From a virus: 61,766 nt of DNA. The stretch covers positions 1 to 61,766 of IMG/VR virus record IMGVR_UViG_3300043419_000690, one strand, 5' to 3'. A program made the translations under genes and the position numbers. Of the stretch, positions 1 through 61,766 are shown one piece after another (position 1 is the first letter of the stretch; each line of letters begins with the position of its first letter). The notes under the pieces are model-generated. The model was not told the DNA's origin. It saw only the letters and a list, made by a program, of their open reading frames with translations, and did not search any database.

Positions 1-272
1 TACGCACAATCGGCTTAAACGGTGGATCACTCATCATTCCATCAGGCATGACCGAGCGTGAATTAATCACGCTCATTGGTACACTCGCTATCATGCAGCG
101 AGTCGATTCGGTATATAGCAAGGACTATGACACAACCTATTCTTATGCCACTGGTACAGCATCAGTAAACATCAGTGAGGCGCAGGTATACGACACAGTG
201 GAGCAAGCAAAGGCTGCGCGTGACGAGTACAACGCAGCACTGGATAAGAAAAAGGAAATGGAGCTGGCATAG
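1..272 (+). CDS. 3' part of 93-aa hypothetical protein (partial)
   Basis: The window opens inside this gene. The full version is at 60983-61264. The product is a small soluble protein of unknown function with a hydrophobic helix around TERELITLIGTLAIM and a charged C-terminus rich in K and E. Compared with the full copy it differs by Thr/Ala in the middle and Met/Thr near the end; the other differences are silent. The preserved frame shows that it is a real gene. It is the last gene of the rightward early arm before the non-coding region and terL. Confidence 0.8.
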   Translation, partial: RTIGLNGGSLIIPSGMTERELITLIGTLAIMQRVDSVYSKDYDTTYSYATGTASVNISEAQVYDTVEQAKAARDEYNAALDKKKEMELA

Positions 273-278
273 TCCACA

Positions 279-304
279 CCTATCGCTGCTCGCGCAGCGA
301 TAGG
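279..304. other. Perfect hairpin 1 (11-bp stem, 4-base loop)
   Basis: Arms 279-289 and 294-304 are exact reverse complements around the loop TCGC. No T tract follows, so it is not a typical intrinsic terminator. It lies six bases after the stop codon of the upstream gene. The same sequence is kept exactly in the right copy. Confidence 0.85.
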
Positions 305-320
305 AATAAATAGCTTGACA

Positions 321-345
321 TATAGGCAGGCGCAGCCTGCCTATA
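321..345. other. Perfect hairpin 2 (11-bp stem, 3-base loop)
   Basis: Arms 321-331 and 335-345 pair perfectly around GCA. It directly follows TTGACA at 315-320. It is identical in the second copy even though the bases just downstream (346-385) carry six substitutions. Confidence 0.85.
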
Positions 346-407
346 GCACCGCGCCCCGCCCCCGCCTCTCTCTATTGCTAACTTGCTATGCTGCATTGCA
401 GCTTGAC

Positions 408-433
408 AATCTGCCCGCTGCAGCGGGCAGATT
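408..433. other. Perfect 26-base palindrome (hairpin 3)
   Basis: Arms 408-420 and 421-433 are exact reverse complements with no spacer. The palindrome overlaps the last base of a TTGACA (403-408). It is followed by 'ggtctagtgaaggggg', which loosely resembles the 'ctagaaagg' leaders of the right arm. It is unchanged in the other copy. Confidence 0.85.
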
Positions 434-530
434 AAGGTCTAGTGAAGGGGGGAGGGCCATTTTAGGTACGGTTCGTCACAGCTCACCTTCGCCTCTGTTT
501 TACACAAACATAGGACCTGGCAAAAGGTGA

Positions 531-550
531 CCCCCCCCCCCCCCCCCCCC
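531..550 (+). repeat. C20 homopolymer tract
   Basis: Twenty consecutive C residues lie between the hairpin region and terL. The aligned stretch of the right copy (61523-61542) has exactly the same length but four non-C bases. The tract may be a consensus or sequencing artefact, or a genuine hypervariable tract. Confidence 0.8.
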
Positions 551-568
551 ATAAAACCACCCCCTTGT

Positions 569-597
569 TTGTAAAACTCGTACAGCGGGTGTATATT
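569..597 (+). promoter_or_regulatory. Candidate sigma70-like promoter of terL
   Basis: A -35-like TTGTAA (569-574) is separated by 17 bases from TATATT (592-597). Transcription would start around 604, essentially at the terL ATG at 606. This would give a leaderless message, consistent with the lack of a ribosome-binding site there. Confidence 0.45.
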
Positions 598-605
598 ATT
601 AAATT

Positions 606-2066
606 ATGAAACCTGAAGACATCGAAGCAGAACAACTACGCCTTGAGCTCCGGCTCCGCGTCCTCGAAGCGCGGTCCTTGGCCACCGCAACATTCTTAGA
701 CTTCTGCAAATACGTGTGGCCTGAAATGTTGGTCGGCGAGCATCACATCAAGATTGCTGAAGCGTTGGATCGTGTGATTGCTGGCAAGTGCAAGAGGTTG
801 ATGATTGCTATGCCTCCCCGTCATGGTAAGAGTCAGATGGGCAGTTATTTGTTCCCTGCGTATTTGATGGGGAAGCTGCCGCAGAGTAAGTTAATCGTCG
901 GTTCGCACACCGCGGAGCTCGCTCAACGCTTTGGTAGGATGATTAGAAATCTTGTCGAGGATGAGCGGTACACGGAGCTTTTCCCTAATACCAAGTTATC
1001 TGTGGATTCGAAAGCGGCAGGTAGGTGGAATACGAACGCGGGCGGCGAGGCTTTCTTTATTGGTAAGGGTGGTGCGATGACGGGCCGCGGTGGTGACATC
1101 GTGGTACTGGATGATATTTTGGATGAACAGGATGCTGTCTCAGAGACGGCGATGGAGAACACATGGGAGTGGTACACATCAGGTCCGCGACAGCGACTAC
1201 AGCCGAACGGCGCTATTATTATCATCAATACAAGATGGAAGACGGACGACTTATCCGGACGACTTCTGAGACAACAGGGCCAGTTGAAATCAGACCAGTG
1301 GGAAATACTGGAGTTTCCCGCGATCCTGCCAAGTGGGAATCCTTTATGGCCAGGATACTGGAGTCTTGACGAGTTAGAGAAGGTCAAGATGTCCATTGGG
1401 TTGAAGAAGTGGAATGCCCAGTGGCAGCAGCAGCCTACGAATGATGATGGTGCTATTTTGAAAAGGGAATGGTGGAGACGTTGGAAGTATGATGAACCTC
1501 CGAACTGTAGTTATATTATTCAGACGATGGATACTGCTTACTCGAAAAAGGAGACAGCGGACTTCTCTGTAATTGCGACGTGGGGAGTATTTAGACCGAA
1601 CGCGGACGAAGGACCTGGATTGATGTTGTTGTCTGTCAAGAAAGGTCGCTGGGACTTCCCGGAGTTAAAGCGTGTGGCAAAGGCGGAGTATGTGTATTGG
1701 CAGCCTGACAATGTGTTGATTGAGGCGAAAGCTACTGGTACGCCGTTGCAGCATGAATTACGGAAGATGGGTATTCCTGTGACCATGTACAGTCCTGGCG
1801 GACGTAGAACCGGGCAGGATAAGGTAAGTCGTGCCAATGCTGTGGCTCCTATTTTGGAATCAGGGATGGTGTGGTATCCGGAGGATGAGGAGTTTGCTCA
1901 GGAGATGGTGGAGGAGTGTGCCGCGTTCCCGAATGGCGCAAATGATGACCAAGTGGATGCGATGGTAATGGCGTTGATGCGGTTCCGTCAGGGTAACTTT
2001 GTGAGTCTGCAGGATGATGATGACGAAGAGCGGGAAATAAGCGATAGAGTGGTTGAGTATTATTGA
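606..2066 (+). CDS. terL: Terminase large subunit
   Basis: This is the ATPase-nuclease motor that packages phage DNA into the prohead through the portal. The 486-aa length is normal for the family. Walker A is PPRHGKS at residues 70-76. Walker B is DIVVLDD at about 164-170. The C-terminal RNase H-like nuclease is marked by Asp309 in MDTAYS, the acidic IEAKATG and the late NDDQVDAM. No ribosome-binding site precedes the ATG and a promoter-like -10 ends nine bases before it, so translation may be leaderless. The three silent differences in the partial right copy support this frame. TerS is not adjacent; it is encoded at 55775, about 6 kb upstream around the circle. Confidence 0.95.
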   Translation: MKPEDIEAEQLRLELRLRVLEARSLATATFLDFCKYVWPEMLVGEHHIKIAEALDRVIAGKCKRLMIAMPPRHGKSQMGSYLFPAYLMGKLPQSKLIVGSHTAELAQRFGRMIRNLVEDERYTELFPNTKLSVDSKAAGRWNTNAGGEAFFIGKGGAMTGRGGDIVVLDDILDEQDAVSETAMENTWEWYTSGPRQRLQPNGAIIIINTRWKTDDLSGRLLRQQGQLKSDQWEILEFPAILPSGNPLWPGYWSLDELEKVKMSIGLKKWNAQWQQQPTNDDGAILKREWWRRWKYDEPPNCSYIIQTMDTAYSKKETADFSVIATWGVFRPNADEGPGLMLLSVKKGRWDFPELKRVAKAEYVYWQPDNVLIEAKATGTPLQHELRKMGIPVTMYSPGGRRTGQDKVSRANAVAPILESGMVWYPEDEEFAQEMVEECAAFPNGANDDQVDAMVMALMRFRQGNFVSLQDDDDEEREISDRVVEYY

Positions 2067-2115
2067 CAAAAATGGTAGCGTAGCGACATTCTTCCCTTCC
2101 CACGGACCGCGAACC

Positions 2116-5100
2116 ATGGACCAAGACCTCCGTTCCCGTATACAAGCTGCAGCTCAAGAGCGCGGCTTAGACCCAGAGATTGCTGTTAACTTTGCGAAAG
2201 CAGAGAGTAGCCTTGATCCGAACGCCAAAGCGAAGACTTCCTCGGCGCGTGGTCTGTTTCAAGTTATTGATAGGACTTGGAAAGAGTATGGCGGTGGGGA
2301 TAAGAAGGATATTAATGAGCAGATTCGTGTAGGCACGGATGTTATTGCGTCGAATCAAGCCAGTTTTAAGAGAAAGTTTAATAGAGAGCCGAGCGCCGCG
2401 GAGCTTTATGCTTATCACGTGTTGGGTCCAACGGGTGCACCGCCGTTATTGCGTGCTGATCCTGCTACACCAATGGAGCAAATTGTTTCACGTGAAGCAA
2501 TTAAGGCTAATCCGAATTGGCGGGGTAAGACGGCGGGTGATGTGTTGGGTACGTATGAGAAGAAGGTGGGTGGTTCACCAACACCCCGTATTGCGACACA
2601 ACAGACCAAGCCTGGAATGCGTCCAACCAATTATTCGTTTGAACCATTGACGCAATTAGACATTGAAAATCTTGGACCTGGTTATCAGGCAGGCATGGCT
2701 GCAATGGCGTTGGCGGATACGCAAGATAATGATGAAGATAATATTGCGGAGAGAGCGCAAGAGGCGAAGGATGATGCCGAGAATTCGATGTTAGCGGATC
2801 AAGGATCGAGGAACGTTGCCAATTTAGAGTTTTCCTATGCTTCTCCATTCCCACAGGAAGCGCCAGTGCAGATGGCCAAGGGCGGCGAAGCGCGGAAGAT
2901 GATGGATGCAGTGTATCGTGCTGATGGCTCACCTGAGTATGGTGAGATAAGCATGGGGGATTTTTCTGGCACAGTTAATACGGGTGACGCACGTCAGCAG
3001 TTAAAGAACTTTGCTACACAGGGTTGGAAAGCGCCGACAAGACAAGATGCAAAGAGATTGGCACAGATTCCGGTAGAGGGGCTTAGTAATTTGGAGTCCG
3101 CGGCTCGCGGGTCAGTGGCCTCTGAGATAGGTGGGTTTGGTGATATTGAAGCTGCGTTTAGAAATCCACGTGCAGATAGTCAGGCGTTTCCTACTAGGTC
3201 AGGTATTCAAGGTAGAAAAGAAACTGTTCTTCCACAGACACAGGATGTCTTGGATGCAATGCCTAGAAAGCTTTTGCCATCTAATGAGCGTACTGAGGGG
3301 TTTGAAGAAGTAGGAACATATGTTGGTTTAGGTCCAGCAGGATATGCATTATCTAAAGTACCTGCCGCGTACAGAGCTGCTGCGCCTGTGGTTGGTGCTG
3401 CTGTGGCAAAAGGAGCAGAGAAGGTTAAATCAGTATTAAAGCCTGCCGAAAGAGTTGCTCCTCCAGTTACATCAACTCCTACCGAAAGACCTCCTTTTAG
3501 CTTTCTTCTTGACCATCCAGAGTATTTAGACCCTATTGAGATAGTTCCAACTGGACCAACGGCTGTGCGTGGTAATGCAGTTGCAGATGTTGCAGCTCCC
3601 CCGTCGCCAATGTTTTCAGAAAATCTTGGTGTTTCAAGATATCTCATGCCAAAAGATTTCGTAGGAGGAAAGGCCGTAGCATTGGATACGCCTTATCCAC
3701 ATTTTGTAAGTAAGTTAGATCAATTTACAGCCGCGTTACCTGGTGCGGTGACCAAGAGTCAATATCTTGGTTCATTAAAAGGTAAGTTTAGAGATTATGA
3801 AATTTTGCGTGCTGAAGAAGCGTTAGCTGGTTTGGATGCAAATGCAAAGTTAAAGCCTGCAGATATTGCAGAGAAACTTAAAAACGTCACACCTGTAGAT
3901 AGATTAAAAACTTATATTGATGAGCCAAGCAACTCAATGCCTCATCGCGAATATGATAATCCCCACTATGATAAACCTGTGGGCATAGTTAATTTAATGA
4001 CGGATATTCCTGAAGCGCAAAGAGGAACTGCAGAAGAGGCGCTTGTTATAAAACGTGCAATTGAAAGCATTAGTGTAGGTAATGCTACGGATAGGCATTT
4101 TAATGTTGCCATGAATCATGTAAATAACAGTGATATGGCTCCTAAGCTTAAAGCAAGAACTTTATCTGCTCTAGAAGATGCAAGGATAATGACAGATGGC
4201 CTTAGACAAGATACAGCAAAAATTAATGGGCTTCTTGATGACTTGGTTATTCCATTTCATCGTAGGCAAGATGAATACGAAAAATTAATTGCTTCTTTAA
4301 AGAAAAAAGAAAAGTTGTCTCAGTATGACGCTATGGACAAAGCTACTAGAATAATGCGTGCTGATGCAGCAGAGGTACTTAGAAAAGAAGGATATCCTGT
4401 ACCTAGTACCATAGATCAAATGGGGTTAGTTTCAACAGACAGTGAGGAATGGAAAGCTTTGCAAAAAGCACAAGATAAAATTAGAGGTAGATTTAATTTA
4501 GATCAAGTTGCAAAAAAAGGTGACATAGCTAATCGTTTTCATGACAGTAATAAAGGCGATTCTCTATTTAACCAAATTGAAAACCATCTGACACGAAAAT
4601 TTATGTATGAAGGACAACACCCTAGTTTGTCAAAACAGGGGGAAGTTCCGGTTGGGTTTAGTCGATTTGTTGACAACGTTGTAGATATCCCTGGACGTGG
4701 TAAAACAGATGTCATGCATGTACTTGATCTTCAATCTGACTTGTATGATGACTTAGTTAAACACGGTGGGAAGCATACATCCCCTCAAAAAGATTCAAAA
4801 GAAAGAGCTCAGTTAACTTCCAAATTGACAGACATACTGGAAAAAGCTTCCGATAGACAAGATGCATTAAAAACACCTAGATCAGTAGATTTTTTTAAAG
4901 ATATTCCTGATTATTTAAATGATGCACTAGCTGCTGCTAAAGAAAAATATAATAGACAAGGTGCAATTAGTCCATATGATCCAGAAATAGCTGATATAAA
5001 AGATGCATTTAATCTTACGGATAACGAATTAATGGATGTTGTAAAAGGAATACAACGTCAAACTGTGTTAGCAGGAAGAGTGGAGAGAAGTGCAGAATGG

Positions 5101-5496
5101 AGTAAAAATGTATCTGAACATTCGTATAATATAGATCAAGTATTTCCTGGAATGGAAAAATCTCCGCAAGTTGTACAACAAATGTTGGTAAAGAATGCGG
5201 TCATGGGCGCATTACGACGCGGTAAACAAGGTATTACATTTCCTGGTGCTGAATCAAATCAGGCACAGTTGTATGAAAAATTGCCGAATAATTTAAGACA
5301 AGTAGTAAAAGACCTTGGACCTGGTTTTGAATTAGTACCTAATATTGTCCAAGATACGGCAGGAAAAGGTCAGATTTCAAACTGGGGAATAGTATGGGAC
5401 CCAGAGACTGCACAAAATGTACTAAGAGCAGGTGTCAGATTTAATAAAGGTGGTTCTGTTGAAAAGAACTACGACGATAACCGAAGATTTCTGTAA
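2116..5496 (+). CDS. Large virion protein with N-terminal lytic transglycosylase domain
   Basis: The protein has about 1126 residues from this ATG; a TTG in the same frame at 2053 would overlap terL and is less likely. The first ~130 residues carry the soluble lytic transglycosylase signature, with ES in AKAESSLDPNAK and GLFQV, which cleaves peptidoglycan glycan strands. The remainder is unrecognised. It contains AKGGEARKM near residue 255 and ends in FNKGGSVEKNYDDNRRFL, motifs of a type repeated in other virion proteins here. A virion protein that opens the cell wall during DNA entry is the best guess, by analogy with transglycosylase domains in podovirus ejection proteins. The distal two thirds (about 3300-5480) is visibly more AT-rich and uses more AGA and ATA codons than the start, suggesting a spliced-in segment. 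Confidence 0.75.
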   Translation: MDQDLRSRIQAAAQERGLDPEIAVNFAKAESSLDPNAKAKTSSARGLFQVIDRTWKEYGGGDKKDINEQIRVGTDVIASNQASFKRKFNREPSAAELYAYHVLGPTGAPPLLRADPATPMEQIVSREAIKANPNWRGKTAGDVLGTYEKKVGGSPTPRIATQQTKPGMRPTNYSFEPLTQLDIENLGPGYQAGMAAMALADTQDNDEDNIAERAQEAKDDAENSMLADQGSRNVANLEFSYASPFPQEAPVQMAKGGEARKMMDAVYRADGSPEYGEISMGDFSGTVNTGDARQQLKNFATQGWKAPTRQDAKRLAQIPVEGLSNLESAARGSVASEIGGFGDIEAAFRNPRADSQAFPTRSGIQGRKETVLPQTQDVLDAMPRKLLPSNERTEGFEEVGTYVGLGPAGYALSKVPAAYRAAAPVVGAAVAKGAEKVKSVLKPAERVAPPVTSTPTERPPFSFLLDHPEYLDPIEIVPTGPTAVRGNAVADVAAPPSPMFSENLGVSRYLMPKDFVGGKAVALDTPYPHFVSKLDQFTAALPGAVTKSQYLGSLKGKFRDYEILRAEEALAGLDANAKLKPADIAEKLKNVTPVDRLKTYIDEPSNSMPHREYDNPHYDKPVGIVNLMTDIPEAQRGTAEEALVIKRAIESISVGNATDRHFNVAMNHVNNSDMAPKLKARTLSALEDARIMTDGLRQDTAKINGLLDDLVIPFHRRQDEYEKLIASLKKKEKLSQYDAMDKATRIMRADAAEVLRKEGYPVPSTIDQMGLVSTDSEEWKALQKAQDKIRGRFNLDQVAKKGDIANRFHDSNKGDSLFNQIENHLTRKFMYEGQHPSLSKQGEVPVGFSRFVDNVVDIPGRGKTDVMHVLDLQSDLYDDLVKHGGKHTSPQKDSKERAQLTSKLTDILEKASDRQDALKTPRSVDFFKDIPDYLNDALAAAKEKYNRQGAISPYDPEIADIKDAFNLTDNELMDVVKGIQRQTVLAGRVERSAEWSKNVSEHSYNIDQVFPGMEKSPQVVQQMLVKNAVMGALRRGKQGITFPGAESNQAQLYEKLPNNLRQVVKDLGPGFELVPNIVQDTAGKGQISNWGIVWDPETAQNVLRAGVRFNKGGSVEKNYDDNRRFL

Positions 5497-5505
5497 GGAA
5501 TAGCT

Positions 5506-7869
5506 ATGCCAGTAGAACGCGACAATAGTCTGCCAAAAGGTATCAGTGTTGATATTGAAATGGAAGACGGCCCTGAGATCGAGATTGAACTTGATGAAGA
5601 GGGCGGTGCTACGGTCAAGATTGACGAAGAAGATGATGACGTAGAGTTCGATGCGAACCTTGCAGAAGTATTGCCGGATGATGTTCTGACTGCTATCTCT
5701 GATGACTTGATGCTTTTGTTTGAAGCAGATAAAGCGTCGCGTCAAGACTGGGATGAGATGTATGCCAAGGGTATGGAACTCTTGGGCTTCTCTATGGAAG
5801 AGCGTACCAAGCCATTCAAGGGCGCGTGCGGCGTGCAGCATCCTTTGTTATCCGAAGCCATTATTCAATTCCAATCACAAGCGTTGAAAGAGTTGATGCC
5901 TGCAGGTGGTCCTGTGCGCACGCAAGTGTTGGGCAAAGAGACACGTGAGCGTTTAATGCAAGCGCAGCGTGTTAAAGACTTCATGAATTACCAGATCACG
6001 ATCAAGATGCCGGAGTACACACCGGATGTGGATCAGATGTTGTTCCACGTAGGATATGGTGGTTCAGCATTTAAGAAGGTTTATTTTGACTACGACAAGA
6101 ATCGCATGGTCAGTAAGATGATCCCTGCGGATAACTTGTATATCCCGTACTTTGGTTCGTCAGTCATGACTGAGTGTGAGCGCATCACGTATCGCGTTCC
6201 GATGTCCATGAATGCCTATCGTAAGGCGGTAGTACGTGGTCAGTACTTAGATTTAGCAGAGCCTTCTGTTGACAATGAGCAGTCACAGATTAAGGAAGCG
6301 CAGGACAAAGAATTAGGTATGTCACCGAGTGGTGAAGAGGAAGAGATATTCCTGTTGGAATTCCAAGTCGATTATGACTTACCTGGTTTTGAAGACATGG
6401 ATAAGAAGGGCAAGCCTACTGGTATTAAGCTTCCTTACATTATCACTGTTGATGAGATCAGTAGCAAAGTTGTTGGTGTCCGTCGTAACTGGACAGAGGA
6501 TAGTGAAGACAAGAAGCGTGAAGAGTACTACGTTCACTATGTCTTAGTTCAGGGTCCGGGAGCCTATGGTCTTGGTTTCTTGCATTTGATTGGTGGTTTA
6601 TCAAAGACTGCTAGTGCGTCGCTGCGTCAATTGACTGATGCAGGTACGTTAACCAATTTACCTGCAGGTTTTAAAGCCAAGGGTGCGCGTATTGAGAATG
6701 ATGACGTGCCTATCTCTCCTGGTGAGTGGAGAGACATGGATGCGGGTGGTATGGACTTGCAACAGTCCTTGTTGCCATTGCCTTACAAAGAACCAAGTCA
6801 GACATTGTTTACGTTGATGAATTTCTGCGTTGACTCAGGTCGTCGCATGGCATCGATCACTGATATGCAAGTTGGTGACAGTAACCAGAATGCGGCGGTA
6901 GGTACAACGATTGCGTTGCTGGAGAAGGGTTCTTCAGTAATGTCTGCAATTCATAAGCGTTTGCATTATTCGCAAGGCTTGGAGTTGCGTATGTTGGCGC
7001 AGGGCTTTGCTAAGTATTTGCCACCAGAGTATCCGTATGATGTGCCTGGTGAGAGTCGTAAGATTAAGGCTAAGGACTTTGATGACCGTATTGATGTCAT
7101 TCCTGTCTCTGATCCTAATATTTTTTCAGTAGCGCAGCGTATTACGATGGCGCAAACGCAGTTGCAATTAGCGCAGAGTGCGCCTCAGATGCATAACATG
7201 TACGAAGCATACCGTCGCATGTACGAGGCCATTGGTGTGAGGGATGTTGATTCCATCTTAATTAGCCAAGATGTGGACAAGCCTAAAGACCCAGCGAGTG
7301 AAAACTCACAGGTTTTGGATGGTTCACCGCTGAAAGCGTTTGCTGGACAGCAGCATGATGCACATATTGTGTCGCATATCATGATGGGTTTATCTCCATT
7401 GACGGCTTCTATTCCAAATGTAGCTACAAATCTAGCGAAACACATCTTTGAACATGTCAGATGGAAGGCCGAAGAGTTTGTTGAGGCTGAATTATTCAAA
7501 TTGTACGGCACTGATCCGGACAAAATGATCTCTCCGCTTGAAAGAGAGGCCAGAATTGCGATCAAAGTGGCTGAATTCCAGAAGGAAGTCAAGGATTTGC
7601 AAGATCAATTGAGTGGTGCGAACCAACAACCGCCTGATCCATTGATTGAATTGAAGAAACAAGAGTTAGCACAGTCTGCGCAGCGTGATCAAGCACGCAA
7701 TCAAGTCGATATGCAGAAGCTTTCGTTAGAGCAGCAGCGTGAGCAGAATGATATGAGTGTTGATCAGGCAAGAATGCAGCAGACAGAACAGCTTGCACAA
7801 GAGCGAAATGCGGTCGCATTAGCAAAAATGACTCAAACAGGAGGCCAACGTGGCAACCAAGTCCAGTAA
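5506..7869 (+). CDS. Portal protein
   Basis: The 787-aa product is read as the dodecameric portal at the head-tail vertex, through which TerL pumps DNA and to which the tail adaptors bind. Support comes from length, from its position after terL and before scaffold and capsid, and from a portal-like core (about 60-620: PFKGACGVQHPLLSEAI, VGYGGSAFKK, DMQVGDSNQNAAVGTT). The N-terminus is very acidic (about 15-50). The C-terminal 110 residues are a Gln-rich coiled coil, as often seen in portals. The start has a good ribosome-binding site (AAGGA). Its last bases hold the AGGAGG site for the next small gene. Confidence 0.85.
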   Translation: MPVERDNSLPKGISVDIEMEDGPEIEIELDEEGGATVKIDEEDDDVEFDANLAEVLPDDVLTAISDDLMLLFEADKASRQDWDEMYAKGMELLGFSMEERTKPFKGACGVQHPLLSEAIIQFQSQALKELMPAGGPVRTQVLGKETRERLMQAQRVKDFMNYQITIKMPEYTPDVDQMLFHVGYGGSAFKKVYFDYDKNRMVSKMIPADNLYIPYFGSSVMTECERITYRVPMSMNAYRKAVVRGQYLDLAEPSVDNEQSQIKEAQDKELGMSPSGEEEEIFLLEFQVDYDLPGFEDMDKKGKPTGIKLPYIITVDEISSKVVGVRRNWTEDSEDKKREEYYVHYVLVQGPGAYGLGFLHLIGGLSKTASASLRQLTDAGTLTNLPAGFKAKGARIENDDVPISPGEWRDMDAGGMDLQQSLLPLPYKEPSQTLFTLMNFCVDSGRRMASITDMQVGDSNQNAAVGTTIALLEKGSSVMSAIHKRLHYSQGLELRMLAQGFAKYLPPEYPYDVPGESRKIKAKDFDDRIDVIPVSDPNIFSVAQRITMAQTQLQLAQSAPQMHNMYEAYRRMYEAIGVRDVDSILISQDVDKPKDPASENSQVLDGSPLKAFAGQQHDAHIVSHIMMGLSPLTASIPNVATNLAKHIFEHVRWKAEEFVEAELFKLYGTDPDKMISPLEREARIAIKVAEFQKEVKDLQDQLSGANQQPPDPLIELKKQELAQSAQRDQARNQVDMQKLSLEQQREQNDMSVDQARMQQTEQLAQERNAVALAKMTQTGGQRGNQVQ

Positions 7870-7984
7870 ACCAAAGAAAATGCGGGTAAATCCTACACGG
7901 ACCACACCTAAACGGAACATTAGTGAACCAAAAGTAACCTATGTGTACCGTAAGGACGCATTTAAAAAAGTAAAGATTGCGTAA
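7850..7984 (+). CDS. Small basic protein, 44 aa, GTG start
   Basis: A strong AGGAGG lies six bases before this GTG, inside the 3' end of the portal gene, and the frame runs on 115 bases past the portal stop. The product is very basic (many Lys and Arg, PTRTTPKRN) with an aromatic YVYRKDAFKK near the end. No family is recognised. Overlap with portal implies translational coupling. A minor head or DNA-binding protein is possible but is only a guess. Confidence 0.65.
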   Translation: MATKSSKPKKMRVNPTRTTPKRNISEPKVTYVYRKDAFKKVKIA

Positions 7985-8006
7985 ATAATTACATTTTTAA
8001 AAAAAT

Positions 8007-8023
8007 CATGCATAATATGCATG
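8007..8023. promoter_or_regulatory. CATGCAT inverted repeat in the 7985-8070 gap
   Basis: Arms catgcat (8007-8013) and atgcatg (8017-8023) flank AAT. The repeat sits 47 bases before the next start codon and overlaps a weak -10-like CATAAT (8011-8016) with TTACAT upstream. It could be an operator or a leader hairpin. The following bases contain AGCTTT twice, eight bases apart. No T tract follows. Confidence 0.4.
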
Positions 8024-8070
8024 TAGCTTTCAGATAGAGCTTTAACCTGTCTGCTTTCTTGGAGAATTCC

Positions 8071-8256
8071 ATGCTGTTGTTGACTGAACAAATTCAGATG
8101 TCAATCAGACACCTCAAAAAACAAACTGAGGATATGATTGTGTCAGGTGGTGTCAAGGACATGGAGCATTACAAGTATCTGATGGGTCGGCTGGAAGGCT
8201 ATAAGTACGTCGAAATCTCAATTGCAGAGATTTTGAAGAAAAATACAGACCTATAA
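8071..8256 (+). CDS. Hypothetical protein, 61 aa
   Basis: The ATG at 8071 is preferred over the TTG at 8059 because GGAGA lies seven bases upstream of it. The product is a short, mostly helical protein (LTEQIQMSIRHLKKQ, YLMGRLEGYKYVE). It lies in the head module between the portal and the co-chaperonin genes, ten bases from the latter. I recognise no function; small helical proteins at this place are common in related genomes. Confidence 0.75.
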   Translation: MLLLTEQIQMSIRHLKKQTEDMIVSGGVKDMEHYKYLMGRLEGYKYVEISIAEILKKNTDL

Positions 8257-8266
8257 GGATGCAACC

Positions 8267-8719
8267 ATGACTCTTACAGCACTTGAACAAAAGTGGGCGG
8301 AAGAAGAGGCTACTAAAGAGCCTTCTTTGGAGGACGCTTACAATGAAGACGGTAGTTTTGACGCAGAAAATCTTGATTCTGACGTTGCCGCACGTATTCC
8401 GAAGCCGACAGGCTGGCGATTGATCTTACTTCCCTACAGAGGTGCTGAAAAAACCAAAGGCGGTATCGTTTTGGCGGATCAAACACGTGAAAAGCAGCAG
8501 ATCACGACTACTTGCGCTTATGTTTTGGACGTTGGTCCTTTGGCTTACATGGACAAAGAGAAGTTCCCTGACGGTCCGTGGTGCAAGAAGGGCGATTGGA
8601 TTATTTTTGGCCGTTATGCGGGTGCGCGTATTGGCTTGGACGGCGGTGAGATTCGAATCATTAATGATGATGAGGTTTTAGCGACGATTAACAACCCAGA
8701 AGACATTCTGCACATGTGA
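8267..8719 (+). CDS. GroES-like co-chaperonin
   Basis: Residues about 45-150 match the Cpn10/GroES beta-barrel. They include a mobile-loop-like KTKGGIVL (63-70), the barrel strands, VLDVGP and a C-terminal EIRIINDDEVLATI. It should cap a GroEL ring, here presumably the host's, to help fold phage head proteins, as T4 gp31 does for its capsid protein. The first 40 residues are an acidic extension not found in bacterial GroES. Location between portal and scaffold and directly upstream of the capsid genes supports a head-assembly role. No phage GroEL is present in the window. Confidence 0.85.
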   Translation: MTLTALEQKWAEEEATKEPSLEDAYNEDGSFDAENLDSDVAARIPKPTGWRLILLPYRGAEKTKGGIVLADQTREKQQITTTCAYVLDVGPLAYMDKEKFPDGPWCKKGDWIIFGRYAGARIGLDGGEIRIINDDEVLATINNPEDILHM

Positions 8720-8727
8720 GGTAGCTT

Positions 8728-9660
8728 ATGGCAAACGTATCACCAGACAGTCAATTGGAATTTAATCTCGGAGAAGGTGAGACTGAGACAGATGTGGAAT
8801 TAATGGATGCGCCACAAGAGAAATCTAGTGCGCAGGAACAAGAATATGCGTCAGAGCCGGAGGCACAAGCTGCTCCAGCTCCTGAACCAAAATCAGAGCT
8901 TGATCAGGTAAGCGAAAACGTCCAAAAGCGTATTGCTAAACTGACAGCTAAGATGCGTGAGGCGGAAAGACGTGAGCAAGCGGCAATTGAGTATGCTCGT
9001 AACGTTCAATCGCAAGCGCAGGAACTGCAACAGAAGTTGGTGGTAACAGACCAGAGCCGTTTAAGTGAGGCCAAGACACGTCTTGAGACTCAACAGGCTA
9101 CGCTTCGTTCCATTATCAAGCGTGCTCGTGAAGAGGGCGACATTGATACTGAGACAGAAGCCCAACAGCGTTTGGCAGAACTGTCCTATGAGCAGCGTCA
9201 GGTGTCTGATTGGATTGAGCAGCAAAAGGCGCAGCCAGTCCAACGTCAAGAGCCTGTTTATCAGCCTCAGCCACAACAGTATCAACAGCAGCCTGCTAGA
9301 CCTAGTGTCAAAGCAGACGCATGGGCAGAAAAGAACCCATGGTTTGGTCAAGATAGAACGATGACCTATGCTGCTTGGGGAATACATCAGACGCTTGTTG
9401 ACGAAGAGGGCATTGACCCCGAGTCAGACGAGTACTATACTGAATTAGATAACAGACTTCGGAATGAGTTTCCAAACAAATTTCAACAGTCTGCACCAGT
9501 TAACAGACAACGGAGTACCGTGCCTTCCGTTGCACCTGCATCCCGTAGTTCCGGGGTAAATAGTGCACGCCGTTCTGTCCGGCTATCGCCGAGTCAGGTT
9601 GCTATTGCTAAAAAATTGGGTGTACCTCTTGAAGAGTACGCCAAATATGTGAAGGAGTAA
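8728..9660 (+). CDS. Capsid scaffolding protein
   Basis: The 310-aa product is acidic at the N-terminus and forms a long Glu/Gln/Lys-rich coiled coil (about 55-190). A Gln/Pro-rich linker with repeated QPQPQQ-type sequence and a basic C-terminus (SARRSVRLSPSQVAIAKKLG) follow. This layout, just upstream of the capsid genes, is typical of scaffolding proteins. They template prohead assembly and use a basic C-terminal tail to contact the capsid protein. Sequence identity across such proteins is low, so the call rests on composition and position. Confidence 0.75.
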   Translation: MANVSPDSQLEFNLGEGETETDVELMDAPQEKSSAQEQEYASEPEAQAAPAPEPKSELDQVSENVQKRIAKLTAKMREAERREQAAIEYARNVQSQAQELQQKLVVTDQSRLSEAKTRLETQQATLRSIIKRAREEGDIDTETEAQQRLAELSYEQRQVSDWIEQQKAQPVQRQEPVYQPQPQQYQQQPARPSVKADAWAEKNPWFGQDRTMTYAAWGIHQTLVDEEGIDPESDEYYTELDNRLRNEFPNKFQQSAPVNRQRSTVPSVAPASRSSGVNSARRSVRLSPSQVAIAKKLGVPLEEYAKYVKE

Positions 9661-9663
9661 AAA

Positions 9664-10134
9664 ATGAGCCAAGAAAAAGTTACTATCGACCGTGCTACTC
9701 GCCCAACCCGCGAAAAGCAAGCACGCCGCAAGCCTTGGGCTCGTCCTTCGCGTTTGGATGCACCCCCTGCCCCTGAAGGTTTCCAGCATTATTGGATTCG
9801 TGCAGAGATTAATGGGCATGAAGACAAACAACACGTTTTTGGTAGATTGCGCGAGGGTTATGAGCTCGTCCGCGCTGAAGAACTACCAGAAGAATATCGT
9901 GATGGCCTGCCTACCATTGAAGATGGTAAGCACGCTGGCGTGATAGCGGTTGGTGGTCTAATGCTTGCACGTATTCCAAATGAAACGCTTAAAGAGCGTA
10001 ATGCGTACTACAACCGTAAGGCACAGGAACAGATGACGGCAGTAGACAATGAGATGATGCGTGAAAATGCTCACTCTTCGATGCGTATTGAGGCACCTAA
10101 CAGGTCCTCTCGCACTACCTTTGGAAGCCGCTAA
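9664..10134 (+). CDS. Conserved head-region hypothetical protein, 156 aa
   Basis: The start has a clear GGAG site. The basic N-terminus (about 1-35, many Arg and Lys) is followed by a compact domain with FQHYWIRAEING and AEELPEEYRDGLPTIEDGKHAGVIAVGGLMLARIP, then a helical charged tail. I recall similar proteins beside capsid genes in aquatic podoviruses, without known function. Position between scaffold and the capsid-associated gene suggests a head role. Confidence 0.65.
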   Translation: MSQEKVTIDRATRPTREKQARRKPWARPSRLDAPPAPEGFQHYWIRAEINGHEDKQHVFGRLREGYELVRAEELPEEYRDGLPTIEDGKHAGVIAVGGLMLARIPNETLKERNAYYNRKAQEQMTAVDNEMMRENAHSSMRIEAPNRSSRTTFGSR

Positions 10135-10163
10135 GGCGGTCCTTTATATTTTAGGAGCTACAC

Positions 10164-10751
10164 ATGGCAAACGTTGATAAAGCCTATGGTCTGCGCCCAA
10201 TGGGTAACCTCTCTGCTACTGGTGCACAGAAGCAGTATGGTTATTTAATTGCGGACAACCAATCAGGCGCAATTTTCCAAGGTGACTTGGTAACGATCTC
10301 TGGCGGTTACGTCGTCAAATTTGATGCAACTCTGCACACTGTTGCAGTTGGTGTATTCAATGGCTGTAACTACACTGATCCAACTTCTGGCAAACCAACC
10401 TGGTCAAACTACTATCCTGGTTCAGTCAACATTACTTCAGGCTACATCACTGCTGACGTATTAGATGATCCAAATCAGTTGTTCTCGATCCAAGCTGACG
10501 AAGATATCGTTCAAGCTGACTTCGGCAAGAATGCTGCTATTGCTTACACAGCAGGTAGCACTGTTACTGGTGTTTCAGCAACTGAATTAGATTCTTCTAC
10601 TATCGCTAATACTGCAGGTTTGGTATTAAAGTTAGTTGGTTTGAATACTCTCCCGACCAATTCTTTGGGTACAAACTACACCCAAGTAATTGTTAAGATT
10701 AACGCTCATCTGTATGGCAGCGCTGGTGTTGCTAATACAGCACCAGTCTAA
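10164..10751 (+). CDS. Probable capsid-associated or decoration protein, 195 aa
   Basis: This is a beta-rich protein beginning MANVDKAYGLRPMGNLSA, with many Gly, Thr, Val and Ser residues and no charged coiled coil. It has a strong ribosome-binding site (TAGGAG) and lies 13 bases upstream of the major capsid gene. A head decoration or stabilising role is likely from its place and composition. Minor capsid protein is the alternative. Confidence 0.6.
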   Translation: MANVDKAYGLRPMGNLSATGAQKQYGYLIADNQSGAIFQGDLVTISGGYVVKFDATLHTVAVGVFNGCNYTDPTSGKPTWSNYYPGSVNITSGYITADVLDDPNQLFSIQADEDIVQADFGKNAAIAYTAGSTVTGVSATELDSSTIANTAGLVLKLVGLNTLPTNSLGTNYTQVIVKINAHLYGSAGVANTAPV

Positions 10752-10764
10752 TAGGAGCTAAATA

Positions 10765-11688
10765 ATGGCTATTTCACGTTCACAACTCGTAAAAGAGCTT
10801 GAGCCAGGCCTGAACGCCCTGTTCGGCATGGAATACAAGCGTTATGAAAACGAGCACACCGCGATTTTCTCTGTTGAATCTTCTGACCGTGCGTTTGAAG
10901 AAGAAGTTATGTTGACTGGTTTCGACATGGCTCCAACAAAGAATGAAGGTGCTGGTACTAACTATGACACCGCACAGGAGTCATTCACTGCTCGTTACAC
11001 ACACGAAACCATCGCTCTGGCGTTTGCACTGACCGAAGAGGCTATCGAGGACAACCTCTATGACCGTCTGTCAGCTCGCTACACCAAAGCATTGGCTCGT
11101 TCTATGCAGTACACCAAGCAAGTTAAAGCTGCTTCCGTATTGAACAATGCGTTCAACACAACTGGCGCTTATAACGGTGGCGACGGTGTATCGCTGTGTA
11201 ACTCAGCTCACCCGACCGCTCTTGGTCCATCCTTTAGCAACGTTCCAACGACTCCTGCTGACTTGAACGAAACTTCGTTAGAGCAAGGTATCATTGACGT
11301 AGCAGGTTTCACTGACGAACGTGGCTTAAAAGTCGCATTGTCAGTTCGCCGTATGATCATTCCGAAGGAACTGCAATTTACTGCAGAGCGCCTGATGAAA
11401 TCTACTCAGCGTACCGAAACTGCAGACAATGACATCAATGCTATCAAGTCAATGGGCATGGTTCCAGAAGGTTACTTCGTTAACCATTTCTTGACCGATC
11501 CAGACGCTTGGTTCTTGATGACTGATGCTCCTAACGGCCTGAAAATGTTTGAACGTTCAGCAATCAAGACAGCTTTCGAAGGCGACTTTGATACTGGCAA
11601 CGTTCGTTACAAGGCTCGTGAGCGTTATTCGTTCGGTTGGTCTGATCCTCGTGCAATCTGGGGTTCAGCAGGCTACACACCTGCGTAA
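10765..11688 (+). CDS. Major capsid protein
   Basis: The 307-aa product follows scaffold and a putative decoration gene. It has the composition expected of an HK97-fold shell protein: mixed alpha/beta, few Cys, and an E-loop-like segment about 60-80. GTNYDTAQESFTARYTHETIALAFALTEEAIEDNLYD and the C-terminal RYSFGWSDPRAIWGSAGYTPA resemble capsid proteins of the Mu gpT-like kind. Codon use is even and more GC-rich than its neighbours, as expected for a highly expressed gene. A strong ribosome-binding site precedes it and a strong terminator follows. Confidence 0.85.
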   Translation: MAISRSQLVKELEPGLNALFGMEYKRYENEHTAIFSVESSDRAFEEEVMLTGFDMAPTKNEGAGTNYDTAQESFTARYTHETIALAFALTEEAIEDNLYDRLSARYTKALARSMQYTKQVKAASVLNNAFNTTGAYNGGDGVSLCNSAHPTALGPSFSNVPTTPADLNETSLEQGIIDVAGFTDERGLKVALSVRRMIIPKELQFTAERLMKSTQRTETADNDINAIKSMGMVPEGYFVNHFLTDPDAWFLMTDAPNGLKMFERSAIKTAFEGDFDTGNVRYKARERYSFGWSDPRAIWGSAGYTPA

Positions 11689-11696
11689 TGTGTGAA

Positions 11697-11724
11697 GAAA
11701 AGGGGCTTCGGCCCCTTTTCTTTT
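11697..11724 (+). terminator. Intrinsic terminator after the capsid gene
   Basis: A perfect 10-bp stem (11697-11706 with 11711-11720) closes on the stable TTCG tetraloop and is followed by TTTT. It sits eight bases after the capsid stop codon. It should trim or limit read-through from the high-level capsid message into the tail genes. Confidence 0.92.
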
Positions 11725-11837
11725 ATTGCCAATAGTGTATATTGGCGTTATCCCGGGATTTTCCGGTATATCTGACAGCCCCGGCTGACGACATGCAGAC
11801 AGATATGCCATTAACTTGCATGTAAGGACAATTCGAC
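11725..11837 (+). promoter_or_regulatory. Structured leader between terminator and next gene
   Basis: This 113-base gap contains several inverted repeats: GCCAATA/TATTGGC (11728-11734, 11740-11746), CAGCC/GGCTG near 11775, and ACATGC/GCATGT flanking about 20 bases near 11790-11822. The last ends beside the ribosome-binding site (TAAGGA). It could be a promoter region or a folded 5' leader that controls the following genes. I cannot name a known RNA family. Confidence 0.4.
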
Positions 11838-12065
11838 ATGGCAAATACTACCTTCACGGGTCCAGTTATCTCTAATAACGGATTCGTTTTCCCTGTTGCA
11901 ACAGCAGCCGAATTAGGCGATGTTGCAGACCCAATCAATGTTCAAAACAAGACACTAGGCAAATCAGTTGTTGATATCGCTACTGGTGTTATTTACACAT
12001 CTACTGGTACTTTAGCTGCTTCCCCTTGGAAGGGTTCTGACGCTACTACTGTTACTCCAGCCTAA
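11838..12065 (+). CDS. Small virion-type hypothetical protein, 75 aa
   Basis: A beta-rich, Thr/Ser/Ala/Val-rich protein with PVISNNGFVFPVATAAEL and VDIATGVIYTSTGT. It resembles short domains found in fibre and head-decoration proteins. It is the first gene after the capsid terminator. No enzyme motif is present. Function unknown. Confidence 0.65.
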   Translation: MANTTFTGPVISNNGFVFPVATAAELGDVADPINVQNKTLGKSVVDIATGVIYTSTGTLAASPWKGSDATTVTPA

Positions 12066-12077
12066 TAGGAGGTCACC

Positions 12078-12356
12078 ATGGCATTCATGAGTGATCTACA
12101 GAGTACTTATCGCACAACAGATGGGGCCATTTTTACAGGACGCACTCGTGTCAAAGCGGTATACGTATCTCCTGATGTGGGAACTGGTTCAGTATCCATT
12201 ACCGATGGTAATGGTGGGACGGTTCTTTACAGGATAGACGTTCCTGCTGGCAGTAGTGCTATTTACATGTCACTACCAGAAGACGGGATTTTGTTTAAAG
12301 ATGGCGCATACGCTGATTTAACAACCGTTATTTCCGCTACATTCTTCTGGGCATAA
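12078..12356 (+). CDS. Small hypothetical virion-region protein, 92 aa
   Basis: The AGGAGGT ribosome-binding site before the ATG is close to consensus. The protein is predicted beta-rich (VKAVYVSPDVGTGSVSITDG, TVLYRIDVPAG) and soluble. It is probably a minor structural protein; no family is recognised. Confidence 0.7.
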   Translation: MAFMSDLQSTYRTTDGAIFTGRTRVKAVYVSPDVGTGSVSITDGNGGTVLYRIDVPAGSSAIYMSLPEDGILFKDGAYADLTTVISATFFWA

Positions 12357-12369
12357 AAGGAGTTTTATC

Positions 12370-12594
12370 ATGATGGGTATGAACAAAAAACGTAAGAAAT
12401 CTGGCATGTCTATGGATAAAGGCATGAAATTAGCCAAGTCCACCAAAAAAGGCATGGCAGGCGATGACATGATGTCTATGGACACAAAGCCTGTGAAGAA
12501 AATGGGCGGCGGCATGATGGGCTATTCTACGGGTGGCACAGTCCAATCTCGTGGAAATGGCTTGGCACGTGGCAAAAAGACTCGTATTTGCTAA
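12370..12594 (+). CDS. Small Lys/Met/Gly-rich protein with GG motif, 74 aa
   Basis: The first two codons are both ATG, with AAGGAG upstream. The product is very rich in Met, Lys and Gly and carries YSTGGTVQSRGNGLARGKKTRIC at its C-terminus. Similar C-termini (RGxGxARxKKTxIC) are common in short head-region proteins of aquatic phages. The 'x-GG-x' motif recurs in several other proteins in this genome. Function unknown. Confidence 0.7.
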   Translation: MMGMNKKRKKSGMSMDKGMKLAKSTKKGMAGDDMMSMDTKPVKKMGGGMMGYSTGGTVQSRGNGLARGKKTRIC

Positions 12595-12596
12595 AA

Positions 12597-12884
12597 ATGC
12601 CCCGCAAAAAGGAAACCCCCATTGCAAATTCGGTAAAGTCGGGCAACTTTCGCCCGACTAAAGCCGGAGCAGGAATGACTAAGAAAGGCGTAACTGCCTA
12701 TCGTAAAGCCAATCCTGGTAGCAAGTTGCAGACTGCAGTGACGGAAGATAAGCCCACGGGCGCGAGAGCGGCCAGGCGCAAGTCATACTGTGCAAGAAGC
12801 GAAGGGCAAATGAAGAAGTTTCCTGAAGCGGCAAATGATCCTAACAGTCGCTTGAGACAAGCGCGTAAACGCTGGAAATGTTGA
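12597..12884 (+). CDS. Small basic protein, DUF6321-like, 95 aa
   Basis: The ATG at 12597, just after the upstream stop codon, is preferred over the in-frame TTG at 12588. The sequence shows MTKKGVTAYRKANPGSKLQTAVTE, RAARRKSYCARSEGQM and a C-terminal RKRWKC. I recall this pattern from the DUF6321 family of small phage proteins. Highly basic with conserved Cys and Trp; a nucleic-acid-associated virion or late protein is possible. Confidence 0.65.
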   Translation: MPRKKETPIANSVKSGNFRPTKAGAGMTKKGVTAYRKANPGSKLQTAVTEDKPTGARAARRKSYCARSEGQMKKFPEAANDPNSRLRQARKRWKC

Positions 12885-12885
12885 A

Positions 12886-13128
12886 ATGGATATCACACTT
12901 TGGAACACTTTTCTTTCTGTCCTATTGGCGTTTGTAGGATGGATGTTACGCGAGAAGTCTGCGGAACTTCATCGCATCCAAGTCCTATTGAATAGAACTA
13001 GGGAAGAGATCGCAAAAGAATACGTAACAAAAGCAGAGGTTCATGCCGATATAAATCGCGTTCTTGATCGTTTAGAACGTCTAGACTTAAAACTAGATCG
13101 TTTAATGGAGGTAAAAAATGCCAGTTAA
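12886..13128 (+). CDS. Small membrane protein with coiled coil, 80 aa
   Basis: A single N-terminal transmembrane helix (about 4-20, LWNTFLSVLLAFVGWML) is followed by a long charged helix (about 22-78) likely to form a coiled coil. The topology fits an accessory lysis or membrane-anchoring protein, but it lies in the head-tail module far from the endolysin. It overlaps the next gene by 11 bases, whose GGAGG site is inside it. Confidence 0.65.
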   Translation: MDITLWNTFLSVLLAFVGWMLREKSAELHRIQVLLNRTREEIAKEYVTKAEVHADINRVLDRLERLDLKLDRLMEVKNAS

Positions 13129-13456
13129 GAGCGCAAAACAAAAGAAGTTGATGGATGCTGCTGCGCATAATCCTGCTTTTGCTAAAAAAGTAGGTATACC
13201 TGTTAGCGTTGCTAAAGAAATGAGCACTAAAAGTAAAGGAATGACGTTTAAGGCAAAAGGCGGAACAGTTAATCGCGTAGGTGATGCGGTTACACCTAGC
13301 CGTCGTGATCCAGACATTGGGAAAATGATTAAAGAAGTAAAGACCCCTAACGTCAAGCATAGTGGCAAAGCAGGCTTGAACCAAAAGAAATTTGGTGGAT
13401 CAAAAGGTACACGTTATGCCTCTGGTGGCATGGCTAAAAAGGGCAAAGGCTGCTAA
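13118..13456 (+). CDS. Basic Gly/Lys-rich protein with two GG motifs, 112 aa
   Basis: A strong GGAGG precedes the ATG. The N-terminus PVKSAKQKKLMDAAAHNPAFAKKVGIP is a helix-rich domain common in phage small proteins. The rest is Lys/Gly-rich with FKAKGGTVNRVG and RYASGGMAKKGKGC. The shared GG motif links it to large virion proteins encoded elsewhere in the window. It may be a packaged, DNA-binding or assembly-related protein; no experimental role is known to me. Confidence 0.65.
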   Translation: MPVKSAKQKKLMDAAAHNPAFAKKVGIPVSVAKEMSTKSKGMTFKAKGGTVNRVGDAVTPSRRDPDIGKMIKEVKTPNVKHSGKAGLNQKKFGGSKGTRYASGGMAKKGKGC

Positions 13457-14131
13457 ATGGCTACCTCTAATACTGCAACGTTTAATCTGGAATTTGACGA
13501 CCTCATTGAAGAGGCGTATGAACGTTGCGGCATTGAAGATCGTGATGGCTATGACATGCGTACTGCACGTCGGTCATTGAATTTGATGTTTGCTGAGTGG
13601 GCAAATCGTGGTTTAAATCTTTGGACGATTGAACAACGTGAGATCACAATGGTTGCTGGTCAACCAGAGTATACGATGCCGAGTGACACAGTAAATGCAT
13701 TATCTGCAGTTATACGTACTAATGCAGGCACTCAACAGCAGCAGGACATTACAATTGATCGTATTAGTCAGAATGAATACCTGCATTTACCCGATAAATT
13801 AACAACATCCCGTCCTGCGCAGTACTATGTTCAGCGTACAGTGCCAACAAAGTTGTTTGTTTATCCTGCTCCAGACAATACTCAGCCCTACATCTTTAGA
13901 TACTATGCGATTAGACGCATTCAAGATGCAGGTGCTTATACGAATACAGCAGATATATCATTTAGATTCTTACCTGCATTAGCAGCGGGCCTTGCTTATC
14001 ATATGTCTCTTAAAAAAGCGCCTGAAAGAACAATGATGTTGAAGCAAATTTATGATGAAGAGTTCCAACGTGCCGCACAAGAGGATAGAGATATCGCTAG
14101 TGTGTATTTAACTCCGGATTTTAGTCGTTAA
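13457..14131 (+). CDS. Head-tail adaptor, P22 gp4-like
   Basis: The 224-aa product begins with a helical domain (FDDLIEEAYERCGIEDRDGYDMRTARRSLNLMF) followed by a beta domain (LNLWTIEQREITMVAGQPEYTMPSD) and a C-terminal helical region. This arrangement is typical of the P22 gp4 or podovirus adaptor family, which attaches beneath the portal and seals packaged DNA. Its place after the head genes and before other adaptor-like genes fits. The assignment is from recalled sequence pattern, so family naming is moderate in confidence. Confidence 0.65.
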   Translation: MATSNTATFNLEFDDLIEEAYERCGIEDRDGYDMRTARRSLNLMFAEWANRGLNLWTIEQREITMVAGQPEYTMPSDTVNALSAVIRTNAGTQQQQDITIDRISQNEYLHLPDKLTTSRPAQYYVQRTVPTKLFVYPAPDNTQPYIFRYYAIRRIQDAGAYTNTADISFRFLPALAAGLAYHMSLKKAPERTMMLKQIYDEEFQRAAQEDRDIASVYLTPDFSR

Positions 14132-14132
14132 C

Positions 14133-14462
14133 ATGGCATGGGCAAACGGTAAATGGGCACTTGGAATCTGCGATCAATGCGGATTTCAGTATTTGCTTAA
14201 TGATTTAAAGAAGGAATGGACAGGTTTTAAGGTTTGTCAGGAATGCTACGAACCAAAGCACCCTCAATTAGAACCTAAGCGTGGCATTAATGAGCCGATT
14301 GCGTTATTGCAGCCACGTCCAGATGGAACACAAACGGTTTCAGTATCACTGGGGTATGGCGGTGACTCCACATTTGCAAGTATAGGGATGCAACCTGCTC
14401 CAGTATCAAGATTATTGGTAGCCACAGGCTTAATAGGTCAAATACAGGTATCTACTACATGA
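14133..14462 (+). CDS. Zinc-ribbon protein of the adaptor region, 109 aa
   Basis: Two CxxC pairs (CDQCGFQ and CQECYEP) at about residues 14-42 should bind one zinc. The following YEPKHPQLEPKR is very typical of a conserved protein found between adaptor genes in many aquatic and marine phages. The C-terminal half is beta-prone and Gln/Ser-rich. Probably a head-tail completion component; function not established. Confidence 0.65.
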   Translation: MAWANGKWALGICDQCGFQYLLNDLKKEWTGFKVCQECYEPKHPQLEPKRGINEPIALLQPRPDGTQTVSVSLGYGGDSTFASIGMQPAPVSRLLVATGLIGQIQVSTT

Positions 14463-15307
14463 ACTACGTTGAATTAGTTGCTGCGATTGAAGATTATGTA
14501 GCTGATGATTTTGATACATCATCAGTAAATACCTTTATTCAGCAAGCAGAACAACGAATATACAACAGTGTTCAACTTGCATATCTGAGAAAAAATGTAA
14601 CAGGTGGTTTAACCAAAGGTAATAAGTATTTATCTTGCCCTGGTGATTTTTTATCAACATATTCCTTAGCTGTTTTTACATTTGCTGACCCAACAGCAAC
14701 AGGTACTATTGCTGAGACTACAATAACCGTAGCTAGTGCAACAAATATTGAAGTTGGTCAACGTGTAACAGGTACAGGCATTGGATTAGATGCGGTTGTA
14801 ACTGAAATAGACGGTACAACTATCACATTATCAGTTGAAAACTCTGGTGCAGTGTCTGGAACTGTACTGTTTCAGGGCGACTATACGTATCTCTTGAATA
14901 AAGATGCAAATTATATTCGTGAAGTATATCCATCTGCTACTTCACAGGGTGTTCCTAAGTATTATGGTATTTTTGGGCCTACCGTTATTTCTAGTGTATC
15001 TACAAATGAGTTGAGTTTAATTATTGGACCAACACCCAATAAAAACTATGGGGTAGAAATGCATTATTTCTTCTATCCACAGACTATTGTTACTGCGGGT
15101 ACAACTTGGTTAGGCGATAACTTTGATTCTGTCTTGTTATATGGCTCTTTGGTTGAAGCTTATACCTATATGAAAGGTGAGCAAGATATCATGGCAGTGT
15201 ACGAGACAAAATATAAAGAAGCATTGATGCTGTTGAAACAATTGGGCGATGGAAAAGAACGTGGCGATGCTTATCGTGATGGTCAAGTTAAATATCCGGT
15301 GAAATAA
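14459..15307 (+). CDS. Second adaptor or connector-like protein with inserted beta module
   Basis: The 282-aa product starts MNYVELVAAIEDYVADDF with a helical domain (FIQQAEQRIYNSVQL), as in DUF6682-type adaptors, and ends in a helix-rich tail. Between about 78 and 140 it carries a Thr/Val/Gly-rich insert (GTIAETTITVASATNIEVGQ, VTGTGIGLDAVVTEI). This resembles a module seen again in the fibre protein at 18235. The start ATG overlaps the upstream stop by four bases (ATGA). Likely a connector of the short tail; the insert may be surface-exposed. Confidence 0.6.
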   Translation: MNYVELVAAIEDYVADDFDTSSVNTFIQQAEQRIYNSVQLAYLRKNVTGGLTKGNKYLSCPGDFLSTYSLAVFTFADPTATGTIAETTITVASATNIEVGQRVTGTGIGLDAVVTEIDGTTITLSVENSGAVSGTVLFQGDYTYLLNKDANYIREVYPSATSQGVPKYYGIFGPTVISSVSTNELSLIIGPTPNKNYGVEMHYFFYPQTIVTAGTTWLGDNFDSVLLYGSLVEAYTYMKGEQDIMAVYETKYKEALMLLKQLGDGKERGDAYRDGQVKYPVK

Positions 15308-15726
15308 TGGCTATTACGCAAACATGGACAACAAGTTTTAAACAACAAGTCTTGTTAGGTGTGCATGACTTGGATACAGACGTTTTAAAGATTGCTTTGT
15401 ATACACCTTCTGCTAATTTAGGGGCAGATACGACTATATATTCGACTACAAATGAGGTTTCTGGTCCTGGATATACAGCAGGTGGCCAAATACTGACAAA
15501 TGTGACTGTATCTGCAGGAAATGGTGTTGCTTATGTGGATTTTGACAATCCTAATTGGCCTGGTTCCTCGTTTACTACGCTTGGTGCGTTGATATACAAC
15601 AGTAGTAAGCAAAATAAGAGCATGTTTGTATTGAATTTTGGCACTGATCAAACGACGGTTAATGCAACATTTCAGATAATAATGCCTGCAAATAACCCGA
15701 CATTTGCAGTAATAAGACTAGATTAG
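15307..15726 (+). CDS. Virion protein, paralog A of a duplicated pair, 139 aa
   Basis: A beta-rich protein containing TTSFKQQVLLGVHDL, NEVSGPGYTAGG, LGALIYNSSKQNKS and a C-terminal PANNPTF. The same landmarks recur in order in the protein at 16385, so the two are paralogs. No catalytic residues are evident. It may be a tail-spike or fibre-associated structural protein. A 1-base overlap with the upstream stop suggests coupling. Confidence 0.65.
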   Translation: MAITQTWTTSFKQQVLLGVHDLDTDVLKIALYTPSANLGADTTIYSTTNEVSGPGYTAGGQILTNVTVSAGNGVAYVDFDNPNWPGSSFTTLGALIYNSSKQNKSMFVLNFGTDQTTVNATFQIIMPANNPTFAVIRLD

Positions 15727-15734
15727 GAGTGGAT

Positions 15735-15932
15735 ATGGCAACGGTATTTACAACCAAAGGACACATGGAAGAGGACTTACTTGAAAAGCGCGAAGGTGTC
15801 GATGAAAACGACAATGAGCGTGCAGAGTGGGTTGAATACTGGTTGGATGGTGAGTTAGTCCATCGCTCCGTGCATATGGTGTTGAAGAAGTTCAGTTTAA
15901 CAGGCGAGGCCGTCGCCGCATCTTTAGGATAA
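15735..15932 (+). CDS. Hypothetical protein, 65 aa
   Basis: The ATG at 15735 has TAGGAG five bases upstream; the in-frame GTG at 15729 overlaps that site and is rejected. The product is small and acidic (HMEEDLLEKREGVDENDNERAEWVEYWLDGE). It lies between paralog A and the endonuclease. Function unknown. Confidence 0.65.
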   Translation: MATVFTTKGHMEEDLLEKREGVDENDNERAEWVEYWLDGELVHRSVHMVLKKFSLTGEAVAASLG

Positions 15933-15936
15933 AAAG

Positions 15937-16392
15937 ATGAAAACAAAGAGTTGCACTTCTTGTAAAGAAGTTAAGCCTCTTACGGAATTTAGTATGGTAC
16001 AAACAGGAAAACGTACAGGCAATTCTTTCTCTAGGTGTAAAGTTTGCAGAAACAAAATAAACAAGGAAAGAAAAGAACGCGACCCAAGTATATACAGAAG
16101 GATTGAGTGGCCTTCTAAGTTAAAAAGGTTTTATGGGATAACGGTAGATCAATATTATTCAATGCTTGAATCTCAAGGTGGTGGATGCGCAATATGCGGA
16201 ACCAAGGTACCAAGTAGTAGAAAACGGAAGTACGCATCTGTAGAAATGTTTTTTGTAGACCACTGTCATGCCACTGGTAAAGTTCGTGGTCTTTTATGCA
16301 GTAGATGTAACCGTGGTATTGGATTTTTTGATGATAGTATTGATAAACTGAATTTAGCTGTAAATTATTTAGAAGAGGCAAAAAATGAGTAA
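15937..16392 (+). CDS. HNH / endonuclease VII-family protein
   Basis: The 151-aa protein has an N-terminal zinc-binding CTSCKEVKPLTEF and SRCKVCRNK. The nuclease core follows: GGCAICGTK, VDHCHATGKVRGLLC and SRCNRGIGFF. This matches the recombination endonuclease VII / HNH type, which cuts branched or double-stranded DNA. It lies between two paralogous structural genes and overlaps the start of the second by eight bases. A free-standing selfish (homing-type) endonuclease is likely, though a resolvase role is possible. Composition is AT-rich with many AGA and AAA codons compared with its neighbours, consistent with transfer. Confidence 0.85.
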   Translation: MKTKSCTSCKEVKPLTEFSMVQTGKRTGNSFSRCKVCRNKINKERKERDPSIYRRIEWPSKLKRFYGITVDQYYSMLESQGGGCAICGTKVPSSRKRKYASVEMFFVDHCHATGKVRGLLCSRCNRGIGFFDDSIDKLNLAVNYLEEAKNE

Positions 16393-16840
16393 TACACAGG
16401 CAATGACCACCTCGTTTAAAGGCGAGATTCTCACTGCAACACATAACTTTGGTACTGCACCTACTCGTGGTTCTGGTGCTGCTGACACATTTAAAGCTGC
16501 TTTATATGTAACCACAGCGACACTTGGTGCAGGTACAACAGCATATACCGTTACAGGTGAAGTATCTGGTTCTGGATACAGTCCTGGTGGCGTGACTGTG
16601 ACCAATGCAACTGCTCCAGCGACATCGGGTACTACTGCGTATTGGACTCCATCAGCTTCAATTACTTATTCAAGCGTGACGTTATCTACCGCATTTGATG
16701 CAGTGCTGATTTATAACAGTTCACAAAGTGATAAGGCTGTGAGTGTTCATACATTTGGTTCGCAGACAATTACTGCTGGTACATTCACATTGTTGATGCC
16801 TGCTAATGCGGCTGGTACGGCTTTGTTAAATATCGCTTAA
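16385..16840 (+). CDS. Virion protein, paralog B of a duplicated pair, 151 aa
   Basis: Same architecture as the protein at 15307: TTSFKGEILTATHNF, FKAALYV, GEVSGSGYSPGG, AVLIYNSSQSDKA, HTFGSQTI and a C-terminal MPANAAGT. The sequence has diverged widely while keeping order and spacing. The start codon is inside the end of the endonuclease gene, so expression may depend on it. Structural role inferred from location only. Confidence 0.65.
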   Translation: MSNTQAMTTSFKGEILTATHNFGTAPTRGSGAADTFKAALYVTTATLGAGTTAYTVTGEVSGSGYSPGGVTVTNATAPATSGTTAYWTPSASITYSSVTLSTAFDAVLIYNSSQSDKAVSVHTFGSQTITAGTFTLLMPANAAGTALLNIA

Positions 16841-16862
16841 CGTTTAAAAGGCGGGCGTAGCC

Positions 16863-17732
16863 ATGTTTGGTATAAGTTCGTTCGCCGAAATACCCTTTTC
16901 AGGGCTACCTGCTGCTAATGCTGTTGTTGTTAGTCTTACTGGAGTAACAGGAACTGGCTCGGTTGGTACAGTTGCAGTAGCGTCAGAAGTAGGTTTAACT
17001 GCGGTAACAGCGACAGGCACGGTTGGCACAGTTTCTTACGGCAAAGAAGAAAGCCTAACAGGAGTAACTGGTACTGGATCGGTCGGTAATGTTGGATTTG
17101 AGTACGCGTTTGATTTAACTGCTGTAACAGGTACGGGTTCAGTTGGTACTGTAACAGTAGAAGAGAGACAAATAAATGTTACCGCAGTAACTGGTACTGG
17201 GTCAGTTGGTAGTGTAGCAGCACAAAACAGCCCTACGCTAAGTGGTGTAACTGGAACAGGTCAGGCAGGCGATCCATATCACGGCAAGGCTGTTGTACTA
17301 GCAGGGGTTAGCGGTACAGGTTCCGTTGGTACGGTGGTAGCACAAGAGTCTGGCCAAGAGGACGGTACTACTGCAACAGGTACGGTTGGTGATGTTGGAT
17401 TATTAACAGAAGTAGCAATAAGTGGTGTAACAGGTACTGGTTCGGTAAATAGCGTTGTCTTCTCTCAGGTAGCGTTTATAACTGGAGTATCTGGCACAGG
17501 TGCATTAACATATGTGCCATTGGGTGTGCGGCATTTTAATGGAATAACTGGGTTATCTGCCGCTACCAGTGTAGGAAGTATGACAGCAGCACCGCATTGG
17601 TCATTCTTCTATATTGATACACAGCAGGATGCGGATTGGCAGTTGATAAATAATAATCAAACTGCGGATTGGACGTTAATTGATACAGATACACCAACAG
17701 ATTGGGTATTAATAGACACTGAGGTTTACTGA
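16863..17732 (+). CDS. Repeat protein with ~10 VTGTGSVG-type units
   Basis: The 289-aa protein starts MFGISSFAEIPFSGLP, an N-terminus seen in other phage structural proteins. From about 25 to 230 it consists of about ten units of roughly 20 residues built on (L/V)(T/S)(G/A)VTGTGSVG(T/N/S)V. The C-terminus has a different short repeat, three DWxLI units (DWQLI, DWTLI, DWVLI). The main repeat suggests an extended beta-strand stack or fibre shaft. It sits at the head of the fibre gene block and overlaps the next gene by one base (TGATG). Confidence 0.7.
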   Translation: MFGISSFAEIPFSGLPAANAVVVSLTGVTGTGSVGTVAVASEVGLTAVTATGTVGTVSYGKEESLTGVTGTGSVGNVGFEYAFDLTAVTGTGSVGTVTVEERQINVTAVTGTGSVGSVAAQNSPTLSGVTGTGQAGDPYHGKAVVLAGVSGTGSVGTVVAQESGQEDGTTATGTVGDVGLLTEVAISGVTGTGSVNSVVFSQVAFITGVSGTGALTYVPLGVRHFNGITGLSAATSVGSMTAAPHWSFFYIDTQQDADWQLINNNQTADWTLIDTDTPTDWVLIDTEVY

Positions 17733-18223
17733 TGGCATTTGTCTTAAAAGATAGGATAAAAGAAACGACCATCACGACTGGTAATGGCACGATAACGCTT
17801 GCAGGTGCTGTTACGGGGTATCGGTCGTTTGCTGACATTGGTAATGGCAACAATACTTATTACACTATAGCGGCTCAAACAGGGAGTGAGTGGGAAGTAG
17901 GTGTTGGTACTTACACATCATCTGGTACTACGCTTTCTCGTGATACCGTACTATCTAATTCTCTAGGCACTACTGCAAAAATCGTATTCTCTGCGGGTAC
18001 TAAAGACGTATTTGTAACCTATCCTGCAGGTAAGGCAGCGTATGAGAATACAGATCAAACAATAACGGCGGGTGGGGACGGCGCAATTTATTTAGCATCG
18101 AACACAATAACCGTAAATAGTACAATTCCAACTGGGTTTAATGGCATGACTCCGGGACCAATTACTATATCGAATGGCATAACAGTGACGGTAGCTAACG
18201 GCTCTAACTGGGTTGTAACGTAA
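17732..18223 (+). CDS. Fibre-associated protein, 163 aa
   Basis: Contains FVLKDRIKETTITTGNGTITLAGAVTGYRSF and AAQTGSEWEVGVGTYTS followed by LSRDTVLSNS. I recall this as a widespread module of phage fibre or tail proteins, often at fibre N-termini. The C-terminal 45 residues (ITVNSTIPTGFNGMTPGPITI, NWVVT) form a second small beta module, also seen at the end of the next protein (NWTVTG). Probably a tail fibre component. Confidence 0.65.
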   Translation: MAFVLKDRIKETTITTGNGTITLAGAVTGYRSFADIGNGNNTYYTIAAQTGSEWEVGVGTYTSSGTTLSRDTVLSNSLGTTAKIVFSAGTKDVFVTYPAGKAAYENTDQTITAGGDGAIYLASNTITVNSTIPTGFNGMTPGPITISNGITVTVANGSNWVVT

Positions 18224-18234
18224 AGGATTAGGAA

Positions 18235-19230
18235 ATGACAACCACGTATTCGAACAATTTGCGATTAAACATGATTGGCACTGGCGATCAAGCTGGTGTC
18301 TGGGGTGTAACTACTAATCTAAATTTAGGTACTTTACTGGAAGCCGCTATTTCAGGTGTTATTGGTGTTCCCGTTACCTCAGCTCTTCAGGCGTTAACGG
18401 CATATGATGGCGTAACAGATCAAGCAAGACAAGCGGTTATAGTTTTAACAGGAACTCCTGGTGCTACAGCTACCGTATGTTTGCCTCCTGCAAATAAAAC
18501 ATACATTATTAAAAATTCTACAAATCAAATTGTAGTAATTTCTGCGGCAACTGCATTAAATGGTACTACATTGACTGGTGGTACTACTGTTGCTATTCCT
18601 ATCGGTAAGACCACAATTATTGTCTGTGATGCTGTTAATGTCCAAGGTGGTGTGGACTACATTGCGGATGACTTATCTGTATTAGGTGACGGTACCTTCT
18701 CTGGTAACGGCGCGTTCGGTGGTACGGGTAGTTTGAAGCTGCCATCAGGTACTACTGGAGAACGAGCGGGTACAGGTGTTCGTTACAACACCACAACTGG
18801 AACTTACGAGGGTTACAACACCAACACTGCAACATGGGGTGAGATTGGTGGAGGTGGTGGAGCTACAGGTGGCGGTTTAAACAAAGCGTTCTTTGAGAAT
18901 CAAACTGAGATCACAGCAAGCTATACGATTACTGCTGGATATAACGCTATTACTGCGGGTCCTGTAACGCTAGTACCTTTAGATTTTACTGGCTCTATTG
19001 CTGCTACTACATTGACTGTTTCAGCGGTAACAACAGGTACTTTATATGTAGGCGCGGTTCTTACAGGCACAGGTATTACAGTAGGCACGACTATTACAGC
19101 ATTAGGTACAGGCACAGGTGGTGTAGGCAATTACACAGTTAGCCCATCGCAGTCTGTAGGTAGCACAAACATCACATCCGTCACAACAGTTACAGTTCCT
19201 GTTGGGTCAAATTGGACAGTTACAGGTTAA
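18235..19230 (+). CDS. Tail fibre-type protein with inserted beta module, 331 aa
   Basis: The N-terminus (about 1-155) is beta-rich ([22 protein letters not shown]). Residues about 175-205 hold [25 protein letters not shown], a motif typical of phage fibres. A Gly linker follows, then a repeat-type module (about 245-320: [40 protein letters not shown]) like the insert in the adaptor-like protein at 14459. The ribosome-binding site is good (AAAGGATTAGGA). Probably a fibre shaft or base protein. Confidence 0.65.
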
Positions 19231-19240
19231 GAGGTAAAAC

Positions 19241-19711
19241 ATGGCAAGCACAATCACAGCGGGTAATTCCACGAATTCAGGCACCAACATAGCTTCAGAC
19301 AATACCGGCATACTATCTGTTAAAACGGGTACGGGTTCAGGTACAGTTGTAGCTACATTTGGTACTAGCGGTCAGACATCGTTTATTGGTACAGCGTATG
19401 CACCTAACATTAATTTGACTGATGCAGCGACTATTGCTTGGGATACCTCACTAGGTCAAACAGCTACGTTTACTTTCGTGTCTTCTAATAGAACGATGGG
19501 CGCACCAACCAACTTGGTTAACGGTGGCTTTTATGCTTTGGCTGTGATTCAGAACGCTGGCAGCAACACATTGACATGGAACTCAGTCTTTAAGTGGACG
19601 GGCGGCGCAGCTCCTACATTATCTACTGCGGCAGGTGCAAGGGATTATTTTATATTTAGAAGTGACGGTACCAACCTCTATCAACAAGGTCAGTCTTTGG
19701 CGGTGGCGTAA
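19241..19711 (+). CDS. Adhesin-cassette protein 1a, 156 aa
   Basis: First gene of the duplicated three-gene cassette. The C-terminal ~110 residues (NLTDAATIAWDTSLGQTATFTF, SNRTMGAPTNLVNGGFYALAVIQNAGS, FRSDGTNLYQQGQSLAVA) match the protein at 22669 closely. The N-terminal ~45 residues are unrelated. Beta-rich, probably a fibre segment. It overlaps the adhesin gene by one base (TAATG). Confidence 0.7.
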   Translation: MASTITAGNSTNSGTNIASDNTGILSVKTGTGSGTVVATFGTSGQTSFIGTAYAPNINLTDAATIAWDTSLGQTATFTFVSSNRTMGAPTNLVNGGFYALAVIQNAGSNTLTWNSVFKWTGGAAPTLSTAAGARDYFIFRSDGTNLYQQGQSLAVA

Positions 19712-22131
19712 TGACGATCACAATCGTAGGTGGGGGCAACCCATCAGGTCCAACATATCCATTACAGCGTAGTGTACGACTGCGTTCGAGTGCGTCTGCT
19801 TACTTTAATAGGACTCCAAGCGTTGCTGGAAACCAACAAAAATTTACTTGGAGTGGATGGGTTAAGTTAGGCGTTCTTGGTACAGAAATGATGTTCCTCG
19901 ATGCAGGTACTGGGAACACTACTGATTTTAGAATGAATATTGCCTCAACCGGTGTACTAAGCGTTGTTTCTTATAATGGCGCTGTTTACACTACAAGAGT
20001 AGAAACATCAGCGGTTCTCCGTGACCCGTCGTCTTGGTATCACATAGTATTTGCTATTGACACAACTCAAGCAACAGCATCAAACCGAGTTTTAATTTAT
20101 ATAAATGGTGTTTTGCAAACCGCATTATCGCAAACTACATATATGACGCAGAACTTTAGCACATATATAAATAGCGTTGTATCACATACTATTGGTCGTT
20201 ATGCTTGGGCGGCATCAGCTTATCTTGATGGTTACTTAGAAGAAATTAACTTTATTGATGGGCAGCAATTAACGCCTACATCGTTCGGTGCATATAACAG
20301 CTATGGTGTGTGGAGTCCTGCAAAGTACACTGGTACATACGGTACTAACGGCTTCTATCTGAATTTCCAAGACAACAGCGCAGCTACAGCAGCAGCTATA
20401 GGCAAAGACTCTAGTGGTAACGGTAACAACTGGACACCTAATAATATCTCTGTAACTGCTGGTGTTACGTATGACTCGATGTTAGATGTTCCTACGTTGA
20501 CTAGTACTACTAATAGTAACTTCCCTGTACTAAATCCATTATTTAATACGGGCATACTTGGATACTTGCCATTAACAAATGGAAACTTAACAGCAACAGA
20601 GTCTTCTGGTTCCGCTGCATGGCGTTCACGATGGACAACAATGAGTATGCCATCTGGTGGTTGGTACGCTGAGTTTACTTTAACTTATACTGGGGCTACA
20701 CCAATAACAAATGGAACAGTAGCAATAGGTTTGCATGATGGTGGCAGTGCAATTTATGTTGGGCAAACTTCAACAACATACAGTTATTTTTCTAATGGTA
20801 CAAAATATAATAATGCTACTTCTACCGCATTTGGGGCTAGTTATGCAAGTGGCGATATAATTTCTGTGGCTTATGACCCAACAAACGGGAAAGTTTGGTT
20901 TGGTAAGAATGGTACTTGGCAAGCAAGTGGTGACCCCGCAGCGGGAACAAACCCAGCGTTTACTTCAGTCCCCACAAATTTATTTTTTGGTTGTTCTGCA
21001 TACTGGAACTCACCTGACGGCAATACTACACTTAATGCCAACTTTGGTCAGCGTCCATTCTCTTACACACCACCAACAGGATTTAAACGTCTAAACACAT
21101 ATAACTTACCTACGCCTACTATTCCTAATGGTGCTACACAGTTTGCTGCTACTACTTATACTGGTAATGGAGCAAACCCTCAAAACATTGCAAATACTGT
21201 TAATGGTGTGTCTTTCCAACCGGATTTTGTTTGGACAAAAATAAGAAGTACAACGGGCGATAACTTTTTAGCAGATGCTGTTCGTGGGGCAGCAAACATT
21301 TTAATTAGTAATACTACTGGCGCAGAAATAATTGGCACTGGTGGTATTCAAACATTTAACTCCAACGGTTTTGGGGTTAACGGAAATCAAAACACAAACG
21401 CAGCAACCTACGTAGGCTGGCAATGGAAAGCAAACGGCACCCCAGCGGTAGTAAATACAAGTGGCTCTATCCCATCAACGATCAGCGCTAACACAACAAG
21501 TGGATTTAGTATTGTTACTTATACAGGTGTTGGAAGTACTGGCACTATTGGTCATGGATTAGGTATTGCGCCAAAATTTATAATTACTAAATATAGAAAT
21601 GCTGTTAATGCTTGGTTATGTTACAGCGCATCTTTAGGTGCGGGTAGCCGTATTTATTTAAATCAAACAGATGCCGCCGGTGCTAGTGCAACAGTTTGGA
21701 ATAACACATCCCCGACATCTTCTGTATTTTCTGTGGGTGATGCAAACACAAATGCAAGTGGTGGCACTTACGTAGCCTACTGCTGGGCAGAGATACCGGG
21801 CTTTAGTAAGTTTGGATCGTACACTGGTAATGGTTCTGCTGACGGTACGTTTATATATTTAGGATTTAGACCTCGTCTGGTTATGACAAAACGAACGGAC
21901 GCTGCTAGTCAATGGTATTTAATGGATACAGCTCGTGATCTGTATAACTGCACGGCAAACATTTTATTCCCTAATCTTTCAAATGCTGAATCTTCAAATA
22001 CAGGTTTGATAGACGAACTTTCAAATGGTTTTAAGTTACGATCAACGAATACAGATGCAAACGCTAATGGCGGCACATATATTTATATGGCATTTGCAGA
22101 GAACCCCTTCAACTATAGCCTTGCGAGGTAA
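19711..22131 (+). CDS. Large adhesin 1 with LamG-like and SPRY-like domains, 806 aa
   Basis: Domains in order: a LamG or concanavalin-like domain (about 15-190: FTWSGWVKLG, DPSSWYHIVFAIDTT, YINGVLQ, LDGYLEEINFIDGQ) and a SPRY/B30.2-like domain (about 300-440: GWYAEFTLTYTG, DIISVAYDPTNGKVWFGKNGTW). A DUF7483-like C-terminal region (about 470-806: GWQWKANG, SGFSIVTYTGVGSTGTIGHGLG, YTGNGSADGTFIYLGFRP) follows. LamG-like folds commonly bind sugars, so a receptor-binding role is likely. Its paralog is at 23094. The SPRY-encoding part (about 20520-21020) is more AT-rich than its flanks, suggesting module exchange. Confidence 0.75.
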   Translation: MTITIVGGGNPSGPTYPLQRSVRLRSSASAYFNRTPSVAGNQQKFTWSGWVKLGVLGTEMMFLDAGTGNTTDFRMNIASTGVLSVVSYNGAVYTTRVETSAVLRDPSSWYHIVFAIDTTQATASNRVLIYINGVLQTALSQTTYMTQNFSTYINSVVSHTIGRYAWAASAYLDGYLEEINFIDGQQLTPTSFGAYNSYGVWSPAKYTGTYGTNGFYLNFQDNSAATAAAIGKDSSGNGNNWTPNNISVTAGVTYDSMLDVPTLTSTTNSNFPVLNPLFNTGILGYLPLTNGNLTATESSGSAAWRSRWTTMSMPSGGWYAEFTLTYTGATPITNGTVAIGLHDGGSAIYVGQTSTTYSYFSNGTKYNNATSTAFGASYASGDIISVAYDPTNGKVWFGKNGTWQASGDPAAGTNPAFTSVPTNLFFGCSAYWNSPDGNTTLNANFGQRPFSYTPPTGFKRLNTYNLPTPTIPNGATQFAATTYTGNGANPQNIANTVNGVSFQPDFVWTKIRSTTGDNFLADAVRGAANILISNTTGAEIIGTGGIQTFNSNGFGVNGNQNTNAATYVGWQWKANGTPAVVNTSGSIPSTISANTTSGFSIVTYTGVGSTGTIGHGLGIAPKFIITKYRNAVNAWLCYSASLGAGSRIYLNQTDAAGASATVWNNTSPTSSVFSVGDANTNASGGTYVAYCWAEIPGFSKFGSYTGNGSADGTFIYLGFRPRLVMTKRTDAASQWYLMDTARDLYNCTANILFPNLSNAESSNTGLIDELSNGFKLRSTNTDANANGGTYIYMAFAENPFNYSLAR

Positions 22132-22133
22132 TA

Positions 22134-22667
22134 ATGTTTGCAATAGTACAAAATGGAATAATTATGATGCTGGTGCAGCCCGGCGTAGCCTTTGAGTGGG
22201 ATGGTAATTTTTACCCCGCAAACTGGTGCAACGTCTCTACACCAGAAGAGAAAGCCTCTATCGGTATGGTTGATGTGGTTTACGGCACACAAGCTAATGA
22301 CCAATACTACTGGGTGTCTGAAGATGCTCCGGTTTATAACTCAGAAACTAACCAAGTAGATATTAACTTCACCAACACACCAAAAGATTTAGATGGTGTG
22401 AAGACCTCCTCAATACAGCAAGTTAATAGCACAGCGTATTCGATTCTCCTGCCGACCGATTGGATGGTAGTTAAAGCTGTTGAGACTAGCACCACAGTGC
22501 CTACTGACTGGAATACATGGAGAGAGTCTATTAGGACTACCGCAGCGACTGCTACGACTTCAATTAATAGCGCAACCGACGTAGACGCAGTGGCAACAGT
22601 TATGCAAAATATCGTCTGGCCTTTAGACCCAGATCAGGTAGCTGCTGAATTAGCACAAGGAGTTTGA
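22134..22667 (+). CDS. Adhesin-cassette protein 1c, fibre-chaperone-like, 177 aa
   Basis: Third gene of cassette 1. It shares NFYPANW, PKDLDGVKT, LPTDWMVVKAVE and a helical C-terminus with the protein at 25563. The TDWMVVK(A)VE(T)..VP..W..WR pattern resembles DUF4376-type or tail-fibre-assembly proteins, which help fold or attach the preceding fibre. Location immediately after the adhesin supports that role. Confidence 0.65.
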   Translation: MFAIVQNGIIMMLVQPGVAFEWDGNFYPANWCNVSTPEEKASIGMVDVVYGTQANDQYYWVSEDAPVYNSETNQVDINFTNTPKDLDGVKTSSIQQVNSTAYSILLPTDWMVVKAVETSTTVPTDWNTWRESIRTTAATATTSINSATDVDAVATVMQNIVWPLDPDQVAAELAQGV

Positions 22668-22668
22668 G

Positions 22669-23094
22669 ATGACTATCGGAGTAACAGCGAACAATGACGG
22701 CACCGGTTCAATGCAAATTGGTGGCACTACCTACATGAGTATTAACACATCTGGGCAGGCTGCATTTGTAAAGACTGGATACGGACCAAATCAAAACTTA
22801 ACGGATGCTGCTACGGTTGCATGGGACACTACTGCTGGTCAGGTAGCGACGTTCACGTTTGTATCATCTAACCGTACTATGGGTGCGCCGACTGGTTTAG
22901 TAAATGGTGCGTTCTATGCGTTAGCTGTAATACAAAATGCAGGTAGCAATACGTTGTCATGGAACTCGGTTTTCAAATGGGCAGGTGGTGTAGCGCCTAC
23001 GTTATCGACAGCAGCGGGTGCTAAAGACTATTTTGTTTTCCGGTCGGATGGCACTAACCTTTATCAACAGGGTCAATCACTAGCGGTGGCGTAA
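22669..23094 (+). CDS. Adhesin-cassette protein 2a, 141 aa
   Basis: First gene of the second cassette and paralog of the protein at 19241. The C-terminal ~105 residues are nearly the same (NLTDAATVAWDTTAGQVATFTF, LYQQGQSLAVA), whereas codon choice differs at many positions. The N-terminus is unrelated (MTIGVTANNDGTGSMQIGG). It overlaps the following adhesin by one base in the same TAATG arrangement as cassette 1. Confidence 0.7.
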   Translation: MTIGVTANNDGTGSMQIGGTTYMSINTSGQAAFVKTGYGPNQNLTDAATVAWDTTAGQVATFTFVSSNRTMGAPTGLVNGAFYALAVIQNAGSNTLSWNSVFKWAGGVAPTLSTAAGAKDYFVFRSDGTNLYQQGQSLAVA

Positions 23095-25559
23095 TGGCAG
23101 TCTTCTCAATGGCTGGATCAAATCCAGCGTTACCTACATACCCTCTACAACGCTCGGTAAGGTTGAGAGCTAGTGCGACTGCTTATTTTAGTAGGACACC
23201 TGCTAGTACAACAAACCGCAGAACATTTACATGGAGTGGATGGGTAAAACTTGGTGCTGTTGATACTGGAGAAAGAACTTTATTTGCATCTCGTGACGAT
23301 AATACTGCTGCGGGTAATTTTTTTACTATAGCTATTTGGCAAAACCAATTAAGGATTGTTGATTATGCTAGTGGGTATCGACTTAATTTAATACCAACAC
23401 AAGTACAAAGAGACCCAAGTTCGTGGTATCACATTTTAGTATCAGTAGATACAACTCAAGTAACTTCATCGGATAGAGCAAAAGTTTATGTAAATGGGGT
23501 TCAAGTTACTGCGTTTGGTACTGCAACGTATCCATCTCAAAACACTGATCTATACATGAATGTGGCAAGTCAACCACTGTCTCTTGGCGCAAGACCACAA
23601 GGATCAGGTCAGGTTTTTTATTTTGATGGCTACCTAACAGAAGTAAACTTCATCGACGGTCAGGCTTTAACCCCATCTAGCTTCGGTGCTTATAACTCTT
23701 ACGGCGTATGGAGTCCTGCGAAATATACAGGCACGTATGGCACTAACGGTTTCTACTTAAACTTCCAAGATAACTCTGCGCTGACTACTACGGCGAACAT
23801 AGGTATTGGTAAGGATAGCTCTGGTAATGGTAACTACTGGACGAGCAACAACATCTCTATTACAGCAGGGGTAACTTACGACTCTATGTTGGATGTTCCA
23901 ACAAATACAAGTACTACTAATGCTAACTATGCTGTAATGAATCCATTAATACCTTCTGCTTCTTCATTTATAACAAGCGGAAATTTAAACATTGCGGGAC
24001 TTGGTGTTACAAATCAAGTTCAAAGCACTTTTGCAGTAACTTCGGGAAAATGGTATTGGGAAATTGCTCTTACAAATGATGGCGCGTATGCAATAGTTGG
24101 AGTTTCTTCACAAGCAGACTTAACAAGCCCATATTATCCCGGTTCATCAAGTACTTCGTATGGTTATGATGGTTTAACTGGAAATAAATATAATAATGGT
24201 GCTGCTTCTGCATACGGCGCAACTTATGCAAGTAACAATATAATTTCTGTTGCATTAGATATGGACAACGGAAAAATATGGTTTGCAAAAGATGGTGTTT
24301 GGCAGGCAAGTGGTGATCCTGCCGCAGGCACAAATGCTGCTTTTACTACGCTTTCAAATACTGTTTCTACAGTTGCAAGTTATGGAAGAAGATCAGCAAC
24401 TGTTGCAAATCCTAGTGGGTCAATTAATTTTGGTCAACGTCCATTCACCTACACCCCTCCGACTGGATATAACAGGCTCTGCACATACAACCTGCCTGAC
24501 TCCATTGTGCCTGTGGGTGCGCAGTATATGGCAGCTACTACTTATACGGGTAATGGATCAACACAAGCGATAACGAATACAGTTAATGGTAAGTCGTTTC
24601 AGCCTGATCTGGTGTGGATTAAAGCTCGTTCTGTTGCTTACAACAATTACCTTGAAGATTCAGTACGTGGCGTTGGTAAAGATTTATCATCTAATCTAAC
24701 AGATGCTGAGGCAACATATAATCTTTTAACAGCGTTCAATAGCAATGGCTTTACTGCATTTACAAATGGCACTTATTTAGCATCTAATCAAAATGGCACA
24801 ACTTACGTTGCATGGCAATGGAGAGCATCAAATGCATCGGCTGTAACTAACACAGCAGGGACTATCACATCACAGGTAAGTGCAAACCAGACTGCTGGGT
24901 TTAGTATTGTGACGTATACGGGTACTGGAGTTAATAAAGCAACTGTGGGGCATAGTCTAGGCGTTTTCCCTTCTATGATAATTTTAAAGAATAGAAGTGC
25001 TGGGGTAGCGCTCTATGACGAATGGTGGGTTTGGACAGTAAATAACCCGGTTAATAGGGTATTAAAGTTAAACGCAACCGACGCTTTAATATCTACAACT
25101 GCGGTAATTGCTCCCGCATCTACGCCAAATACAAGCACTACATTTACAATTGGTGGCGATACTGGTGATGATGTAAACCTTTCAAACAAAAGCGGATCAA
25201 ATTATGTAGCTTACTGTTTTGCTCCAGTGCCGGGTTACTCTAAAGTAGGTAGTTATACAGGGAATGGAAGTGCGGATGGTCCATTTGTGTATTTAGGGTT
25301 TAGGCCAAGATTTATTTTGTTTAAGCCTACATCGGCAGGTAATTGGTTTATAAGGGATACGTCAAGGGATACTTATAACGCAGTTACATTGTCGCTATAT
25401 CCTAATTTATCAGATGCGGAATTTTCTGGTGCGGCACTTGATATTCTTTCTAATGGTTTTAAACCAAGATCAAGTGGTAGTGGTATTAACGGTTCTGGTG
25501 AAAATATTATTTACGCTGCATTTGCAGAAAATCCTTTCAAAAACGCTTTAGCGAGGTAA
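23094..25559 (+). CDS. Large adhesin 2 with LamG-like and SPRY-like domains, 821 aa
   Basis: Same order of domains as adhesin 1: LamG-like (about 15-190: FTWSGWVKLGAVDTGERTLF, DPSSWYHILVSVDTTQ), SPRY-like (about 300-450: KWYWEIALTNDGAYAIVGVS, NIISVALDMDNGKIWFAKDG) and a DUF7483-like C-terminus (SYTGNGSADGPFVYLGFRP, AFAENPFKNALAR). Segments joining the domains (SFGAYNSYGVWSPAKYTGTY) are identical in both paralogs, while loops in the SPRY and C-terminal parts differ. Probably receptor-binding, with a different or additional glycan. Confidence 0.75.
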   Translation: MAVFSMAGSNPALPTYPLQRSVRLRASATAYFSRTPASTTNRRTFTWSGWVKLGAVDTGERTLFASRDDNTAAGNFFTIAIWQNQLRIVDYASGYRLNLIPTQVQRDPSSWYHILVSVDTTQVTSSDRAKVYVNGVQVTAFGTATYPSQNTDLYMNVASQPLSLGARPQGSGQVFYFDGYLTEVNFIDGQALTPSSFGAYNSYGVWSPAKYTGTYGTNGFYLNFQDNSALTTTANIGIGKDSSGNGNYWTSNNISITAGVTYDSMLDVPTNTSTTNANYAVMNPLIPSASSFITSGNLNIAGLGVTNQVQSTFAVTSGKWYWEIALTNDGAYAIVGVSSQADLTSPYYPGSSSTSYGYDGLTGNKYNNGAASAYGATYASNNIISVALDMDNGKIWFAKDGVWQASGDPAAGTNAAFTTLSNTVSTVASYGRRSATVANPSGSINFGQRPFTYTPPTGYNRLCTYNLPDSIVPVGAQYMAATTYTGNGSTQAITNTVNGKSFQPDLVWIKARSVAYNNYLEDSVRGVGKDLSSNLTDAEATYNLLTAFNSNGFTAFTNGTYLASNQNGTTYVAWQWRASNASAVTNTAGTITSQVSANQTAGFSIVTYTGTGVNKATVGHSLGVFPSMIILKNRSAGVALYDEWWVWTVNNPVNRVLKLNATDALISTTAVIAPASTPNTSTTFTIGGDTGDDVNLSNKSGSNYVAYCFAPVPGYSKVGSYTGNGSADGPFVYLGFRPRFILFKPTSAGNWFIRDTSRDTYNAVTLSLYPNLSDAEFSGAALDILSNGFKPRSSGSGINGSGENIIYAAFAENPFKNALAR

Positions 25560-25562
25560 CAA

Positions 25563-25985
25563 ATGTTTTTACTCAATAATCAACTACTACAAATTGACAC
25601 AGCGTTCTCGCATAATGGTGTGAACTACCCACAGAATTGGTTACGTCTAGCAACGCCACAAGACAGAGCTGCGATTGGTATTACTGAAGCTGCTGAACCT
25701 GCTTGGTACGACGACAGATTCTACTGGGGCGTGGACAATCCTAAAGATTTGGATGGTTTGAAAACTCAATGGACTGAACAAGTTAAAGACACAGCATCTA
25801 AATTACTAGCGGCAACTGACTGGATGGTAATTCGCAAGGTAGAGAGAAACATAGACATCCCTGCTAAGACTGTGACTTACCGTGCTGCTGTACTAGCTGA
25901 GTGCGACCGATTAACTACTGCAATTGCAGCGGCATCGAATGTTGAAGACTTAATTACAGCAGTATCAAATCAATCATGGCAATAA
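25563..25985 (+). CDS. Adhesin-cassette protein 2c, fibre-chaperone-like, 140 aa
   Basis: Third gene of cassette 2 and paralog of the protein at 22134. Shared landmarks are NYPQNWLRLATPQDRAAIGI, NPKDLDGLKT, LAATDWMVIRKVERN and a helical tail. This version shows the tail-fibre-assembly-like pattern DWMVIRKVE..IDIPAKTVTYRAAV more clearly. Its stop codon overlaps the ATG of the next fibre gene. Confidence 0.65.
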   Translation: MFLLNNQLLQIDTAFSHNGVNYPQNWLRLATPQDRAAIGITEAAEPAWYDDRFYWGVDNPKDLDGLKTQWTEQVKDTASKLLAATDWMVIRKVERNIDIPAKTVTYRAAVLAECDRLTTAIAAASNVEDLITAVSNQSWQ

Positions 25986-26911
25986 CATTAAACGGCACCA
26001 ACGGTATCGGTAACGCTACGTGGACTACGGGTACTAGACCTACCGGCGTAAGTGCTGGAACTATGGGGTATAACACTACTCTTAACTACCCAGAATACTA
26101 CGATGGAACTCAATGGTGGCAATTCAATACAGCTAGAACTTACTCTGCATCATATTTAATTGTTGCAGGTGGAGGTGGTGGTACTGGCGGCGGAGGTGGT
26201 GCTGGTGGTTTATTAACTGGTTCTACTACGTTAGCTGCTGGAGTTGTTTATTCAGTAGTTGTTGGCGCAGGTGGTGCTGGTGTTTCCTCTGGAACCGGTA
26301 ATAATGGCTCAGATTCTTCTGCAATTTCTTTGGTCGCTATTGGTGGCGGTCGAGGAGGTACTGATGCAAGCACTCCCGGTGTTGGTGGTAGCGGTGGGTC
26401 AGGTGGTGCAGCAGGTAAAAACTTAGCTATTACATCTAGTGTGGCAGGTGGGTCTGGTACTTCTGGTCAAGGAAATGCTGGCGGCGCAACGCTTGGTACT
26501 ACAAATAGTCCGGCAGGTGGGGGTGGTGGAGCTGGTGCTGTTGGAGCTGCATCGACTGCTGGAGTTGGTGGTAACGGTGGAGTTGGATCAGCCAATACTA
26601 TTACTGGATCATCTGTATTTTATGCAGGTGGGGGCGGTGGAGCTACCTATGCAGGAACTGCTGGCACAGGCGGCAATGGTGGAGGTGGCAATGGTGGATT
26701 AAATACATCTGGAACTGCTGGAACTGCAAATAGAGGCGGCGGTGGAGGTGGAGGTAGTGCTGGTACTGGGGGTAATGGCGGGTCTGGAGTTGTAATTATT
26801 TCAGTCCCTACTGTTAACTATACTGCCGTAACTACTGGTGCGCCTACTGTTACTACAAACGGAAGCAATACAGTATTAACATTTACTGCGTCTGGGAGTT
26901 ATACAGCATGA
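25976..26911 (+). CDS. Glycine-rich tail adhesin, 311 aa
   Basis: An N-terminal fibre-type segment (about 1-55: NGTNGIGNATWTTGTRPTGV, YDGTQWWQF) is followed by SYLIVAGGGGGTGGGGGAGG. A long Gly-rich region runs to about 275, and a short Thr-rich end follows. This is the Gly_rich_2-type arrangement found in phage adhesins, where Gly-rich stretches can form polyglycine-II sheets holding variable receptor-contacting loops, as in T-even gp38. It follows the two adhesin cassettes, making a third candidate receptor-binding protein. Confidence 0.75.
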   Translation: MAITLNGTNGIGNATWTTGTRPTGVSAGTMGYNTTLNYPEYYDGTQWWQFNTARTYSASYLIVAGGGGGTGGGGGAGGLLTGSTTLAAGVVYSVVVGAGGAGVSSGTGNNGSDSSAISLVAIGGGRGGTDASTPGVGGSGGSGGAAGKNLAITSSVAGGSGTSGQGNAGGATLGTTNSPAGGGGGAGAVGAASTAGVGGNGGVGSANTITGSSVFYAGGGGGATYAGTAGTGGNGGGGNGGLNTSGTAGTANRGGGGGGGSAGTGGNGGSGVVIISVPTVNYTAVTTGAPTVTTNGSNTVLTFTASGSYTA

Positions 26912-27186
26912 GCCATTTTGCTAAAGTTTGCGACGGTAAAGTCGTTCAAGTTATCGTTGCCGAGCAGGAGTTCTTTGATACGTTTGTGGATTCATCTCCC
27001 GGTGAGTGGATACAGACTTCATACAATACTTATGGCGGTCAGCATCCAGAAGGTCGTCCATTACGTAAGAACTATGCAGGTATTGGGTTTACATACGATA
27101 AAGAGCGTGATGCGTTTATTCCGCCAAAGGAAGATGATAGTTGGGTATTAAATGAAGAGACATGTCAGTGGGAAGAACCTACATAG
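26908..27186 (+). CDS. Conserved fibre-region protein, 92 aa
   Basis: Begins MSHFAKVCDGKVVQVIV and contains GEWIQTSYNTYGG, RKNYAGIGFTYDKERDAFIPP and a C-terminal WVLNEETCQWEEP. This pattern is widespread next to fibre genes in cyanophages and other aquatic phages. The role is unknown, perhaps fibre capping or assembly. The start codon overlaps the upstream stop (ATGA). Confidence 0.75.
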   Translation: MSHFAKVCDGKVVQVIVAEQEFFDTFVDSSPGEWIQTSYNTYGGQHPEGRPLRKNYAGIGFTYDKERDAFIPPKEDDSWVLNEETCQWEEPT

Positions 27187-27197
27187 AAAGATGAATC

Positions 27198-27818
27198 ATG
27201 ATCGACTTAATGGCAGTCGGTTTAGCTATACAAGGCGTAAAGCTTATAGTTAACACAGTTAAATCCGCTGCCGATGAGGCAAGGGAAGCAGTAGATAGTA
27301 TCCAAGAATGCGTTGATTCAGGAAAAAAACTAGGTGAGTCGCTTTCATCTGTGAAAAAGTTTTTCGCAGCGGCAGGAAAGTATGAAACAAATAGAGCAAA
27401 GTTAGAAGACGCAAAGAAAAAGCAAGATGAAGCAATAGCAAATGGTCAACCAGTAGAAGACCCAATCTCTGACGCTGAGTACGTGATGGACATGATGGCG
27501 GCGGACAGGGAGATTAAGCAATACTACGCCCAGATTAAACACTACATGATTTACCACTTTGATGAGAGTGGTATGTGGGATGAGTTCTGGGAGCGCATGA
27601 GTAAGCTGCGCCGTGAGCGTGAGGAAAAAGCAGCAGAAGCAAGACGCGCAGCCACAGAAGCAAGATTAGCAATAGCCGCTGAAAATATGCGTAAGAAACG
27701 AGCAAGACAAAAAGTCTTAAACGTGATCTATAACTGCGTTGGTGGGTTTGTAATCACGCTAATCATTGCAGGTTTTGCGTGGTTTATTAAATGGATGTTT
27801 GATCAGGGGGCGCAATGA
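27198..27818 (+). CDS. Coiled-coil protein with C-terminal membrane helix, 206 aa
   Basis: Residues about 15-180 are charged and helical, with an Ala/Arg/Glu-rich coiled coil at about 135-170. A transmembrane helix (VIYNCVGGFVITLIIAGFAWF, about 175-198) precedes a short tail. It is the first of four tightly spaced or overlapping genes ending in the endolysin, so a lysis role (pinholin regulator, antiholin or spanin-like) is plausible. No lipobox or other specific motif is visible. Confidence 0.6.
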   Translation: MIDLMAVGLAIQGVKLIVNTVKSAADEAREAVDSIQECVDSGKKLGESLSSVKKFFAAAGKYETNRAKLEDAKKKQDEAIANGQPVEDPISDAEYVMDMMAADREIKQYYAQIKHYMIYHFDESGMWDEFWERMSKLRREREEKAAEARRAATEARLAIAAENMRKKRARQKVLNVIYNCVGGFVITLIIAGFAWFIKWMFDQGAQ

Positions 27819-28081
27819 ATTTTAAAATGGAAGACATATTAAAAGCACTTGTTCCAATGCTTGTTTCCGCAATCATCTGGCTGCTTAATCAAGTAGGTTC
27901 TTTTAATGAACGCCTAGTAAAGATAGAAGGGCAAATGCCAGCACTGATTACGCCGCAGGGTGTGCCAACAGATTCACCAGTATCTGCTGAACAAAGGCAT
28001 AGACTAAAAGAAGCTATTTATAACGACATCCACGACTTACAGGTCAGAATTAAACTTATGGAAGAAAGAGGCAAAAAATGA
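27815..28081 (+). CDS. Small membrane protein of the lysis cassette, 88 aa
   Basis: An N-terminal hydrophobic helix (about 8-26, ILKALVPMLVSAIIWLLNQV) is followed by a soluble, charged tail (about 30-88). The size and topology fit an accessory lysis protein such as an antiholin or an i-spanin. It overlaps both neighbours by four bases (ATGA), so it is co-translated with the coiled-coil and holin genes. Confidence 0.6.
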   Translation: MNFKMEDILKALVPMLVSAIIWLLNQVGSFNERLVKIEGQMPALITPQGVPTDSPVSAEQRHRLKEAIYNDIHDLQVRIKLMEERGKK

Positions 28082-28563
28082 TGACATTAATCTCAACCGC
28101 ACTATCATTTTTGATGGGTGGTTTACCAAAGTTACTAGACTTTTTCCAAGATAAATCTGACAAGAAGCATGAGCTGCAGTTGGCTCAAATGCAGATGGAT
28201 CAACAAATGCGTATGCAGGCTGCAGGTTTTCAGTCGCAAGAGCGCATAGAAGAGATCAAGACTCATCAGATAGAAATACAGACCGCGGGCCAAGAACGTG
28301 TCGCCTTGTACCAACATGACATAGCAATTGGTCAGGGCGCGTCTCAGTGGGTTATTAACCTAAGAGCTTCTGTACGTCCGGTAGTAACATATTTGTTTGT
28401 TGGTCTTTTAATAATGGTAGATATGGCTAGTATCTGGTGGGCATGGTCTACAGGTGTGCCGTTTATGGAAGCCATAGGTCAAGTGTTTGACACAGATGAG
28501 ATGCAGATTTTAGCGTCTATTATTGCGTTCTGGTTTGGTACACAAGCATTTAGCAAAAAATGA
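28078..28563 (+). CDS. Holin-like protein (GTA_holin_3TM-type), 161 aa
   Basis: It has an amphipathic N-terminus and a Gln/Met-rich coiled coil (about 28-90). RASVRPVVTYLFVGLLIMVDMASIW and a C-terminal hydrophobic ASIIAFWFGTQAF follow. The RxxxRPVVTY motif before membrane helices is characteristic of the three-TM holin family described from gene-transfer agents. It should form the membrane lesions that release the endolysin encoded next. Confidence 0.75.
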   Translation: MMTLISTALSFLMGGLPKLLDFFQDKSDKKHELQLAQMQMDQQMRMQAAGFQSQERIEEIKTHQIEIQTAGQERVALYQHDIAIGQGASQWVINLRASVRPVVTYLFVGLLIMVDMASIWWAWSTGVPFMEAIGQVFDTDEMQILASIIAFWFGTQAFSKK

Positions 28564-29060
28564 ACATATCAGATCGCTGCTTGTTATCAATTAAGCAAAA
28601 TGAAGGGATACGGGTAAAACCGTATCTTGATCATATTTTGCTTTGGACGACTGGCGTGGGCCATTTAATCGCTCCCCCAGAGCACATGAAAATGACACTT
28701 GCTGAACGCAAAGAAGCCAAGGCAAAAGGGCTATTAAAATGCCCTAAAGAGTGGGATAGGACTTTGACAATGGGGGAAGTCGATGAGATACTCAAAGCTG
28801 ATTTACGACGTTTTGAATCTGGTGTTTTACGTTATTGCCCCACTGGTCTTACTCAAGGGCGTTTTGACGGGCTTGTCTCTTTTTCCTTCAACTGCGGTCT
28901 TGGCTCCTTGCAGCGTTCAAGTATCAGAATGCGCCATAACAGGCAAGACTTTGAAGGAGCGGCAGAGGGTTTCTTGCTGTACACCAAAGCAAGCGGTATC
29001 GTAAACAAAGGACTAGTCCGCCGTCGCGGCGAAGAACGTGCAATGTATCTAGGTGGATAA
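28560..29060 (+). CDS. Endolysin, GH24 lysozyme
   Basis: The 166-aa enzyme hydrolyses the peptidoglycan glycan backbone. The T4-lysozyme catalytic pattern is visible with the right spacing: Glu15 (NEG), Asp24 (YLDH) and Thr30 (WTTGVGH), matching T4 Glu11, Asp20 and Thr26. The later FDGLVSFSFNCGLGSLQRSS and GLVRRRGEERAMYL are also family hallmarks. No signal peptide is seen, so release should depend on the holin upstream, whose stop codon overlaps this start. Confidence 0.92.
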   Translation: MNISDRCLLSIKQNEGIRVKPYLDHILLWTTGVGHLIAPPEHMKMTLAERKEAKAKGLLKCPKEWDRTLTMGEVDEILKADLRRFESGVLRYCPTGLTQGRFDGLVSFSFNCGLGSLQRSSIRMRHNRQDFEGAAEGFLLYTKASGIVNKGLVRRRGEERAMYLGG

Positions 29061-29062
29061 AA

Positions 29063-31183
29063 ATGCCCTTACAGCAGCTAAAATTCGCTCCCGGAATTAA
29101 CAGAGAACAGACCTCCCTTTCCGGTGAGGGTGGATGGTTTGACTGTGACAAAATTAGATTTCGTGCAGGTTTTCCAGAGAAAATAGGTGGTTGGAAACCT
29201 ATTTCTTCCGCAACGTTTGATGGTACATGTCGCTCACTGTGGAACTGGATTAGCCTAAACGGATTTGATTTGATGGGCGTGGGCACCGAATCAAAATTCT
29301 ATATTGAATATGGTAATGTTTACTATGACATCACTCCCATTCGTAGAACAGTCACTCTTAATAATCCTTTTGCTACTACCTATGACTCCACTCTAATTGT
29401 AGTAACGGACGTTGGGCATGGTGCAATTACTGGGGATTATGTGGTTTTCTCTGGTGCCACTACGGTAGCGGGGTTGAATTTAAATTTTGAGTATCAGATC
29501 ACATACGTTGATTCCAATACCTACACAATTACTTCCTCAACTCCTGCAAATGCAACTGTTGCTGCAGGTGGCGGTGCTTCTGTTGTTGCTCAATATCAGA
29601 TCAATAATGGTACAAACGTAGGCACTACCCAAACAGGTTGGGGCGCGGGCCTTTGGGGTGGTGTCATTACGGGCTCTGCATTGACGCAATTAAACGGTGC
29701 AATTAATGATAGTGTGACTACCATTGTAGCGGATTCAACAAGTGGATTTCCTTCAACAAATGGTTTGATTCAAATTGACGATGAGTTGATATCCTATACG
29801 GGTCCTAACACAGGTACTAACTTTGTTGGATGCACTCGCGGTGCATTAGGCACGACTGCTGCCTCTCATTTAAATAATGCACTAACTTATAATGCTACCA
29901 ATTATTATGGTTGGGGTCAGTCTGGTTCAACTGCAACGAACACATCATTGCGTTTATGGAGTCAGAGTAACTACGGTGAAGACCTCTTGTTTTCTTGGCG
30001 TGGTGGTCCTCTTTACTATTGGTCCCCGGGCGACGGATCGAGCCCCGCGCTTTCTATGCGTGCAACGATAGTTACTGCTACTAATGTCCCGGTTGTTTTA
30101 AACCAAGTGATGGTGTCTGATATTTCACGTATCACGATTGCATTTGGTTGTAATGATCTTGAGACAGTAGACCCATTAAAAATATTAGACCCATTATTAA
30201 TTAGATGGTCTGCGGTTGAAGACTATTTAGATTGGACACCTACTGCGACAAACCAAGCAGGTGGTCGTCGCTTGTCTCACGGATCAAGAATAGTTGGTGC
30301 AATACAGAGTCGTGAAGAGATATTGGTATGGACGGATGCTGCTATTTATTCGATGCAGTATATTGGCTATCCAGACGTATATAAATTCACCTTGTTGTCA
30401 GACAACATATCCATCGTTTCACCTAACTGCATGGTTACTGCAACGGGTGTTGTGTTTTGGATGGGTATAGACAAATTCTATGTGTACTCTGGTCGTGTTG
30501 ATACGCTGCCATCTACTTTACGTAAGTATATATATCAAGATATCAACTTAGATCAATCAGAACAGGTCTTTGGTGGCACCAACGAAGGATTTAGTGAGAT
30601 TTGGTGGTTTTATTGTTCGACGGGTTCTCCCATCATTAACAAATATGTTATTTTTAATTACTTGGATAAGGTGTGGTACTACGGCACTATGAGTCGTACT
30701 GCATGGCTAGATTCATCCTTGAATACCTATCCGATGGCCGCGACTCTTACTAATCAGATCGTGGAACACGAAATTATTGTTGATGATGGCACAACCAATC
30801 CTGCTTCTGCAATTAGTGCATATATCCAGTCTTCTGACTTTGATTTAGGTGATGGCCACAACAATGCGTTTGTATGGCGTATGTTGCCTGATGTGACGTT
30901 TGATGGTTCTACTACACCTAGTCCATTAAAGCCACAGATCAGAATGTCTATGCGTCCAAAGAAAAATCCTGGCGCAGCATTTACTGCAACAAATAATCCT
31001 ACGGTTGCATCGGCACAAAGTTATGCTTCTCAGCGTGTGTATAACGTTCAAGAATTTACACAGGTTATTTATACGCGTGCTCGTGGCAGAGAGATGGCGA
31101 TACGAATTGAATCCGATACGATTGGCACACAGTGGCAGTTAGGTACGCCTCGTATGGACATTAGACAGGATGGAAAACGTTAA
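29063..31183 (+). CDS. Tail hub / DNA-stabilisation protein, P22 gp10-like
   Basis: The 706-aa product begins MPLQQLKFAPGINREQTSLSG with GGWFDCDKIRFRAGFPEKIGGW, characteristic of a large family of short-tail proteins that I associate with P22 gp10. It is likely the hub beneath the adaptor. A Thr/Ser-rich insert (about 205-270: SVTTIVADSTSGFPSTNGLI, IDDELISYTG) interrupts the core. Repeated WY/W motifs in the second half fit a beta-propeller-like body. It is placed after lysis rather than near the adaptors, an order seen in some aquatic podoviruses. Confidence 0.65.
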   Translation: MPLQQLKFAPGINREQTSLSGEGGWFDCDKIRFRAGFPEKIGGWKPISSATFDGTCRSLWNWISLNGFDLMGVGTESKFYIEYGNVYYDITPIRRTVTLNNPFATTYDSTLIVVTDVGHGAITGDYVVFSGATTVAGLNLNFEYQITYVDSNTYTITSSTPANATVAAGGGASVVAQYQINNGTNVGTTQTGWGAGLWGGVITGSALTQLNGAINDSVTTIVADSTSGFPSTNGLIQIDDELISYTGPNTGTNFVGCTRGALGTTAASHLNNALTYNATNYYGWGQSGSTATNTSLRLWSQSNYGEDLLFSWRGGPLYYWSPGDGSSPALSMRATIVTATNVPVVLNQVMVSDISRITIAFGCNDLETVDPLKILDPLLIRWSAVEDYLDWTPTATNQAGGRRLSHGSRIVGAIQSREEILVWTDAAIYSMQYIGYPDVYKFTLLSDNISIVSPNCMVTATGVVFWMGIDKFYVYSGRVDTLPSTLRKYIYQDINLDQSEQVFGGTNEGFSEIWWFYCSTGSPIINKYVIFNYLDKVWYYGTMSRTAWLDSSLNTYPMAATLTNQIVEHEIIVDDGTTNPASAISAYIQSSDFDLGDGHNNAFVWRMLPDVTFDGSTTPSPLKPQIRMSMRPKKNPGAAFTATNNPTVASAQSYASQRVYNVQEFTQVIYTRARGREMAIRIESDTIGTQWQLGTPRMDIRQDGKR

Positions 31184-32589
31184 TGGCAACTAGTCTTGTT
31201 ATAACTGAGTCTTTTGATTTAACGAGAACGAAAGCGCCTGCTCTTCCTTATGCTCCGACTGAGTATGATCGGGTGTATCAGGATACGCTAAATAACATTT
31301 TGCGCCAGTACTTTAATACGCTGGATAATTTAATAGGGCAGTTAGAAATTATGGCCTCTTCTAATGGAACGATTCCTGTCTCAATAGGTGGCACTAATAC
31401 AGATGCGTTTGGTCGTATTCGTGCTAGTCAGCCTTACACATTATTTGATAGTCAAAGCAGATACGCGGCTGATAACCAGTTTGATACATCAACTAGTGGT
31501 ACAGGGACAGCCACATTTAATACTAATCAATCCAGTGTGAGCTTGGCAGTAACAGGTGGTGGCGTTGGCTCTGTTGTACGTCAATCTTTTAGAAGCTTTC
31601 CGTATCAACCTGGTAAAAGCTTATTGGTCCTTGCTACGTTTTTAATGAGCAATAGCACCTCTGCTAACTTAAATCAAAAGGTTGGTTACTTTAATACGCA
31701 GAATGGTGTGTTTTTCCAACGAACAGACAATGTAAATTCTTTTGTATTGCGGACCAATATAACAGGCACGCCATCCGACGCTCGTGCTGTTTCCCAAGCA
31801 AACTGGAACGGTGACAAATTAGATGGAACAGGTGACAGTGGATTAACACTTGATTTAACTCATCCGCAAATTCTTTGGATGGATTTTGAGTGGTTGGGTG
31901 TTGGCTCTGTACGCTGTGGTTTTATCATTAATGGTGAATATATTGTCTGCCACACTTTTAATACTTCTAATGTGTATGGCAGCACCGTATACATGACCAC
32001 AGCTATCTTGCCTGTGCGTTATGAAATTACATCAACTACTGCTGCAGTAGCTGCATCGCTTACACAAATCTGTAGTTCAGTAGCATCTGAAGGTGGGTTT
32101 GAGCAAGTTTCAATTGACCACGTAGCGCGGCGCACTACAGTATTTACCAATATTGATACAACAGCGACATTCTTTCCTATCGTATCTATACGTTTGGCTT
32201 CTGGTAGGACAGGTGCCGTTGTGCTGCCTAATCGTATTCAATTTTTACCGTTGACTAATCAAAACTATGAAGTGGCTTTGTTGAAAAACCCAACGCTAAC
32301 AGGTGCTACTTGGGCGGCAACGGTTCCAACAGACAGTAATGTGGAATTTGACGTGGCAGCAACGGCTATTTCTGATGTGGGTACGATTGTTCAAACAGAC
32401 TATATAACTGCCTCCGGTAGTGCCGGGGTTAGTCAGACGGCAGCTCCTACCGGATATAACTGGGATTTACAAATTGGTGCATCTTTAGCCGGGGTCAGTG
32501 ATATATACACCTTGGCTGTACGGACAGTAGATGGAGCCACAAAAGGCAGTGGCGTAGGATCAATCTCCTTCTATGATTTGACTCAATAG
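31183..32589 (+). CDS. Virion structural protein with AFGRIR motif, 468 aa
   Basis: A helical N-terminus (about 20-55) is followed by DAFGRIRASQPYTLFDSQ (about 73-90), a motif I recall from structural proteins of many large and aquatic phages. A long beta-rich body with no enzyme motif follows. It overlaps the upstream stop by one base. Probably an external tail or fibre-like component. Confidence 0.65.
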   Translation: MATSLVITESFDLTRTKAPALPYAPTEYDRVYQDTLNNILRQYFNTLDNLIGQLEIMASSNGTIPVSIGGTNTDAFGRIRASQPYTLFDSQSRYAADNQFDTSTSGTGTATFNTNQSSVSLAVTGGGVGSVVRQSFRSFPYQPGKSLLVLATFLMSNSTSANLNQKVGYFNTQNGVFFQRTDNVNSFVLRTNITGTPSDARAVSQANWNGDKLDGTGDSGLTLDLTHPQILWMDFEWLGVGSVRCGFIINGEYIVCHTFNTSNVYGSTVYMTTAILPVRYEITSTTAAVAASLTQICSSVASEGGFEQVSIDHVARRTTVFTNIDTTATFFPIVSIRLASGRTGAVVLPNRIQFLPLTNQNYEVALLKNPTLTGATWAATVPTDSNVEFDVAATAISDVGTIVQTDYITASGSAGVSQTAAPTGYNWDLQIGASLAGVSDIYTLAVRTVDGATKGSGVGSISFYDLTQ

Positions 32590-32627
32590 AATGCTAAACT
32601 TCTTAATATCGAACACGAGGATTAAAT

Positions 32628-35162
32628 ATGGCCACCTCCCCTAATCAAGGCATCATGGGTCTTCAAGAAGACTACTTTTCCAGAGGAATGCTTCCCCCTG
32701 AAATGGGTTTGGAAGTCGCCGATGGCACTATGCAGAACTTAAATCCGCAGATCATGCCTGTGGTAGATGGTTTAACCTCTGAGATTAGTGGTCAACTTGC
32801 TAAATTATCTGATGATGAATTGGATATTTTTATTCAGCTTGTTCAACAGCTATATGATGAGCCGGATAATTACGCTGAAAATCGTGCGTATTTAATCCAA
32901 GGCGGTGACCTTAGCGAAGAAGATTTACCTCCTGAGTACGATCCAGAAGCATTGGCAACAATGCTTTATGTGTTGCGTAAAGAGAAACAAATGCGCATGG
33001 GTGGTATGGGTAATATGTCTCCTGATCAGGGGACAATGCCTCCTATGGCAGGTGCAGCTCCTGAAATGATGCAACCTCCACAGGGCTTTGCTCGTGGTGG
33101 CATTGCTGAAGCAGCGCGGCTCGTGGCTGGTAGTGGTCGTAATGGCGACACCATGCTTGCACACATCACACCAAGAGAAGCCAAATTACTGCGCAAGCAC
33201 GGCGGCTCGGGGACCATTAATCCTGTGACTGGTTTACGTGAGTATGGCTTCTTTAGCTTTATTACTGATGCTTGGAAAGCGGTATGGAAACCAGTTAAAC
33301 AATTCCTAAATAGTTCCGTTGGTAAGATTGTGTCTCAAGTGGCACTAAATATCTTAATCCCTGGTTGGGGATCAGTTATTGCTTCTGGTTTGCAAACAGC
33401 AGCAGCAGGCGGCAACTTTGGTGACATTGTTAAATCAATGGCAATATCTGGAGCAACGTCATTTTTAAGTGGTGGTTTGGCAAAGCAGGGGTTTCCTAGC
33501 CCAATTCAAAATCAATTAGATGCTGTAGCAAGCGGCCTACATATTACCTCTGAGGTAGGTAAGCAGGCCTTAAGCCAAGGTGTAGTAACCGCTGGTATGG
33601 GCTTGGTACAAGGAAAAGGATTACAAGAATCTGCCAAAGAGGGTTTAATGGCGGCAGGTACTGTTCAGGCTGCAAAACTTGCAGGTGATGTTCTTAGCCC
33701 AAAAGCAGAGCCTAGAATATTTAGAGAACAAGGTCCTGCTGCACCTGTTTATGAAGACGGTAAACTTGTTTCTGGAAACTATGATGTAAGATTAGCTGGA
33801 GAAAAGCTCCCTGGTATAGTACCTCCTGTTACAACTACTGCTCCTCCTGTCAGTGGTGATCTCGGTTCAGGATTAAAAGTTAAAGGTTTTGGGGATACGT
33901 TTGGTGGAGTAAATCCCTCGGTATCTACTTCTGTGTTGCCTTCTGCAGACTACAGGCTTTCAGCAACTCCTGTTGTGGGCAGTGCGAGTACCTCAACCAC
34001 CCCTATTGGTATTGATCCCAATATTTCTTCAGGTGCAGGATTTAAAGCTAGTCCAACAGCTTCAACTACGCCATACGAATACCCAGAAATAACTAAATCT
34101 GTAGGTCAAATATTTAGCAGTGATCCGATGACGGGCTTGAAGAATACATTCATGCCTGAAGGTCCTACAACCACACAAATTGTTAATTCTCCTGAATACA
34201 GAAGACTGGTGGATGTTGAAAAATTTACTCCAGAACAAGCTTTAGCTAGAGTCAGCAAAGATTTAACTCCTGGCACATTGCGCACCTATGGTCCGGGAGC
34301 CGCGGCTGGTTTAGGTATTATGGCTATGTCTGGTGCATTTACGCCTCCTGGCCAAGAAGATGGTCCTGGCGCTAATGGTCCAGAATTCCGCGGTCCGACA
34401 GGCGCGGACCTTTTAGAATCTAATCCCGAGAAGTATATGGTTCAGGGTATGCCGAGTGTTAGGTACAATAGTGCCGGACCCAATAGGCGTTACACTATGC
34501 CTGATGTGGCTATTCCAACTAGCTACTATGACGCTCCGCGCTACGCGGACGGCGGCGACGTTGGTCATTACGCGGGTGGCGGTACCGCACAGGTCAATCC
34601 AAATTACAGGGGACCAATGAATCCTGCTCCTGCTTCTCCTGAGCCAGAGCCAGCATACAAGGCTGAATACCGCCAATTAACGCAATCATTGACACCTGCT
34701 GCCCGTGAGTATTTAGCAAATAATTCGCCTCCTGGAGTAGTTGCTACTGCGCAGATGATGAGAGATGCCATGGCTTATTCTCAACGTAAGGCTCCTTCAC
34801 AAGCTAATAGTTTATTTTCCCAAAACCCTGATTTATACACAGTAAGTTTAGGTGGCAGAGCGGGTATGGCAAATGATGGTGGTTACGGCGGATATCCTCA
34901 ATTTACAATGCCTGATATTCAAGTAGCGCCGCGGTCAAAAGGTATTGCTGGATTAGCTACAGGCGGTTATCCTAGAAAAACAGGTCAAATCAGTGGACCG
35001 GGAACCGCGACTTCGGATTCCATCCCTGCCATGCTTTCTGACGGAGAATTTGTCATGACTGCTAAAGCAGTGCGTGGCTTAGGTAAAGGTAGCCGTCGCG
35101 AAGGCGCTAAACGCATGTATGCGCTAATGCATCAATTAGAACGTAACGCTGCAAGGGGTTAA
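32628..35162 (+). CDS. Large internal or tail virion protein with GG motifs, 844 aa
   Basis: Notable landmarks: an acidic N-terminus, FARGGIAEAARLVAGSGRNG and MLAHITPREAKLLRKHGGSG with INPVTGL (about 155-205), and a hydrophobic Ala/Gly-rich middle (about 225-350). RYADGGDV and YAGGGTAQ lie at about 640 and GLATGGYPR at about 775, with a C-terminal DGEFVMTAKAVRGLGKGSRR. The HITPREAKLL and EFVMTAKAV blocks recur in ejection-type proteins of aquatic podoviruses. I infer an internal protein that is injected with DNA. The GG motifs link it to other proteins in this genome. Confidence 0.65.
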   Translation: MATSPNQGIMGLQEDYFSRGMLPPEMGLEVADGTMQNLNPQIMPVVDGLTSEISGQLAKLSDDELDIFIQLVQQLYDEPDNYAENRAYLIQGGDLSEEDLPPEYDPEALATMLYVLRKEKQMRMGGMGNMSPDQGTMPPMAGAAPEMMQPPQGFARGGIAEAARLVAGSGRNGDTMLAHITPREAKLLRKHGGSGTINPVTGLREYGFFSFITDAWKAVWKPVKQFLNSSVGKIVSQVALNILIPGWGSVIASGLQTAAAGGNFGDIVKSMAISGATSFLSGGLAKQGFPSPIQNQLDAVASGLHITSEVGKQALSQGVVTAGMGLVQGKGLQESAKEGLMAAGTVQAAKLAGDVLSPKAEPRIFREQGPAAPVYEDGKLVSGNYDVRLAGEKLPGIVPPVTTTAPPVSGDLGSGLKVKGFGDTFGGVNPSVSTSVLPSADYRLSATPVVGSASTSTTPIGIDPNISSGAGFKASPTASTTPYEYPEITKSVGQIFSSDPMTGLKNTFMPEGPTTTQIVNSPEYRRLVDVEKFTPEQALARVSKDLTPGTLRTYGPGAAAGLGIMAMSGAFTPPGQEDGPGANGPEFRGPTGADLLESNPEKYMVQGMPSVRYNSAGPNRRYTMPDVAIPTSYYDAPRYADGGDVGHYAGGGTAQVNPNYRGPMNPAPASPEPEPAYKAEYRQLTQSLTPAAREYLANNSPPGVVATAQMMRDAMAYSQRKAPSQANSLFSQNPDLYTVSLGGRAGMANDGGYGGYPQFTMPDIQVAPRSKGIAGLATGGYPRKTGQISGPGTATSDSIPAMLSDGEFVMTAKAVRGLGKGSRREGAKRMYALMHQLERNAARG

Positions 35163-35164
35163 TC

Positions 35165-36043
35165 ATGGCAGAAGTCACTGAACAAATAGTCCGGGAAGCC
35201 CCGGAAATTGAGGCCTATAAACTAGGCCTCTTAAAATCAGCAAAAGATTTAAAAATGCCGGAGTTGCCTGCTTATCAAATAGCAGGCATGACGGCCACAC
35301 AAAAGGCAGCGTTAGACGCGGGCCGCGAAGGTATTGGCGCATACAAGCCTTACATGACTCAAGCAGGTGGTGCCTATACCAGTGGTTTAGATTTAGTCAA
35401 TCGTGGTATGAATACTTTTGATGCTGCGGCAGCTAATCAGTATATGAATCCGTATAATCAACGGGTTATAGATCAGGCGATGATGAATATCAATCGCCAA
35501 GGTGACATTGCACAGCAAAATTTACAATCACAAGCTATTCGTTCTGGTTCTTTTGGTGGCAGTCGTGAAGGTGTTCAGCGTGCTGAGTTACAGCGTGGTT
35601 TGGCTGAAACAAGAAATGCAGCTATGACTAACTTATTGAATCAAGGTTATGAAAGCGCACTAAAAGCATTTGAAGCGGAGCGTGCACGTAATCTAAGTGG
35701 TGCGCAAATGTCTGGCTTATTAGGTCAAGGTATTGGTTCACTAGGCGCACAGGCACAAGCTCTTGGCCAGCAAGATGTCAATTTTGGCTATACCTTGGGT
35801 GCACAAGAACAGAAGCAGCAGCAAGCAGAACTGGACGCGCTGCGTGCATCAAACATGCAACAAAGTATGCAGCCATATCAGCACCTTGGTTTCTTGTCGG
35901 ACATCTACAAAGGTGCGCCGTCTTCGCAAATGTCGGTCAGCACACAGACACAACCTGCACCAAGTCCATTCCAACAAATAGCAGGTTTAGGTACAGGTAT
36001 CTTGTCTACCGTGGGTGCAATGAAAACCGCTGGGGTCATGTAA
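35165..36043 (+). CDS. Probable ejection protein, 292 aa
   Basis: Mostly helical and Gln/Ala-rich. The core YMNPYNQRVIDQAMMNINRQ and SQAIRSGSFGGSREGVQRAE (about 96-145) is typical of internal or ejection proteins in short-tailed phages. The C-terminus is Ser/Gln/Pro-rich ending in a hydrophobic GLGTGILSTVGAMKTAGVM. It lies among four large internal-type proteins. Role inferred from pattern and context. Confidence 0.65.
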   Translation: MAEVTEQIVREAPEIEAYKLGLLKSAKDLKMPELPAYQIAGMTATQKAALDAGREGIGAYKPYMTQAGGAYTSGLDLVNRGMNTFDAAAANQYMNPYNQRVIDQAMMNINRQGDIAQQNLQSQAIRSGSFGGSREGVQRAELQRGLAETRNAAMTNLLNQGYESALKAFEAERARNLSGAQMSGLLGQGIGSLGAQAQALGQQDVNFGYTLGAQEQKQQQAELDALRASNMQQSMQPYQHLGFLSDIYKGAPSSQMSVSTQTQPAPSPFQQIAGLGTGILSTVGAMKTAGVM

Positions 36044-36052
36044 GGAAAAAAT

Positions 36053-38476
36053 ATGAAAGAACAAGTTCTAAAGCGCGAGATGTTTACAAAGCCTATGTCA
36101 AAGGCTTCGAAAAACAGCGGCATCATGGCAGGATTCGAGGACATGGAACCAGAAGAAGACGAAATGCCACCAATGGCACGTAGTCCTCAGAATCCAGAAA
36201 TCTTAATGAATAATCTACGGGGCGATTTTCGCTCTGTTGACGCACGCTACGCGGAACTTGCTCAGATGGTGGGTGAAGAAGCTGCCAGTGAGACACCTCC
36301 TGAAGTACTTGCAATGTTACAGCAACAGTTTGCTGCACCTGCCGCTCCACCACAGCCGCCTCAAGGTGGTATTGGTGCGTTGCCCCAAGGTGCAGGTATG
36401 GCTCCTCCCCCTGAGATGATGGGTAGTATGGCTCCTCCTATGCCACAAGGCATGGAGGGTATGCCCCCTTTTCCGCAGGGCGGGGCGGATAACGCTCCGC
36501 CGACTCCTGATGGCTTGCCTCCACTACGTGCGGCAGCGGGTTCGTTCGTTGCCAACATTTTGCGTGGCGGGTACGACTTAGGTAGAGCTGGTATTGGTAA
36601 AATTGCTGATGAAGCATCCATGATTGGTGGATCAGCGATGAATGCTGCCCGTCCTTATTTAACGCAAGCAGATGAGTACTTTGGCAGAATGCTGCCACCT
36701 TCTATGCGTACTTCTGTTATGCGTGGTGAAGATGGTCGTCCAATTACTATTCAAGGTCGTGAGTCCGTTATGTCAGGACCAGGCAGAGAGCCTATGGGTC
36801 TGGGTGAAGGTACCCGCTTGACACAAGGAAGAACAATTGAAATGGGTCAACCTCCATTAAGCCAAGTAATAGCAGAACAAGCTGCACGTAATCCAGGTAC
36901 TACAAACGCAATACTAGGTGGTGGTGCACTGACTGTAGGTGGAATGGGAATCAATGAATATTTAAATAGTGCGAGAAGATCAAATCTCATGACCCCTGCG
37001 CCTAATCAAGCAGAGATAGATGCACGGGTAAATGAAATCCCAATGCCGAATAATGCTCCACCTGCTCCCCCCGGTGATGTACAGGCACAAGCAGTGGACC
37101 AAGCTTCGCGGAACTTCACAACTATTCCTGCTAATAGCCCTATCTTTAATCAAGCGGAGACACCAGTTTCTCCTGTGCCTGTTCCTAAAAAAGATCAATC
37201 CATTGCATCTTTTATTGACACTCAATTGAAGAAAGAAGCGGCTACGGAAAAAGATTTTGGTACTCGTGTTAAAGAGGGCTATGCCAAGCTTGAGCCAACC
37301 TTCCGTGAGATATTGGGCGACAACAAGAGTGACATTCGTGCTAATGCTTTGTTGTTATTGGCTGATGCAGGCTTTAAGTATGCGACAGAAAGAAAAGCTA
37401 CACCAGCGATGGCATTATCTAGTGCGTTATCTGGTATGCCAAAAGGCTTTGCTGCGTTAATTGCTCAGTCTAAAGAGCGTGACATGAAGATCAAGACTGC
37501 AGCGATGCAGCAAGCCATTGATAATGTCAATCTGCAAGACAAGTATGCAATGCAGAATCAGCTTGAGTTACTTAAAGCGCGTACCAAGAAAGAAAACACC
37601 ATGCTCGCAGGTGACTATAGGTTACTTGAGAAGCAAATTGAGCAAGGTGGCGCATTACGTAAAGACGGTGGCATGGGTCTTGAGATGTATGAAACCAAGA
37701 ATGGCAACATGATTGGTCAGACTATCAACCCTGAAAGCCCTGTCGTACAAAGTGCTATCAAGAGCCGCTATACATTGCGTGATACTGATAATCCATATGT
37801 CGAGAACCGCGGTGCAGCACCTACTACACTTGAAACAGATAAAGCTGAACGTATCAAGCTTGGTAATACACTGCGCTCCTTAGACAACAGCTTGGCTACC
37901 TTGGATAACCTGAAGGGAACATACTCACAAGTATATGGTCCAGGCACATGGTTCAATGACAAGGTTAATAACCTCTTTGTTCCAGTCTCTGCTGGAGTCA
38001 TTCGTCCTGATGTTAATTTGACAGATGCCTCTACTCGTATTAGTACTGGCATGAACAGTATCTTAAAGAACATCGCTTCTGCTAATGATGGTGGTCGTGT
38101 CGCGGTTCAAGAGCAAGAGTGGGCACGTGAGACTGCAAAAGGTATTAATGATCCAACCGCATTCTTTGCTAACAAAGAGATTGCAGCAAAACAATTTGCA
38201 AGTATGGAAGCAATGTTGCGTAACTCACGTCAGCAAGTGCTGACTCAATTAGGGTTTGAAGGTAACGACTATGTTATGTCTACCCCTAACACTGGCACGA
38301 AGAATGATCCGTTTGTCTACCCATCTGATCCAGAAGGACAAAGACGTATGTCTACGTTCTTGGGTTCAACAATTGGCACAATCCAAGACCCACGGGCCAC
38401 GGTTTATATTAAAATGCCTGACGGTACAGTAGTATCACGTAACCCTGCTACATTAAAAAGGCTACTTGGACAATGA
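36053..38476 (+). CDS. Large virion protein, 807 aa
   Basis: The N-terminal third is Pro/Met/Gly-rich and low in complexity (about 85-160: PPQPPQGG, PPEMMGSMAPPMPQG). An Ala-rich helical region and a charged helical second half (about 380-680) follow. The N-terminal FRSVDARYAELAQMVGEEAASETPPEVLAMLQ pattern is common in proteins beside ejection genes. No enzyme motif seen. Likely an internal virion protein; the disordered front may help it pass the narrow tail. Confidence 0.6.
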   Translation: MKEQVLKREMFTKPMSKASKNSGIMAGFEDMEPEEDEMPPMARSPQNPEILMNNLRGDFRSVDARYAELAQMVGEEAASETPPEVLAMLQQQFAAPAAPPQPPQGGIGALPQGAGMAPPPEMMGSMAPPMPQGMEGMPPFPQGGADNAPPTPDGLPPLRAAAGSFVANILRGGYDLGRAGIGKIADEASMIGGSAMNAARPYLTQADEYFGRMLPPSMRTSVMRGEDGRPITIQGRESVMSGPGREPMGLGEGTRLTQGRTIEMGQPPLSQVIAEQAARNPGTTNAILGGGALTVGGMGINEYLNSARRSNLMTPAPNQAEIDARVNEIPMPNNAPPAPPGDVQAQAVDQASRNFTTIPANSPIFNQAETPVSPVPVPKKDQSIASFIDTQLKKEAATEKDFGTRVKEGYAKLEPTFREILGDNKSDIRANALLLLADAGFKYATERKATPAMALSSALSGMPKGFAALIAQSKERDMKIKTAAMQQAIDNVNLQDKYAMQNQLELLKARTKKENTMLAGDYRLLEKQIEQGGALRKDGGMGLEMYETKNGNMIGQTINPESPVVQSAIKSRYTLRDTDNPYVENRGAAPTTLETDKAERIKLGNTLRSLDNSLATLDNLKGTYSQVYGPGTWFNDKVNNLFVPVSAGVIRPDVNLTDASTRISTGMNSILKNIASANDGGRVAVQEQEWARETAKGINDPTAFFANKEIAAKQFASMEAMLRNSRQQVLTQLGFEGNDYVMSTPNTGTKNDPFVYPSDPEGQRRMSTFLGSTIGTIQDPRATVYIKMPDGTVVSRNPATLKRLLGQ

Positions 38477-41400
38477 CCACCATAATTAATGCACGCGGTG
38501 AAGCAATTGAAATGCCTTTGGATGAAGGCATTAGCCAAACGCCAGGAGCTGCAGCAGCAACTCCCCGCCAAGGTAAACAAGACATACAAACTCAAGGCGC
38601 AGATAGAGTTGGCGGTGCATTACAAAATCTTTCTTGGGGCTTTAATGCTGCCTTATTTGCTTTACCTGATCTGGCAACAGAAAGCATTGGTAAAGTAATG
38701 GGTATGAAGCCTGAAGAGACATTTACTTTGGGCAAGTTTTTCAATCAGGGTCAAGTTTCTCCGCGTAATGCTGAAGAGCGTTATGCGCGTGCAATTGGTG
38801 AAGGTGTTGGCGGCACGATGCCTTTCACAGGAATAATTGGTTGGGCAGCTCGCACACGTCCTATGGTGTCAGTAGCAGAACCTTCTGCAGGTGTGATCAA
38901 AGGTATTGCTAATGATGCGATTAAATTTGCACAGCAAAGCCCTCGTTTAGCTGCAGCTATTGACGTTGCATTTGGTGCTGGATTTGAAGGAATGCGTCAA
39001 GCAGTAACTGAAAACGTTAGTGACGACAATCCAAACAAAACTTTGTATGAGCAGTTGTTACCTTCTGCTGCATTTGTTGGTTTGCCATTAGCTGCTCGCT
39101 TTACACCAGGTGCGATGGCACTGCGTGGTGCTAAGAAAGCGGGACAAGCCATCGGTGCTGACCGTCCTTATTCCACACTAGAAGAAGAAATCTTACGTGG
39201 TTCTGTTGATCCTACTACGGGTGAGAGAACAGGTGGCTTACGTAAAGGATGGCAACTTCCTGTTGTTAATTTATTCCCTCGTTACTTAATGAATAATGCT
39301 GAGAAAAAACTATCTCAGGTATTCGGTCCTATTGAAAAAAGCCCCGAGGCTCAAGAAGCATTAAGACAACTCGAATTAGCTCTGCAAGATAAGCGTGTTG
39401 CAGAAGCAGGCTTTATGTTCGATGTATCAGAAAAAACAATGTACAACCCTCTGTTAAACAAGAAGGTTGAATATTTAAATCAATTAGGTCCTACTGAGCT
39501 AGAGTCATTTAAAGCACGTGTCAATGAGAACCAAGAAAAGCTTCGTGCTTTGTTTGATTCGTTCTCGCCTGAAACACGTCAACCAGTTATTGAAGCATTC
39601 AAGGCAGCGCAAGCTGATCGCCAATCTTTCTTTGAGAACCTAGTGCGTGCTCAGAAGGATATGACGGACGCTGAGATCGCTGCGGTGTCCGAGCGCCTCG
39701 GACCACAGAACATGGACATGATTAACAATGAATTGCGTGGTGCGTTAATGTCCGGCATGGAGTTTGATTACAACATGCGTAAAAATACGTTGAACCGTAT
39801 GGGGTTGCGTCAAGCAACAAGCCCAGATGGTTTGCCAATGCCTACACGTGAAGAAGGTAAGTCATTATTCCCTGCGCAGGATATGGAAAAAGGTGCAACA
39901 GGTCTGGTGGATAAGTACACACCTGAGCGCCCATCTATGCGTAATCCTATCCCTGAGCCAATTAGTTTATTGCGTCAGTTTATTCAAAGCCAACAGTTTG
40001 CTCGTGAGAAGTTAGAGCGAAACATGGTCAAGCAATTAACCAATCAAGCTATTGATGAACAGATTGGTGCTTCTGGTTTGCCTAAAGATATTGAAGATGC
40101 TGTGCGCTCTTCTGTCATGGCATTGGTACAAGGTAAAGGCGGTAAAGGTACCAAGCGTCGTGCAGGTGTGTCTGAGATTGCTAAGACAGACTCACAAGGT
40201 AACGTCAGTATTCCTACTGGTATTCCAAACAAAACTATTGTTTTAAATCCTGCAAAGATTCAAGAAGATGCTGCATTAATTGCTAAAGCAAATACAGGTG
40301 TTGATATTAATTTGCCTGAAGCGTTGGATTATTTAGCTGCTGCTTCGCGTTTCCGTAATGATGCGTTGATTCGTTATAACGGAGCCATGGCTCGCGGCGG
40401 CACAAGACTGACTGATGCACAACGTGTATTAGATACAGGTAATGCTGTTTATAAGGACATTGAAAAACTGATCATGGACCACGTGCCTAAGATTCGTGCT
40501 GAGTATGATGGCATGAAAAACGTGCTCTCTGATTACAATGCAGGCTTTGAGAAGATGTTGCCGTTGCTTGTTTCTAGAAAAGGTCCTACGGGAGAATTCT
40601 TACTAGGCAATGAGCAAGTAATGCAGCGTGCTTTTGGTAGTGCAGATAATTTACGTCAGTTGCAGATAACCATGGGTGATACCCCACAACTTGATATATT
40701 GTTGGAAAGAGGCGCAATCGATTGGTTGCGTAGCAAAGGTGTAGTAAATGCTGACGGTATTGTTGATCCTAAAAAGATTCGCCAAGTATTAGATAAGAAT
40801 CGCAATATTGTTGAAGCATTGCCTCCTCAGATTCAACAAAAGTTTACTGATGAAGTTGCACTTGCTGATGACTACGTCACGCGTTTAGGTGAGTTAGATG
40901 CGCGTAAAGTCGCTGCAAAGAATGACGAGTTAGATCGCTTATTGAAGAAGGTTGCACGTCCTGATGCAGACCCACGTCAGACACTAGCTGATGCAATTAA
41001 AGACCCAGCAACCATGCGTGTGTTAGTTGACGAGTTAGGTAAAGACCCTGATCGTTTAGCTGCACTGCGCCGTGCTGTGTTTGAAGTAGCACAAGAAGGC
41101 ACCATGGGCGGCGGCGCTCTGCAGACCTTTATAAAGACCAATGAAAAGTCTTTAAAAGTACTCTTTAAAGACACTGGTCACTTGGAAGACTTGAAGATAC
41201 TGGCAGACTTACAGCGTCGCGTTAATGCTTTTGCTGATGTCACAGGTCAGATTCCTGCGTTTGCTTCACTTGATGAGACACTGAAGAAGACATTTGGTTC
41301 TGGTATTCAATACCTAACCACGCAAGCACGTGAAGTTGCTTCTGGTCGTATCAGTGGCACCACGGGTACCTTAGCGCTGCTCGTGCGTCTAAGTGCTGCG

Positions 41401-41868
41401 TTGGAAAATGATATCTACAAGCGTATCTTTACCAAAGCTTTGGAAGACCCAAACTTTGCAAGAAACCTAACTCATATTCAAACCCCCGCGCAGGGCAAGA
41501 AGGTCATTGCTCAGTTACAGACTATAGGCATTCCTTCAGGAAAGATATTGCCTAATGCTGTACGCGCCGCGGAGGAAGAAGCAGCTCAGTTGGCAATGCC
41601 ACAAGATCAGATGCCTGTAGCCCCTGCGCAACCTCCGGTTGCACAACCATCGGCTAGAGAACAACTGCGTGCATTGCCTCCTGCCCCACCACTGAAGTTT
41701 AATCTGAGAATGCCATCGTCTCCACCTGCAGGCGCACAGCCTCAAGGTGGCGCACAGAACATTCCTCTAATGTATCCTTCGCTGTTCCCGAATGATCCAA
41801 TTAGCGCGATGCTTCAACAGCGTCAGCAGCAGATTCAACAACGTCAGCAAGTTAATCCAGGACAATAA
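38473..41868 (+). CDS. Largest internal virion protein, 1131 aa
   Basis: A long, mostly alpha-helical protein rich in Ala, Arg, Glu and Leu, with a Gln/Pro-rich C-terminus (QQRQQQIQQRQQVNPGQ). No transglycosylase or protease motif is visible. Its size and position as the last large structural gene match the biggest ejection protein of podoviruses, such as T7 gp16-sized proteins. It overlaps the upstream stop by four bases (ATGA). Exact function unknown. Confidence 0.6.
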   Translation: MTTIINARGEAIEMPLDEGISQTPGAAAATPRQGKQDIQTQGADRVGGALQNLSWGFNAALFALPDLATESIGKVMGMKPEETFTLGKFFNQGQVSPRNAEERYARAIGEGVGGTMPFTGIIGWAARTRPMVSVAEPSAGVIKGIANDAIKFAQQSPRLAAAIDVAFGAGFEGMRQAVTENVSDDNPNKTLYEQLLPSAAFVGLPLAARFTPGAMALRGAKKAGQAIGADRPYSTLEEEILRGSVDPTTGERTGGLRKGWQLPVVNLFPRYLMNNAEKKLSQVFGPIEKSPEAQEALRQLELALQDKRVAEAGFMFDVSEKTMYNPLLNKKVEYLNQLGPTELESFKARVNENQEKLRALFDSFSPETRQPVIEAFKAAQADRQSFFENLVRAQKDMTDAEIAAVSERLGPQNMDMINNELRGALMSGMEFDYNMRKNTLNRMGLRQATSPDGLPMPTREEGKSLFPAQDMEKGATGLVDKYTPERPSMRNPIPEPISLLRQFIQSQQFAREKLERNMVKQLTNQAIDEQIGASGLPKDIEDAVRSSVMALVQGKGGKGTKRRAGVSEIAKTDSQGNVSIPTGIPNKTIVLNPAKIQEDAALIAKANTGVDINLPEALDYLAAASRFRNDALIRYNGAMARGGTRLTDAQRVLDTGNAVYKDIEKLIMDHVPKIRAEYDGMKNVLSDYNAGFEKMLPLLVSRKGPTGEFLLGNEQVMQRAFGSADNLRQLQITMGDTPQLDILLERGAIDWLRSKGVVNADGIVDPKKIRQVLDKNRNIVEALPPQIQQKFTDEVALADDYVTRLGELDARKVAAKNDELDRLLKKVARPDADPRQTLADAIKDPATMRVLVDELGKDPDRLAALRRAVFEVAQEGTMGGGALQTFIKTNEKSLKVLFKDTGHLEDLKILADLQRRVNAFADVTGQIPAFASLDETLKKTFGSGIQYLTTQAREVASGRISGTTGTLALLVRLSAALENDIYKRIFTKALEDPNFARNLTHIQTPAQGKKVIAQLQTIGIPSGKILPNAVRAAEEEAAQLAMPQDQMPVAPAQPPVAQPSAREQLRALPPAPPLKFNLRMPSSPPAGAQPQGGAQNIPLMYPSLFPNDPISAMLQQRQQQIQQRQQVNPGQ

Positions 41869-41870
41869 TC

Positions 41871-42308
41871 ATGCGAGTAACAAAAAAAGCTATAGGGCAG
41901 GAGATTAAAAAAGCCTACATGAGTGAGGGACCAAAAGGCTGTCCTCTTGCTACTGTGGATATTCATGTCAATTTAAAAAATCGTAATCATGCAATTGAAG
42001 ATTATGGTTATGGTCCATTAAATCCTGAAGAGCCCTCGACAAAGTTTTGGGACGAGAAGGCAAAGATGTGGGGCACTACTCCAGAAGAGGCAAAGACGAC
42101 TCGTTGTGGTAATTGCGCAGCATTCATTAAAACAAAACAGATGTTAGATTGCATGTCCAAAGGTATTGAGTCTGAAAAAGAAGAGCATAAAGACTACTCA
42201 ATGGATGTAATTGAGGCAGGTAATTTGGGCTACTGTGAGTTGTTTCATTTTAAATGTGCAGGTAGTCGTACCTGTGATGCGTGGATCGTTGGCGGTCCCA
42301 TTACCTAA
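41871..42308 (+). CDS. Cysteine-rich protein with possible metal site, 145 aa
   Basis: Cysteines are grouped as RCGNCAAF, MLDC, GYCELFHFKC and RTCDAW, with one earlier CPLA. This set is conserved in a widespread small phage protein family and could hold a zinc or iron-sulfur centre, as in HiPIP-like proteins. Function is unknown. It sits directly after the largest virion protein. Confidence 0.65.
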   Translation: MRVTKKAIGQEIKKAYMSEGPKGCPLATVDIHVNLKNRNHAIEDYGYGPLNPEEPSTKFWDEKAKMWGTTPEEAKTTRCGNCAAFIKTKQMLDCMSKGIESEKEEHKDYSMDVIEAGNLGYCELFHFKCAGSRTCDAWIVGGPIT

Positions 42309-42318
42309 AGGAAGAATC

Positions 42319-42477
42319 ATGGCTACTAAACCTGTATGGGATAAACCAAGACCAAAAGGTCTAGGTAAAAGCAAACCACTCTCACCAAAGAAAAAAGCTG
42401 CAGCAAAAGCTGCAGCTAAGAAAGCGGGCAGACCCTACCCAAATCTCGTCGATAATATGCGGGCTGCCAAGAAATAG
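42319..42477 (+). CDS. Small Lys/Ala-rich basic protein, 52 aa
   Basis: The ATG at 42319 follows AAGGAAG with ideal spacing and is chosen over an upstream start at 42211 that would overlap the preceding gene by about 100 bases. The product is histone H1-like in composition (SPKKKAAAKAAAKKAGRPYPN). Likely binds nucleic acid or is packaged with DNA. Last gene of the rightward late block. Confidence 0.7.
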   Translation: MATKPVWDKPRPKGLGKSKPLSPKKKAAAKAAAKKAGRPYPNLVDNMRAAKK

Positions 42478-42507
42478 TCGTACTGCCGCGGACCTCCTCC
42501 CCGCGGT

Positions 42508-43221
42508 TTAAGAGTCTGATGTGACTTCTCCGTCGGACTCTCTTTTTTGGGATGCGTAGAGTTCTACTCTATGCATCCATTGATCTTGGTAGCCATCAAA
42601 CTCACGGCCACAAGTCACAAATTCCTGAATAGTCCCATCCTGACACATCATCATAATTACCCCTTGCCGGATATCGGTACCATGGACTTTATTGTGCGCA
42701 GCAGCATAAGCGCCCAGTTGTAAGAAATAGTCATCAATCCACTCCCTTTTCTTGGGCTTATTAGTCTGCTTAAAGTCAAGAATGGTTGCTTCACCCTTGT
42801 AGATGCCAACGCAATCGGTGGTGCCTGCGTAGCGTTCAGGGTAATACAGTGGAACCTCCGAGCCCCATACCTCTTGGACATGCGGAAAGAAGTGCTCGAT
42901 CAACGCATAGCCCATGCGATAACCTTTGACCGCGAGCCATGTCCGCGGAACTGGCAAAGGCTTATTCATAAGTAGTCGTTCGACTACATTGTGCATGTGG
43001 GTGCCAACGGTGGCTGCCTCATTCTTAATCTGTTCAGCCTTGTCTTTACCAACCTTATCTTCCCATTCCTTTAGGTAAGTCTGATCCTTTGTGGCGGACA
43101 GAATGTTGGTGACGCTAGGCAGGGGTATTTGATCCTCCCCCTTGTAGACACGACCCGTTTCCAAGTCTAGTCGCTCTAGTTTCTCGTACTTGTATTTCTT
43201 TCTGATAGGTATGAGTTGCAT
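42508..43221 (-). CDS. PD-(D/E)XK exonuclease, RecB/MGME1-like
   Basis: About 237 aa. The nuclease core reads GTTDCVGIY (first metal-binding Asp) then ATILDFKQTNKP (D-x-K), followed by DYFLQLGAYAAAH, the helix typical of RecB/Cas4/MGME1-type nucleases. It probably resects or trims DNA during recombination and replication. The ATG at 43221 has AAGGA upstream and is preferred over a GTG at 43242 that overlaps the helicase. It lies eight bases after the SNF2-like helicase stop, in one leftward operon. Confidence 0.85.
   Translation of the reverse strand: MQLIPIRKKYKYEKLERLDLETGRVYKGEDQIPLPSVTNILSATKDQTYLKEWEDKVGKDKAEQIKNEAATVGTHMHNVVERLLMNKPLPVPRTWLAVKGYRMGYALIEHFFPHVQEVWGSEVPLYYPERYAGTTDCVGIYKGEATILDFKQTNKPKKREWIDDYFLQLGAYAAAHNKVHGTDIRQGVIMMMCQDGTIQEFVTCGREFDGYQDQWMHRVELYASQKRESDGEVTSDS
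42511..42548 (+). terminator. Rightward terminator at the convergent junction
   Basis: AGAGTCTGA (42511-42519) pairs with TCGGACTCT (42533-42541) with one mismatch and is followed by C and six T. It is preceded by a second inverted repeat, CCGCGG at 42486-42491 and 42501-42506. The first stem lies inside the last codons of the leftward nuclease gene, so the terminator sequence is also coding on the other strand. Confidence 0.7.
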
Positions 43222-43229
43222 GATTTTCC

Positions 43230-44681
43230 TTAAATTAACCACTCTTTTAAGTCTTCGCCAAGTACTTGGGAAGCGATATCAATTTTGCTACGTAATGCTT
43301 TGACGATGTGTTCATCCACCGTCTTCGTCGAAATTAGGTCAATATATGTGACTTTTTCAGTTTGACCGATCCTGTGAGCCCTGTCTTCGGACTGCAGGCG
43401 CTTCTCCAAATCAAAACTATTGCTGTAGTAAACGACCGTATGGGAGGACACAAGCGTCAATCCGTAGCCACCCGTAGTAGGATTTCCTACAAAAAAGCGT
43501 AACTCACTTTCCGGATCAGAAAACTTGTCAACAATATCCTGTCTATCGTCATTCTTGGTATCCCCGTAGTACGTAGCTACACTGGTCATGCCATATTCTT
43601 TTTGTATGGCCAGCTTGATATCTTCGATGTTCCTGCGGTAGTTTGCCCAGATGATAACTTTGCCGTCAGACTCAGCCAAGACAGACATCAGCTCATCGAT
43701 ACGATTATTAGGCAGCGCAATCTCTTGACCGTCATCCAACTTCACATAGCCACAGACAATCTGATGCAGGCGCATTAGCTGCGTCAATGCATTGGTGGTG
43801 GACATCATGCCCTGCTCCACAATAGACAGAGCCATCAGCTTCATCTGGTCATAGGCTTTTAGCTGTTCAGCGGTTAACTCTACATCCCGTCGCATGTAAA
43901 TCTTGTCCGGCAGATCAAGGCACTCGTCCTTCGTGACACGAAAGGCAAAGTTATCTAACTTTTCCTTTAGCTCATCCAACCTACGGTAGCCGACCACCTG
44001 CTTAAACGTATGGCTAGGCATCTTGCGTTCAACGAGGACCGCGTACCGCGCCTGAAACGTGTAGTAGTTCGTAGCACCCAAGTAATCGCCAGACAAGAAC
44101 TCGCACTGTGAGTACAAGTCAAGAGGGCTTTTCGTTACAGGAGAGCCAGTTGCAATGCGTCGGTATTTTGCATCTTTGCCAAGTTTCACTATGTTTTTTG
44201 TGCGTTTGGCGCTATGATTTTTAATCGTTGTGGACTCATCTATGGCCATAAACGTTTTCGTAACGCGAAGAAATGTCTTGGCGAAGGAGGTCCCTTTTTC
44301 TGTTGAAAATGCCTCTGTGTTCATGATCAAGATACGAAGATCATCAACCGCGTTCATCATCTCTTCCATCTCTACTTTCTCTGCTTTCTTTGGTGTTGGA
44401 TTCCAGCAAGCCATCTTATAACTAACATGATCCGGCATATGCTTGGGTATCTCAGACTTGTACCAGTTTCTGTACACACCCTTTGGTGCTACAACTAACA
44501 ACGCATTGATTCTGCCTTTGTCATAGAGCATCGCAGCGTTATTAATCAACATAAATGATTTACCTGTACCCATCTCTGCAAAGACAGCTACGCCTTCTTG
44601 CTCCCAGAAACGCTGTAGATATGCGCCCTGATGCACGAATGGTTTGTTCTTAAACGGGTACTTCTCAATAAAATAATCCAT
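43230..44681 (-). CDS. SNF2-like superfamily 2 helicase
   Basis: The 483-aa ATPase shows Walker A in EMGTGKS (about 36-42), motif Ia VVAPKGVYRNWY, motif II DEST in place of DEAH, GSPVTKSP (motif III), and a second domain with VIIWANYRRNIEDI, TTGGYGLTL and motif VI RLQSEDRAHRIGQ. This is the SNF2/Rad54-like pattern; such phage enzymes are thought to remodel or translocate on DNA during recombination or replication. It begins after a leader AGAAAGGAATAGAG like those in the right arm and is the first gene of a two-gene leftward operon. Confidence 0.88.
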   Translation of the reverse strand: MDYFIEKYPFKNKPFVHQGAYLQRFWEQEGVAVFAEMGTGKSFMLINNAAMLYDKGRINALLVVAPKGVYRNWYKSEIPKHMPDHVSYKMACWNPTPKKAEKVEMEEMMNAVDDLRILIMNTEAFSTEKGTSFAKTFLRVTKTFMAIDESTTIKNHSAKRTKNIVKLGKDAKYRRIATGSPVTKSPLDLYSQCEFLSGDYLGATNYYTFQARYAVLVERKMPSHTFKQVVGYRRLDELKEKLDNFAFRVTKDECLDLPDKIYMRRDVELTAEQLKAYDQMKLMALSIVEQGMMSTTNALTQLMRLHQIVCGYVKLDDGQEIALPNNRIDELMSVLAESDGKVIIWANYRRNIEDIKLAIQKEYGMTSVATYYGDTKNDDRQDIVDKFSDPESELRFFVGNPTTGGYGLTLVSSHTVVYYSNSFDLEKRLQSEDRAHRIGQTEKVTYIDLISTKTVDEHIVKALRSKIDIASQVLGEDLKEWLI

Positions 44682-44708
44682 CTCTATTCCTTTCTTTTAA
44701 ACAAGTGC

Positions 44709-44736
44709 TTGACAACTTGAATTTTTATTGTACACT
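44709..44736 (+). promoter_or_regulatory. Rightward sigma70 promoter of the replication block
   Basis: TTGACA (44709-44714) is separated by 16 bases from TACACT (44731-44736). It drives the gene starting at 44768. The -10 region overlaps that of the opposite promoter, so the two may compete. Confidence 0.75.
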
Positions 44737-44755
44737 ATGTTTACGTTTTAAGAAA
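44727..44755 (-). promoter_or_regulatory. Leftward promoter of the helicase-nuclease operon
   Basis: On the minus strand, TACAAT (44732-44727) lies 17 bases from TTTCTT (44755-44750). It is back to back with and overlaps the rightward promoter. The -35 match is weak. Confidence 0.45.
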
Positions 44756-44767
44756 GGAGAAAGAAAC

Positions 44768-45097
44768 GTGTCTAAAGTTTATGTTGTACAAGAAATGCCA
44801 ACGCATAATATCGGCCCTGCTTTGAAGTATGGGGAAATAGAGGTATTGCTACCTACTAATACGCAACTTGCTTTTTCAACAGCACCTTCAATCCGAAGAA
44901 TGCGGAATAAGCTGCGTAATTATAAGGATGGTGATTATCTTTTATTAACGGGTGACCCTGTAGCTATCGGTTTGGCTTGTTCGATAGCATCTTTCAATAA
45001 CGGTGGACGTTACACTGCGTTAAAATGGGATCGTCGGGATTGCATGTATATCCCGGTAAAGATTGACGTTACAGAGAATGGAGAAAGCGATGACTGA
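44768..45097 (+). CDS. Hypothetical replication-block protein, 109 aa
   Basis: The GTG at 44768 follows AAGGAG at good spacing; earlier in-frame starts would precede the promoter's -10. The protein begins SKVYVVQEMPTHNIGPALKYGEIEVLLP and contains YLLLTGDPVAIGLACSIASFNNGGRYTALKWDRR. I recall this as a conserved small phage protein of unknown role near replication genes. It overlaps the next gene by eight bases. Confidence 0.75.
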   Translation: MSKVYVVQEMPTHNIGPALKYGEIEVLLPTNTQLAFSTAPSIRRMRNKLRNYKDGDYLLLTGDPVAIGLACSIASFNNGGRYTALKWDRRDCMYIPVKIDVTENGESDD

Positions 45098-45647
45098 AAT
45101 TAATAGCCTCTTTGAAGAGGACGCAGGTGCATTAACAATCAAGAACGAAGACTTGTCTTCAGTAGGTGCTTTAGCTAAACGCGCAAAGCAACTAGAGAAA
45201 GAAATCGAAGAGCTTGATGACACATTAAAGGAACGCAAAGAACAGCAACGCAAGTTGTTGGAAGAAGCTATTCCTGCAATGCTACAAGAACTTGGTATGA
45301 GCAAGTTCAGTATGGCTGATGGTAGTGTGATTGAAGTAAAACCATTCTACTCAGCAAGCATTAAAGAAGAAAATCGTGCGGTTGCATACGAATGGTTGCG
45401 TGCAAACGGTCACGATGACATCATTAAGAACACAGTGTCAGTACGCTTCGGACGTGGCGAAGACGAATTGTGCGAAACACTGTTACAAAAACTGCGTGAG
45501 GACAGCTATCCAGTTGAACAATCGCAGAAGATCGAACCACAGACTCTTAAAGCATGGGTCAAGGATATGATCACACGTGGTGCCGAGTTCCCTACAGAGA
45601 CATTCGGTGTTTATGCAGGAAACAAAGCAACAATCAAAACCGCCTAA
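45090..45647 (+). CDS. Hypothetical replication/recombination-region protein, 185 aa
   Basis: The ATG at 45090 has GGAG upstream and overlaps the preceding stop. The N-terminal half (about 20-70) is a charged coiled coil (AKRAKQLEKEIEELDDTLKE). The second half is a compact domain with FSMADGSVIEVKPFYSASI and IIKNTVSVRFGRGEDE. Widespread next to SSB-like genes in similar phages. A mediator or DNA-binding role is plausible but unproven. Confidence 0.7.
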   Translation: MTEINSLFEEDAGALTIKNEDLSSVGALAKRAKQLEKEIEELDDTLKERKEQQRKLLEEAIPAMLQELGMSKFSMADGSVIEVKPFYSASIKEENRAVAYEWLRANGHDDIIKNTVSVRFGRGEDELCETLLQKLREDSYPVEQSQKIEPQTLKAWVKDMITRGAEFPTETFGVYAGNKATIKTA

Positions 45648-45662
45648 TCAAGGAGAACGAAC

Positions 45663-46430
45663 ATGGCAAAAGCAGACGTAGCAGTAAAAGCAAACACAGC
45701 AGTAGCATTGGCATCAAATTTTGAAGATGACGCAGTAGCAGGTGGTTTCAGTGACATGGGTCAAGAAGACTTTGCGCTTCCTTTCCTACGTTTATTGACA
45801 AACACATCACCTGAAGTAGGCGAAGTTGATGGAGCGATGCCAGGCATGATTTACAACACAGTAACTGGACAACTCTATGATGGAAAAAAAGGGATCACCG
45901 TTATCCCATGTGCATATGTCAGACAATATATTGAATGGGCTCCCCGAGGCAGTGGTTCTGGAGCGCCTATTAACATCTATCCGGCAACGTCCGATATTCT
46001 CTCAAGAACCCATCGTGAGCCAGGCGATAACAAAGATTATCTCGACAACGGTAACTACATTGAGAACACAGCGAATCATTACGTAATGATCGTTAACGAT
46101 GAAGGTATTCCTGAGCCTGCATTGATCACTATGAAGTCAACGCAGTTGAAGAAGTCACGCAAGTGGAATAGCATGATGATGTCCACAAAAGCAATGGGCA
46201 AGAATGGTCCATTCACTCCACCTATGTTCTCTCAGTTGTATCGCTTATCCACACAAGCCGAGTCAAATGACAAAGGTAAATGGTTTGGTTGGGAAGTAGA
46301 ACGTATTGGCGCTATCGAAGACATGGCATTGTATGGTGCTGCTAAAGCATTCAATGCAAGTGTTGGTTCTGGTGATGTAAAAGTAAAACATCAGGACGAA
46401 GCACAAGGTACAGATAACGTACCGTTCTAA
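45663..46430 (+). CDS. Single-stranded-DNA-binding-like protein, 255 aa
   Basis: Contains LPFLRLLTNTSPEV, GMIYNTVTGQLYDGKKGITVIPCAYVRQYIEW and a linker to an acidic-hydrophobic tip DNVPF. The tip resembles the interaction tail of bacterial SSB (DDIPF), which recruits partner enzymes. Position between the coiled-coil protein and the primase fits an SSB role. I have no direct fold evidence for an OB domain. Confidence 0.6.
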   Translation: MAKADVAVKANTAVALASNFEDDAVAGGFSDMGQEDFALPFLRLLTNTSPEVGEVDGAMPGMIYNTVTGQLYDGKKGITVIPCAYVRQYIEWAPRGSGSGAPINIYPATSDILSRTHREPGDNKDYLDNGNYIENTANHYVMIVNDEGIPEPALITMKSTQLKKSRKWNSMMMSTKAMGKNGPFTPPMFSQLYRLSTQAESNDKGKWFGWEVERIGAIEDMALYGAAKAFNASVGSGDVKVKHQDEAQGTDNVPF

Positions 46431-46541
46431 TTGTCTTACGGGGGAAAGCGGATTCTGTTCGGTAAAATTCCGACTAGTAAAACCATAAGATGCATTTTCA
46501 GTGCAGCGAGTACCCCACCTTTAGAGATAGAGCATGACTGA
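46431..46541 (+). CDS. Possible 36-aa peptide (TTG start) in the primase leader
   Basis: Directly after the SSB-like stop codon an open frame runs through the whole 103-base gap and stops just inside the primase gene (ATGACTGA overlap). The peptide would read SYGGKRILFGKIPTSKTIRC and on to STPPLEIEHD. No ribosome-binding site precedes the TTG. The alternative is a folded RNA leader: GGGG near 46441 could pair with CCCC near 46512, and TCGG/CCGA forms a small hairpin. Confidence 0.3.
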   Translation: MSYGGKRILFGKIPTSKTIRCIFSAASTPPLEIEHD

Positions 46542-48066
46542 CATAACAAAATTCAAAGCTATATTCAGTGGGCTTGATATCGCCTACGGAACATACGTAA
46601 TTAAGAAGGAGCGTGGCGATGGAAAACAAGCCGGACAAGCGACAGTGGTCAGAAAACCTCCGACGGATGACCTTTGGGAAAAGCATCTTACTGGTGTTGA
46701 GCCTTCCCTTGGGATTATTCCTATCAGGGCTGATAACTCTTGCGTATGGGGTTGCATTGATATTGACCAGTATCCGATTGACCATAAAGGGTTGGTGGAA
46801 AAAATCGCGGGACTCAACCTCCCATTGGTAGTCTGCCGCAGTAAATCGGGTGGCGCACATTGCTTCTTGTTCACTAAAGAACCTATACCTGCACGCGAAA
46901 TGCAGGACTACTTAAAAGCATGTGCTGCATTACTAGGTGAAGCAGGCCGCGAAATATTTCCTAAGCAAGCAGAGATACTCGTGGACCGCGGAGACACAGG
47001 TAACTTTTTGAACCTGCCTTACTTTGCAGGAGATAACGGAACACGCTATGCATTCAACAGTAATGGTGAGGCGGCTACGCTCGAAGAGTTTTATGCTCTC
47101 TACGAAAAGAATGTTTCTGATGGCACACCACCGTTGCCCGAGCCGCCAAAAGTTGCGGATACTCCTATCAAAGATGGACCGCCCTGCCTACAGGCGCTCT
47201 GCTCACAGGGGTTTCCCGAAGGTACTCGTAACAATGGTTTATTCAACATTGGAATCTATCTCAAGAAAGTTACTCCGTCGGCATGGGAAGATAAAGTTGT
47301 AGAACACAACATGAAGTACTTCGCTCCACCACTACCAAACAATGAGGTGCAAATTGTCATTAAGCAGTTGGGAAAAAAAGAGTATCGATACAAATGTAAA
47401 GATGCGCCTCTTAATAGCTTTTGCAACAGTGGCCTTTGCCGTACCCGTAAGCATGGTATTGGTGGTCATGGTCCTGACTCACCCACTCTCTCTTCCCTCA
47501 GTAAGTATGCATCCGAACCTCCTCTCTGGTTTTTGGACATCGACGGAAGACGTATCGAGCTCGAGACAGACAGCTTGTTCAACCAAGCAGCTTTCCAAAA
47601 AGCTTGCCTCGAGAAACTCAATACCCTTCCACCTGCTCTCAAGAAACAAGATTGGGAAGGATTGCTTAATGGTTTACTCAAAGAGATGGTTGAGACAGAA
47701 CAAATCTCTGAAGCAAGTGAAGATACCTCAGTAACAGGACGCTTCATGGATTTACTAGAAGAGTTCACAACACACATGCAACAAGCAATGGATCGTGTTG
47801 AAATTCTTATGGGCAGACCATGGATTGAACCTGATGATGGCAAATGTTATTTTCGTATAAAAGATTTAGAAGCACACTTAAAACGAAATAACTTTGTTGG
47901 ACTAACAGCACCTAAGATGGCTCAACGCTTGCGTGACATGGGCGGCGAACCAATACCACTATTTTTAAAAGGACGCACTGTGCGTTGCTGGCGCATACCT
48001 GCTTTCAGTAAGCAAGATGCACCATTCGATACACAAACCGTTCGTGAACAAGGGAGCCCGTTTTGA
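46534..48066 (+). CDS. Archaeo-eukaryotic-type primase (TOTE/AEP-like)
   Basis: The 510-aa product makes primers for DNA synthesis. The AEP core is visible: DID at 76-78 (IDIDQY, metal binding), SGGAH at 105-109 and a third acidic region LVDRGDTGNFLNLPYF (about 152-170). A PriCT-like segment (EGTRNNGLFNIGIYLKK) and a Cys cluster (YKCKD, FCNSGLC) follow. The C-terminal third may be a DNA-binding or helicase-loading region (NNFVGLTAPKMAQRLRDMGG). No DnaG-type primase or DnaB-type helicase is present in the window. Confidence 0.85.
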   Translation: MTDITKFKAIFSGLDIAYGTYVIKKERGDGKQAGQATVVRKPPTDDLWEKHLTGVEPSLGIIPIRADNSCVWGCIDIDQYPIDHKGLVEKIAGLNLPLVVCRSKSGGAHCFLFTKEPIPAREMQDYLKACAALLGEAGREIFPKQAEILVDRGDTGNFLNLPYFAGDNGTRYAFNSNGEAATLEEFYALYEKNVSDGTPPLPEPPKVADTPIKDGPPCLQALCSQGFPEGTRNNGLFNIGIYLKKVTPSAWEDKVVEHNMKYFAPPLPNNEVQIVIKQLGKKEYRYKCKDAPLNSFCNSGLCRTRKHGIGGHGPDSPTLSSLSKYASEPPLWFLDIDGRRIELETDSLFNQAAFQKACLEKLNTLPPALKKQDWEGLLNGLLKEMVETEQISEASEDTSVTGRFMDLLEEFTTHMQQAMDRVEILMGRPWIEPDDGKCYFRIKDLEAHLKRNNFVGLTAPKMAQRLRDMGGEPIPLFLKGRTVRCWRIPAFSKQDAPFDTQTVREQGSPF

Positions 48067-48305
48067 TTAAATTAGATGGTTACGATGAAGCTATCCTTGG
48101 ACCTGCATACGTTTGGCATGATGGTGAGCAAGTTGAAACTTTAGTTTATAGCGCAGAAAAGATTCGTGAAATATTAATGAATCGTGATGGCATGACTATG
48201 GACGAAGCAAGAGAGTTTATTGAGTTCAACATTGAAGGTTTATACGCAGGAATTGATACACCTATCTTAGTCTGGCCTGAAGACTATTATGAACTCAACG
48301 ATTAA
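48063..48305 (+). CDS. Conserved small phage protein, 80 aa, TTG start
   Basis: The TTG overlaps the primase stop codon and has AAGGGAG eight bases upstream. The sequence IKLDGYDEAILGPAYVW, IREILMNRDGMTMDEAREFIEFNIEGLYAGIDTPILVW is a common small-protein pattern in tailed phages. Function unknown. Overlap with both neighbours indicates coupled translation within the replication operon. Confidence 0.75.
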   Translation: MIKLDGYDEAILGPAYVWHDGEQVETLVYSAEKIREILMNRDGMTMDEAREFIEFNIEGLYAGIDTPILVWPEDYYELND

Positions 48306-49794
48306 GAAGGTATTTGGCCCGCCAGGCTCTGGTAAAACTACGTATCTTTTAAACGTAGTTGATCAAGAGCTTGATGCGGGTGTTTCTACAGGAAGAATTG
48401 GGTACTTTTCTTTCACCAGAAAGGCTGCCAACGAAGCACGCGATAGAGCAATTGCAAAGTTCCCTGCATTAAATGAGAAGACAGACTTCCCTTACTTCCG
48501 TACATTGCATAGCCTTGCATTCAGATGCCTTAGCGTTAAAACAGATGACATGATGCAAGCTGAACACTATCATGAGTTTGCACATGAGACAGGCATTCAA
48601 TTAGAAATTAATAGAGATGATGAGGAAGGTTATGCAAAAGCCGACAACCCGATACTTAATGAAATTAATCTCGCAAGGATCAGAGGATCAGACCTGCGTA
48701 CTCATTACAACAATAGTGGACTCGACATCGAGTGGCACCACTTTGAATTTGTCGAGCGCTCATACAGGCACTACAAAACCTCTCGTAACCTCTTGGACTT
48801 TACCGACCTCCTCGAAATGGTCGTACTGGACAAAGGACGGTTGCCACAGTTGGATGTACTCATTATCGACGAAGCACAAGACCTATCCCGACTTCAATGG
48901 GGATTGGTGTATGAATTGGTTGGCAAATCAAAACGCGTCTACATCGCAGGCGACGACGACCAAGCTGTCTTCACTTGGGCAGGTGCCGACGTAAAAAGTT
49001 TTTTAGAATTTCAAGGAGACATTCATGTCTTGCAGCAGTCTTATCGAGTCCCAGCAACAGTGCACACCCTTGCAAATTCTATTGTGCGACGAATCAGGAA
49101 CCGTCAGAGTAAAGACTGGAAGCCAAGAGACTATCTTGGAGCAGTCAGACAGTATCGCCGTTTCGAAGACATACCAGTTGACGATGGAGAATGGCTCTTC
49201 CTTGCCAGTACAAATTACATGCTTAATCCAGTACATGAATGGCTCAAAGGGAATGGAGTGCTTTTTGAACGTAACGGCATTCCAAGTATCTCAACCCAAA
49301 TGATTAAAGCTGTGATGGACTGGGAGAAGCTACGCAAAGGACAAGCGTTAGGTTTGAATGATATACAAAGTATCTACAAGTACCTCGGAGCGAGCTGCGT
49401 GGCTCGGGGCTTTAAAACATTTAAAGGAGATATCGATGTCATCGAATACACCTTGGCAGATTTACAGCGAAGCTACGGCTTACTCACTGATGCAGTTTGG
49501 TATGACGCTTTGGATAGAATCAGCGAAGATAAACGCGAGTATCTTAGAGCCATACTTCGCAGAGGTTTTAAAATATCAGCAGCTAGTCGCATCAGGCTAT
49601 CAACCATTCATGGCGCAAAAGGCGGAGAAGCAGACAACGTCGTAGTCATGATGGACTTGTCCCCAAAGTTTGCTAAAGAATACGCATTAGATTCAGACAA
49701 TATAAATCGACTGCTATACGTTGCAGTAACACGAACCAAGAAAACGCTCCATTTAGTTCTACCAAAACATCAAGACAAAGGATTCAGGCTGTGA
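48289..49794 (+). CDS. UvrD/Rep-like superfamily 1 DNA helicase
   Basis: The 501-aa helicase has Walker A GPPGSGKTT (about 10-18), motif Ia FSFTRKAANEA, motif II DEAQD, motif III GDDDQAVFTWAGAD, and C-terminal STIHGAKGGEADNVV and RLLYVAVTRTKKTL. It should unwind DNA 3' to 5'. It is adjacent to and overlaps the polymerase gene, so it may serve as the replicative or recombination helicase. Its start overlaps the previous gene by 17 bases. Confidence 0.9.
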   Translation: MNSTIKKVFGPPGSGKTTYLLNVVDQELDAGVSTGRIGYFSFTRKAANEARDRAIAKFPALNEKTDFPYFRTLHSLAFRCLSVKTDDMMQAEHYHEFAHETGIQLEINRDDEEGYAKADNPILNEINLARIRGSDLRTHYNNSGLDIEWHHFEFVERSYRHYKTSRNLLDFTDLLEMVVLDKGRLPQLDVLIIDEAQDLSRLQWGLVYELVGKSKRVYIAGDDDQAVFTWAGADVKSFLEFQGDIHVLQQSYRVPATVHTLANSIVRRIRNRQSKDWKPRDYLGAVRQYRRFEDIPVDDGEWLFLASTNYMLNPVHEWLKGNGVLFERNGIPSISTQMIKAVMDWEKLRKGQALGLNDIQSIYKYLGASCVARGFKTFKGDIDVIEYTLADLQRSYGLLTDAVWYDALDRISEDKREYLRAILRRGFKISAASRIRLSTIHGAKGGEADNVVVMMDLSPKFAKEYALDSDNINRLLYVAVTRTKKTLHLVLPKHQDKGFRL

Positions 49795-51656
49795 GTACCA
49801 TACCGATGTTCCCTACCCCATCTGATTGGGTAGCACCAGATAGCTTTCCAAACTTATCTAACGCAAAGGAGATTGCAATTGACCTCGAAACATGTGACCC
49901 CAATATGGAATCTATGGGCCCTGGGTGGCCTCGTGGTGACGGTTTTGTTGTTGGCTACGCTATTGCTGTCGACGGGTGGTCTGGGTATTTTCCCATCGCT
50001 CATGCTGGTGGTGGGAATCTGGATAAGCGGCTTGTCCACAGGTGGCTTACTGATGTCCTTAAAACGCCCGCAGACAAAATCATGCATAACGCTGCCTATG
50101 ATCTCGGATGGTTACGAGCAAGCGGGTTCACTGTCAACGGACGCATCATCGACACCATGCTCGCCGCCCCCCTCATCGACGAAAACCGCTTCTCGTTCTC
50201 GCTCAACTCGCTCGGCTTCGACTACCTCAAAGAAATCAAATCAGAGCAAGGCCTAAAGCAAGCAGCCGCTGACTTCGGTGTCCACCCAAAGAAAGAACTC
50301 TGGAAGCTGCCCGCCATGTACGTGGGCAACTACGCAGAGCAAGATGCAGCACTCACCTTAAAGCTGTGGCACTACTTTCAAGTAAAGCTGCGCCAAGATA
50401 ACGTCGAATCCATCTTCGACCTAGAGACGCGCCTCTTCCCTGTCCTACAAGGGATCACTGAACGAGGTATAAGGTTCGACCGCAATCGCTGCGAGCAAAC
50501 CATTGACCAACTCGTCAAGCGTGAGAAACAGCTTCTGCAGGAGCTCAAATCAGCCACTGGTAAGCCCGTAGACATTTGGGCAGCCGCAAGTATCGCCACT
50601 GCGTTTGACACGCTAGGAGTGGCCTATCCGCGAACCGAGGCGGGTGCTCCAAGCTTTACCAAGACCTTCTTAGAAGAATGCCCGCACGCGATAGGTAAAA
50701 CAATCATCGAGGCTCGCGAGACAAATAAGACGCACAGCACCTTCCTGCGCCCTTACCTCGAGTTCTCTGCTAAAGATGGACGTATCCATCCACACATCAA
50801 TCAAATGCGCTCGGATGATGGCGGCACCGTCACAGGACGGCTGTCCATGGCCAATCCAAACCTGCAGCAGGTACCCGCACGCCACGAGATAATCGGACCG
50901 ATGGTACGCGGCCTCTTCCTACCAGAAGAAGGCGAGCTGTGGGCATCAAACGACTTCTCTTCACAAGAACCACGCCTACTCGTTCATTACGCGAGTCTCC
51001 TGCAATTGCCGGGGGCTGATGAAATGGTCGAGGCTTACCGCTCTAACCCAGACACCGACTTCCACCAAATGGTCGCCGACATGGCTAAGATTAAACGTAA
51101 GCAAGCTAAAACAATCGGCTTAGGTCTAATGTACGGTATGGGTAAAGGCAAACTTGCCAATCAATTAGATTTATCCATCGAAGAAGCAAGCTCATTGATT
51201 GATCAATTCCACAAAAACGTACCGTTTCTTAAAGGCACAGTGAACGCGATCATGCGTCAGATTGAAAAGCCTGTCACCAACGGCGCGATACGAACCCTCT
51301 TAGGTCGTAAGTGCCGCTTCCCTCTCTGGGAGCCAACCACGTGGGGTGTCAACAAGGCGCTACCCTACGAGCAAGCCTTGGTTGAATACGGTAGCCAGAT
51401 CAAACGCGCAGGCACCTACAAGGGCTTAAATCGTTTAATTCAAGGCTCTGCAGCAGACCAGACCAAAGCAGCAATGATCGCGCTTCACGAATCAGGTGAG
51501 AACCTACTCCTGCAGGTGCATGATGAAGTTGTCTTGAGTGTCAAGAATCGTGCGCAAGCTGAACGCGCTGCGGAGATCATGGTTCACGCGACAGAGCTGG
51601 TGATCCCTACACGTGTGGATGTTGAAGTGGGAGAGAACTGGGGAAGTGCGAAGTAA
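49791..51656 (+). CDS. Family A DNA polymerase with 3'-5' exonuclease
   Basis: The 621-aa enzyme replicates the genome. Exonuclease motifs are DLE at 31-33, NAAYD ending at Asp104 and Tyr181/Asp185 (YAEQD). Polymerase motifs are Asp388 in NDFSSQEPR (A), KQAKTIGLGLMYG (B, Lys440 and Tyr448) and VHDE at 576-579 (C). Leu444 aligns with E. coli Pol I Phe762 by its offset from Lys758 and Tyr766. Leu is one of the known variants at this site. No 5' nuclease domain is present. GTG start overlapping the helicase stop (GTGA). Confidence 0.93.
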   Translation: MSTIPMFPTPSDWVAPDSFPNLSNAKEIAIDLETCDPNMESMGPGWPRGDGFVVGYAIAVDGWSGYFPIAHAGGGNLDKRLVHRWLTDVLKTPADKIMHNAAYDLGWLRASGFTVNGRIIDTMLAAPLIDENRFSFSLNSLGFDYLKEIKSEQGLKQAAADFGVHPKKELWKLPAMYVGNYAEQDAALTLKLWHYFQVKLRQDNVESIFDLETRLFPVLQGITERGIRFDRNRCEQTIDQLVKREKQLLQELKSATGKPVDIWAAASIATAFDTLGVAYPRTEAGAPSFTKTFLEECPHAIGKTIIEARETNKTHSTFLRPYLEFSAKDGRIHPHINQMRSDDGGTVTGRLSMANPNLQQVPARHEIIGPMVRGLFLPEEGELWASNDFSSQEPRLLVHYASLLQLPGADEMVEAYRSNPDTDFHQMVADMAKIKRKQAKTIGLGLMYGMGKGKLANQLDLSIEEASSLIDQFHKNVPFLKGTVNAIMRQIEKPVTNGAIRTLLGRKCRFPLWEPTTWGVNKALPYEQALVEYGSQIKRAGTYKGLNRLIQGSAADQTKAAMIALHESGENLLLQVHDEVVLSVKNRAQAERAAEIMVHATELVIPTRVDVEVGENWGSAK

Positions 51657-51681
51657 AAAAAAGGAGTCCATTGCGGACTCC
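51655..51681 (-). terminator. Leftward intrinsic terminator
   Basis: On the minus strand GGAGTCC and GGACTCC (51681-51675 and 51669-51663) form a 7-bp stem with a 5-base loop, followed by eight T. It ends the long leftward operon of tiny genes. On the plus strand it lies just after the polymerase stop but lacks a T tract there. Confidence 0.85.
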
Positions 51682-51696
51682 CAAAGGAAAGCATCA

Positions 51697-51894
51697 TTAT
51701 TTAAACATCTTTTCCTTAATACTGCTTGGAATCTTCGGCTTGGGGCACCACCCCAAGCAATCATCTGTCCACGTACCAACAATTAACACACCCCCAGGAT
51801 TTAGCAATAGCAAGCTTGCAGACTTCGGTGGTGGATGAATATCAGGATCGCGGAACCATAACTCATCCGTAGTTGGTTGAATAAACTCTGTCAT
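51697..51894 (-). CDS. Hypothetical protein, 65 aa
   Basis: Last gene of the leftward operon. Sequence has PPPKSASLLLLNPGGVLIVGTW and a C-terminal LGWCPKPKIP. The pattern 'lll..gGv...G.W....gW.P.PKiP' is common in phages and resembles small regulatory or host-interaction proteins of unknown role. AAAGGA is at ideal distance; its ATG overlaps the upstream stop (TAATG). Confidence 0.7.
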   Translation of the reverse strand: MTEFIQPTTDELWFRDPDIHPPPKSASLLLLNPGGVLIVGTWTDDCLGWCPKPKIPSSIKEKMFK

Positions 51895-52007
51895 TAGAAT
51901 CCTTTGTGCTCAATCAGGTACCAAACCCCTATAGCAAGAGCTGCGAAAATAAGACCCATACCAAAAAGTAAACCACTAAAAAACATAAGAGCTTGAAGTA
52001 CATTCAT
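51894..52007 (-). CDS. 37-aa single-pass membrane peptide
   Basis: It starts at an ATG overlapping the upstream stop (ATGA) and ends overlapping the next start. The product MNVLQALMFFSGLLFGMGLI and onward is one transmembrane helix with a short charged C-terminus (IEHKGF). The overlaps at both ends support it as a true gene. Role unknown. Confidence 0.6.
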   Translation of the reverse strand: MNVLQALMFFSGLLFGMGLIFAALAIGVWYLIEHKGF

Positions 52008-52237
52008 CTTTCCCTCGCCATCTCCCGTATCTCATCAATTGAGAGCTCGGTCTTATCATAAATATTTAAAATCAAATACGGTGGTATGCCGCAATCACCG
52101 TGCCTCACGCGACTAATTACTGGGGATGAAGAGTTGAGGAACTTGGCCAACGCGACATCATTATGCAAGCGGTACTCTTTTCGAATGAAGTCGAACAACC
52201 TATTTGGCTTGTTCACTTCCATGTGCATTATCTTCAT
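52004..52237 (-). CDS. Helix-turn-helix regulator-like protein A, 77 aa
   Basis: The ATG at 52237 is preferred; a TTG at 52261 is possible. The core PNRLFDFIRKEYRLHNDVAL then AKFLNSSSPVISRVRHGDCG and IPPYLILNIYDKTELSIDEI matches a small HTH family that I know from Burkholderiales-type bacteria and their phages (ALAxxL.V..PVISKIRHG). Likely a DNA-binding regulator, similar to protein B at 53397. Confidence 0.65.
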   Translation of the reverse strand: MKIMHMEVNKPNRLFDFIRKEYRLHNDVALAKFLNSSSPVISRVRHGDCGIPPYLILNIYDKTELSIDEIREMARER

Positions 52238-52397
52238 CTTTCTTTTCCATTTCAGCTTCAACTATTGCTTTTGCATAACTATGTAAATTGATACCTAATG
52301 CTTCCGCAAGTCTAATTTGACTTTTTGTCATAACAGTCTCGTGTATCTTGGTACCGTCCGACTTGCGTACTATAATTTTCTTATTCATTTTCCGCAT
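52200..52397 (-). CDS. Hypothetical protein, 65 aa
   Basis: Contains KKIIVRKSDGTKIHETVMTK, SQIRLAEALGINLHSYAKAI and an acidic tail. An alternative ATG at 52388 would overlap the upstream stop as ATGA, as elsewhere in this operon; neither start has an ideal ribosome-binding site. The middle resembles a short helical domain found in betaproteobacterial phages. Function unknown. Confidence 0.6.
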   Translation of the reverse strand: MRKMNKKIIVRKSDGTKIHETVMTKSQIRLAEALGINLHSYAKAIVEAEMEKKDEDNAHGSEQAK

Positions 52398-52621
52398 ATT
52401 CTTTTTTTCGCCTCCACTAGGTTAGTATCCGACCACCACTTGACGCACATGTCATCCGTTTGCTTTTGAGTTAGCTCTATTGCAGGTGGAGTCCTCTCTG
52501 GAAATGCATTCCATAGCCATATACCGTATCTAAGCATAAGAACCGCAAGCGTCGTACATAGGAACACACCCACCGCTGCATACAAAATTGCTTGGTACAA
52601 AAGTTTATAATCTTCTTTCAT
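52385..52621 (-). CDS. Small membrane protein, 78 aa
   Basis: An N-terminal transmembrane segment (about 10-35: AILYAAVGVFLCTTLAVLML) is followed by a soluble tail with C and W residues. ATGA overlap with the upstream gene. Possibly an early membrane-acting protein; no motif identifies its role. Confidence 0.65.
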   Translation of the reverse strand: MKEDYKLLYQAILYAAVGVFLCTTLAVLMLRYGIWLWNAFPERTPPAIELTQKQTDDMCVKWWSDTNLVEAKKRICGK

Positions 52622-52830
52622 GTGTTCTTCTCCTTTAGCTTTGCTTCTATAGCTTTAGCGTATTGCTCATGGTCGGGACACCAATCAACTTTATTCCACT
52701 CTACGTCATCAAAACAACGCTGTCTTTCTTCATCCGTCAGTCCTACCCATTCTTTCTTTGGTTGCGCTTCTTCTAGCTTTGCTAACCTTGTCGTTATGTT
52801 GTGTAGTATTTCTTGTAGGTACGGGTTCAT
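52618..52830 (-). CDS. KEWVGLTDEE-family small protein A, 70 aa
   Basis: Pattern KKEWVGLTDEERQRCFDDVE and a C-terminal YAKAIEAKLKEKNT. This is shared with its neighbour at 52827, so the two are tandem paralogs. I recall similar proteins in phages of Betaproteobacteria, unnamed. ATGA overlaps at both ends. Confidence 0.65.
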   Translation of the reverse strand: MNPYLQEILHNITTRLAKLEEAQPKKEWVGLTDEERQRCFDDVEWNKVDWCPDHEQYAKAIEAKLKEKNT

Positions 52831-53051
52831 GTGTTCCTCTCCTTTAGCTTTGCTTCTATGGCTCTAGCAAACTTAGCAAGCAACGGAATTTCAACGTGAT
52901 GTAGTCCATCAAACACTGTCAACATTCCAACTTCCTCATCCGTCAGCCCTACCCATTCTTTCTTTTCTTTGAATAGTCTAGTAGAGAGTACCTCTTTAAA
53001 TTCATCCTCTATTTTCTTTATATCTTCGGGGGTATGCGTTCTACTTGTCAT
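52827..53051 (-). CDS. KEWVGLTDEE-family small protein B, 74 aa
   Basis: Contains KKEWVGLTDEEVGMLTVFDG and FARAIEAKLKERNT, sharing the conserved start and end with protein A but with a different middle and N-terminus. ATGA overlap with the upstream gene. Function unknown. Confidence 0.65.
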   Translation of the reverse strand: MTSRTHTPEDIKKIEDEFKEVLSTRLFKEKKEWVGLTDEEVGMLTVFDGLHHVEIPLLAKFARAIEAKLKERNT

Positions 53052-53251
53052 AACTCTTGCCCCATATCTTCTGCTGCTTTGTTTAGGTTTGTTAGTGCTT
53101 CGCTTCTGCCCCTTGCTGCGATTTCATGAACAACCTTTTGTCCAAATCGCTCCAAAAGATTACCAATGAGATGCCCATTTGTATTTAAATACTTGTCTAT
53201 ACCCGCCTCACAAGCAATACGAATAAAATCGTCCCTAGTTAAATACGTCAT
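53048..53251 (-). CDS. Hypothetical protein, 67 aa
   Basis: Helical: TYLTRDDFIRIACEAGIDKY, GNLLERFGQKVVHEIAARG. It fits the widespread small-protein type 'MTR.DIIRMAREAG....LERFA' of betaproteobacterial phages. ATGA overlap with the upstream gene. Function unknown. Confidence 0.6.
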   Translation of the reverse strand: MTYLTRDDFIRIACEAGIDKYLNTNGHLIGNLLERFGQKVVHEIAARGRSEALTNLNKAAEDMGQEL

Positions 53252-53400
53252 GCCTTCCCCCTATAAACATCGTGCAATGCTTGCGACATCTTCTGCGCGG
53301 CTTTTGCGATGGTCATCATCACATCATTAACGTAGTATGAAAATGGTCTGTTGTTCTTAACATTTGCATACAATAGCTTTTTATGTTTGCGTAGTTTCAT
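53248..53400 (-). CDS. Small basic protein, 50 aa
   Basis: The ATG at 53400 overlaps the upstream stop (ATGA), which decides it over a longer frame starting at 53463. Basic N-terminus (KLRKHKKLLYANVKNNRPF) and a helical remainder. Function unknown. Confidence 0.55.
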   Translation of the reverse strand: MKLRKHKKLLYANVKNNRPFSYYVNDVMMTIAKAAQKMSQALHDVYRGKA

Positions 53401-53672
53401 GGCTCTACCCTCACAGATAATCGCTTTGCTTTGGTCTTCCTTGCCACATCGCGGTTCGGGCATAACAACTCAATCCGATCAAAAGGCCACCCAGTCGCCT
53501 TATGCACAGTGATTAATATCTGCGGACTCACATTGTGGATACCATGACGTATCTTTGCCAAAGCACTCGGTAATATCTTCAAATGCTTCGACAAAGCCCT
53601 GTCCGAATCAAAGCCCCAATGCGCACGCAACGCGTCCAGCAACGGATGTTTTAGTTCTACTTCACGCGTCAT
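53397..53672 (-). CDS. Helix-turn-helix regulator-like protein B, 91 aa
   Basis: The core HPLLDALRAHWGFDSDRALS then KHLKILPSALAKIRHGIHNV and SPQILITVHKATGWPFDRI follows the same HTH pattern as protein A at 52004. A basic C-terminus (RKTKAKRLSVRVEP) may add DNA affinity. GGAG is six bases before the ATG. Could be a regulator of the divergent control region. Confidence 0.7.
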   Translation of the reverse strand: MTREVELKHPLLDALRAHWGFDSDRALSKHLKILPSALAKIRHGIHNVSPQILITVHKATGWPFDRIELLCPNRDVARKTKAKRLSVRVEP

Positions 53673-53901
53673 TAAATACTCCTATTATTAAAAGAAAAAC
53701 TAAAAGAACCGCAGGTATCGTCAAAACCACCCATACAAAGGTTTCAAACAAACTGATAGGGTTTTGTACCTCCTCAGCAGCAAGTAATGTCTCCTGCCAC
53801 TCAAGTTCCTCCTCCGAATACTCGCGGCTCTCGGTTTTATAAAAATTAGCGCCAATGACGGGCGGCTGCTCGCGGATGAATTTACCGTCCTTCAACATCA
53901 T
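53662..53901 (-). CDS. Hypothetical membrane-associated protein, 79 aa
   Basis: The ATG at 53901 overlaps the upstream stop as ATGA and is chosen over an in-frame ATG at 53922. LKDGKFIREQPPVIGANFYK is followed by a Glu-rich helix and a C-terminal membrane segment (TFVWVVLTIPAVLLVFLLII). Function unknown. Confidence 0.6.
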   Translation of the reverse strand: MMLKDGKFIREQPPVIGANFYKTESREYSEEELEWQETLLAAEEVQNPISLFETFVWVVLTIPAVLLVFLLIIGVFNDA

Positions 53902-54185
53902 GACCCCGCAATCCCGCGCCATGGCAATTCACCCACTTCCCAAGCCGTCTCCGTCTCGCGACTCTTGTAAGCGCCATCAATCGAAGCGCAAATCCAACCC
54001 CAACGCTTACCATCCCAATACGAATAAAAACGATAATTCCCCGCTATACGAGCCATACGGATCATCATTTGACGCTCTTCATGACTTAATTGGGAATGGG
54101 GATTGACCTCATACACCCCGTAGCGGACAGGCACGTCCTCGTATCTAAACCACTGCGTTACCTCTATCTTCTTTAATTTAGCCAT
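53898..54185 (-). CDS. Hypothetical protein, 95 aa
   Basis: The ATG at 54185 has GGAG upstream; a longer frame from 54320 would cover an entire other small gene. Contains QWFRYEDVPVRYGVYEVNPH, FYSYWDGKRWGWICASIDGA and a C-terminal WEVGELPWRGIAGS. The aromatic pattern is seen in unnamed small phage proteins. Function unknown. Confidence 0.65.
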   Translation of the reverse strand: MAKLKKIEVTQWFRYEDVPVRYGVYEVNPHSQLSHEERQMMIRMARIAGNYRFYSYWDGKRWGWICASIDGAYKSRETETAWEVGELPWRGIAGS

Positions 54186-54325
54186 AGGAAGACTCCATGA
54201 AGAATACCAATAGGAAAGAATATTGCTCCAGCGATAAGAAAACCCCATAAACCCCCCGCAAAACAAGCAAAAATATGCGTTAACCACGCGAAAATGCATA
54301 ATAAACCCGTAATCCACCATCCCAT
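54173..54325 (-). CDS. 50-aa hydrophobic membrane protein
   Basis: A strong AAGGAG site precedes this ATG. The product MGWWITGLLCIFAWLTHIFA and onward has two transmembrane helices with few charges. It overlaps the start of the next gene by 13 bases. Probably an early inner-membrane protein; role unknown. Confidence 0.65.
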   Translation of the reverse strand: MGWWITGLLCIFAWLTHIFACFAGGLWGFLIAGAIFFPIGILHGVFLWLN

Positions 54326-54326
54326 G

Positions 54327-54515
54327 TCACTCTCCTTCAGGAAAATTTAAATCGTCAACCATCCCACACGCAGGGCAGTAACATAATGAACCACCCTCCG
54401 CGTCCCAAGGATCACGACCGTACGGCACGTCATCCGCGGCTCCCTGCCATCCACACTCACTACAAAAAACCGGACTAGTGGGTGTTTGCTTCTTTGTCTT
54501 CTGTATAGTCAGCAT
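54327..54515 (-). CDS. Zinc-ribbon protein, 62 aa
   Basis: The ATG at 54515 has GGAG seven bases upstream. Cys pairs CSECGW and CPACG should bind a zinc ion; the remainder is acidic (YGRDPWDAEGG). It overlaps the upstream gene by 41 bases. Function unknown. Confidence 0.65.
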   Translation of the reverse strand: MLTIQKTKKQTPTSPVFCSECGWQGAADDVPYGRDPWDAEGGSLCYCPACGMVDDLNFPEGE

Positions 54516-54705
54516 AAACAATCTCCATTGTCTGTTTGAAACTATTTAATAAATCTGGTTGTTCAATATGTAACTTTGCCGCCATTAAAGCCAACGCAGT
54601 CGCAAAAGCACCCATCGCAATCGGTATGTCCACATCGTTTTCACGCATGTAACTAAACAAATCATGCGCTACATGCAAAATGTTCTGACTCTCTTCTTTG
54701 TTCAT
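54475..54705 (-). CDS. Hypothetical protein, 76 aa
   Basis: Helical, with a hydrophobic stretch IPIAMGAFATALALMAAKLH (about 27-46) that may be buried or membrane-associated. Its ATG overlaps the upstream stop (ATGA). Function unknown. Confidence 0.6.
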   Translation of the reverse strand: MNKEESQNILHVAHDLFSYMRENDVDIPIAMGAFATALALMAAKLHIEQPDLLNSFKQTMEIVYADYTEDKEANTH

Positions 54706-54881
54706 TTACTGTCTCCATTAGTCTCTGCCACCATTTCAATTAATTCCTTTTGCAACAAACTGCGCATTTCATTCGAATGCTTATATCCTTCCGAGTCCTG
54801 CTCATCGCGTGCCGCGTAAATAGCACAATCATTGCTGTATTCAATGAACGATAATAAGGTGTGAAGTTGGTATTTTGTCAT
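54702..54881 (-). CDS. First gene of the leftward operon, 59 aa
   Basis: The ATG at 54881 follows AAAGGGAGAAAGC, the same kind of leader as rightward genes, and is chosen over a start at 54914 that lacks a site. MTKYQLHTLLSFIEYSNDCA and onward is a charged helical protein. Function unknown. Confidence 0.65.
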   Translation of the reverse strand: MTKYQLHTLLSFIEYSNDCAIYAARDEQDSEGYKHSNEMRSLLQKELIEMVAETNGDSK

Positions 54882-54935
54882 TGCTTTCTCCCTTTCTTTA
54901 CGGTTTGTGTGCACAGTTTGTTTCTGTGTGGGATG

Positions 54936-54964
54936 ATAGTACGTTACGGTTTGGGTAGTGTCAA
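54936..54964 (-). promoter_or_regulatory. Leftward consensus promoter of the 16-gene operon
   Basis: On the minus strand TTGACA (54964-54959) and TACTAT (54941-54936) have an exact 17-base spacer. The start would be about 45-50 bases before the first gene. TGTGCACA (54908-54915), a perfect palindrome in the leader, may be an operator. Confidence 0.8.
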
Positions 54965-55158
54965 GGGGATTTATACGAGAACCGCGGCTCGGGGCTTATA
55001 TTTAAAAGTTATATAAAAGCGGGTTTTCATACTTTTTCAAGAACCTATAGAGAAAATCTGGTGAAAAAAAAAAATTGAAACATGAAATCATCCGGAAATG
55101 GTAAAATAGACGTAATAGGTGTAAGAAGTGAATAAAATCAATGAGTTAAAAATTACTG

Positions 55159-55188
55159 TTGTCAATATGAATAGCGTAATATTACAGT
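55159..55188 (+). promoter_or_regulatory. Candidate rightward early promoter
   Basis: TTGTCA (55159-55164) and TACAGT (55183-55188) are separated by 18 bases; a second TATAGT lies at 55191-55196. The palindrome GTAATATTAC sits in the spacer, so a repressor could act here. It would serve the gene at 55292. Confidence 0.4.
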
Positions 55189-55291
55189 AGTATAGTGTAA
55201 GGAATTCATTTTTTCAGGGGGGTTCCGCGAGAACGTTTTTTGTTTTTCTTTTTTCACTACTACCCCTATTTATCTCTATAGGAACCAAAAA

Positions 55292-55507
55292 ATGCCAATA
55301 TTGCAAGGAATCTTATTCCCAGAAAAAAACAATCGATATAAGTATCCTTTTGATAACTTGAAGATATCAGAGGGTTTTGTTTTGCTTCATCCTGAAACAA
55401 AAGATAGTGCACGAAGGTCTGCAGATAGATATTGCAAATTAAACAAGGGATGGAAGTATTCTATTGTTGGGCATGATCAAGGGTGGTTCTTTGTGCGGAC
55501 AGCTTGA
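55292..55507 (+). CDS. Small early protein, paralog A, 71 aa
   Basis: Contains YKYPFDNLKISEGFVLLH, SARRSADRYCKLNKGWKY and GWFFVRTA. The same frame (KYPF..M.VG.S....., AR..A.RF......W.Y......GW...R) occurs in the next protein, so they are paralogs. Small basic proteins of this kind are frequent in phage early regions; DNA binding is possible. AGGA precedes the start. Confidence 0.7.
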   Translation: MPILQGILFPEKNNRYKYPFDNLKISEGFVLLHPETKDSARRSADRYCKLNKGWKYSIVGHDQGWFFVRTA

Positions 55508-55559
55508 TTTCTTTGTTAATACTACGTACAATCTGTAGGATTAGTTAAGGGAGTTTAGT

Positions 55560-55775
55560 ATGATAAAGATTGATACGAATGTAATGCTGCCCCAGACCCG
55601 TTCTAAGTATCCTTTTGAAGAGATGGACGTGGGCGACAGTATTTTGTTTAAAGAAGAGCGCCAAGCTAATTCTGCCCGCATAGCGGCTGTTAGATTCGCT
55701 GAGAGGCATCATCCTGACTGGACGTATACTTTGCGTAAGGTCGAAGGCGGTTGGAGGCTGTGGAGGGTTAGCTGA
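55560..55775 (+). CDS. Small early protein, paralog B, 71 aa
   Basis: Contains SKYPFEEMDVGDSILFKEER, SARIAAVRFAERHHPDWTYT and GGWRLWRVS. Paralog of the protein at 55292. Its stop overlaps the terS start (TGATG), so it is translated together with terS; it might assist packaging or simply be a passenger. Confidence 0.7.
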   Translation: MIKIDTNVMLPQTRSKYPFEEMDVGDSILFKEERQANSARIAAVRFAERHHPDWTYTLRKVEGGWRLWRVS

Positions 55776-56428
55776 TGTCTAAGAAGGACGTATGGAATGT
55801 TGCTCCGGTTCGGCTGAGTAAGACAGCCAAGCGGCTTGCTGCGCATGTTGCTCCTTTGAAAACATACAAGGAAAAGAAGCGTGTAGTAAATCCGAAGCAG
55901 TGGAAGTTTATTCAAGAGTATGTCTCTGGTGATGGGCACGTCACAATGAAAGAGGCTGCTATTCGTGCCGGATACAACGCTAAGAGCGCTTCCGTCATTG
56001 CTTGGCAGCTAACCAACCCTGAGATCAATCCGCACGTTGTAGCGGCTATACAAGAGTACAGGGCAGAGCTGGCATCAAAATACAATACGAACTATGAGCG
56101 CCATATGCGGGACTTGCAGATCATCCGCGATAAAGCTTTGGAATCTGGTGCCTATGCTGCAGCGGTACAGGCTGAATACAGGCGCGGACAGGCTTTGGGT
56201 ACCATTTATGTCGAGCGTAAAGAGATCAGGCATGGCACGATTGATTCAATGAGTAAGGAAGAGGTACAGCGCAAGCTTGAAGAGCTAAAGCGGTTGTACG
56301 GTGGTGGTGATCCTCCGCGTGCTTTGATTGATGCGCAAACAGGGGAAGTGATTGCCAGTATCGACCGCGAGCTTGATCCGCCTTTTGTGCCGCCAATAGA
56401 TATACCGGAAGATGGCGAGGAAGCCTGA
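55775..56428 (+). CDS. terS: Terminase small subunit
   Basis: The 217-aa protein has an N-terminal HTH-bearing DNA-binding domain (about 35-85: QWKFIQEYVSGDGHVTMKEA then AIRAGYNAKSASVIAWQLTN, PEIN) typical of the Terminase_2 family. A helical oligomerisation core (about 90-150) and an acidic Pro-rich tail (PPFVPPIDIPEDGEE) that may contact TerL follow. It recognises the packaging site. It is unusual in lying in the early arm, about 6 kb from terL and separated from it by many small genes. Confidence 0.85.
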   Translation: MSKKDVWNVAPVRLSKTAKRLAAHVAPLKTYKEKKRVVNPKQWKFIQEYVSGDGHVTMKEAAIRAGYNAKSASVIAWQLTNPEINPHVVAAIQEYRAELASKYNTNYERHMRDLQIIRDKALESGAYAAAVQAEYRRGQALGTIYVERKEIRHGTIDSMSKEEVQRKLEELKRLYGGGDPPRALIDAQTGEVIASIDRELDPPFVPPIDIPEDGEEA

Positions 56429-56834
56429 AGCTGTCTTCTCTGATTGGATCAGAGACGGACTAATTGACGTAGACATAACCCGCGTGGAATCGCGAGCTAG
56501 TCTAGGCTTTCCTGATATGGTGATTGTGGATAAATCAGGTACGGGCAAGGTTTGCTTCCTTGAAAACAAAGTGGTACAGCGCGGACTTAAAATTGATTTG
56601 AGGCCGCATCAAGTGTCTTTTTTGTTTAGGCACTGGAAGTACGGCTGCAGCACTTTTGTTCTTGTAAAGCACTTGCCAGTAGGCAAGCGTATAGCAATGA
56701 TTAACTTGTACTCTGGCGGCCAACTGATGGAACTGCTAGAGGACGGGCTACGGGTTGATCCTATATTCAGGTACCCATCAAACGGTATGGATTGGGAGCA
56801 GTTAACTAAAACGCTATTGGGTTTAGAGAATTGA
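56412..56834 (+). CDS. PD-(D/E)XK nuclease, resolvase-like, 140 aa
   Basis: The core GFPDMVIVD (PD motif) then VCFLENKVV (E-x-K) is the catalytic signature; an upstream Glu (AVFSDW, RVESRAS region) and a following basic helix complete it. Small stand-alone enzymes of this type (VRR-NUC or Holliday-junction resolvase-like) cut branched DNA. Overlap with terS (17 bases) suggests that it clears branches before packaging, as T4 endonuclease VII or T7 gp3 do. Confidence 0.75.
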   Translation: MARKPEAVFSDWIRDGLIDVDITRVESRASLGFPDMVIVDKSGTGKVCFLENKVVQRGLKIDLRPHQVSFLFRHWKYGCSTFVLVKHLPVGKRIAMINLYSGGQLMELLEDGLRVDPIFRYPSNGMDWEQLTKTLLGLEN

Positions 56835-56847
56835 TAGAAAAATACAA

Positions 56848-56876
56848 TTAGATATTCCTATACGGAACTATATAAT
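56848..56876 (+). promoter_or_regulatory. Right-arm promoter 1
   Basis: TTAGAT (56848-56853), 17-base spacer, TATAAT (56871-56876). The preceding 17-mer gatagaaaaatacaatt (56833-56849) is repeated upstream of another promoter at 59294. ACTGG/CCAGT (56884-56888, 56894-56898) forms a stem at the expected RNA 5' end, followed by 'atagaaaggatag'. Confidence 0.6.
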
Positions 56877-56919
56877 TGTCTTCACTGGATTAGCCAGTAC
56901 ACATAGAAAGGATAGCGAA

Positions 56920-57096
56920 ATGCCAAAATTTAGAATATATGGAAGTTATAGAGTCAATTTAGTTTTAGACATTGAAGCGGATACTTTGGATGATGCGTGG
57001 GGTATAGCAAACAATGCGGACGGTGGTGATTTTACGCGCCTTCCTGATTCAGATTCAGATTGGGAAATTAATGACGTGGCAGAGGTGCAACTATGA
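56920..57096 (+). CDS. Hypothetical protein, 58 aa
   Basis: MPKFRIYGSYRVNLVLDIEA and onward is acidic and beta-alpha in pattern, with DTLDDAWGIANNADGGDF. It resembles small phage proteins of the type '..v.l.i.A.s.eeA...a' of unknown function. A GAAAGGATAG leader gives the ribosome-binding site. ATGA overlap with the next gene. Confidence 0.65.
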   Translation: MPKFRIYGSYRVNLVLDIEADTLDDAWGIANNADGGDFTRLPDSDSDWEINDVAEVQL

Positions 57097-57275
57097 AACA
57101 GTCGCAATACGAAGTTTTATTTCTTGGTGATAACGTGTGGACGGTGGACGGCAAGCCCTGCGTGTTTAACTCTTGGGAAGAAGCGGAAGCAGAGCTAGAG
57201 GAAACCTTTTTGGATATGCGACTAGAGGATATCGACTACGAACCGATCGACTATAGAATAGCAGAGGTGAAATAA
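57093..57275 (+). CDS. Hypothetical protein, 60 aa
   Basis: QYEVLFLGDNVWTVDGKPCV then FNSWEEAEAELEETFLDMRL and a very acidic C-terminus. Overlaps both neighbours (ATGA, TAATG). DNA-mimic-like acidity is noted, but no function is assigned. Confidence 0.65.
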   Translation: MKQSQYEVLFLGDNVWTVDGKPCVFNSWEEAEAELEETFLDMRLEDIDYEPIDYRIAEVK

Positions 57276-57433
57276 TGGAATATAAGACAGTTGACGAATT
57301 ATTAGCAGAGGCTAATCAGGCTTTTTATAAATGGGAGAGCGCTTTTCCTTCCACAGGCTTAAGCGATGAAGATAGAATTATTTGGTGCATGGGTTATGTT
57401 TTTTGTATAGAGAGCGAAAGGAACACAAAATGA
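57275..57433 (+). CDS. Hypothetical protein, 52 aa
   Basis: MEYKTVDELLAEANQAFYKW and onward, helical, with IIWCMGYVFCIESER near the end. It overlaps the upstream stop by one base and the next start by four (ATGA). Function unknown. Confidence 0.6.
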   Translation: MEYKTVDELLAEANQAFYKWESAFPSTGLSDEDRIIWCMGYVFCIESERNTK

Positions 57434-57648
57434 TTATTAAAATGCAAGCGGAAGAGTTTAAAGAAGAGAAATTAATTCTTGTTAATTTTGACGGACACCA
57501 AAACGAGGAAACAGGTGCAACGCATCATGGCGGTTATGTGCGTATAGAGCAGGATACCGACTCGTTTTATGTAGTGATTATTAATTCACAGGGAGACGTT
57601 GTATCGGAAACAGAAATTCCTTTTAATTTTGTGGAAGCTGATATATAA
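57430..57648 (+). CDS. Hypothetical protein, 72 aa
   Basis: The ATG at 57430 has AAAGGA upstream and overlaps the previous stop; it is chosen over a start at 57382 inside the previous gene. Beta-rich, acidic (MIIKMQAEEFKEEKLILVNF, GGYVRIEQDTDSFYVVIINS). Function unknown. Its 3' end contains part of the next promoter. Confidence 0.65.
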   Translation: MIIKMQAEEFKEEKLILVNFDGHQNEETGATHHGGYVRIEQDTDSFYVVIINSQGDVVSETEIPFNFVEADI

Positions 57649-57649
57649 T
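57621..57649 (+). promoter_or_regulatory. Right-arm promoter 2
   Basis: Weak TTTTAA (57621-57626), 17-base spacer, consensus TATAAT (57644-57649). Followed by 'ctaattaacctagaaaggatagagag' before the ATG at 57688, almost the same leader as promoter 3. Confidence 0.6.
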
Positions 57650-57687
57650 TTCTACGCAGCACTAATTAACCTAGAAAGGATAGAGAG

Positions 57688-57861
57688 ATGAACGTTAAAA
57701 AGTTAATTGATTTACTTAGTGAGTTACCGCCTGATTTACCTGTTTTTATATGGATTGATGGCGACCGTTACCCTGTAGTCGATGTTGATGATTCGTGGGT
57801 TGACGAAGGCGGGCATGTTGATATTACCTCGGCATTAATTGAAAATTTTGGAGGATATTAA
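57688..57861 (+). CDS. Conserved small protein, 57 aa
   Basis: MNVKKLIDLLSELPPDLPVF and IWIDGDRYPVVDVDD match a common small phage protein pattern (V..LI..L..L.PDLPV....D). Function unknown. First gene after promoter 2, three bases upstream of the next gene. Confidence 0.7.
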   Translation: MNVKKLIDLLSELPPDLPVFIWIDGDRYPVVDVDDSWVDEGGHVDITSALIENFGGY

Positions 57862-57863
57862 TT

Positions 57864-58076
57864 ATGAATGAGAAAGAACAAGCGGCCTTTGTTGAGGCCT
57901 ATTCAAACAATGTGGCAAGTGCACCGAGTGATTATGTTGCGCAATTTGTTGCTCGTTATGAATCAGGTGAAGATATGCCATATTGTGAACACTACACGTC
58001 AATAATGGACGCGCTCGGCATGTGGCACGCAGCTATTCGTTTTAATTTGGAGGTGCTAAAAAATGTTAACCAATGA
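57864..58076 (+). CDS. Hypothetical protein, 70 aa
   Basis: EKEQAAFVEAYSNNVASAPS then DYVAQFVARYESGEDMPYCE; helical and acidic. Overlaps the next start by 14 bases. Function unknown. Confidence 0.65.
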   Translation: MNEKEQAAFVEAYSNNVASAPSDYVAQFVARYESGEDMPYCEHYTSIMDALGMWHAAIRFNLEVLKNVNQ

Positions 58077-58248
58077 AGCGCTTAAAACGCGTGCCCGCGC
58101 TATTGCAGAAATGCATTTTTATTCGGATGATGAATGCGAGGTTCCATGGGAACCATTTGAGGATTGGCCGGATGATGAAATTCAAGAACAGGTGGCCGAT
58201 ATGGCTCAAACTATTTTTATGGCGCTATTGTGGGCCAGAAATAGTTGA
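58063..58248 (+). CDS. Acidic hypothetical protein, 61 aa
   Basis: NEALKTRARAIAEMHFYSDD then ECEVPWEPFEDWPDDEIQEQ; GGAGG lies 8-12 bases before the ATG. Very acidic with many aromatic residues. Function unknown. Confidence 0.65.
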   Translation: MLTNEALKTRARAIAEMHFYSDDECEVPWEPFEDWPDDEIQEQVADMAQTIFMALLWARNS

Positions 58249-58256
58249 GGTATAAT
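58228..58256 (+). promoter_or_regulatory. Right-arm promoter 3
   Basis: TTGTGG (58228-58233), 17-base spacer, TATAAT (58251-58256), overlapping the end of the preceding gene. Leader 'cactattaacctagaaaggatagaga' before the ATG at 58295 is nearly the same as at promoter 2. Confidence 0.7.
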
Positions 58257-58294
58257 TACTACTCGGCACTATTAACCTAGAAAGGATAGAGATT

Positions 58295-59017
58295 ATGAAA
58301 CAGCTATTGAGTATTGATACGAACGCTAAAACCGTCAAAGGCCAAAAGCAGGGATACATGACAGGTATTTTATATCTGGCACCGTACAATTTGAGCGGAT
58401 ATCAGGTATGCCCTATGGCCAAAAAAGCAGGATGTATTGACGGGTGCCTGAACACTGCAGGCCGAGGCGCATTCAATTCTGTACAGCAGGCACGCATTAA
58501 TAAAACAAAGTACTTTTTTGAAAACCGCCAGCAATTTATGCTGGACTTAGCCGCGAGTATTGAGGCCTTAATTCGTAAAGCAAAGCGCGAAGGACTTTAT
58601 CCTACCGTTAGACTAAACGGCACAAGTGATATCAAGTGGGAAAATATTTCTTTTGACTATACTTTCGCGCATGGTAAACAGCGCGAAGTAACTATTTTCG
58701 AACTATTTCCAGAACTGCAATTCTATGACTACACTAAGACACCTAACCGCAAAAGTGTACCGGATAATTATGATCTGACTTTTAGCTACTCAGGCACTAA
58801 TACTTTTGCCAGAGAGGTAGAGCAAGCTTTCGACAATGGCGAACGCGTGGCCGTAGTGTTTAGAAATAAAGCAGATATACCGAATCACTTTGCAGGCCTT
58901 GAGTGTATCAACGGGGATGATTCTGATTTACGATTTTTGGAACCAAAAAATAAAGTAGTGGCCTTGTATGCGAAAGGAAAAGCGAAAAAGGATACTAGCG
59001 GCTTTGTGGTGGACTAA
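58295..59017 (+). CDS. GP88/DUF7227-like phage protein, 240 aa
   Basis: Contains GYMTGILYLAPYNLSGYQVC, PMAKKAGCIDGCLNTAGRGA, VQQARINKTKYFF, VRLNGTSDIKWENI and FRNKADIPNHFAGLECINGD. This is a conserved phage protein family that I recall as DUF7227 or gene product 88. Three clustered Cys near the N-terminus suggest a metal site; the biochemical role is unknown. It is the longest gene of its transcription unit. Confidence 0.7.
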   Translation: MKQLLSIDTNAKTVKGQKQGYMTGILYLAPYNLSGYQVCPMAKKAGCIDGCLNTAGRGAFNSVQQARINKTKYFFENRQQFMLDLAASIEALIRKAKREGLYPTVRLNGTSDIKWENISFDYTFAHGKQREVTIFELFPELQFYDYTKTPNRKSVPDNYDLTFSYSGTNTFAREVEQAFDNGERVAVVFRNKADIPNHFAGLECINGDDSDLRFLEPKNKVVALYAKGKAKKDTSGFVVD

Positions 59018-59019
59018 CT

Positions 59020-59088
59020 ATGTTCTTACTATTAATCGTTGTTTTCGCGCTTTTGTACTTCTTTTTAGACTGGTTCGGTGTAGATTAG
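59020..59088 (+). CDS. 22-aa membrane peptide
   Basis: An ATG two bases after the previous stop begins MFLLLIVVFALLYFFLDWFG and ends VD. It is one perfect hydrophobic helix with a short acidic-aromatic end, like single-pass regulatory peptides. A weak GGTGG site is present. It could be chance, but composition and placement favour a gene. Confidence 0.4.
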   Translation: MFLLLIVVFALLYFFLDWFGVD

Positions 59089-59383
59089 TTAAGTAAGTAT
59101 ATATTGTGACTAGATTGGCATAAACACAGGCGATTAGCCTATTTTGTGACTGATCAGTCACTTTATATACACATAGTTAAACCTGTCCCCTCGTCTCTGG
59201 CGCTCGCTGCGTGTAACGTGGCGCGTGGTGCTCGGCACGCGAGCCGCGTGCCGTTGCGCTGGCATTATGTCTCGCTATCGGCCGCTCGCGGCCGATAGAA
59301 AAATACAATTTGTGCTTTCCGCACGCTTCCGGCACAATAGTTCCTGTCTCGCAATTGTGCGGACAATAGAAAGGGAGAAAGTA
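59089..59383. other. Non-coding region with three perfect hairpins
   Basis: Contains the 16-base palindrome GTGACTGATCAGTCAC (59146-59161) followed by TTTATATA. It also has CGGCACGCG/CGCGTGCCG (59233-59241 and 59245-59253) and an 11-bp stem, 59275-59285 with 59288-59298, around TC. Promoter 4 follows the last hairpin. The middle (59190-59300) is strongly GC-rich. No gene is seen. Confidence 0.65.
59310..59338 (+). promoter_or_regulatory. Right-arm promoter 4
   Basis: TTGTGC (59310-59315), 17-base spacer, CACAAT (59333-59338). The 17-mer gatagaaaaatacaatt (59294-59310) directly upstream is the same as at promoter 1 and sits where an UP element would be. TTGTGC and GCACAA form an inverted repeat across the core. 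Confidence 0.5.
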
Positions 59384-59557
59384 ATGAGCGATTATTCAAT
59401 ACTGGCAGTGCTAATGAGACGCGATGGATTAACCAGAAGCGAAGCGCAAGAATTGATTGACGAGGCGCGTGAACTAGTAGCAGAGGGCGAGAGTCCAGAG
59501 AGAATTTTGCGTGTCGAATTCGGGCTAGAGCCCGACTACATTTTCGACTTGCTGTAG
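59384..59557 (+). CDS. Conserved small protein, 57 aa
   Basis: The ATG follows AAGGGAG in an 'atagaaagggagaaag' leader. MSDYSILAVLMRRDGLTRSE then AQELIDEARELVAEGESPER and FGLEPDYIFDLL match a small protein widespread in phages (RDG..R.EA...+.E...RV..G.DPE.+L...FGLEPDYI.DLL). Function unknown. Confidence 0.75.
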   Translation: MSDYSILAVLMRRDGLTRSEAQELIDEARELVAEGESPERILRVEFGLEPDYIFDLL

Positions 59558-59567
59558 GGAGGCGACA

Positions 59568-59726
59568 ATGAGCGATCATGATGAAACAGTGCCCGCTCGC
59601 GGGCACTGGACGGACGAAGAAATTAATCATTATTACGACAGCCACCTGAACATGACACTGCGCGAGCTTGCCTCGCTCACTGGCTATAGCGTTCAGAAAT
59701 TAAAAAAAATATTAATGGGGGAATAA
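59568..59726 (+). CDS. Small HTH-like protein, 52 aa
   Basis: GGGAGGCGAC precedes the ATG. The C-terminal half NMTLRELASLTGYSVQKLKK has helix-turn-helix spacing. A perfect 10-bp hairpin with loop TC (59587-59608) lies inside the coding sequence near the start. May be a small regulator. It overlaps the next gene by one base. Confidence 0.65.
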   Translation: MSDHDETVPARGHWTDEEINHYYDSHLNMTLRELASLTGYSVQKLKKILMGE

Positions 59727-59884
59727 TGCAACCTTATTATTTTTGCTTCCGCGTGGGCAATGTAACGCACGCGGGCGAATTCTGGTCGAGCGACCGGAAG
59801 CATGTTGAAGCGATGATCAAACGCGGGCATCCGGACGCGTACCATATCGCTATCTGGAAACAATTTATGACATGGGGGAAATAA
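59726..59884 (+). CDS. Hypothetical protein, 52 aa
   Basis: MQPYYFCFRVGNVTHAGEFW then SSDRKHVEAMIKRGHPDAYH; overlaps both neighbours by one base (TAATG). Function unknown. Confidence 0.65.
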   Translation: MQPYYFCFRVGNVTHAGEFWSSDRKHVEAMIKRGHPDAYHIAIWKQFMTWGK

Positions 59885-60222
59885 TGAAAAAACAATTTGA
59901 CTATATCCAGGATCCAGGACACGGTTGGGTGAAGGTGCCGTTCGAGTTACTCCGCGAGCTAGGGATCGCGGATAAAATAACGCACTACTCTTATTACAAT
60001 CTCGGGCAGGTATATCTGGAAGAGGATAACGACACGTGCACCTTTATGAATGCTTATCATGCTCGCTTCGGTTTTGATCCGAAGCTTCGCGACCGTGTCG
60101 CACGCGAGCGCCGTTCCCGCGTGCGTGGATACCTGCCATATAATTTTGAGATGGTAACTAATGTGAAAAGAATACAAGCGCACGCTGACTATATATTTGT
60201 TGACACGCGGCAACAAGCTTGA
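59884..60222 (+). CDS. Conserved phage protein, 112 aa
   Basis: The ATG at 59884 overlaps the previous stop, favouring it over 59872. Contains DYIQDPGHGWVKVPFELLRE and LGIADKITHYSYYNLGQVYL with EEDND, a pattern known from many phages. The C-terminus VDTRQQA is nearly the same as in the gene ending at 60919 because a promoter is embedded there. Function unknown. Confidence 0.7.
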   Translation: MKKQFDYIQDPGHGWVKVPFELLRELGIADKITHYSYYNLGQVYLEEDNDTCTFMNAYHARFGFDPKLRDRVARERRSRVRGYLPYNFEMVTNVKRIQAHADYIFVDTRQQA

Positions 60223-60228
60223 TATATT
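60200..60228 (+). promoter_or_regulatory. Right-arm promoter 5 (consensus)
   Basis: TTGACA (60200-60205), exact 17-base spacer, TATATT (60223-60228). The -35 and spacer lie in the last codons of the upstream gene. The 25-base palindrome 60231-60255 starts at the expected RNA 5' end, followed by 'actagaaagggatagcg'. Confidence 0.85.
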
Positions 60229-60230
60229 AA

Positions 60231-60255
60231 TGACTGGCTGCAGTGCAGCCAGTCA
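60231..60255 (+). promoter_or_regulatory. 5'-end stem-loop of promoter 5 transcript
   Basis: Arms 60231-60242 and 60244-60255 are exact reverse complements. Because the -10 ends at 60228, the transcript should begin within the first arm, giving an RNA with a 5'-terminal hairpin just before the ribosome-binding site. Confidence 0.65.
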
Positions 60256-60277
60256 ATTAAACTAGAAAGGGATAGCG

Positions 60278-60559
60278 ATGGAAAAATATAACGGTTGGAC
60301 TAACTACGCAACGTGGCGCGTGAACCTCGAGATTTTTGACGGCATGGACTTGCATGACTTCGGATCGGTTGACATGAAGGACTTGTACAATCTAACCCAA
60401 ATGGTCGAAGAGTATGCGACCGATATAATTGAATGCAGCAGCGAAGCAGGACTGGCAAGAGACTATGCTCTTTGTTTTTTGCAGGAAGTAAACTGGAAAG
60501 AAATCACGCAGGCTTTGGTTGATTGTGTCGCTAATCTACGGGGAGAAGAAACATGCTAA
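60278..60559 (+). CDS. DUF7249-like protein, 93 aa
   Basis: EKYNGWTNYATWRVNLEIFD is the signature of a common phage protein family that I recall as DUF7249. The remainder is acidic and helical (MVEEYATDIIECSSEAGLAR). Function unknown. Expressed from promoter 5. Confidence 0.75.
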   Translation: MEKYNGWTNYATWRVNLEIFDGMDLHDFGSVDMKDLYNLTQMVEEYATDIIECSSEAGLARDYALCFLQEVNWKEITQALVDCVANLRGEETC

Positions 60560-60759
60560 GACACCACGAGTTAGCACACTCACTCAAGTGCTCACTGTTC
60601 GCGGATCGCGGCACTGATATCAATGCCGCATACGATTATCTGTTGATGGTAGCGAATGCGAGCGATCATCCACCTGCAGTGCTCACAGCAGCGCATGTAC
60701 TAGTTAACACTATTTGCAATGCATTGTTGATGGACGAGGTGCAAGATGAAACCGTTTGA
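60553..60759 (+). CDS. Hypothetical protein, 68 aa
   Basis: LRHHELAHSLKCSLFADRGT then DINAAYDYLLMVANASDHPP; mostly helical. Overlaps the upstream stop by seven bases and the next start by 14. Function unknown. Confidence 0.65.
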   Translation: MLRHHELAHSLKCSLFADRGTDINAAYDYLLMVANASDHPPAVLTAAHVLVNTICNALLMDEVQDETV

Positions 60760-60919
60760 AAAATATACCGCGCACGATCCTGAAACAGGAACGACCTTCA
60801 CGTTTGATTGCGTGCAAGATTTAATCGACTGGTCTACTATCTTATTTAGTCAAAACGTTGATATTAAAAAGTACAAGATCAAGCGCGAAATATTAGTTGA
60901 CACGCAGCAACAAGCTTGA
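60746..60919 (+). CDS. Hypothetical protein, 57 aa
   Basis: MKPFEKYTAHDPETGTTFTF then DCVQDLIDWSTILFSQNVDI and a basic KKYKIKREI. It ends VDTQQQA, nearly matching VDTRQQA of the 112-aa protein because both ends carry the same embedded promoter. Function unknown. Confidence 0.65.
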   Translation: MKPFEKYTAHDPETGTTFTFDCVQDLIDWSTILFSQNVDIKKYKIKREILVDTQQQA

Positions 60920-60925
60920 TATAGT
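60897..60925 (+). promoter_or_regulatory. Right-arm promoter 6 (consensus)
   Basis: TTGACA (60897-60902), exact 17-base spacer, TATAGT (60920-60925). The sequence from -35 to -10 differs from promoter 5 at only one base before the last bases of the -10, indicating a duplicated element. Confidence 0.82.
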
Positions 60926-60929
60926 TCAC

Positions 60930-60955
60930 TCACTGGCTGCAGTCGCAGCCAGTGA
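60930..60955 (+). promoter_or_regulatory. 5'-end stem-loop of promoter 6 transcript
   Basis: Arms 60930-60940 and 60945-60955 pair perfectly around AGTC. The predicted RNA start (about 60932) falls in the first arm, as at promoter 5. 'acctagaaagtgagaaag' and the ATG at 60983 follow. Confidence 0.65.
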
Positions 60956-60982
60956 ACCTAACCTAGAAAGTGAGAAAGCAAA

Positions 60983-61264
60983 ATGAAAACTGTACGCACA
61001 ATCGGCTTAAACGGTGGATCACTCATCATTCCATCAGGCATGACCGAGCGTGAATTAATCACGCTCATTGGTACACTCGCTATCATGCAGCGAGTCGATT
61101 CGGTATATAGCAAGGACTACGATGCGACCTATTCTTATGCCACTGGTACAGCATCAGTAAATATCAGTGAAGCGCAAGTGTACGATACAGTCGAGCAAGC
61201 AAAGGCTGCGCGTGACGAGTACAACGCAGCACTGGACAAGAAAAAGGAAACTGAGCTGGCATAG
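60983..61264 (+). CDS. 93-aa hypothetical protein (complete copy)
   Basis: MKTVRTIGLNGGSLIIPSGM then TERELITLIGTLAIMQRVDS and a Lys/Glu-rich C-terminus. It is the complete version of the gene truncated at the left end of the window, transcribed from promoter 6. Variation between the two copies is mainly silent. Function unknown. Confidence 0.75.
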   Translation: MKTVRTIGLNGGSLIIPSGMTERELITLIGTLAIMQRVDSVYSKDYDATYSYATGTASVNISEAQVYDTVEQAKAARDEYNAALDKKKETELA

Positions 61265-61597
61265 TCCACACCTATCGCTGCTCGCGCAGCGATAGGAATA
61301 AATAGCTTGACATATAGGCAGGCGCAGCCTGCCTATATCACCGCTCCCTGCCGCCGCCTCTCCCTGTTGCTAACTTGCTATGCTGCATTGCAGCTTGACA
61401 ATCTGCCCGCTGCAGCGGGCAGATTAAGGTCTAGTGAAGGGGGGAGGGCCATTTTAGGTACGGTTCGACTAAGCTCAACTTCGCCTCTGTTTTACACAAA
61501 CATAGGACCTGGCAAAAGGTGACCCCCACCCAGCCCCTCCCCATAAAACCACCCCCTTGTTTGTAAAACTCGTACAGCGGGTGTATATTATTAAATT
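61265..61597. other. Right copy of the hairpin-rich non-coding region
   Basis: Equivalent to 273-605. Hairpins 61271-61296, 61313-61337 and 61400-61425 are unchanged, whereas substitutions fall between them. The C20 tract of the left copy reads here as C-rich with A, AG and T interruptions (61523-61542). Confidence 0.75.
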
Positions 61598-61766
61598 ATG
61601 AAACCTGAAGACATTGAAGCAGAACAACTACGCCTGGAACTCCGGCTCCGCGTCCTCGAAGCGCGGTCCTTGGCCACCGCAACATTCTTAGACTTCTGCA
61701 AATACGTGTGGCCTGAAATGTTGGTCGGCGAGCATCACATCAAGATTGCTGAAGCGTTGGATCGTG
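61598..61766 (+). CDS. terL: 5' fragment of terL (partial, right copy)
   Basis: The first 56 codons of terL, cut off by the window end. Three differences from the left copy, all silent. This is not a second gene: it is the same gene reached again after one genome length. Confidence 0.95.
   Translation, partial: MKPEDIEAEQLRLELRLRVLEARSLATATFLDFCKYVWPEMLVGEHHIKIAEALDR

Follow-up and report, generated by a model that had tools for sequence, protein, structure and literature searches.

A candidate unit-start cassette of promoter, stem-loop and leader, repeated before small genes in the right arm of an aquatic phage genome

The right arm of the viral record IMGVR_UViG_3300043419_000690 raises the question whether its small genes are read from many separate start signals, and of what parts such signals consist. 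The window analysed here is the whole stretch of 61,766 nucleotides (positions 1 to 61,766 of the record). In a preliminary description six promoters with a common leader had been proposed, forming an expression cassette that heads small gene units and lets them be inserted or exchanged. The reading we prefer, with a probability of about 0.64, is a lineage-specific unit-start cassette composed of a sigma-70-type promoter, often a 5' stem-loop, and an extended Shine-Dalgarno leader.

The leader TAGAAAGG was found on the plus strand at 56904, 57672, 58278, 59367 and 60263, and nowhere on the minus strand when both strands of the window were scanned. The sixth copy, at 60963, is the variant CTAGAAAGTG. 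A longer 22-nt stretch, ATTAACCTAGAAAGGATAGAGA, was exact in two copies only (57665 and 58271). TAGAAAGG followed by ATG was observed five times, compared with a mean of 0.23 and a maximum of 2 in 60 Markov simulations, and every one of the five sits downstream of a proposed promoter on the same strand. The common leader between promoters and first genes, as first described, was thus borne out, and we confirmed that it is real and beyond chance. The core AGAAAGG stood just upstream of a start codon in 8 of its 11 window occurrences, five of them in the right arm. Since the remaining three were at 44751 (plus strand), 44695 and 54897 (both minus strand), the leader is not restricted to the right arm. 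At these three sites it reads AGAAAGGAATAGAG (44682..44702, minus strand) ahead of an SNF2-type helicase gene (43230-44681) with a RecE-like exonuclease gene downstream, AAGAAAGGAGAAAG in the divergent unit (44745..44767, plus strand), and AAAGAAAGGGAGAAAGCA (54882..54900, minus strand) ahead of a minus-strand cluster of small genes.

Among 42 non-redundant IMG/VR relatives, nearly all carried several leader copies, mostly 3-7, in the interval from the small nuclease gene to terL. The commonest 9-mers adjoining start codons in these relatives were pieces of [T/C]AGA[A/G]AGGATAGAG, and the number of leader pieces on the other strand of that region was 0. Judged from the sequences, the signature is real and widespread among the relatives. 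A prophage or bacterial home of the leader was rejected: a search of the complete genome collection with the 18-mer AACCTAGAAAGGATAGAG gave two matches. One had neither a -10 nor a hairpin around it; the other was the same cassette as in a viral contig (L035) and lay on a contig assigned to an Armatimonadetes bin. Megablast of the right-arm region against named phages gave no match, and a distant BLAST search with a synthetic consensus cassette returned chance matches only.

All six cassettes lie on the plus strand. The first (56848..56919) has its -10, TATAAT, at 56871-56876 with a weak -35, TTAGAT at 17 bp or TAGATA at 16 bp, then the stem-loop ACTGG-attag-CCAGT (56884-56898) and the leader TAGAAAGGATAG (56904-56915), and heads the gene 56920-57096; it also occurs in the relatives L100 and L111, with loop changes. 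The second (57621..57687) has a -10 at 57644-57649 overlapping the stop codon of 57430-57648, no hairpin, and the leader CTAGAAAGGATAGAGA (57671-57686) heading 57688-57861. The third (58228..58294) is likewise without a hairpin; its -35, TTGTGG (58228-58233), and -10 (58251-58256) precede the same leader at 58277-58292, which heads the gene 58295-59017, a match to PF17338 (GP88). In the fourth (59294..59383) an upstream element GATAGAAAAATACAATT (59294-59310; second copy at 56833-56849) is followed by TTGTGC (59310-59315), CACAAT (59333-59338), a stem-loop (59345-59365) and, from 59367, the leader TAGAAAGGGAG, heading 59384-59557. The fifth (60200..60277) comprises TTGACA (60200-60205), TATATT (60223-60228), a stem-loop (60231-60255) and the leader CTAGAAAGGGATAG from 60262, and heads the gene 60278-60559, which matched PF23907 (DUF7249). 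The sixth (60897..60982) comprises TTGACA (60897-60902), TATAGT (60920-60925), an 11-bp stem-loop (60930-60955) and the leader CTAGAAAGTGAG from 60963, heading 60983-61264. The promoter parts of the last two are 94% identical over 34 nt. For ten of the small genes NCBIfam gave no match.

The six promoters had been described as having identical 17-bp spacers, which held only in part. Those at 60200 and 60897, with a 17-bp spacer, match the consensus in 11 of 12 bases each. In those at 56848, 57621 and 58228 the -10 is a perfect TATAAT, but only 2-3 of 6 -35 bases agree with the consensus at 17 bp, the first scoring better at 16 bp (-35 from 56849); the one at 59310 is TTGTGC-17-CACAAT. The -35 boxes of these four are poor. 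In the relatives a usable -35 was present in 87 of 147 cassettes with spacers of 15-19 bp, mostly 18 (n=28), 17 (n=26) or 16 bp (n=19), so 17 bp is not a fixed rule and was dropped as a defining trait. The description was right that four promoters (57621, 58228, 60200 and 60897) overlap the end of the preceding gene. Promoter calls alone carry little weight, because 28 sigma-70-like matches were found in 50-61.8 kb against 19 +/- 4 in shuffles. They gain weight when tied to the leader: a -10 with at least 5 of 6 bases lay upstream of 70% of leader-headed starts, compared with 28% of other starts and 12% in shuffled sequence.

The leader itself combines 8-10 nt matching the 16S rRNA tail with a conserved GATAGAG. 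First genes of units had matches of 8-10 nt and most other genes 3-7 nt; the tail used, CACCTCCTTTCTAGAG, is exact in Burkholderiales records and may not be that of the host. Since conservation extends to GATAGAG, which has no pairing with 16S rRNA, an extended Shine-Dalgarno sequence explains the leader only in part.

The main feature of the cassette, absent from the preliminary description, is the stem-loop between the -10 and the leader, found in four of the six window cassettes with its 5' edge near the expected transcription start. In the relatives its arms co-vary: at least 8 perfect pairs were formed in 24% of 258 non-redundant leaders, compared with 0.3% when 5' halves were swapped between cassettes. 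In a set of 11 sequences, chosen only by spacing and taken from the class whose signal was strongest, two-sided changes were seen at 8 of 8 pairs, with a covariation of 0.614, compared with 0.219 after shuffling and no more than 0.136 after sliding. In L193, a relative, two base pairs of the fifth-cassette stem differ by compensated changes. Stems within one phage were no more alike than stems between phages (2.37/7 and 2.46/7), thus structure is kept and not one sequence. The hairpin is not obligatory, as it is absent from the 57621 and 58228 cassettes and only 5 bp long in the 56848 cassette. Nor is it exclusive to the cassette, since hairpins of at least 8 pairs occurred at 21% of leader-less starts in the same regions, compared with 36% of leader-headed starts.

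In the relatives the stem mostly begins 4-7 nt past the -10, near the normal start point. Were transcripts to start 7 nt past the -10, some stems would lose up to about 3 of their outer pairs from the RNA. An intrinsic terminator was rejected, as no T run follows the stems; two strong ones are followed by ATTAAAC and ACCTAACC, and the terminator list for the window holds none of the cassette stems. Rfam gave no family above the gathering score in 56000-61766.

These data bear on three other explanations. The palindromes could be DNA operators, where a repressor of phage or host origin would regulate all units jointly by binding the inverted repeat lying over the start and, in relatives, the second one in the promoter spacer, as was proposed for the ESAS elements discussed below. 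The overlap with promoter and start would suit an operator, as would the ACTGG/CCAGT common to the three clearest window stems and a second covarying palindrome within the -35/-10 spacer of a subset of relatives (at least 8 pairs in 14%, 0.4% in the null), whose arms are common to several copies in L006 and L009. Against it, the arms of copies in one phage are as different as those of separate phages, unlike a site read by one protein, pairing is maintained through two-sided changes, and two window cassettes have no palindrome at all; we consider it unlikely. The spacer palindrome would also fit promoters of hairpin type that a phage RNA polymerase would recognise, comparable to the N4 virion polymerase. 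This we hold to be highly improbable: the boxes are sigma-70-like, and only DNA polymerase A was found as a polymerase-like family among ten scanned proteins. The PF00940 (RNA_pol) profile had no match in the record either; as the positive control for this profile was equally silent, that result does not prove absence. Lastly, strong ribosome sites and chance promoter-like matches in an AT-rich, dense small-gene region might account for the pattern, and promoter matches by themselves barely exceed shuffles. This ordinary explanation is very improbable, as it is contradicted by the covariation and k-mer tests, and leader count, strand bias, lineage-wide recurrence and -10 enrichment are all far above controls.

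The hypervariable region has its left border at a small nuclease/helicase-like gene (phrog_2165; 56412..56834, plus strand), and behind the leader following it 17 gene families were found among 53 loci. In L100 and L111 this cassette is followed directly by the gene that stands second behind it in the window (57093). The stretch from the 57621 cassette to the common gene 57864 contains one gene in the window and two different ones in L111, and is free of genes in L100. Gene 57275 is absent from both relatives, which represents gain or loss inside a unit. Junctions with a leader were interrupted in some relative in 42 of 62 cases, plain junctions in 16 of 44 (Fisher p = 0.0017), a result that fits both unit exchange enabled by the cassette and survival of insertions at intergenic gaps. 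Neighbouring pairs were kept at 0.36 across a cassette and at 0.13 within a unit, apparently because core right-arm genes each own a cassette and stand in fixed order. The proposal that cassettes let units be inserted or exchanged therefore stood only in part: gene content behind them differs and turnover is enriched at leaders, but genes also turn over inside units, and units as exchange modules were rejected, the adjacency test being opposite in direction. The proposal of a repeated expression cassette heading small gene units gained support, and in a group of lake and sea phages the cassette appears to be repeated before successive small sets of genes, within the genome region that varies most and is rebuilt among relatives.

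The same turnover, the many families behind one cassette, the RecE-like exonuclease and conservation past the Shine-Dalgarno pairing could also point to a leader that is mainly a recombination linker, giving short homology for gene exchange with expression as a by-product. We regard this as quite unlikely, since 16-20 nt are short for homologous recombination, adjacencies are better conserved across cassettes than within units, insertions are tolerated in intergenic gaps anyway, and -10 placement, covarying hairpin and 16S match would be left unexplained.

In the preferred unit-start reading, each small right-arm unit would be transcribed separately by host RNA polymerase from a sigma-70-type promoter, followed in many copies by the stem-loop, the leader and ATG. 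The near-terminal hairpin would slow 5'-end-dependent decay and prevent upstream sequence from pairing with the ribosome site. The leader, CAACC-TAGAAAGG-ATAGAG, would stay single-stranded and fixed, its first part serving as the extended Shine-Dalgarno sequence (8-10 nt of a 16S tail). Ribosomes would thereby load strongly at the first gene, with short or overlapping sites at later genes. Newly gained genes would settle beside leaders because the leader supplies a start signal to any gene behind it.

Repeated leaders in the same place, differing in sequence by lineage, were found in HTVC023P-type pelagiphages and in phage DSL-LC04. Before small genes of the terS-terL region, HTVC023P has AACTAACAAA five times (first 50 kb), HTVC027P AGAAAGGTAT three times and DSL-LC04 CATAC[A/T]GGAGAAA four times; in the literature searched, no published description of these right-arm leaders was found. 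RNA-seq of the cultured relative HTVC027P gave discontinuous, mosaic temporal classes (PMC12753301), as expected from many separate promoters, and start-site mapping in its infection series could directly test the cassette plan. We tentatively propose, at somewhat less than even odds, a general architecture of HTVC023P-related aquatic phages, so far undescribed, in which each lineage has a private many-copy start cassette of promoter, covarying 5' hairpin and its own leader. This cassette would mark a highly variable site for small genes, probably early ones serving host takeover or counter-defence, and would allow genes newly acquired there to be expressed at once. In archaeal viruses conserved early-gene regulatory sequences served to find anti-defence genes (PMC11065993), and the cassette could likewise be bait for small early genes without assigned function. 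In both, scattered small variable genes are marked by a single motif close to the promoter; there the promoters are archaeal, with timing and function established, whereas here early timing and function are putative.

A stem-loop at the very 5' end of an E. coli mRNA stabilises the message and hinders RppH (Emory, Bouvet and Belasco 1992, cited in PMC3997798). As in the ompA and papA stabilisers (reviewed in PMC3997798), the hairpin here is predicted, from its position after the -10, to lie at or near the 5' end, with a single-stranded ribosome site following. The cassette differs as a many-copy phage feature with variable stem sequence and putative stabilisation, and its many natural stem variants offer material for asking whether a 5' hairpin protects phage mRNA.

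The SAS of cluster K mycobacteriophages is GGGATAGGAGCCC, 13 bp long and placed a few nt ahead of starts; the leader here is AGAAAGGATAGAG, of unrelated sequence and in unrelated phages. Common to both are many short asymmetric copies just upstream of the starts of non-structural genes, mostly in one orientation, conservation past the Shine-Dalgarno pairing, and a subset with an upstream inverted repeat plus promoter (SigA-like in cluster K). In ESAS that repeat is a 17-bp imperfect one with a shared subcluster consensus, for which RNA pairing was not supported (PMC3203893), whereas here it lies between -10 and leader, with arms that covary and are not alike among the copies of one phage. ESAS also has -35 and -10 hexamers 17-18 bp apart, compared with an enriched -10 and the less regular -35 described above. 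The best reading is that the cassette is architecturally like SAS/ESAS, but with what would be a true RNA hairpin.

The six right-arm cassettes (plus strand; a, 56848-56919; b, 57621-57687; c, 58228-58294; d, 59294-59383; e, 60200-60277; f, 60897-60982) share a leader directly before the ATG. Five copies of TAGAAAGG were found on the plus strand of the window, all of them inside the cassettes, and none on the minus strand, while the sixth cassette carried CTAGAAAGTG. As only 0.23 occurrences of TAGAAAGG followed by ATG were expected from a Markov model of the window, the shared leader claimed by the preliminary description was borne out. Outside the right arm, three more leaders were detected in the window, each at the head of a unit, on the minus and plus strands. 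The CTAGAAAGGA part is complementary to the 16S rRNA tail, e.g. of Burkholderiales (exact CACCTCCTTTCTAGAG); tails like CACCTCCTTTCTAGAG occur also in other groups and the match therefore does not identify the host. The first genes of the cassettes matched the tail over 8-10 nt and most other phage genes over 3-7 nt. The GATAGAG following CTAGAAAGGA was conserved without having any pairing potential.

Relatives were collected by protein similarity of GP88, TerL and TerS and by the leader itself. Among them 105 loci (42 non-redundant) covered the stretch from the small nuclease/helicase-like gene (56412-56834 in the window) to terL, a gap of about 3-7 kb. In nearly all of the 42 the commonest 9-mers 5' of ATG were pieces of the leader, mostly in 3-7 copies and with none on the other strand, a frequency somewhat inflated by the loci found via the leader, although most TerL/TerS matches were not found that way. 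In more distant relatives the layout recurred, but the leader itself differed: HTVC023P has AACTAACAAA, HTVC027P AGAAAGGTAT and DSL-LC04 CATAC[A/T]GGAGAAA. In bacterial genomes a search found the leader 18-mer to be practically absent. One contig binned in an Armatimonadetes MAG (L191) bears the phage cassette, and is likely phage DNA binned into the MAG.

Overlooked in the preliminary description, four of the six cassettes fold between the -10 box and the leader. The fold at 56884-56898 is weak, whereas those at 59345-59365, 60231-60255 and 60930-60955 are clear. When viral contigs were scanned with the 16-mer CTAGAAAGGATAGAGA, 105 stretches were found, most of them with the order -10-like box, perfect stem-loop of varying sequence, CAACC, leader, ATG. 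The stem mostly started 4-7 nt past the -10 box, near the expected transcription start. Stems of at least 8 perfect pairs were present in 24% of 258 non-redundant leaders, compared to 0.3% with 5' halves exchanged between cassettes and 0.14% after shuffling. In the spacing class with the strongest signal, whose sequences were not picked individually for pairing, two-sided changes were seen in 8/8 pairs (covariation score 0.614, at most 0.136 with the partner slid). Cassette e of the closest ortholog, L193 (TerL 98% identical), differed from the window by two compensated stem changes (ACTCGGTGCA...TGCACCGAGT in L193, ACTGGCTGCA...TGCAGCCAGT in the window). Three GC-rich perfect hairpins without attached gene or leader were also observed at 61271-61425 (copy 279-433), in the stretch that separates terL from the final gene of the right arm, two of them directly after AGCTTGACA.

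The six promoters with exact 17-base spacers, as first described, held only in part. Two were near-consensus, three had a poor -35 box although their TATAAT was perfect, and one had CACAAT; because the boxes are so uneven, the spacing of 17 is partly a register choice, and among relatives it was 16-18. An identical 17-mer, GATAGAAAAATACAATT, lies immediately 5' of two promoters (56833-56849 and 59294-59310); in many relatives variants of it (ATAGAAAAAATCAATTGG) also precede the cassettes, possibly as UP-like elements. In relatives (e.g. L006:4174, L009:4113, L027:5890 and L033:5735) the spacer between the -35 and -10 boxes is taken up by a further covarying palindrome. It was seen with differing arms in about 14-20% of their promoters (at least 8 pairs in 14%, 0.4% in the null), and is the chief point for a less likely alternative, that the palindromes are operators; against this alternative, stems within one phage were no more alike than stems of different phages. 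In the cultured pelagiphage HTVC027P, a long AT-rich inverted repeat surrounds the -10 region ahead of gp36 (L346:19225-19290), between TTGACA and the leader AACTAGAAAGGTATA.

Close relatives gained or lost genes exactly behind leaders. In two of them, L100 and L111, the window's second gene comes directly after the nuclease gene, and the 57621 cassette had three different gene contents behind it in the window, L111 and L100. Leader-headed junctions were interrupted in some relative in 42 of 62 eligible cases and plain ones in 16 of 44 (105 loci, Fisher p = 0.0017), counts that are indicative, given a simple ORF caller, related loci and intergenic gaps that tolerate insertions anyway. The proposed exchange of units thus stood as far as turnover sits at the leaders, but the unit between two cassettes was rejected as the exchange module, since adjacency was kept more often across cassettes (0.36) than within units (0.13). 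Apparently the core right-arm genes keep a fixed order, each with its own cassette. GP88 (PF17338; 58295-59017) has a cassette of its own, and the 'TPWHGLGQQL' family, which we take to be DUF932-like without a profile search, was present in 97/105 relatives and apparently absent from the window.

The ends of the window, an IMG/VR record of 61,766 bases, overlap gap-free by 774 bases with 96% identity (1-774 and 60993-61766). This points to a probably closed genome of ~60,992 bp, whose right arm would continue into terL (606-2066). The overlap, which includes a poly-C difference near 534-550, is probably no true terminal repeat but the result of strain variation when a closed or permuted genome was assembled. 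PolA, UvrD helicase, primase, a SNF2-type helicase and a RecE-like exonuclease are encoded, and the closest named TerL relatives were the lake phage DSL-LC04 (63%), 023Pt_psg01 (56%) and the pelagiphages HTVC027P and HTVC023P (52-55%).

We favour a start cassette which would make each unit independent: a putative host promoter would let the unit be transcribed on its own, and its message would begin with a hairpin near the 5' end followed by a long ribosome site. In E. coli 5'-end hairpins stabilise mRNA and impede RppH (PMC3997798). RNA-seq of HTVC027P revealed temporal classes in a discontinuous, mosaic arrangement (PMC12753301), which fits with separate promoters. No published description of the leader was found in the open-licence full text searched. 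The nearest described architecture is the SAS/ESAS of cluster K mycobacteriophages (PMC3203893). There, too, a sequence is repeated at start sites and its conservation extends past what Shine-Dalgarno pairing requires, and a subset has a promoter-bearing inverted repeat. The sequence in the window's lineage is different, however, and its repeats support RNA pairing, which those of ESAS do not; the cassette would thus work like SAS/ESAS without belonging to them.
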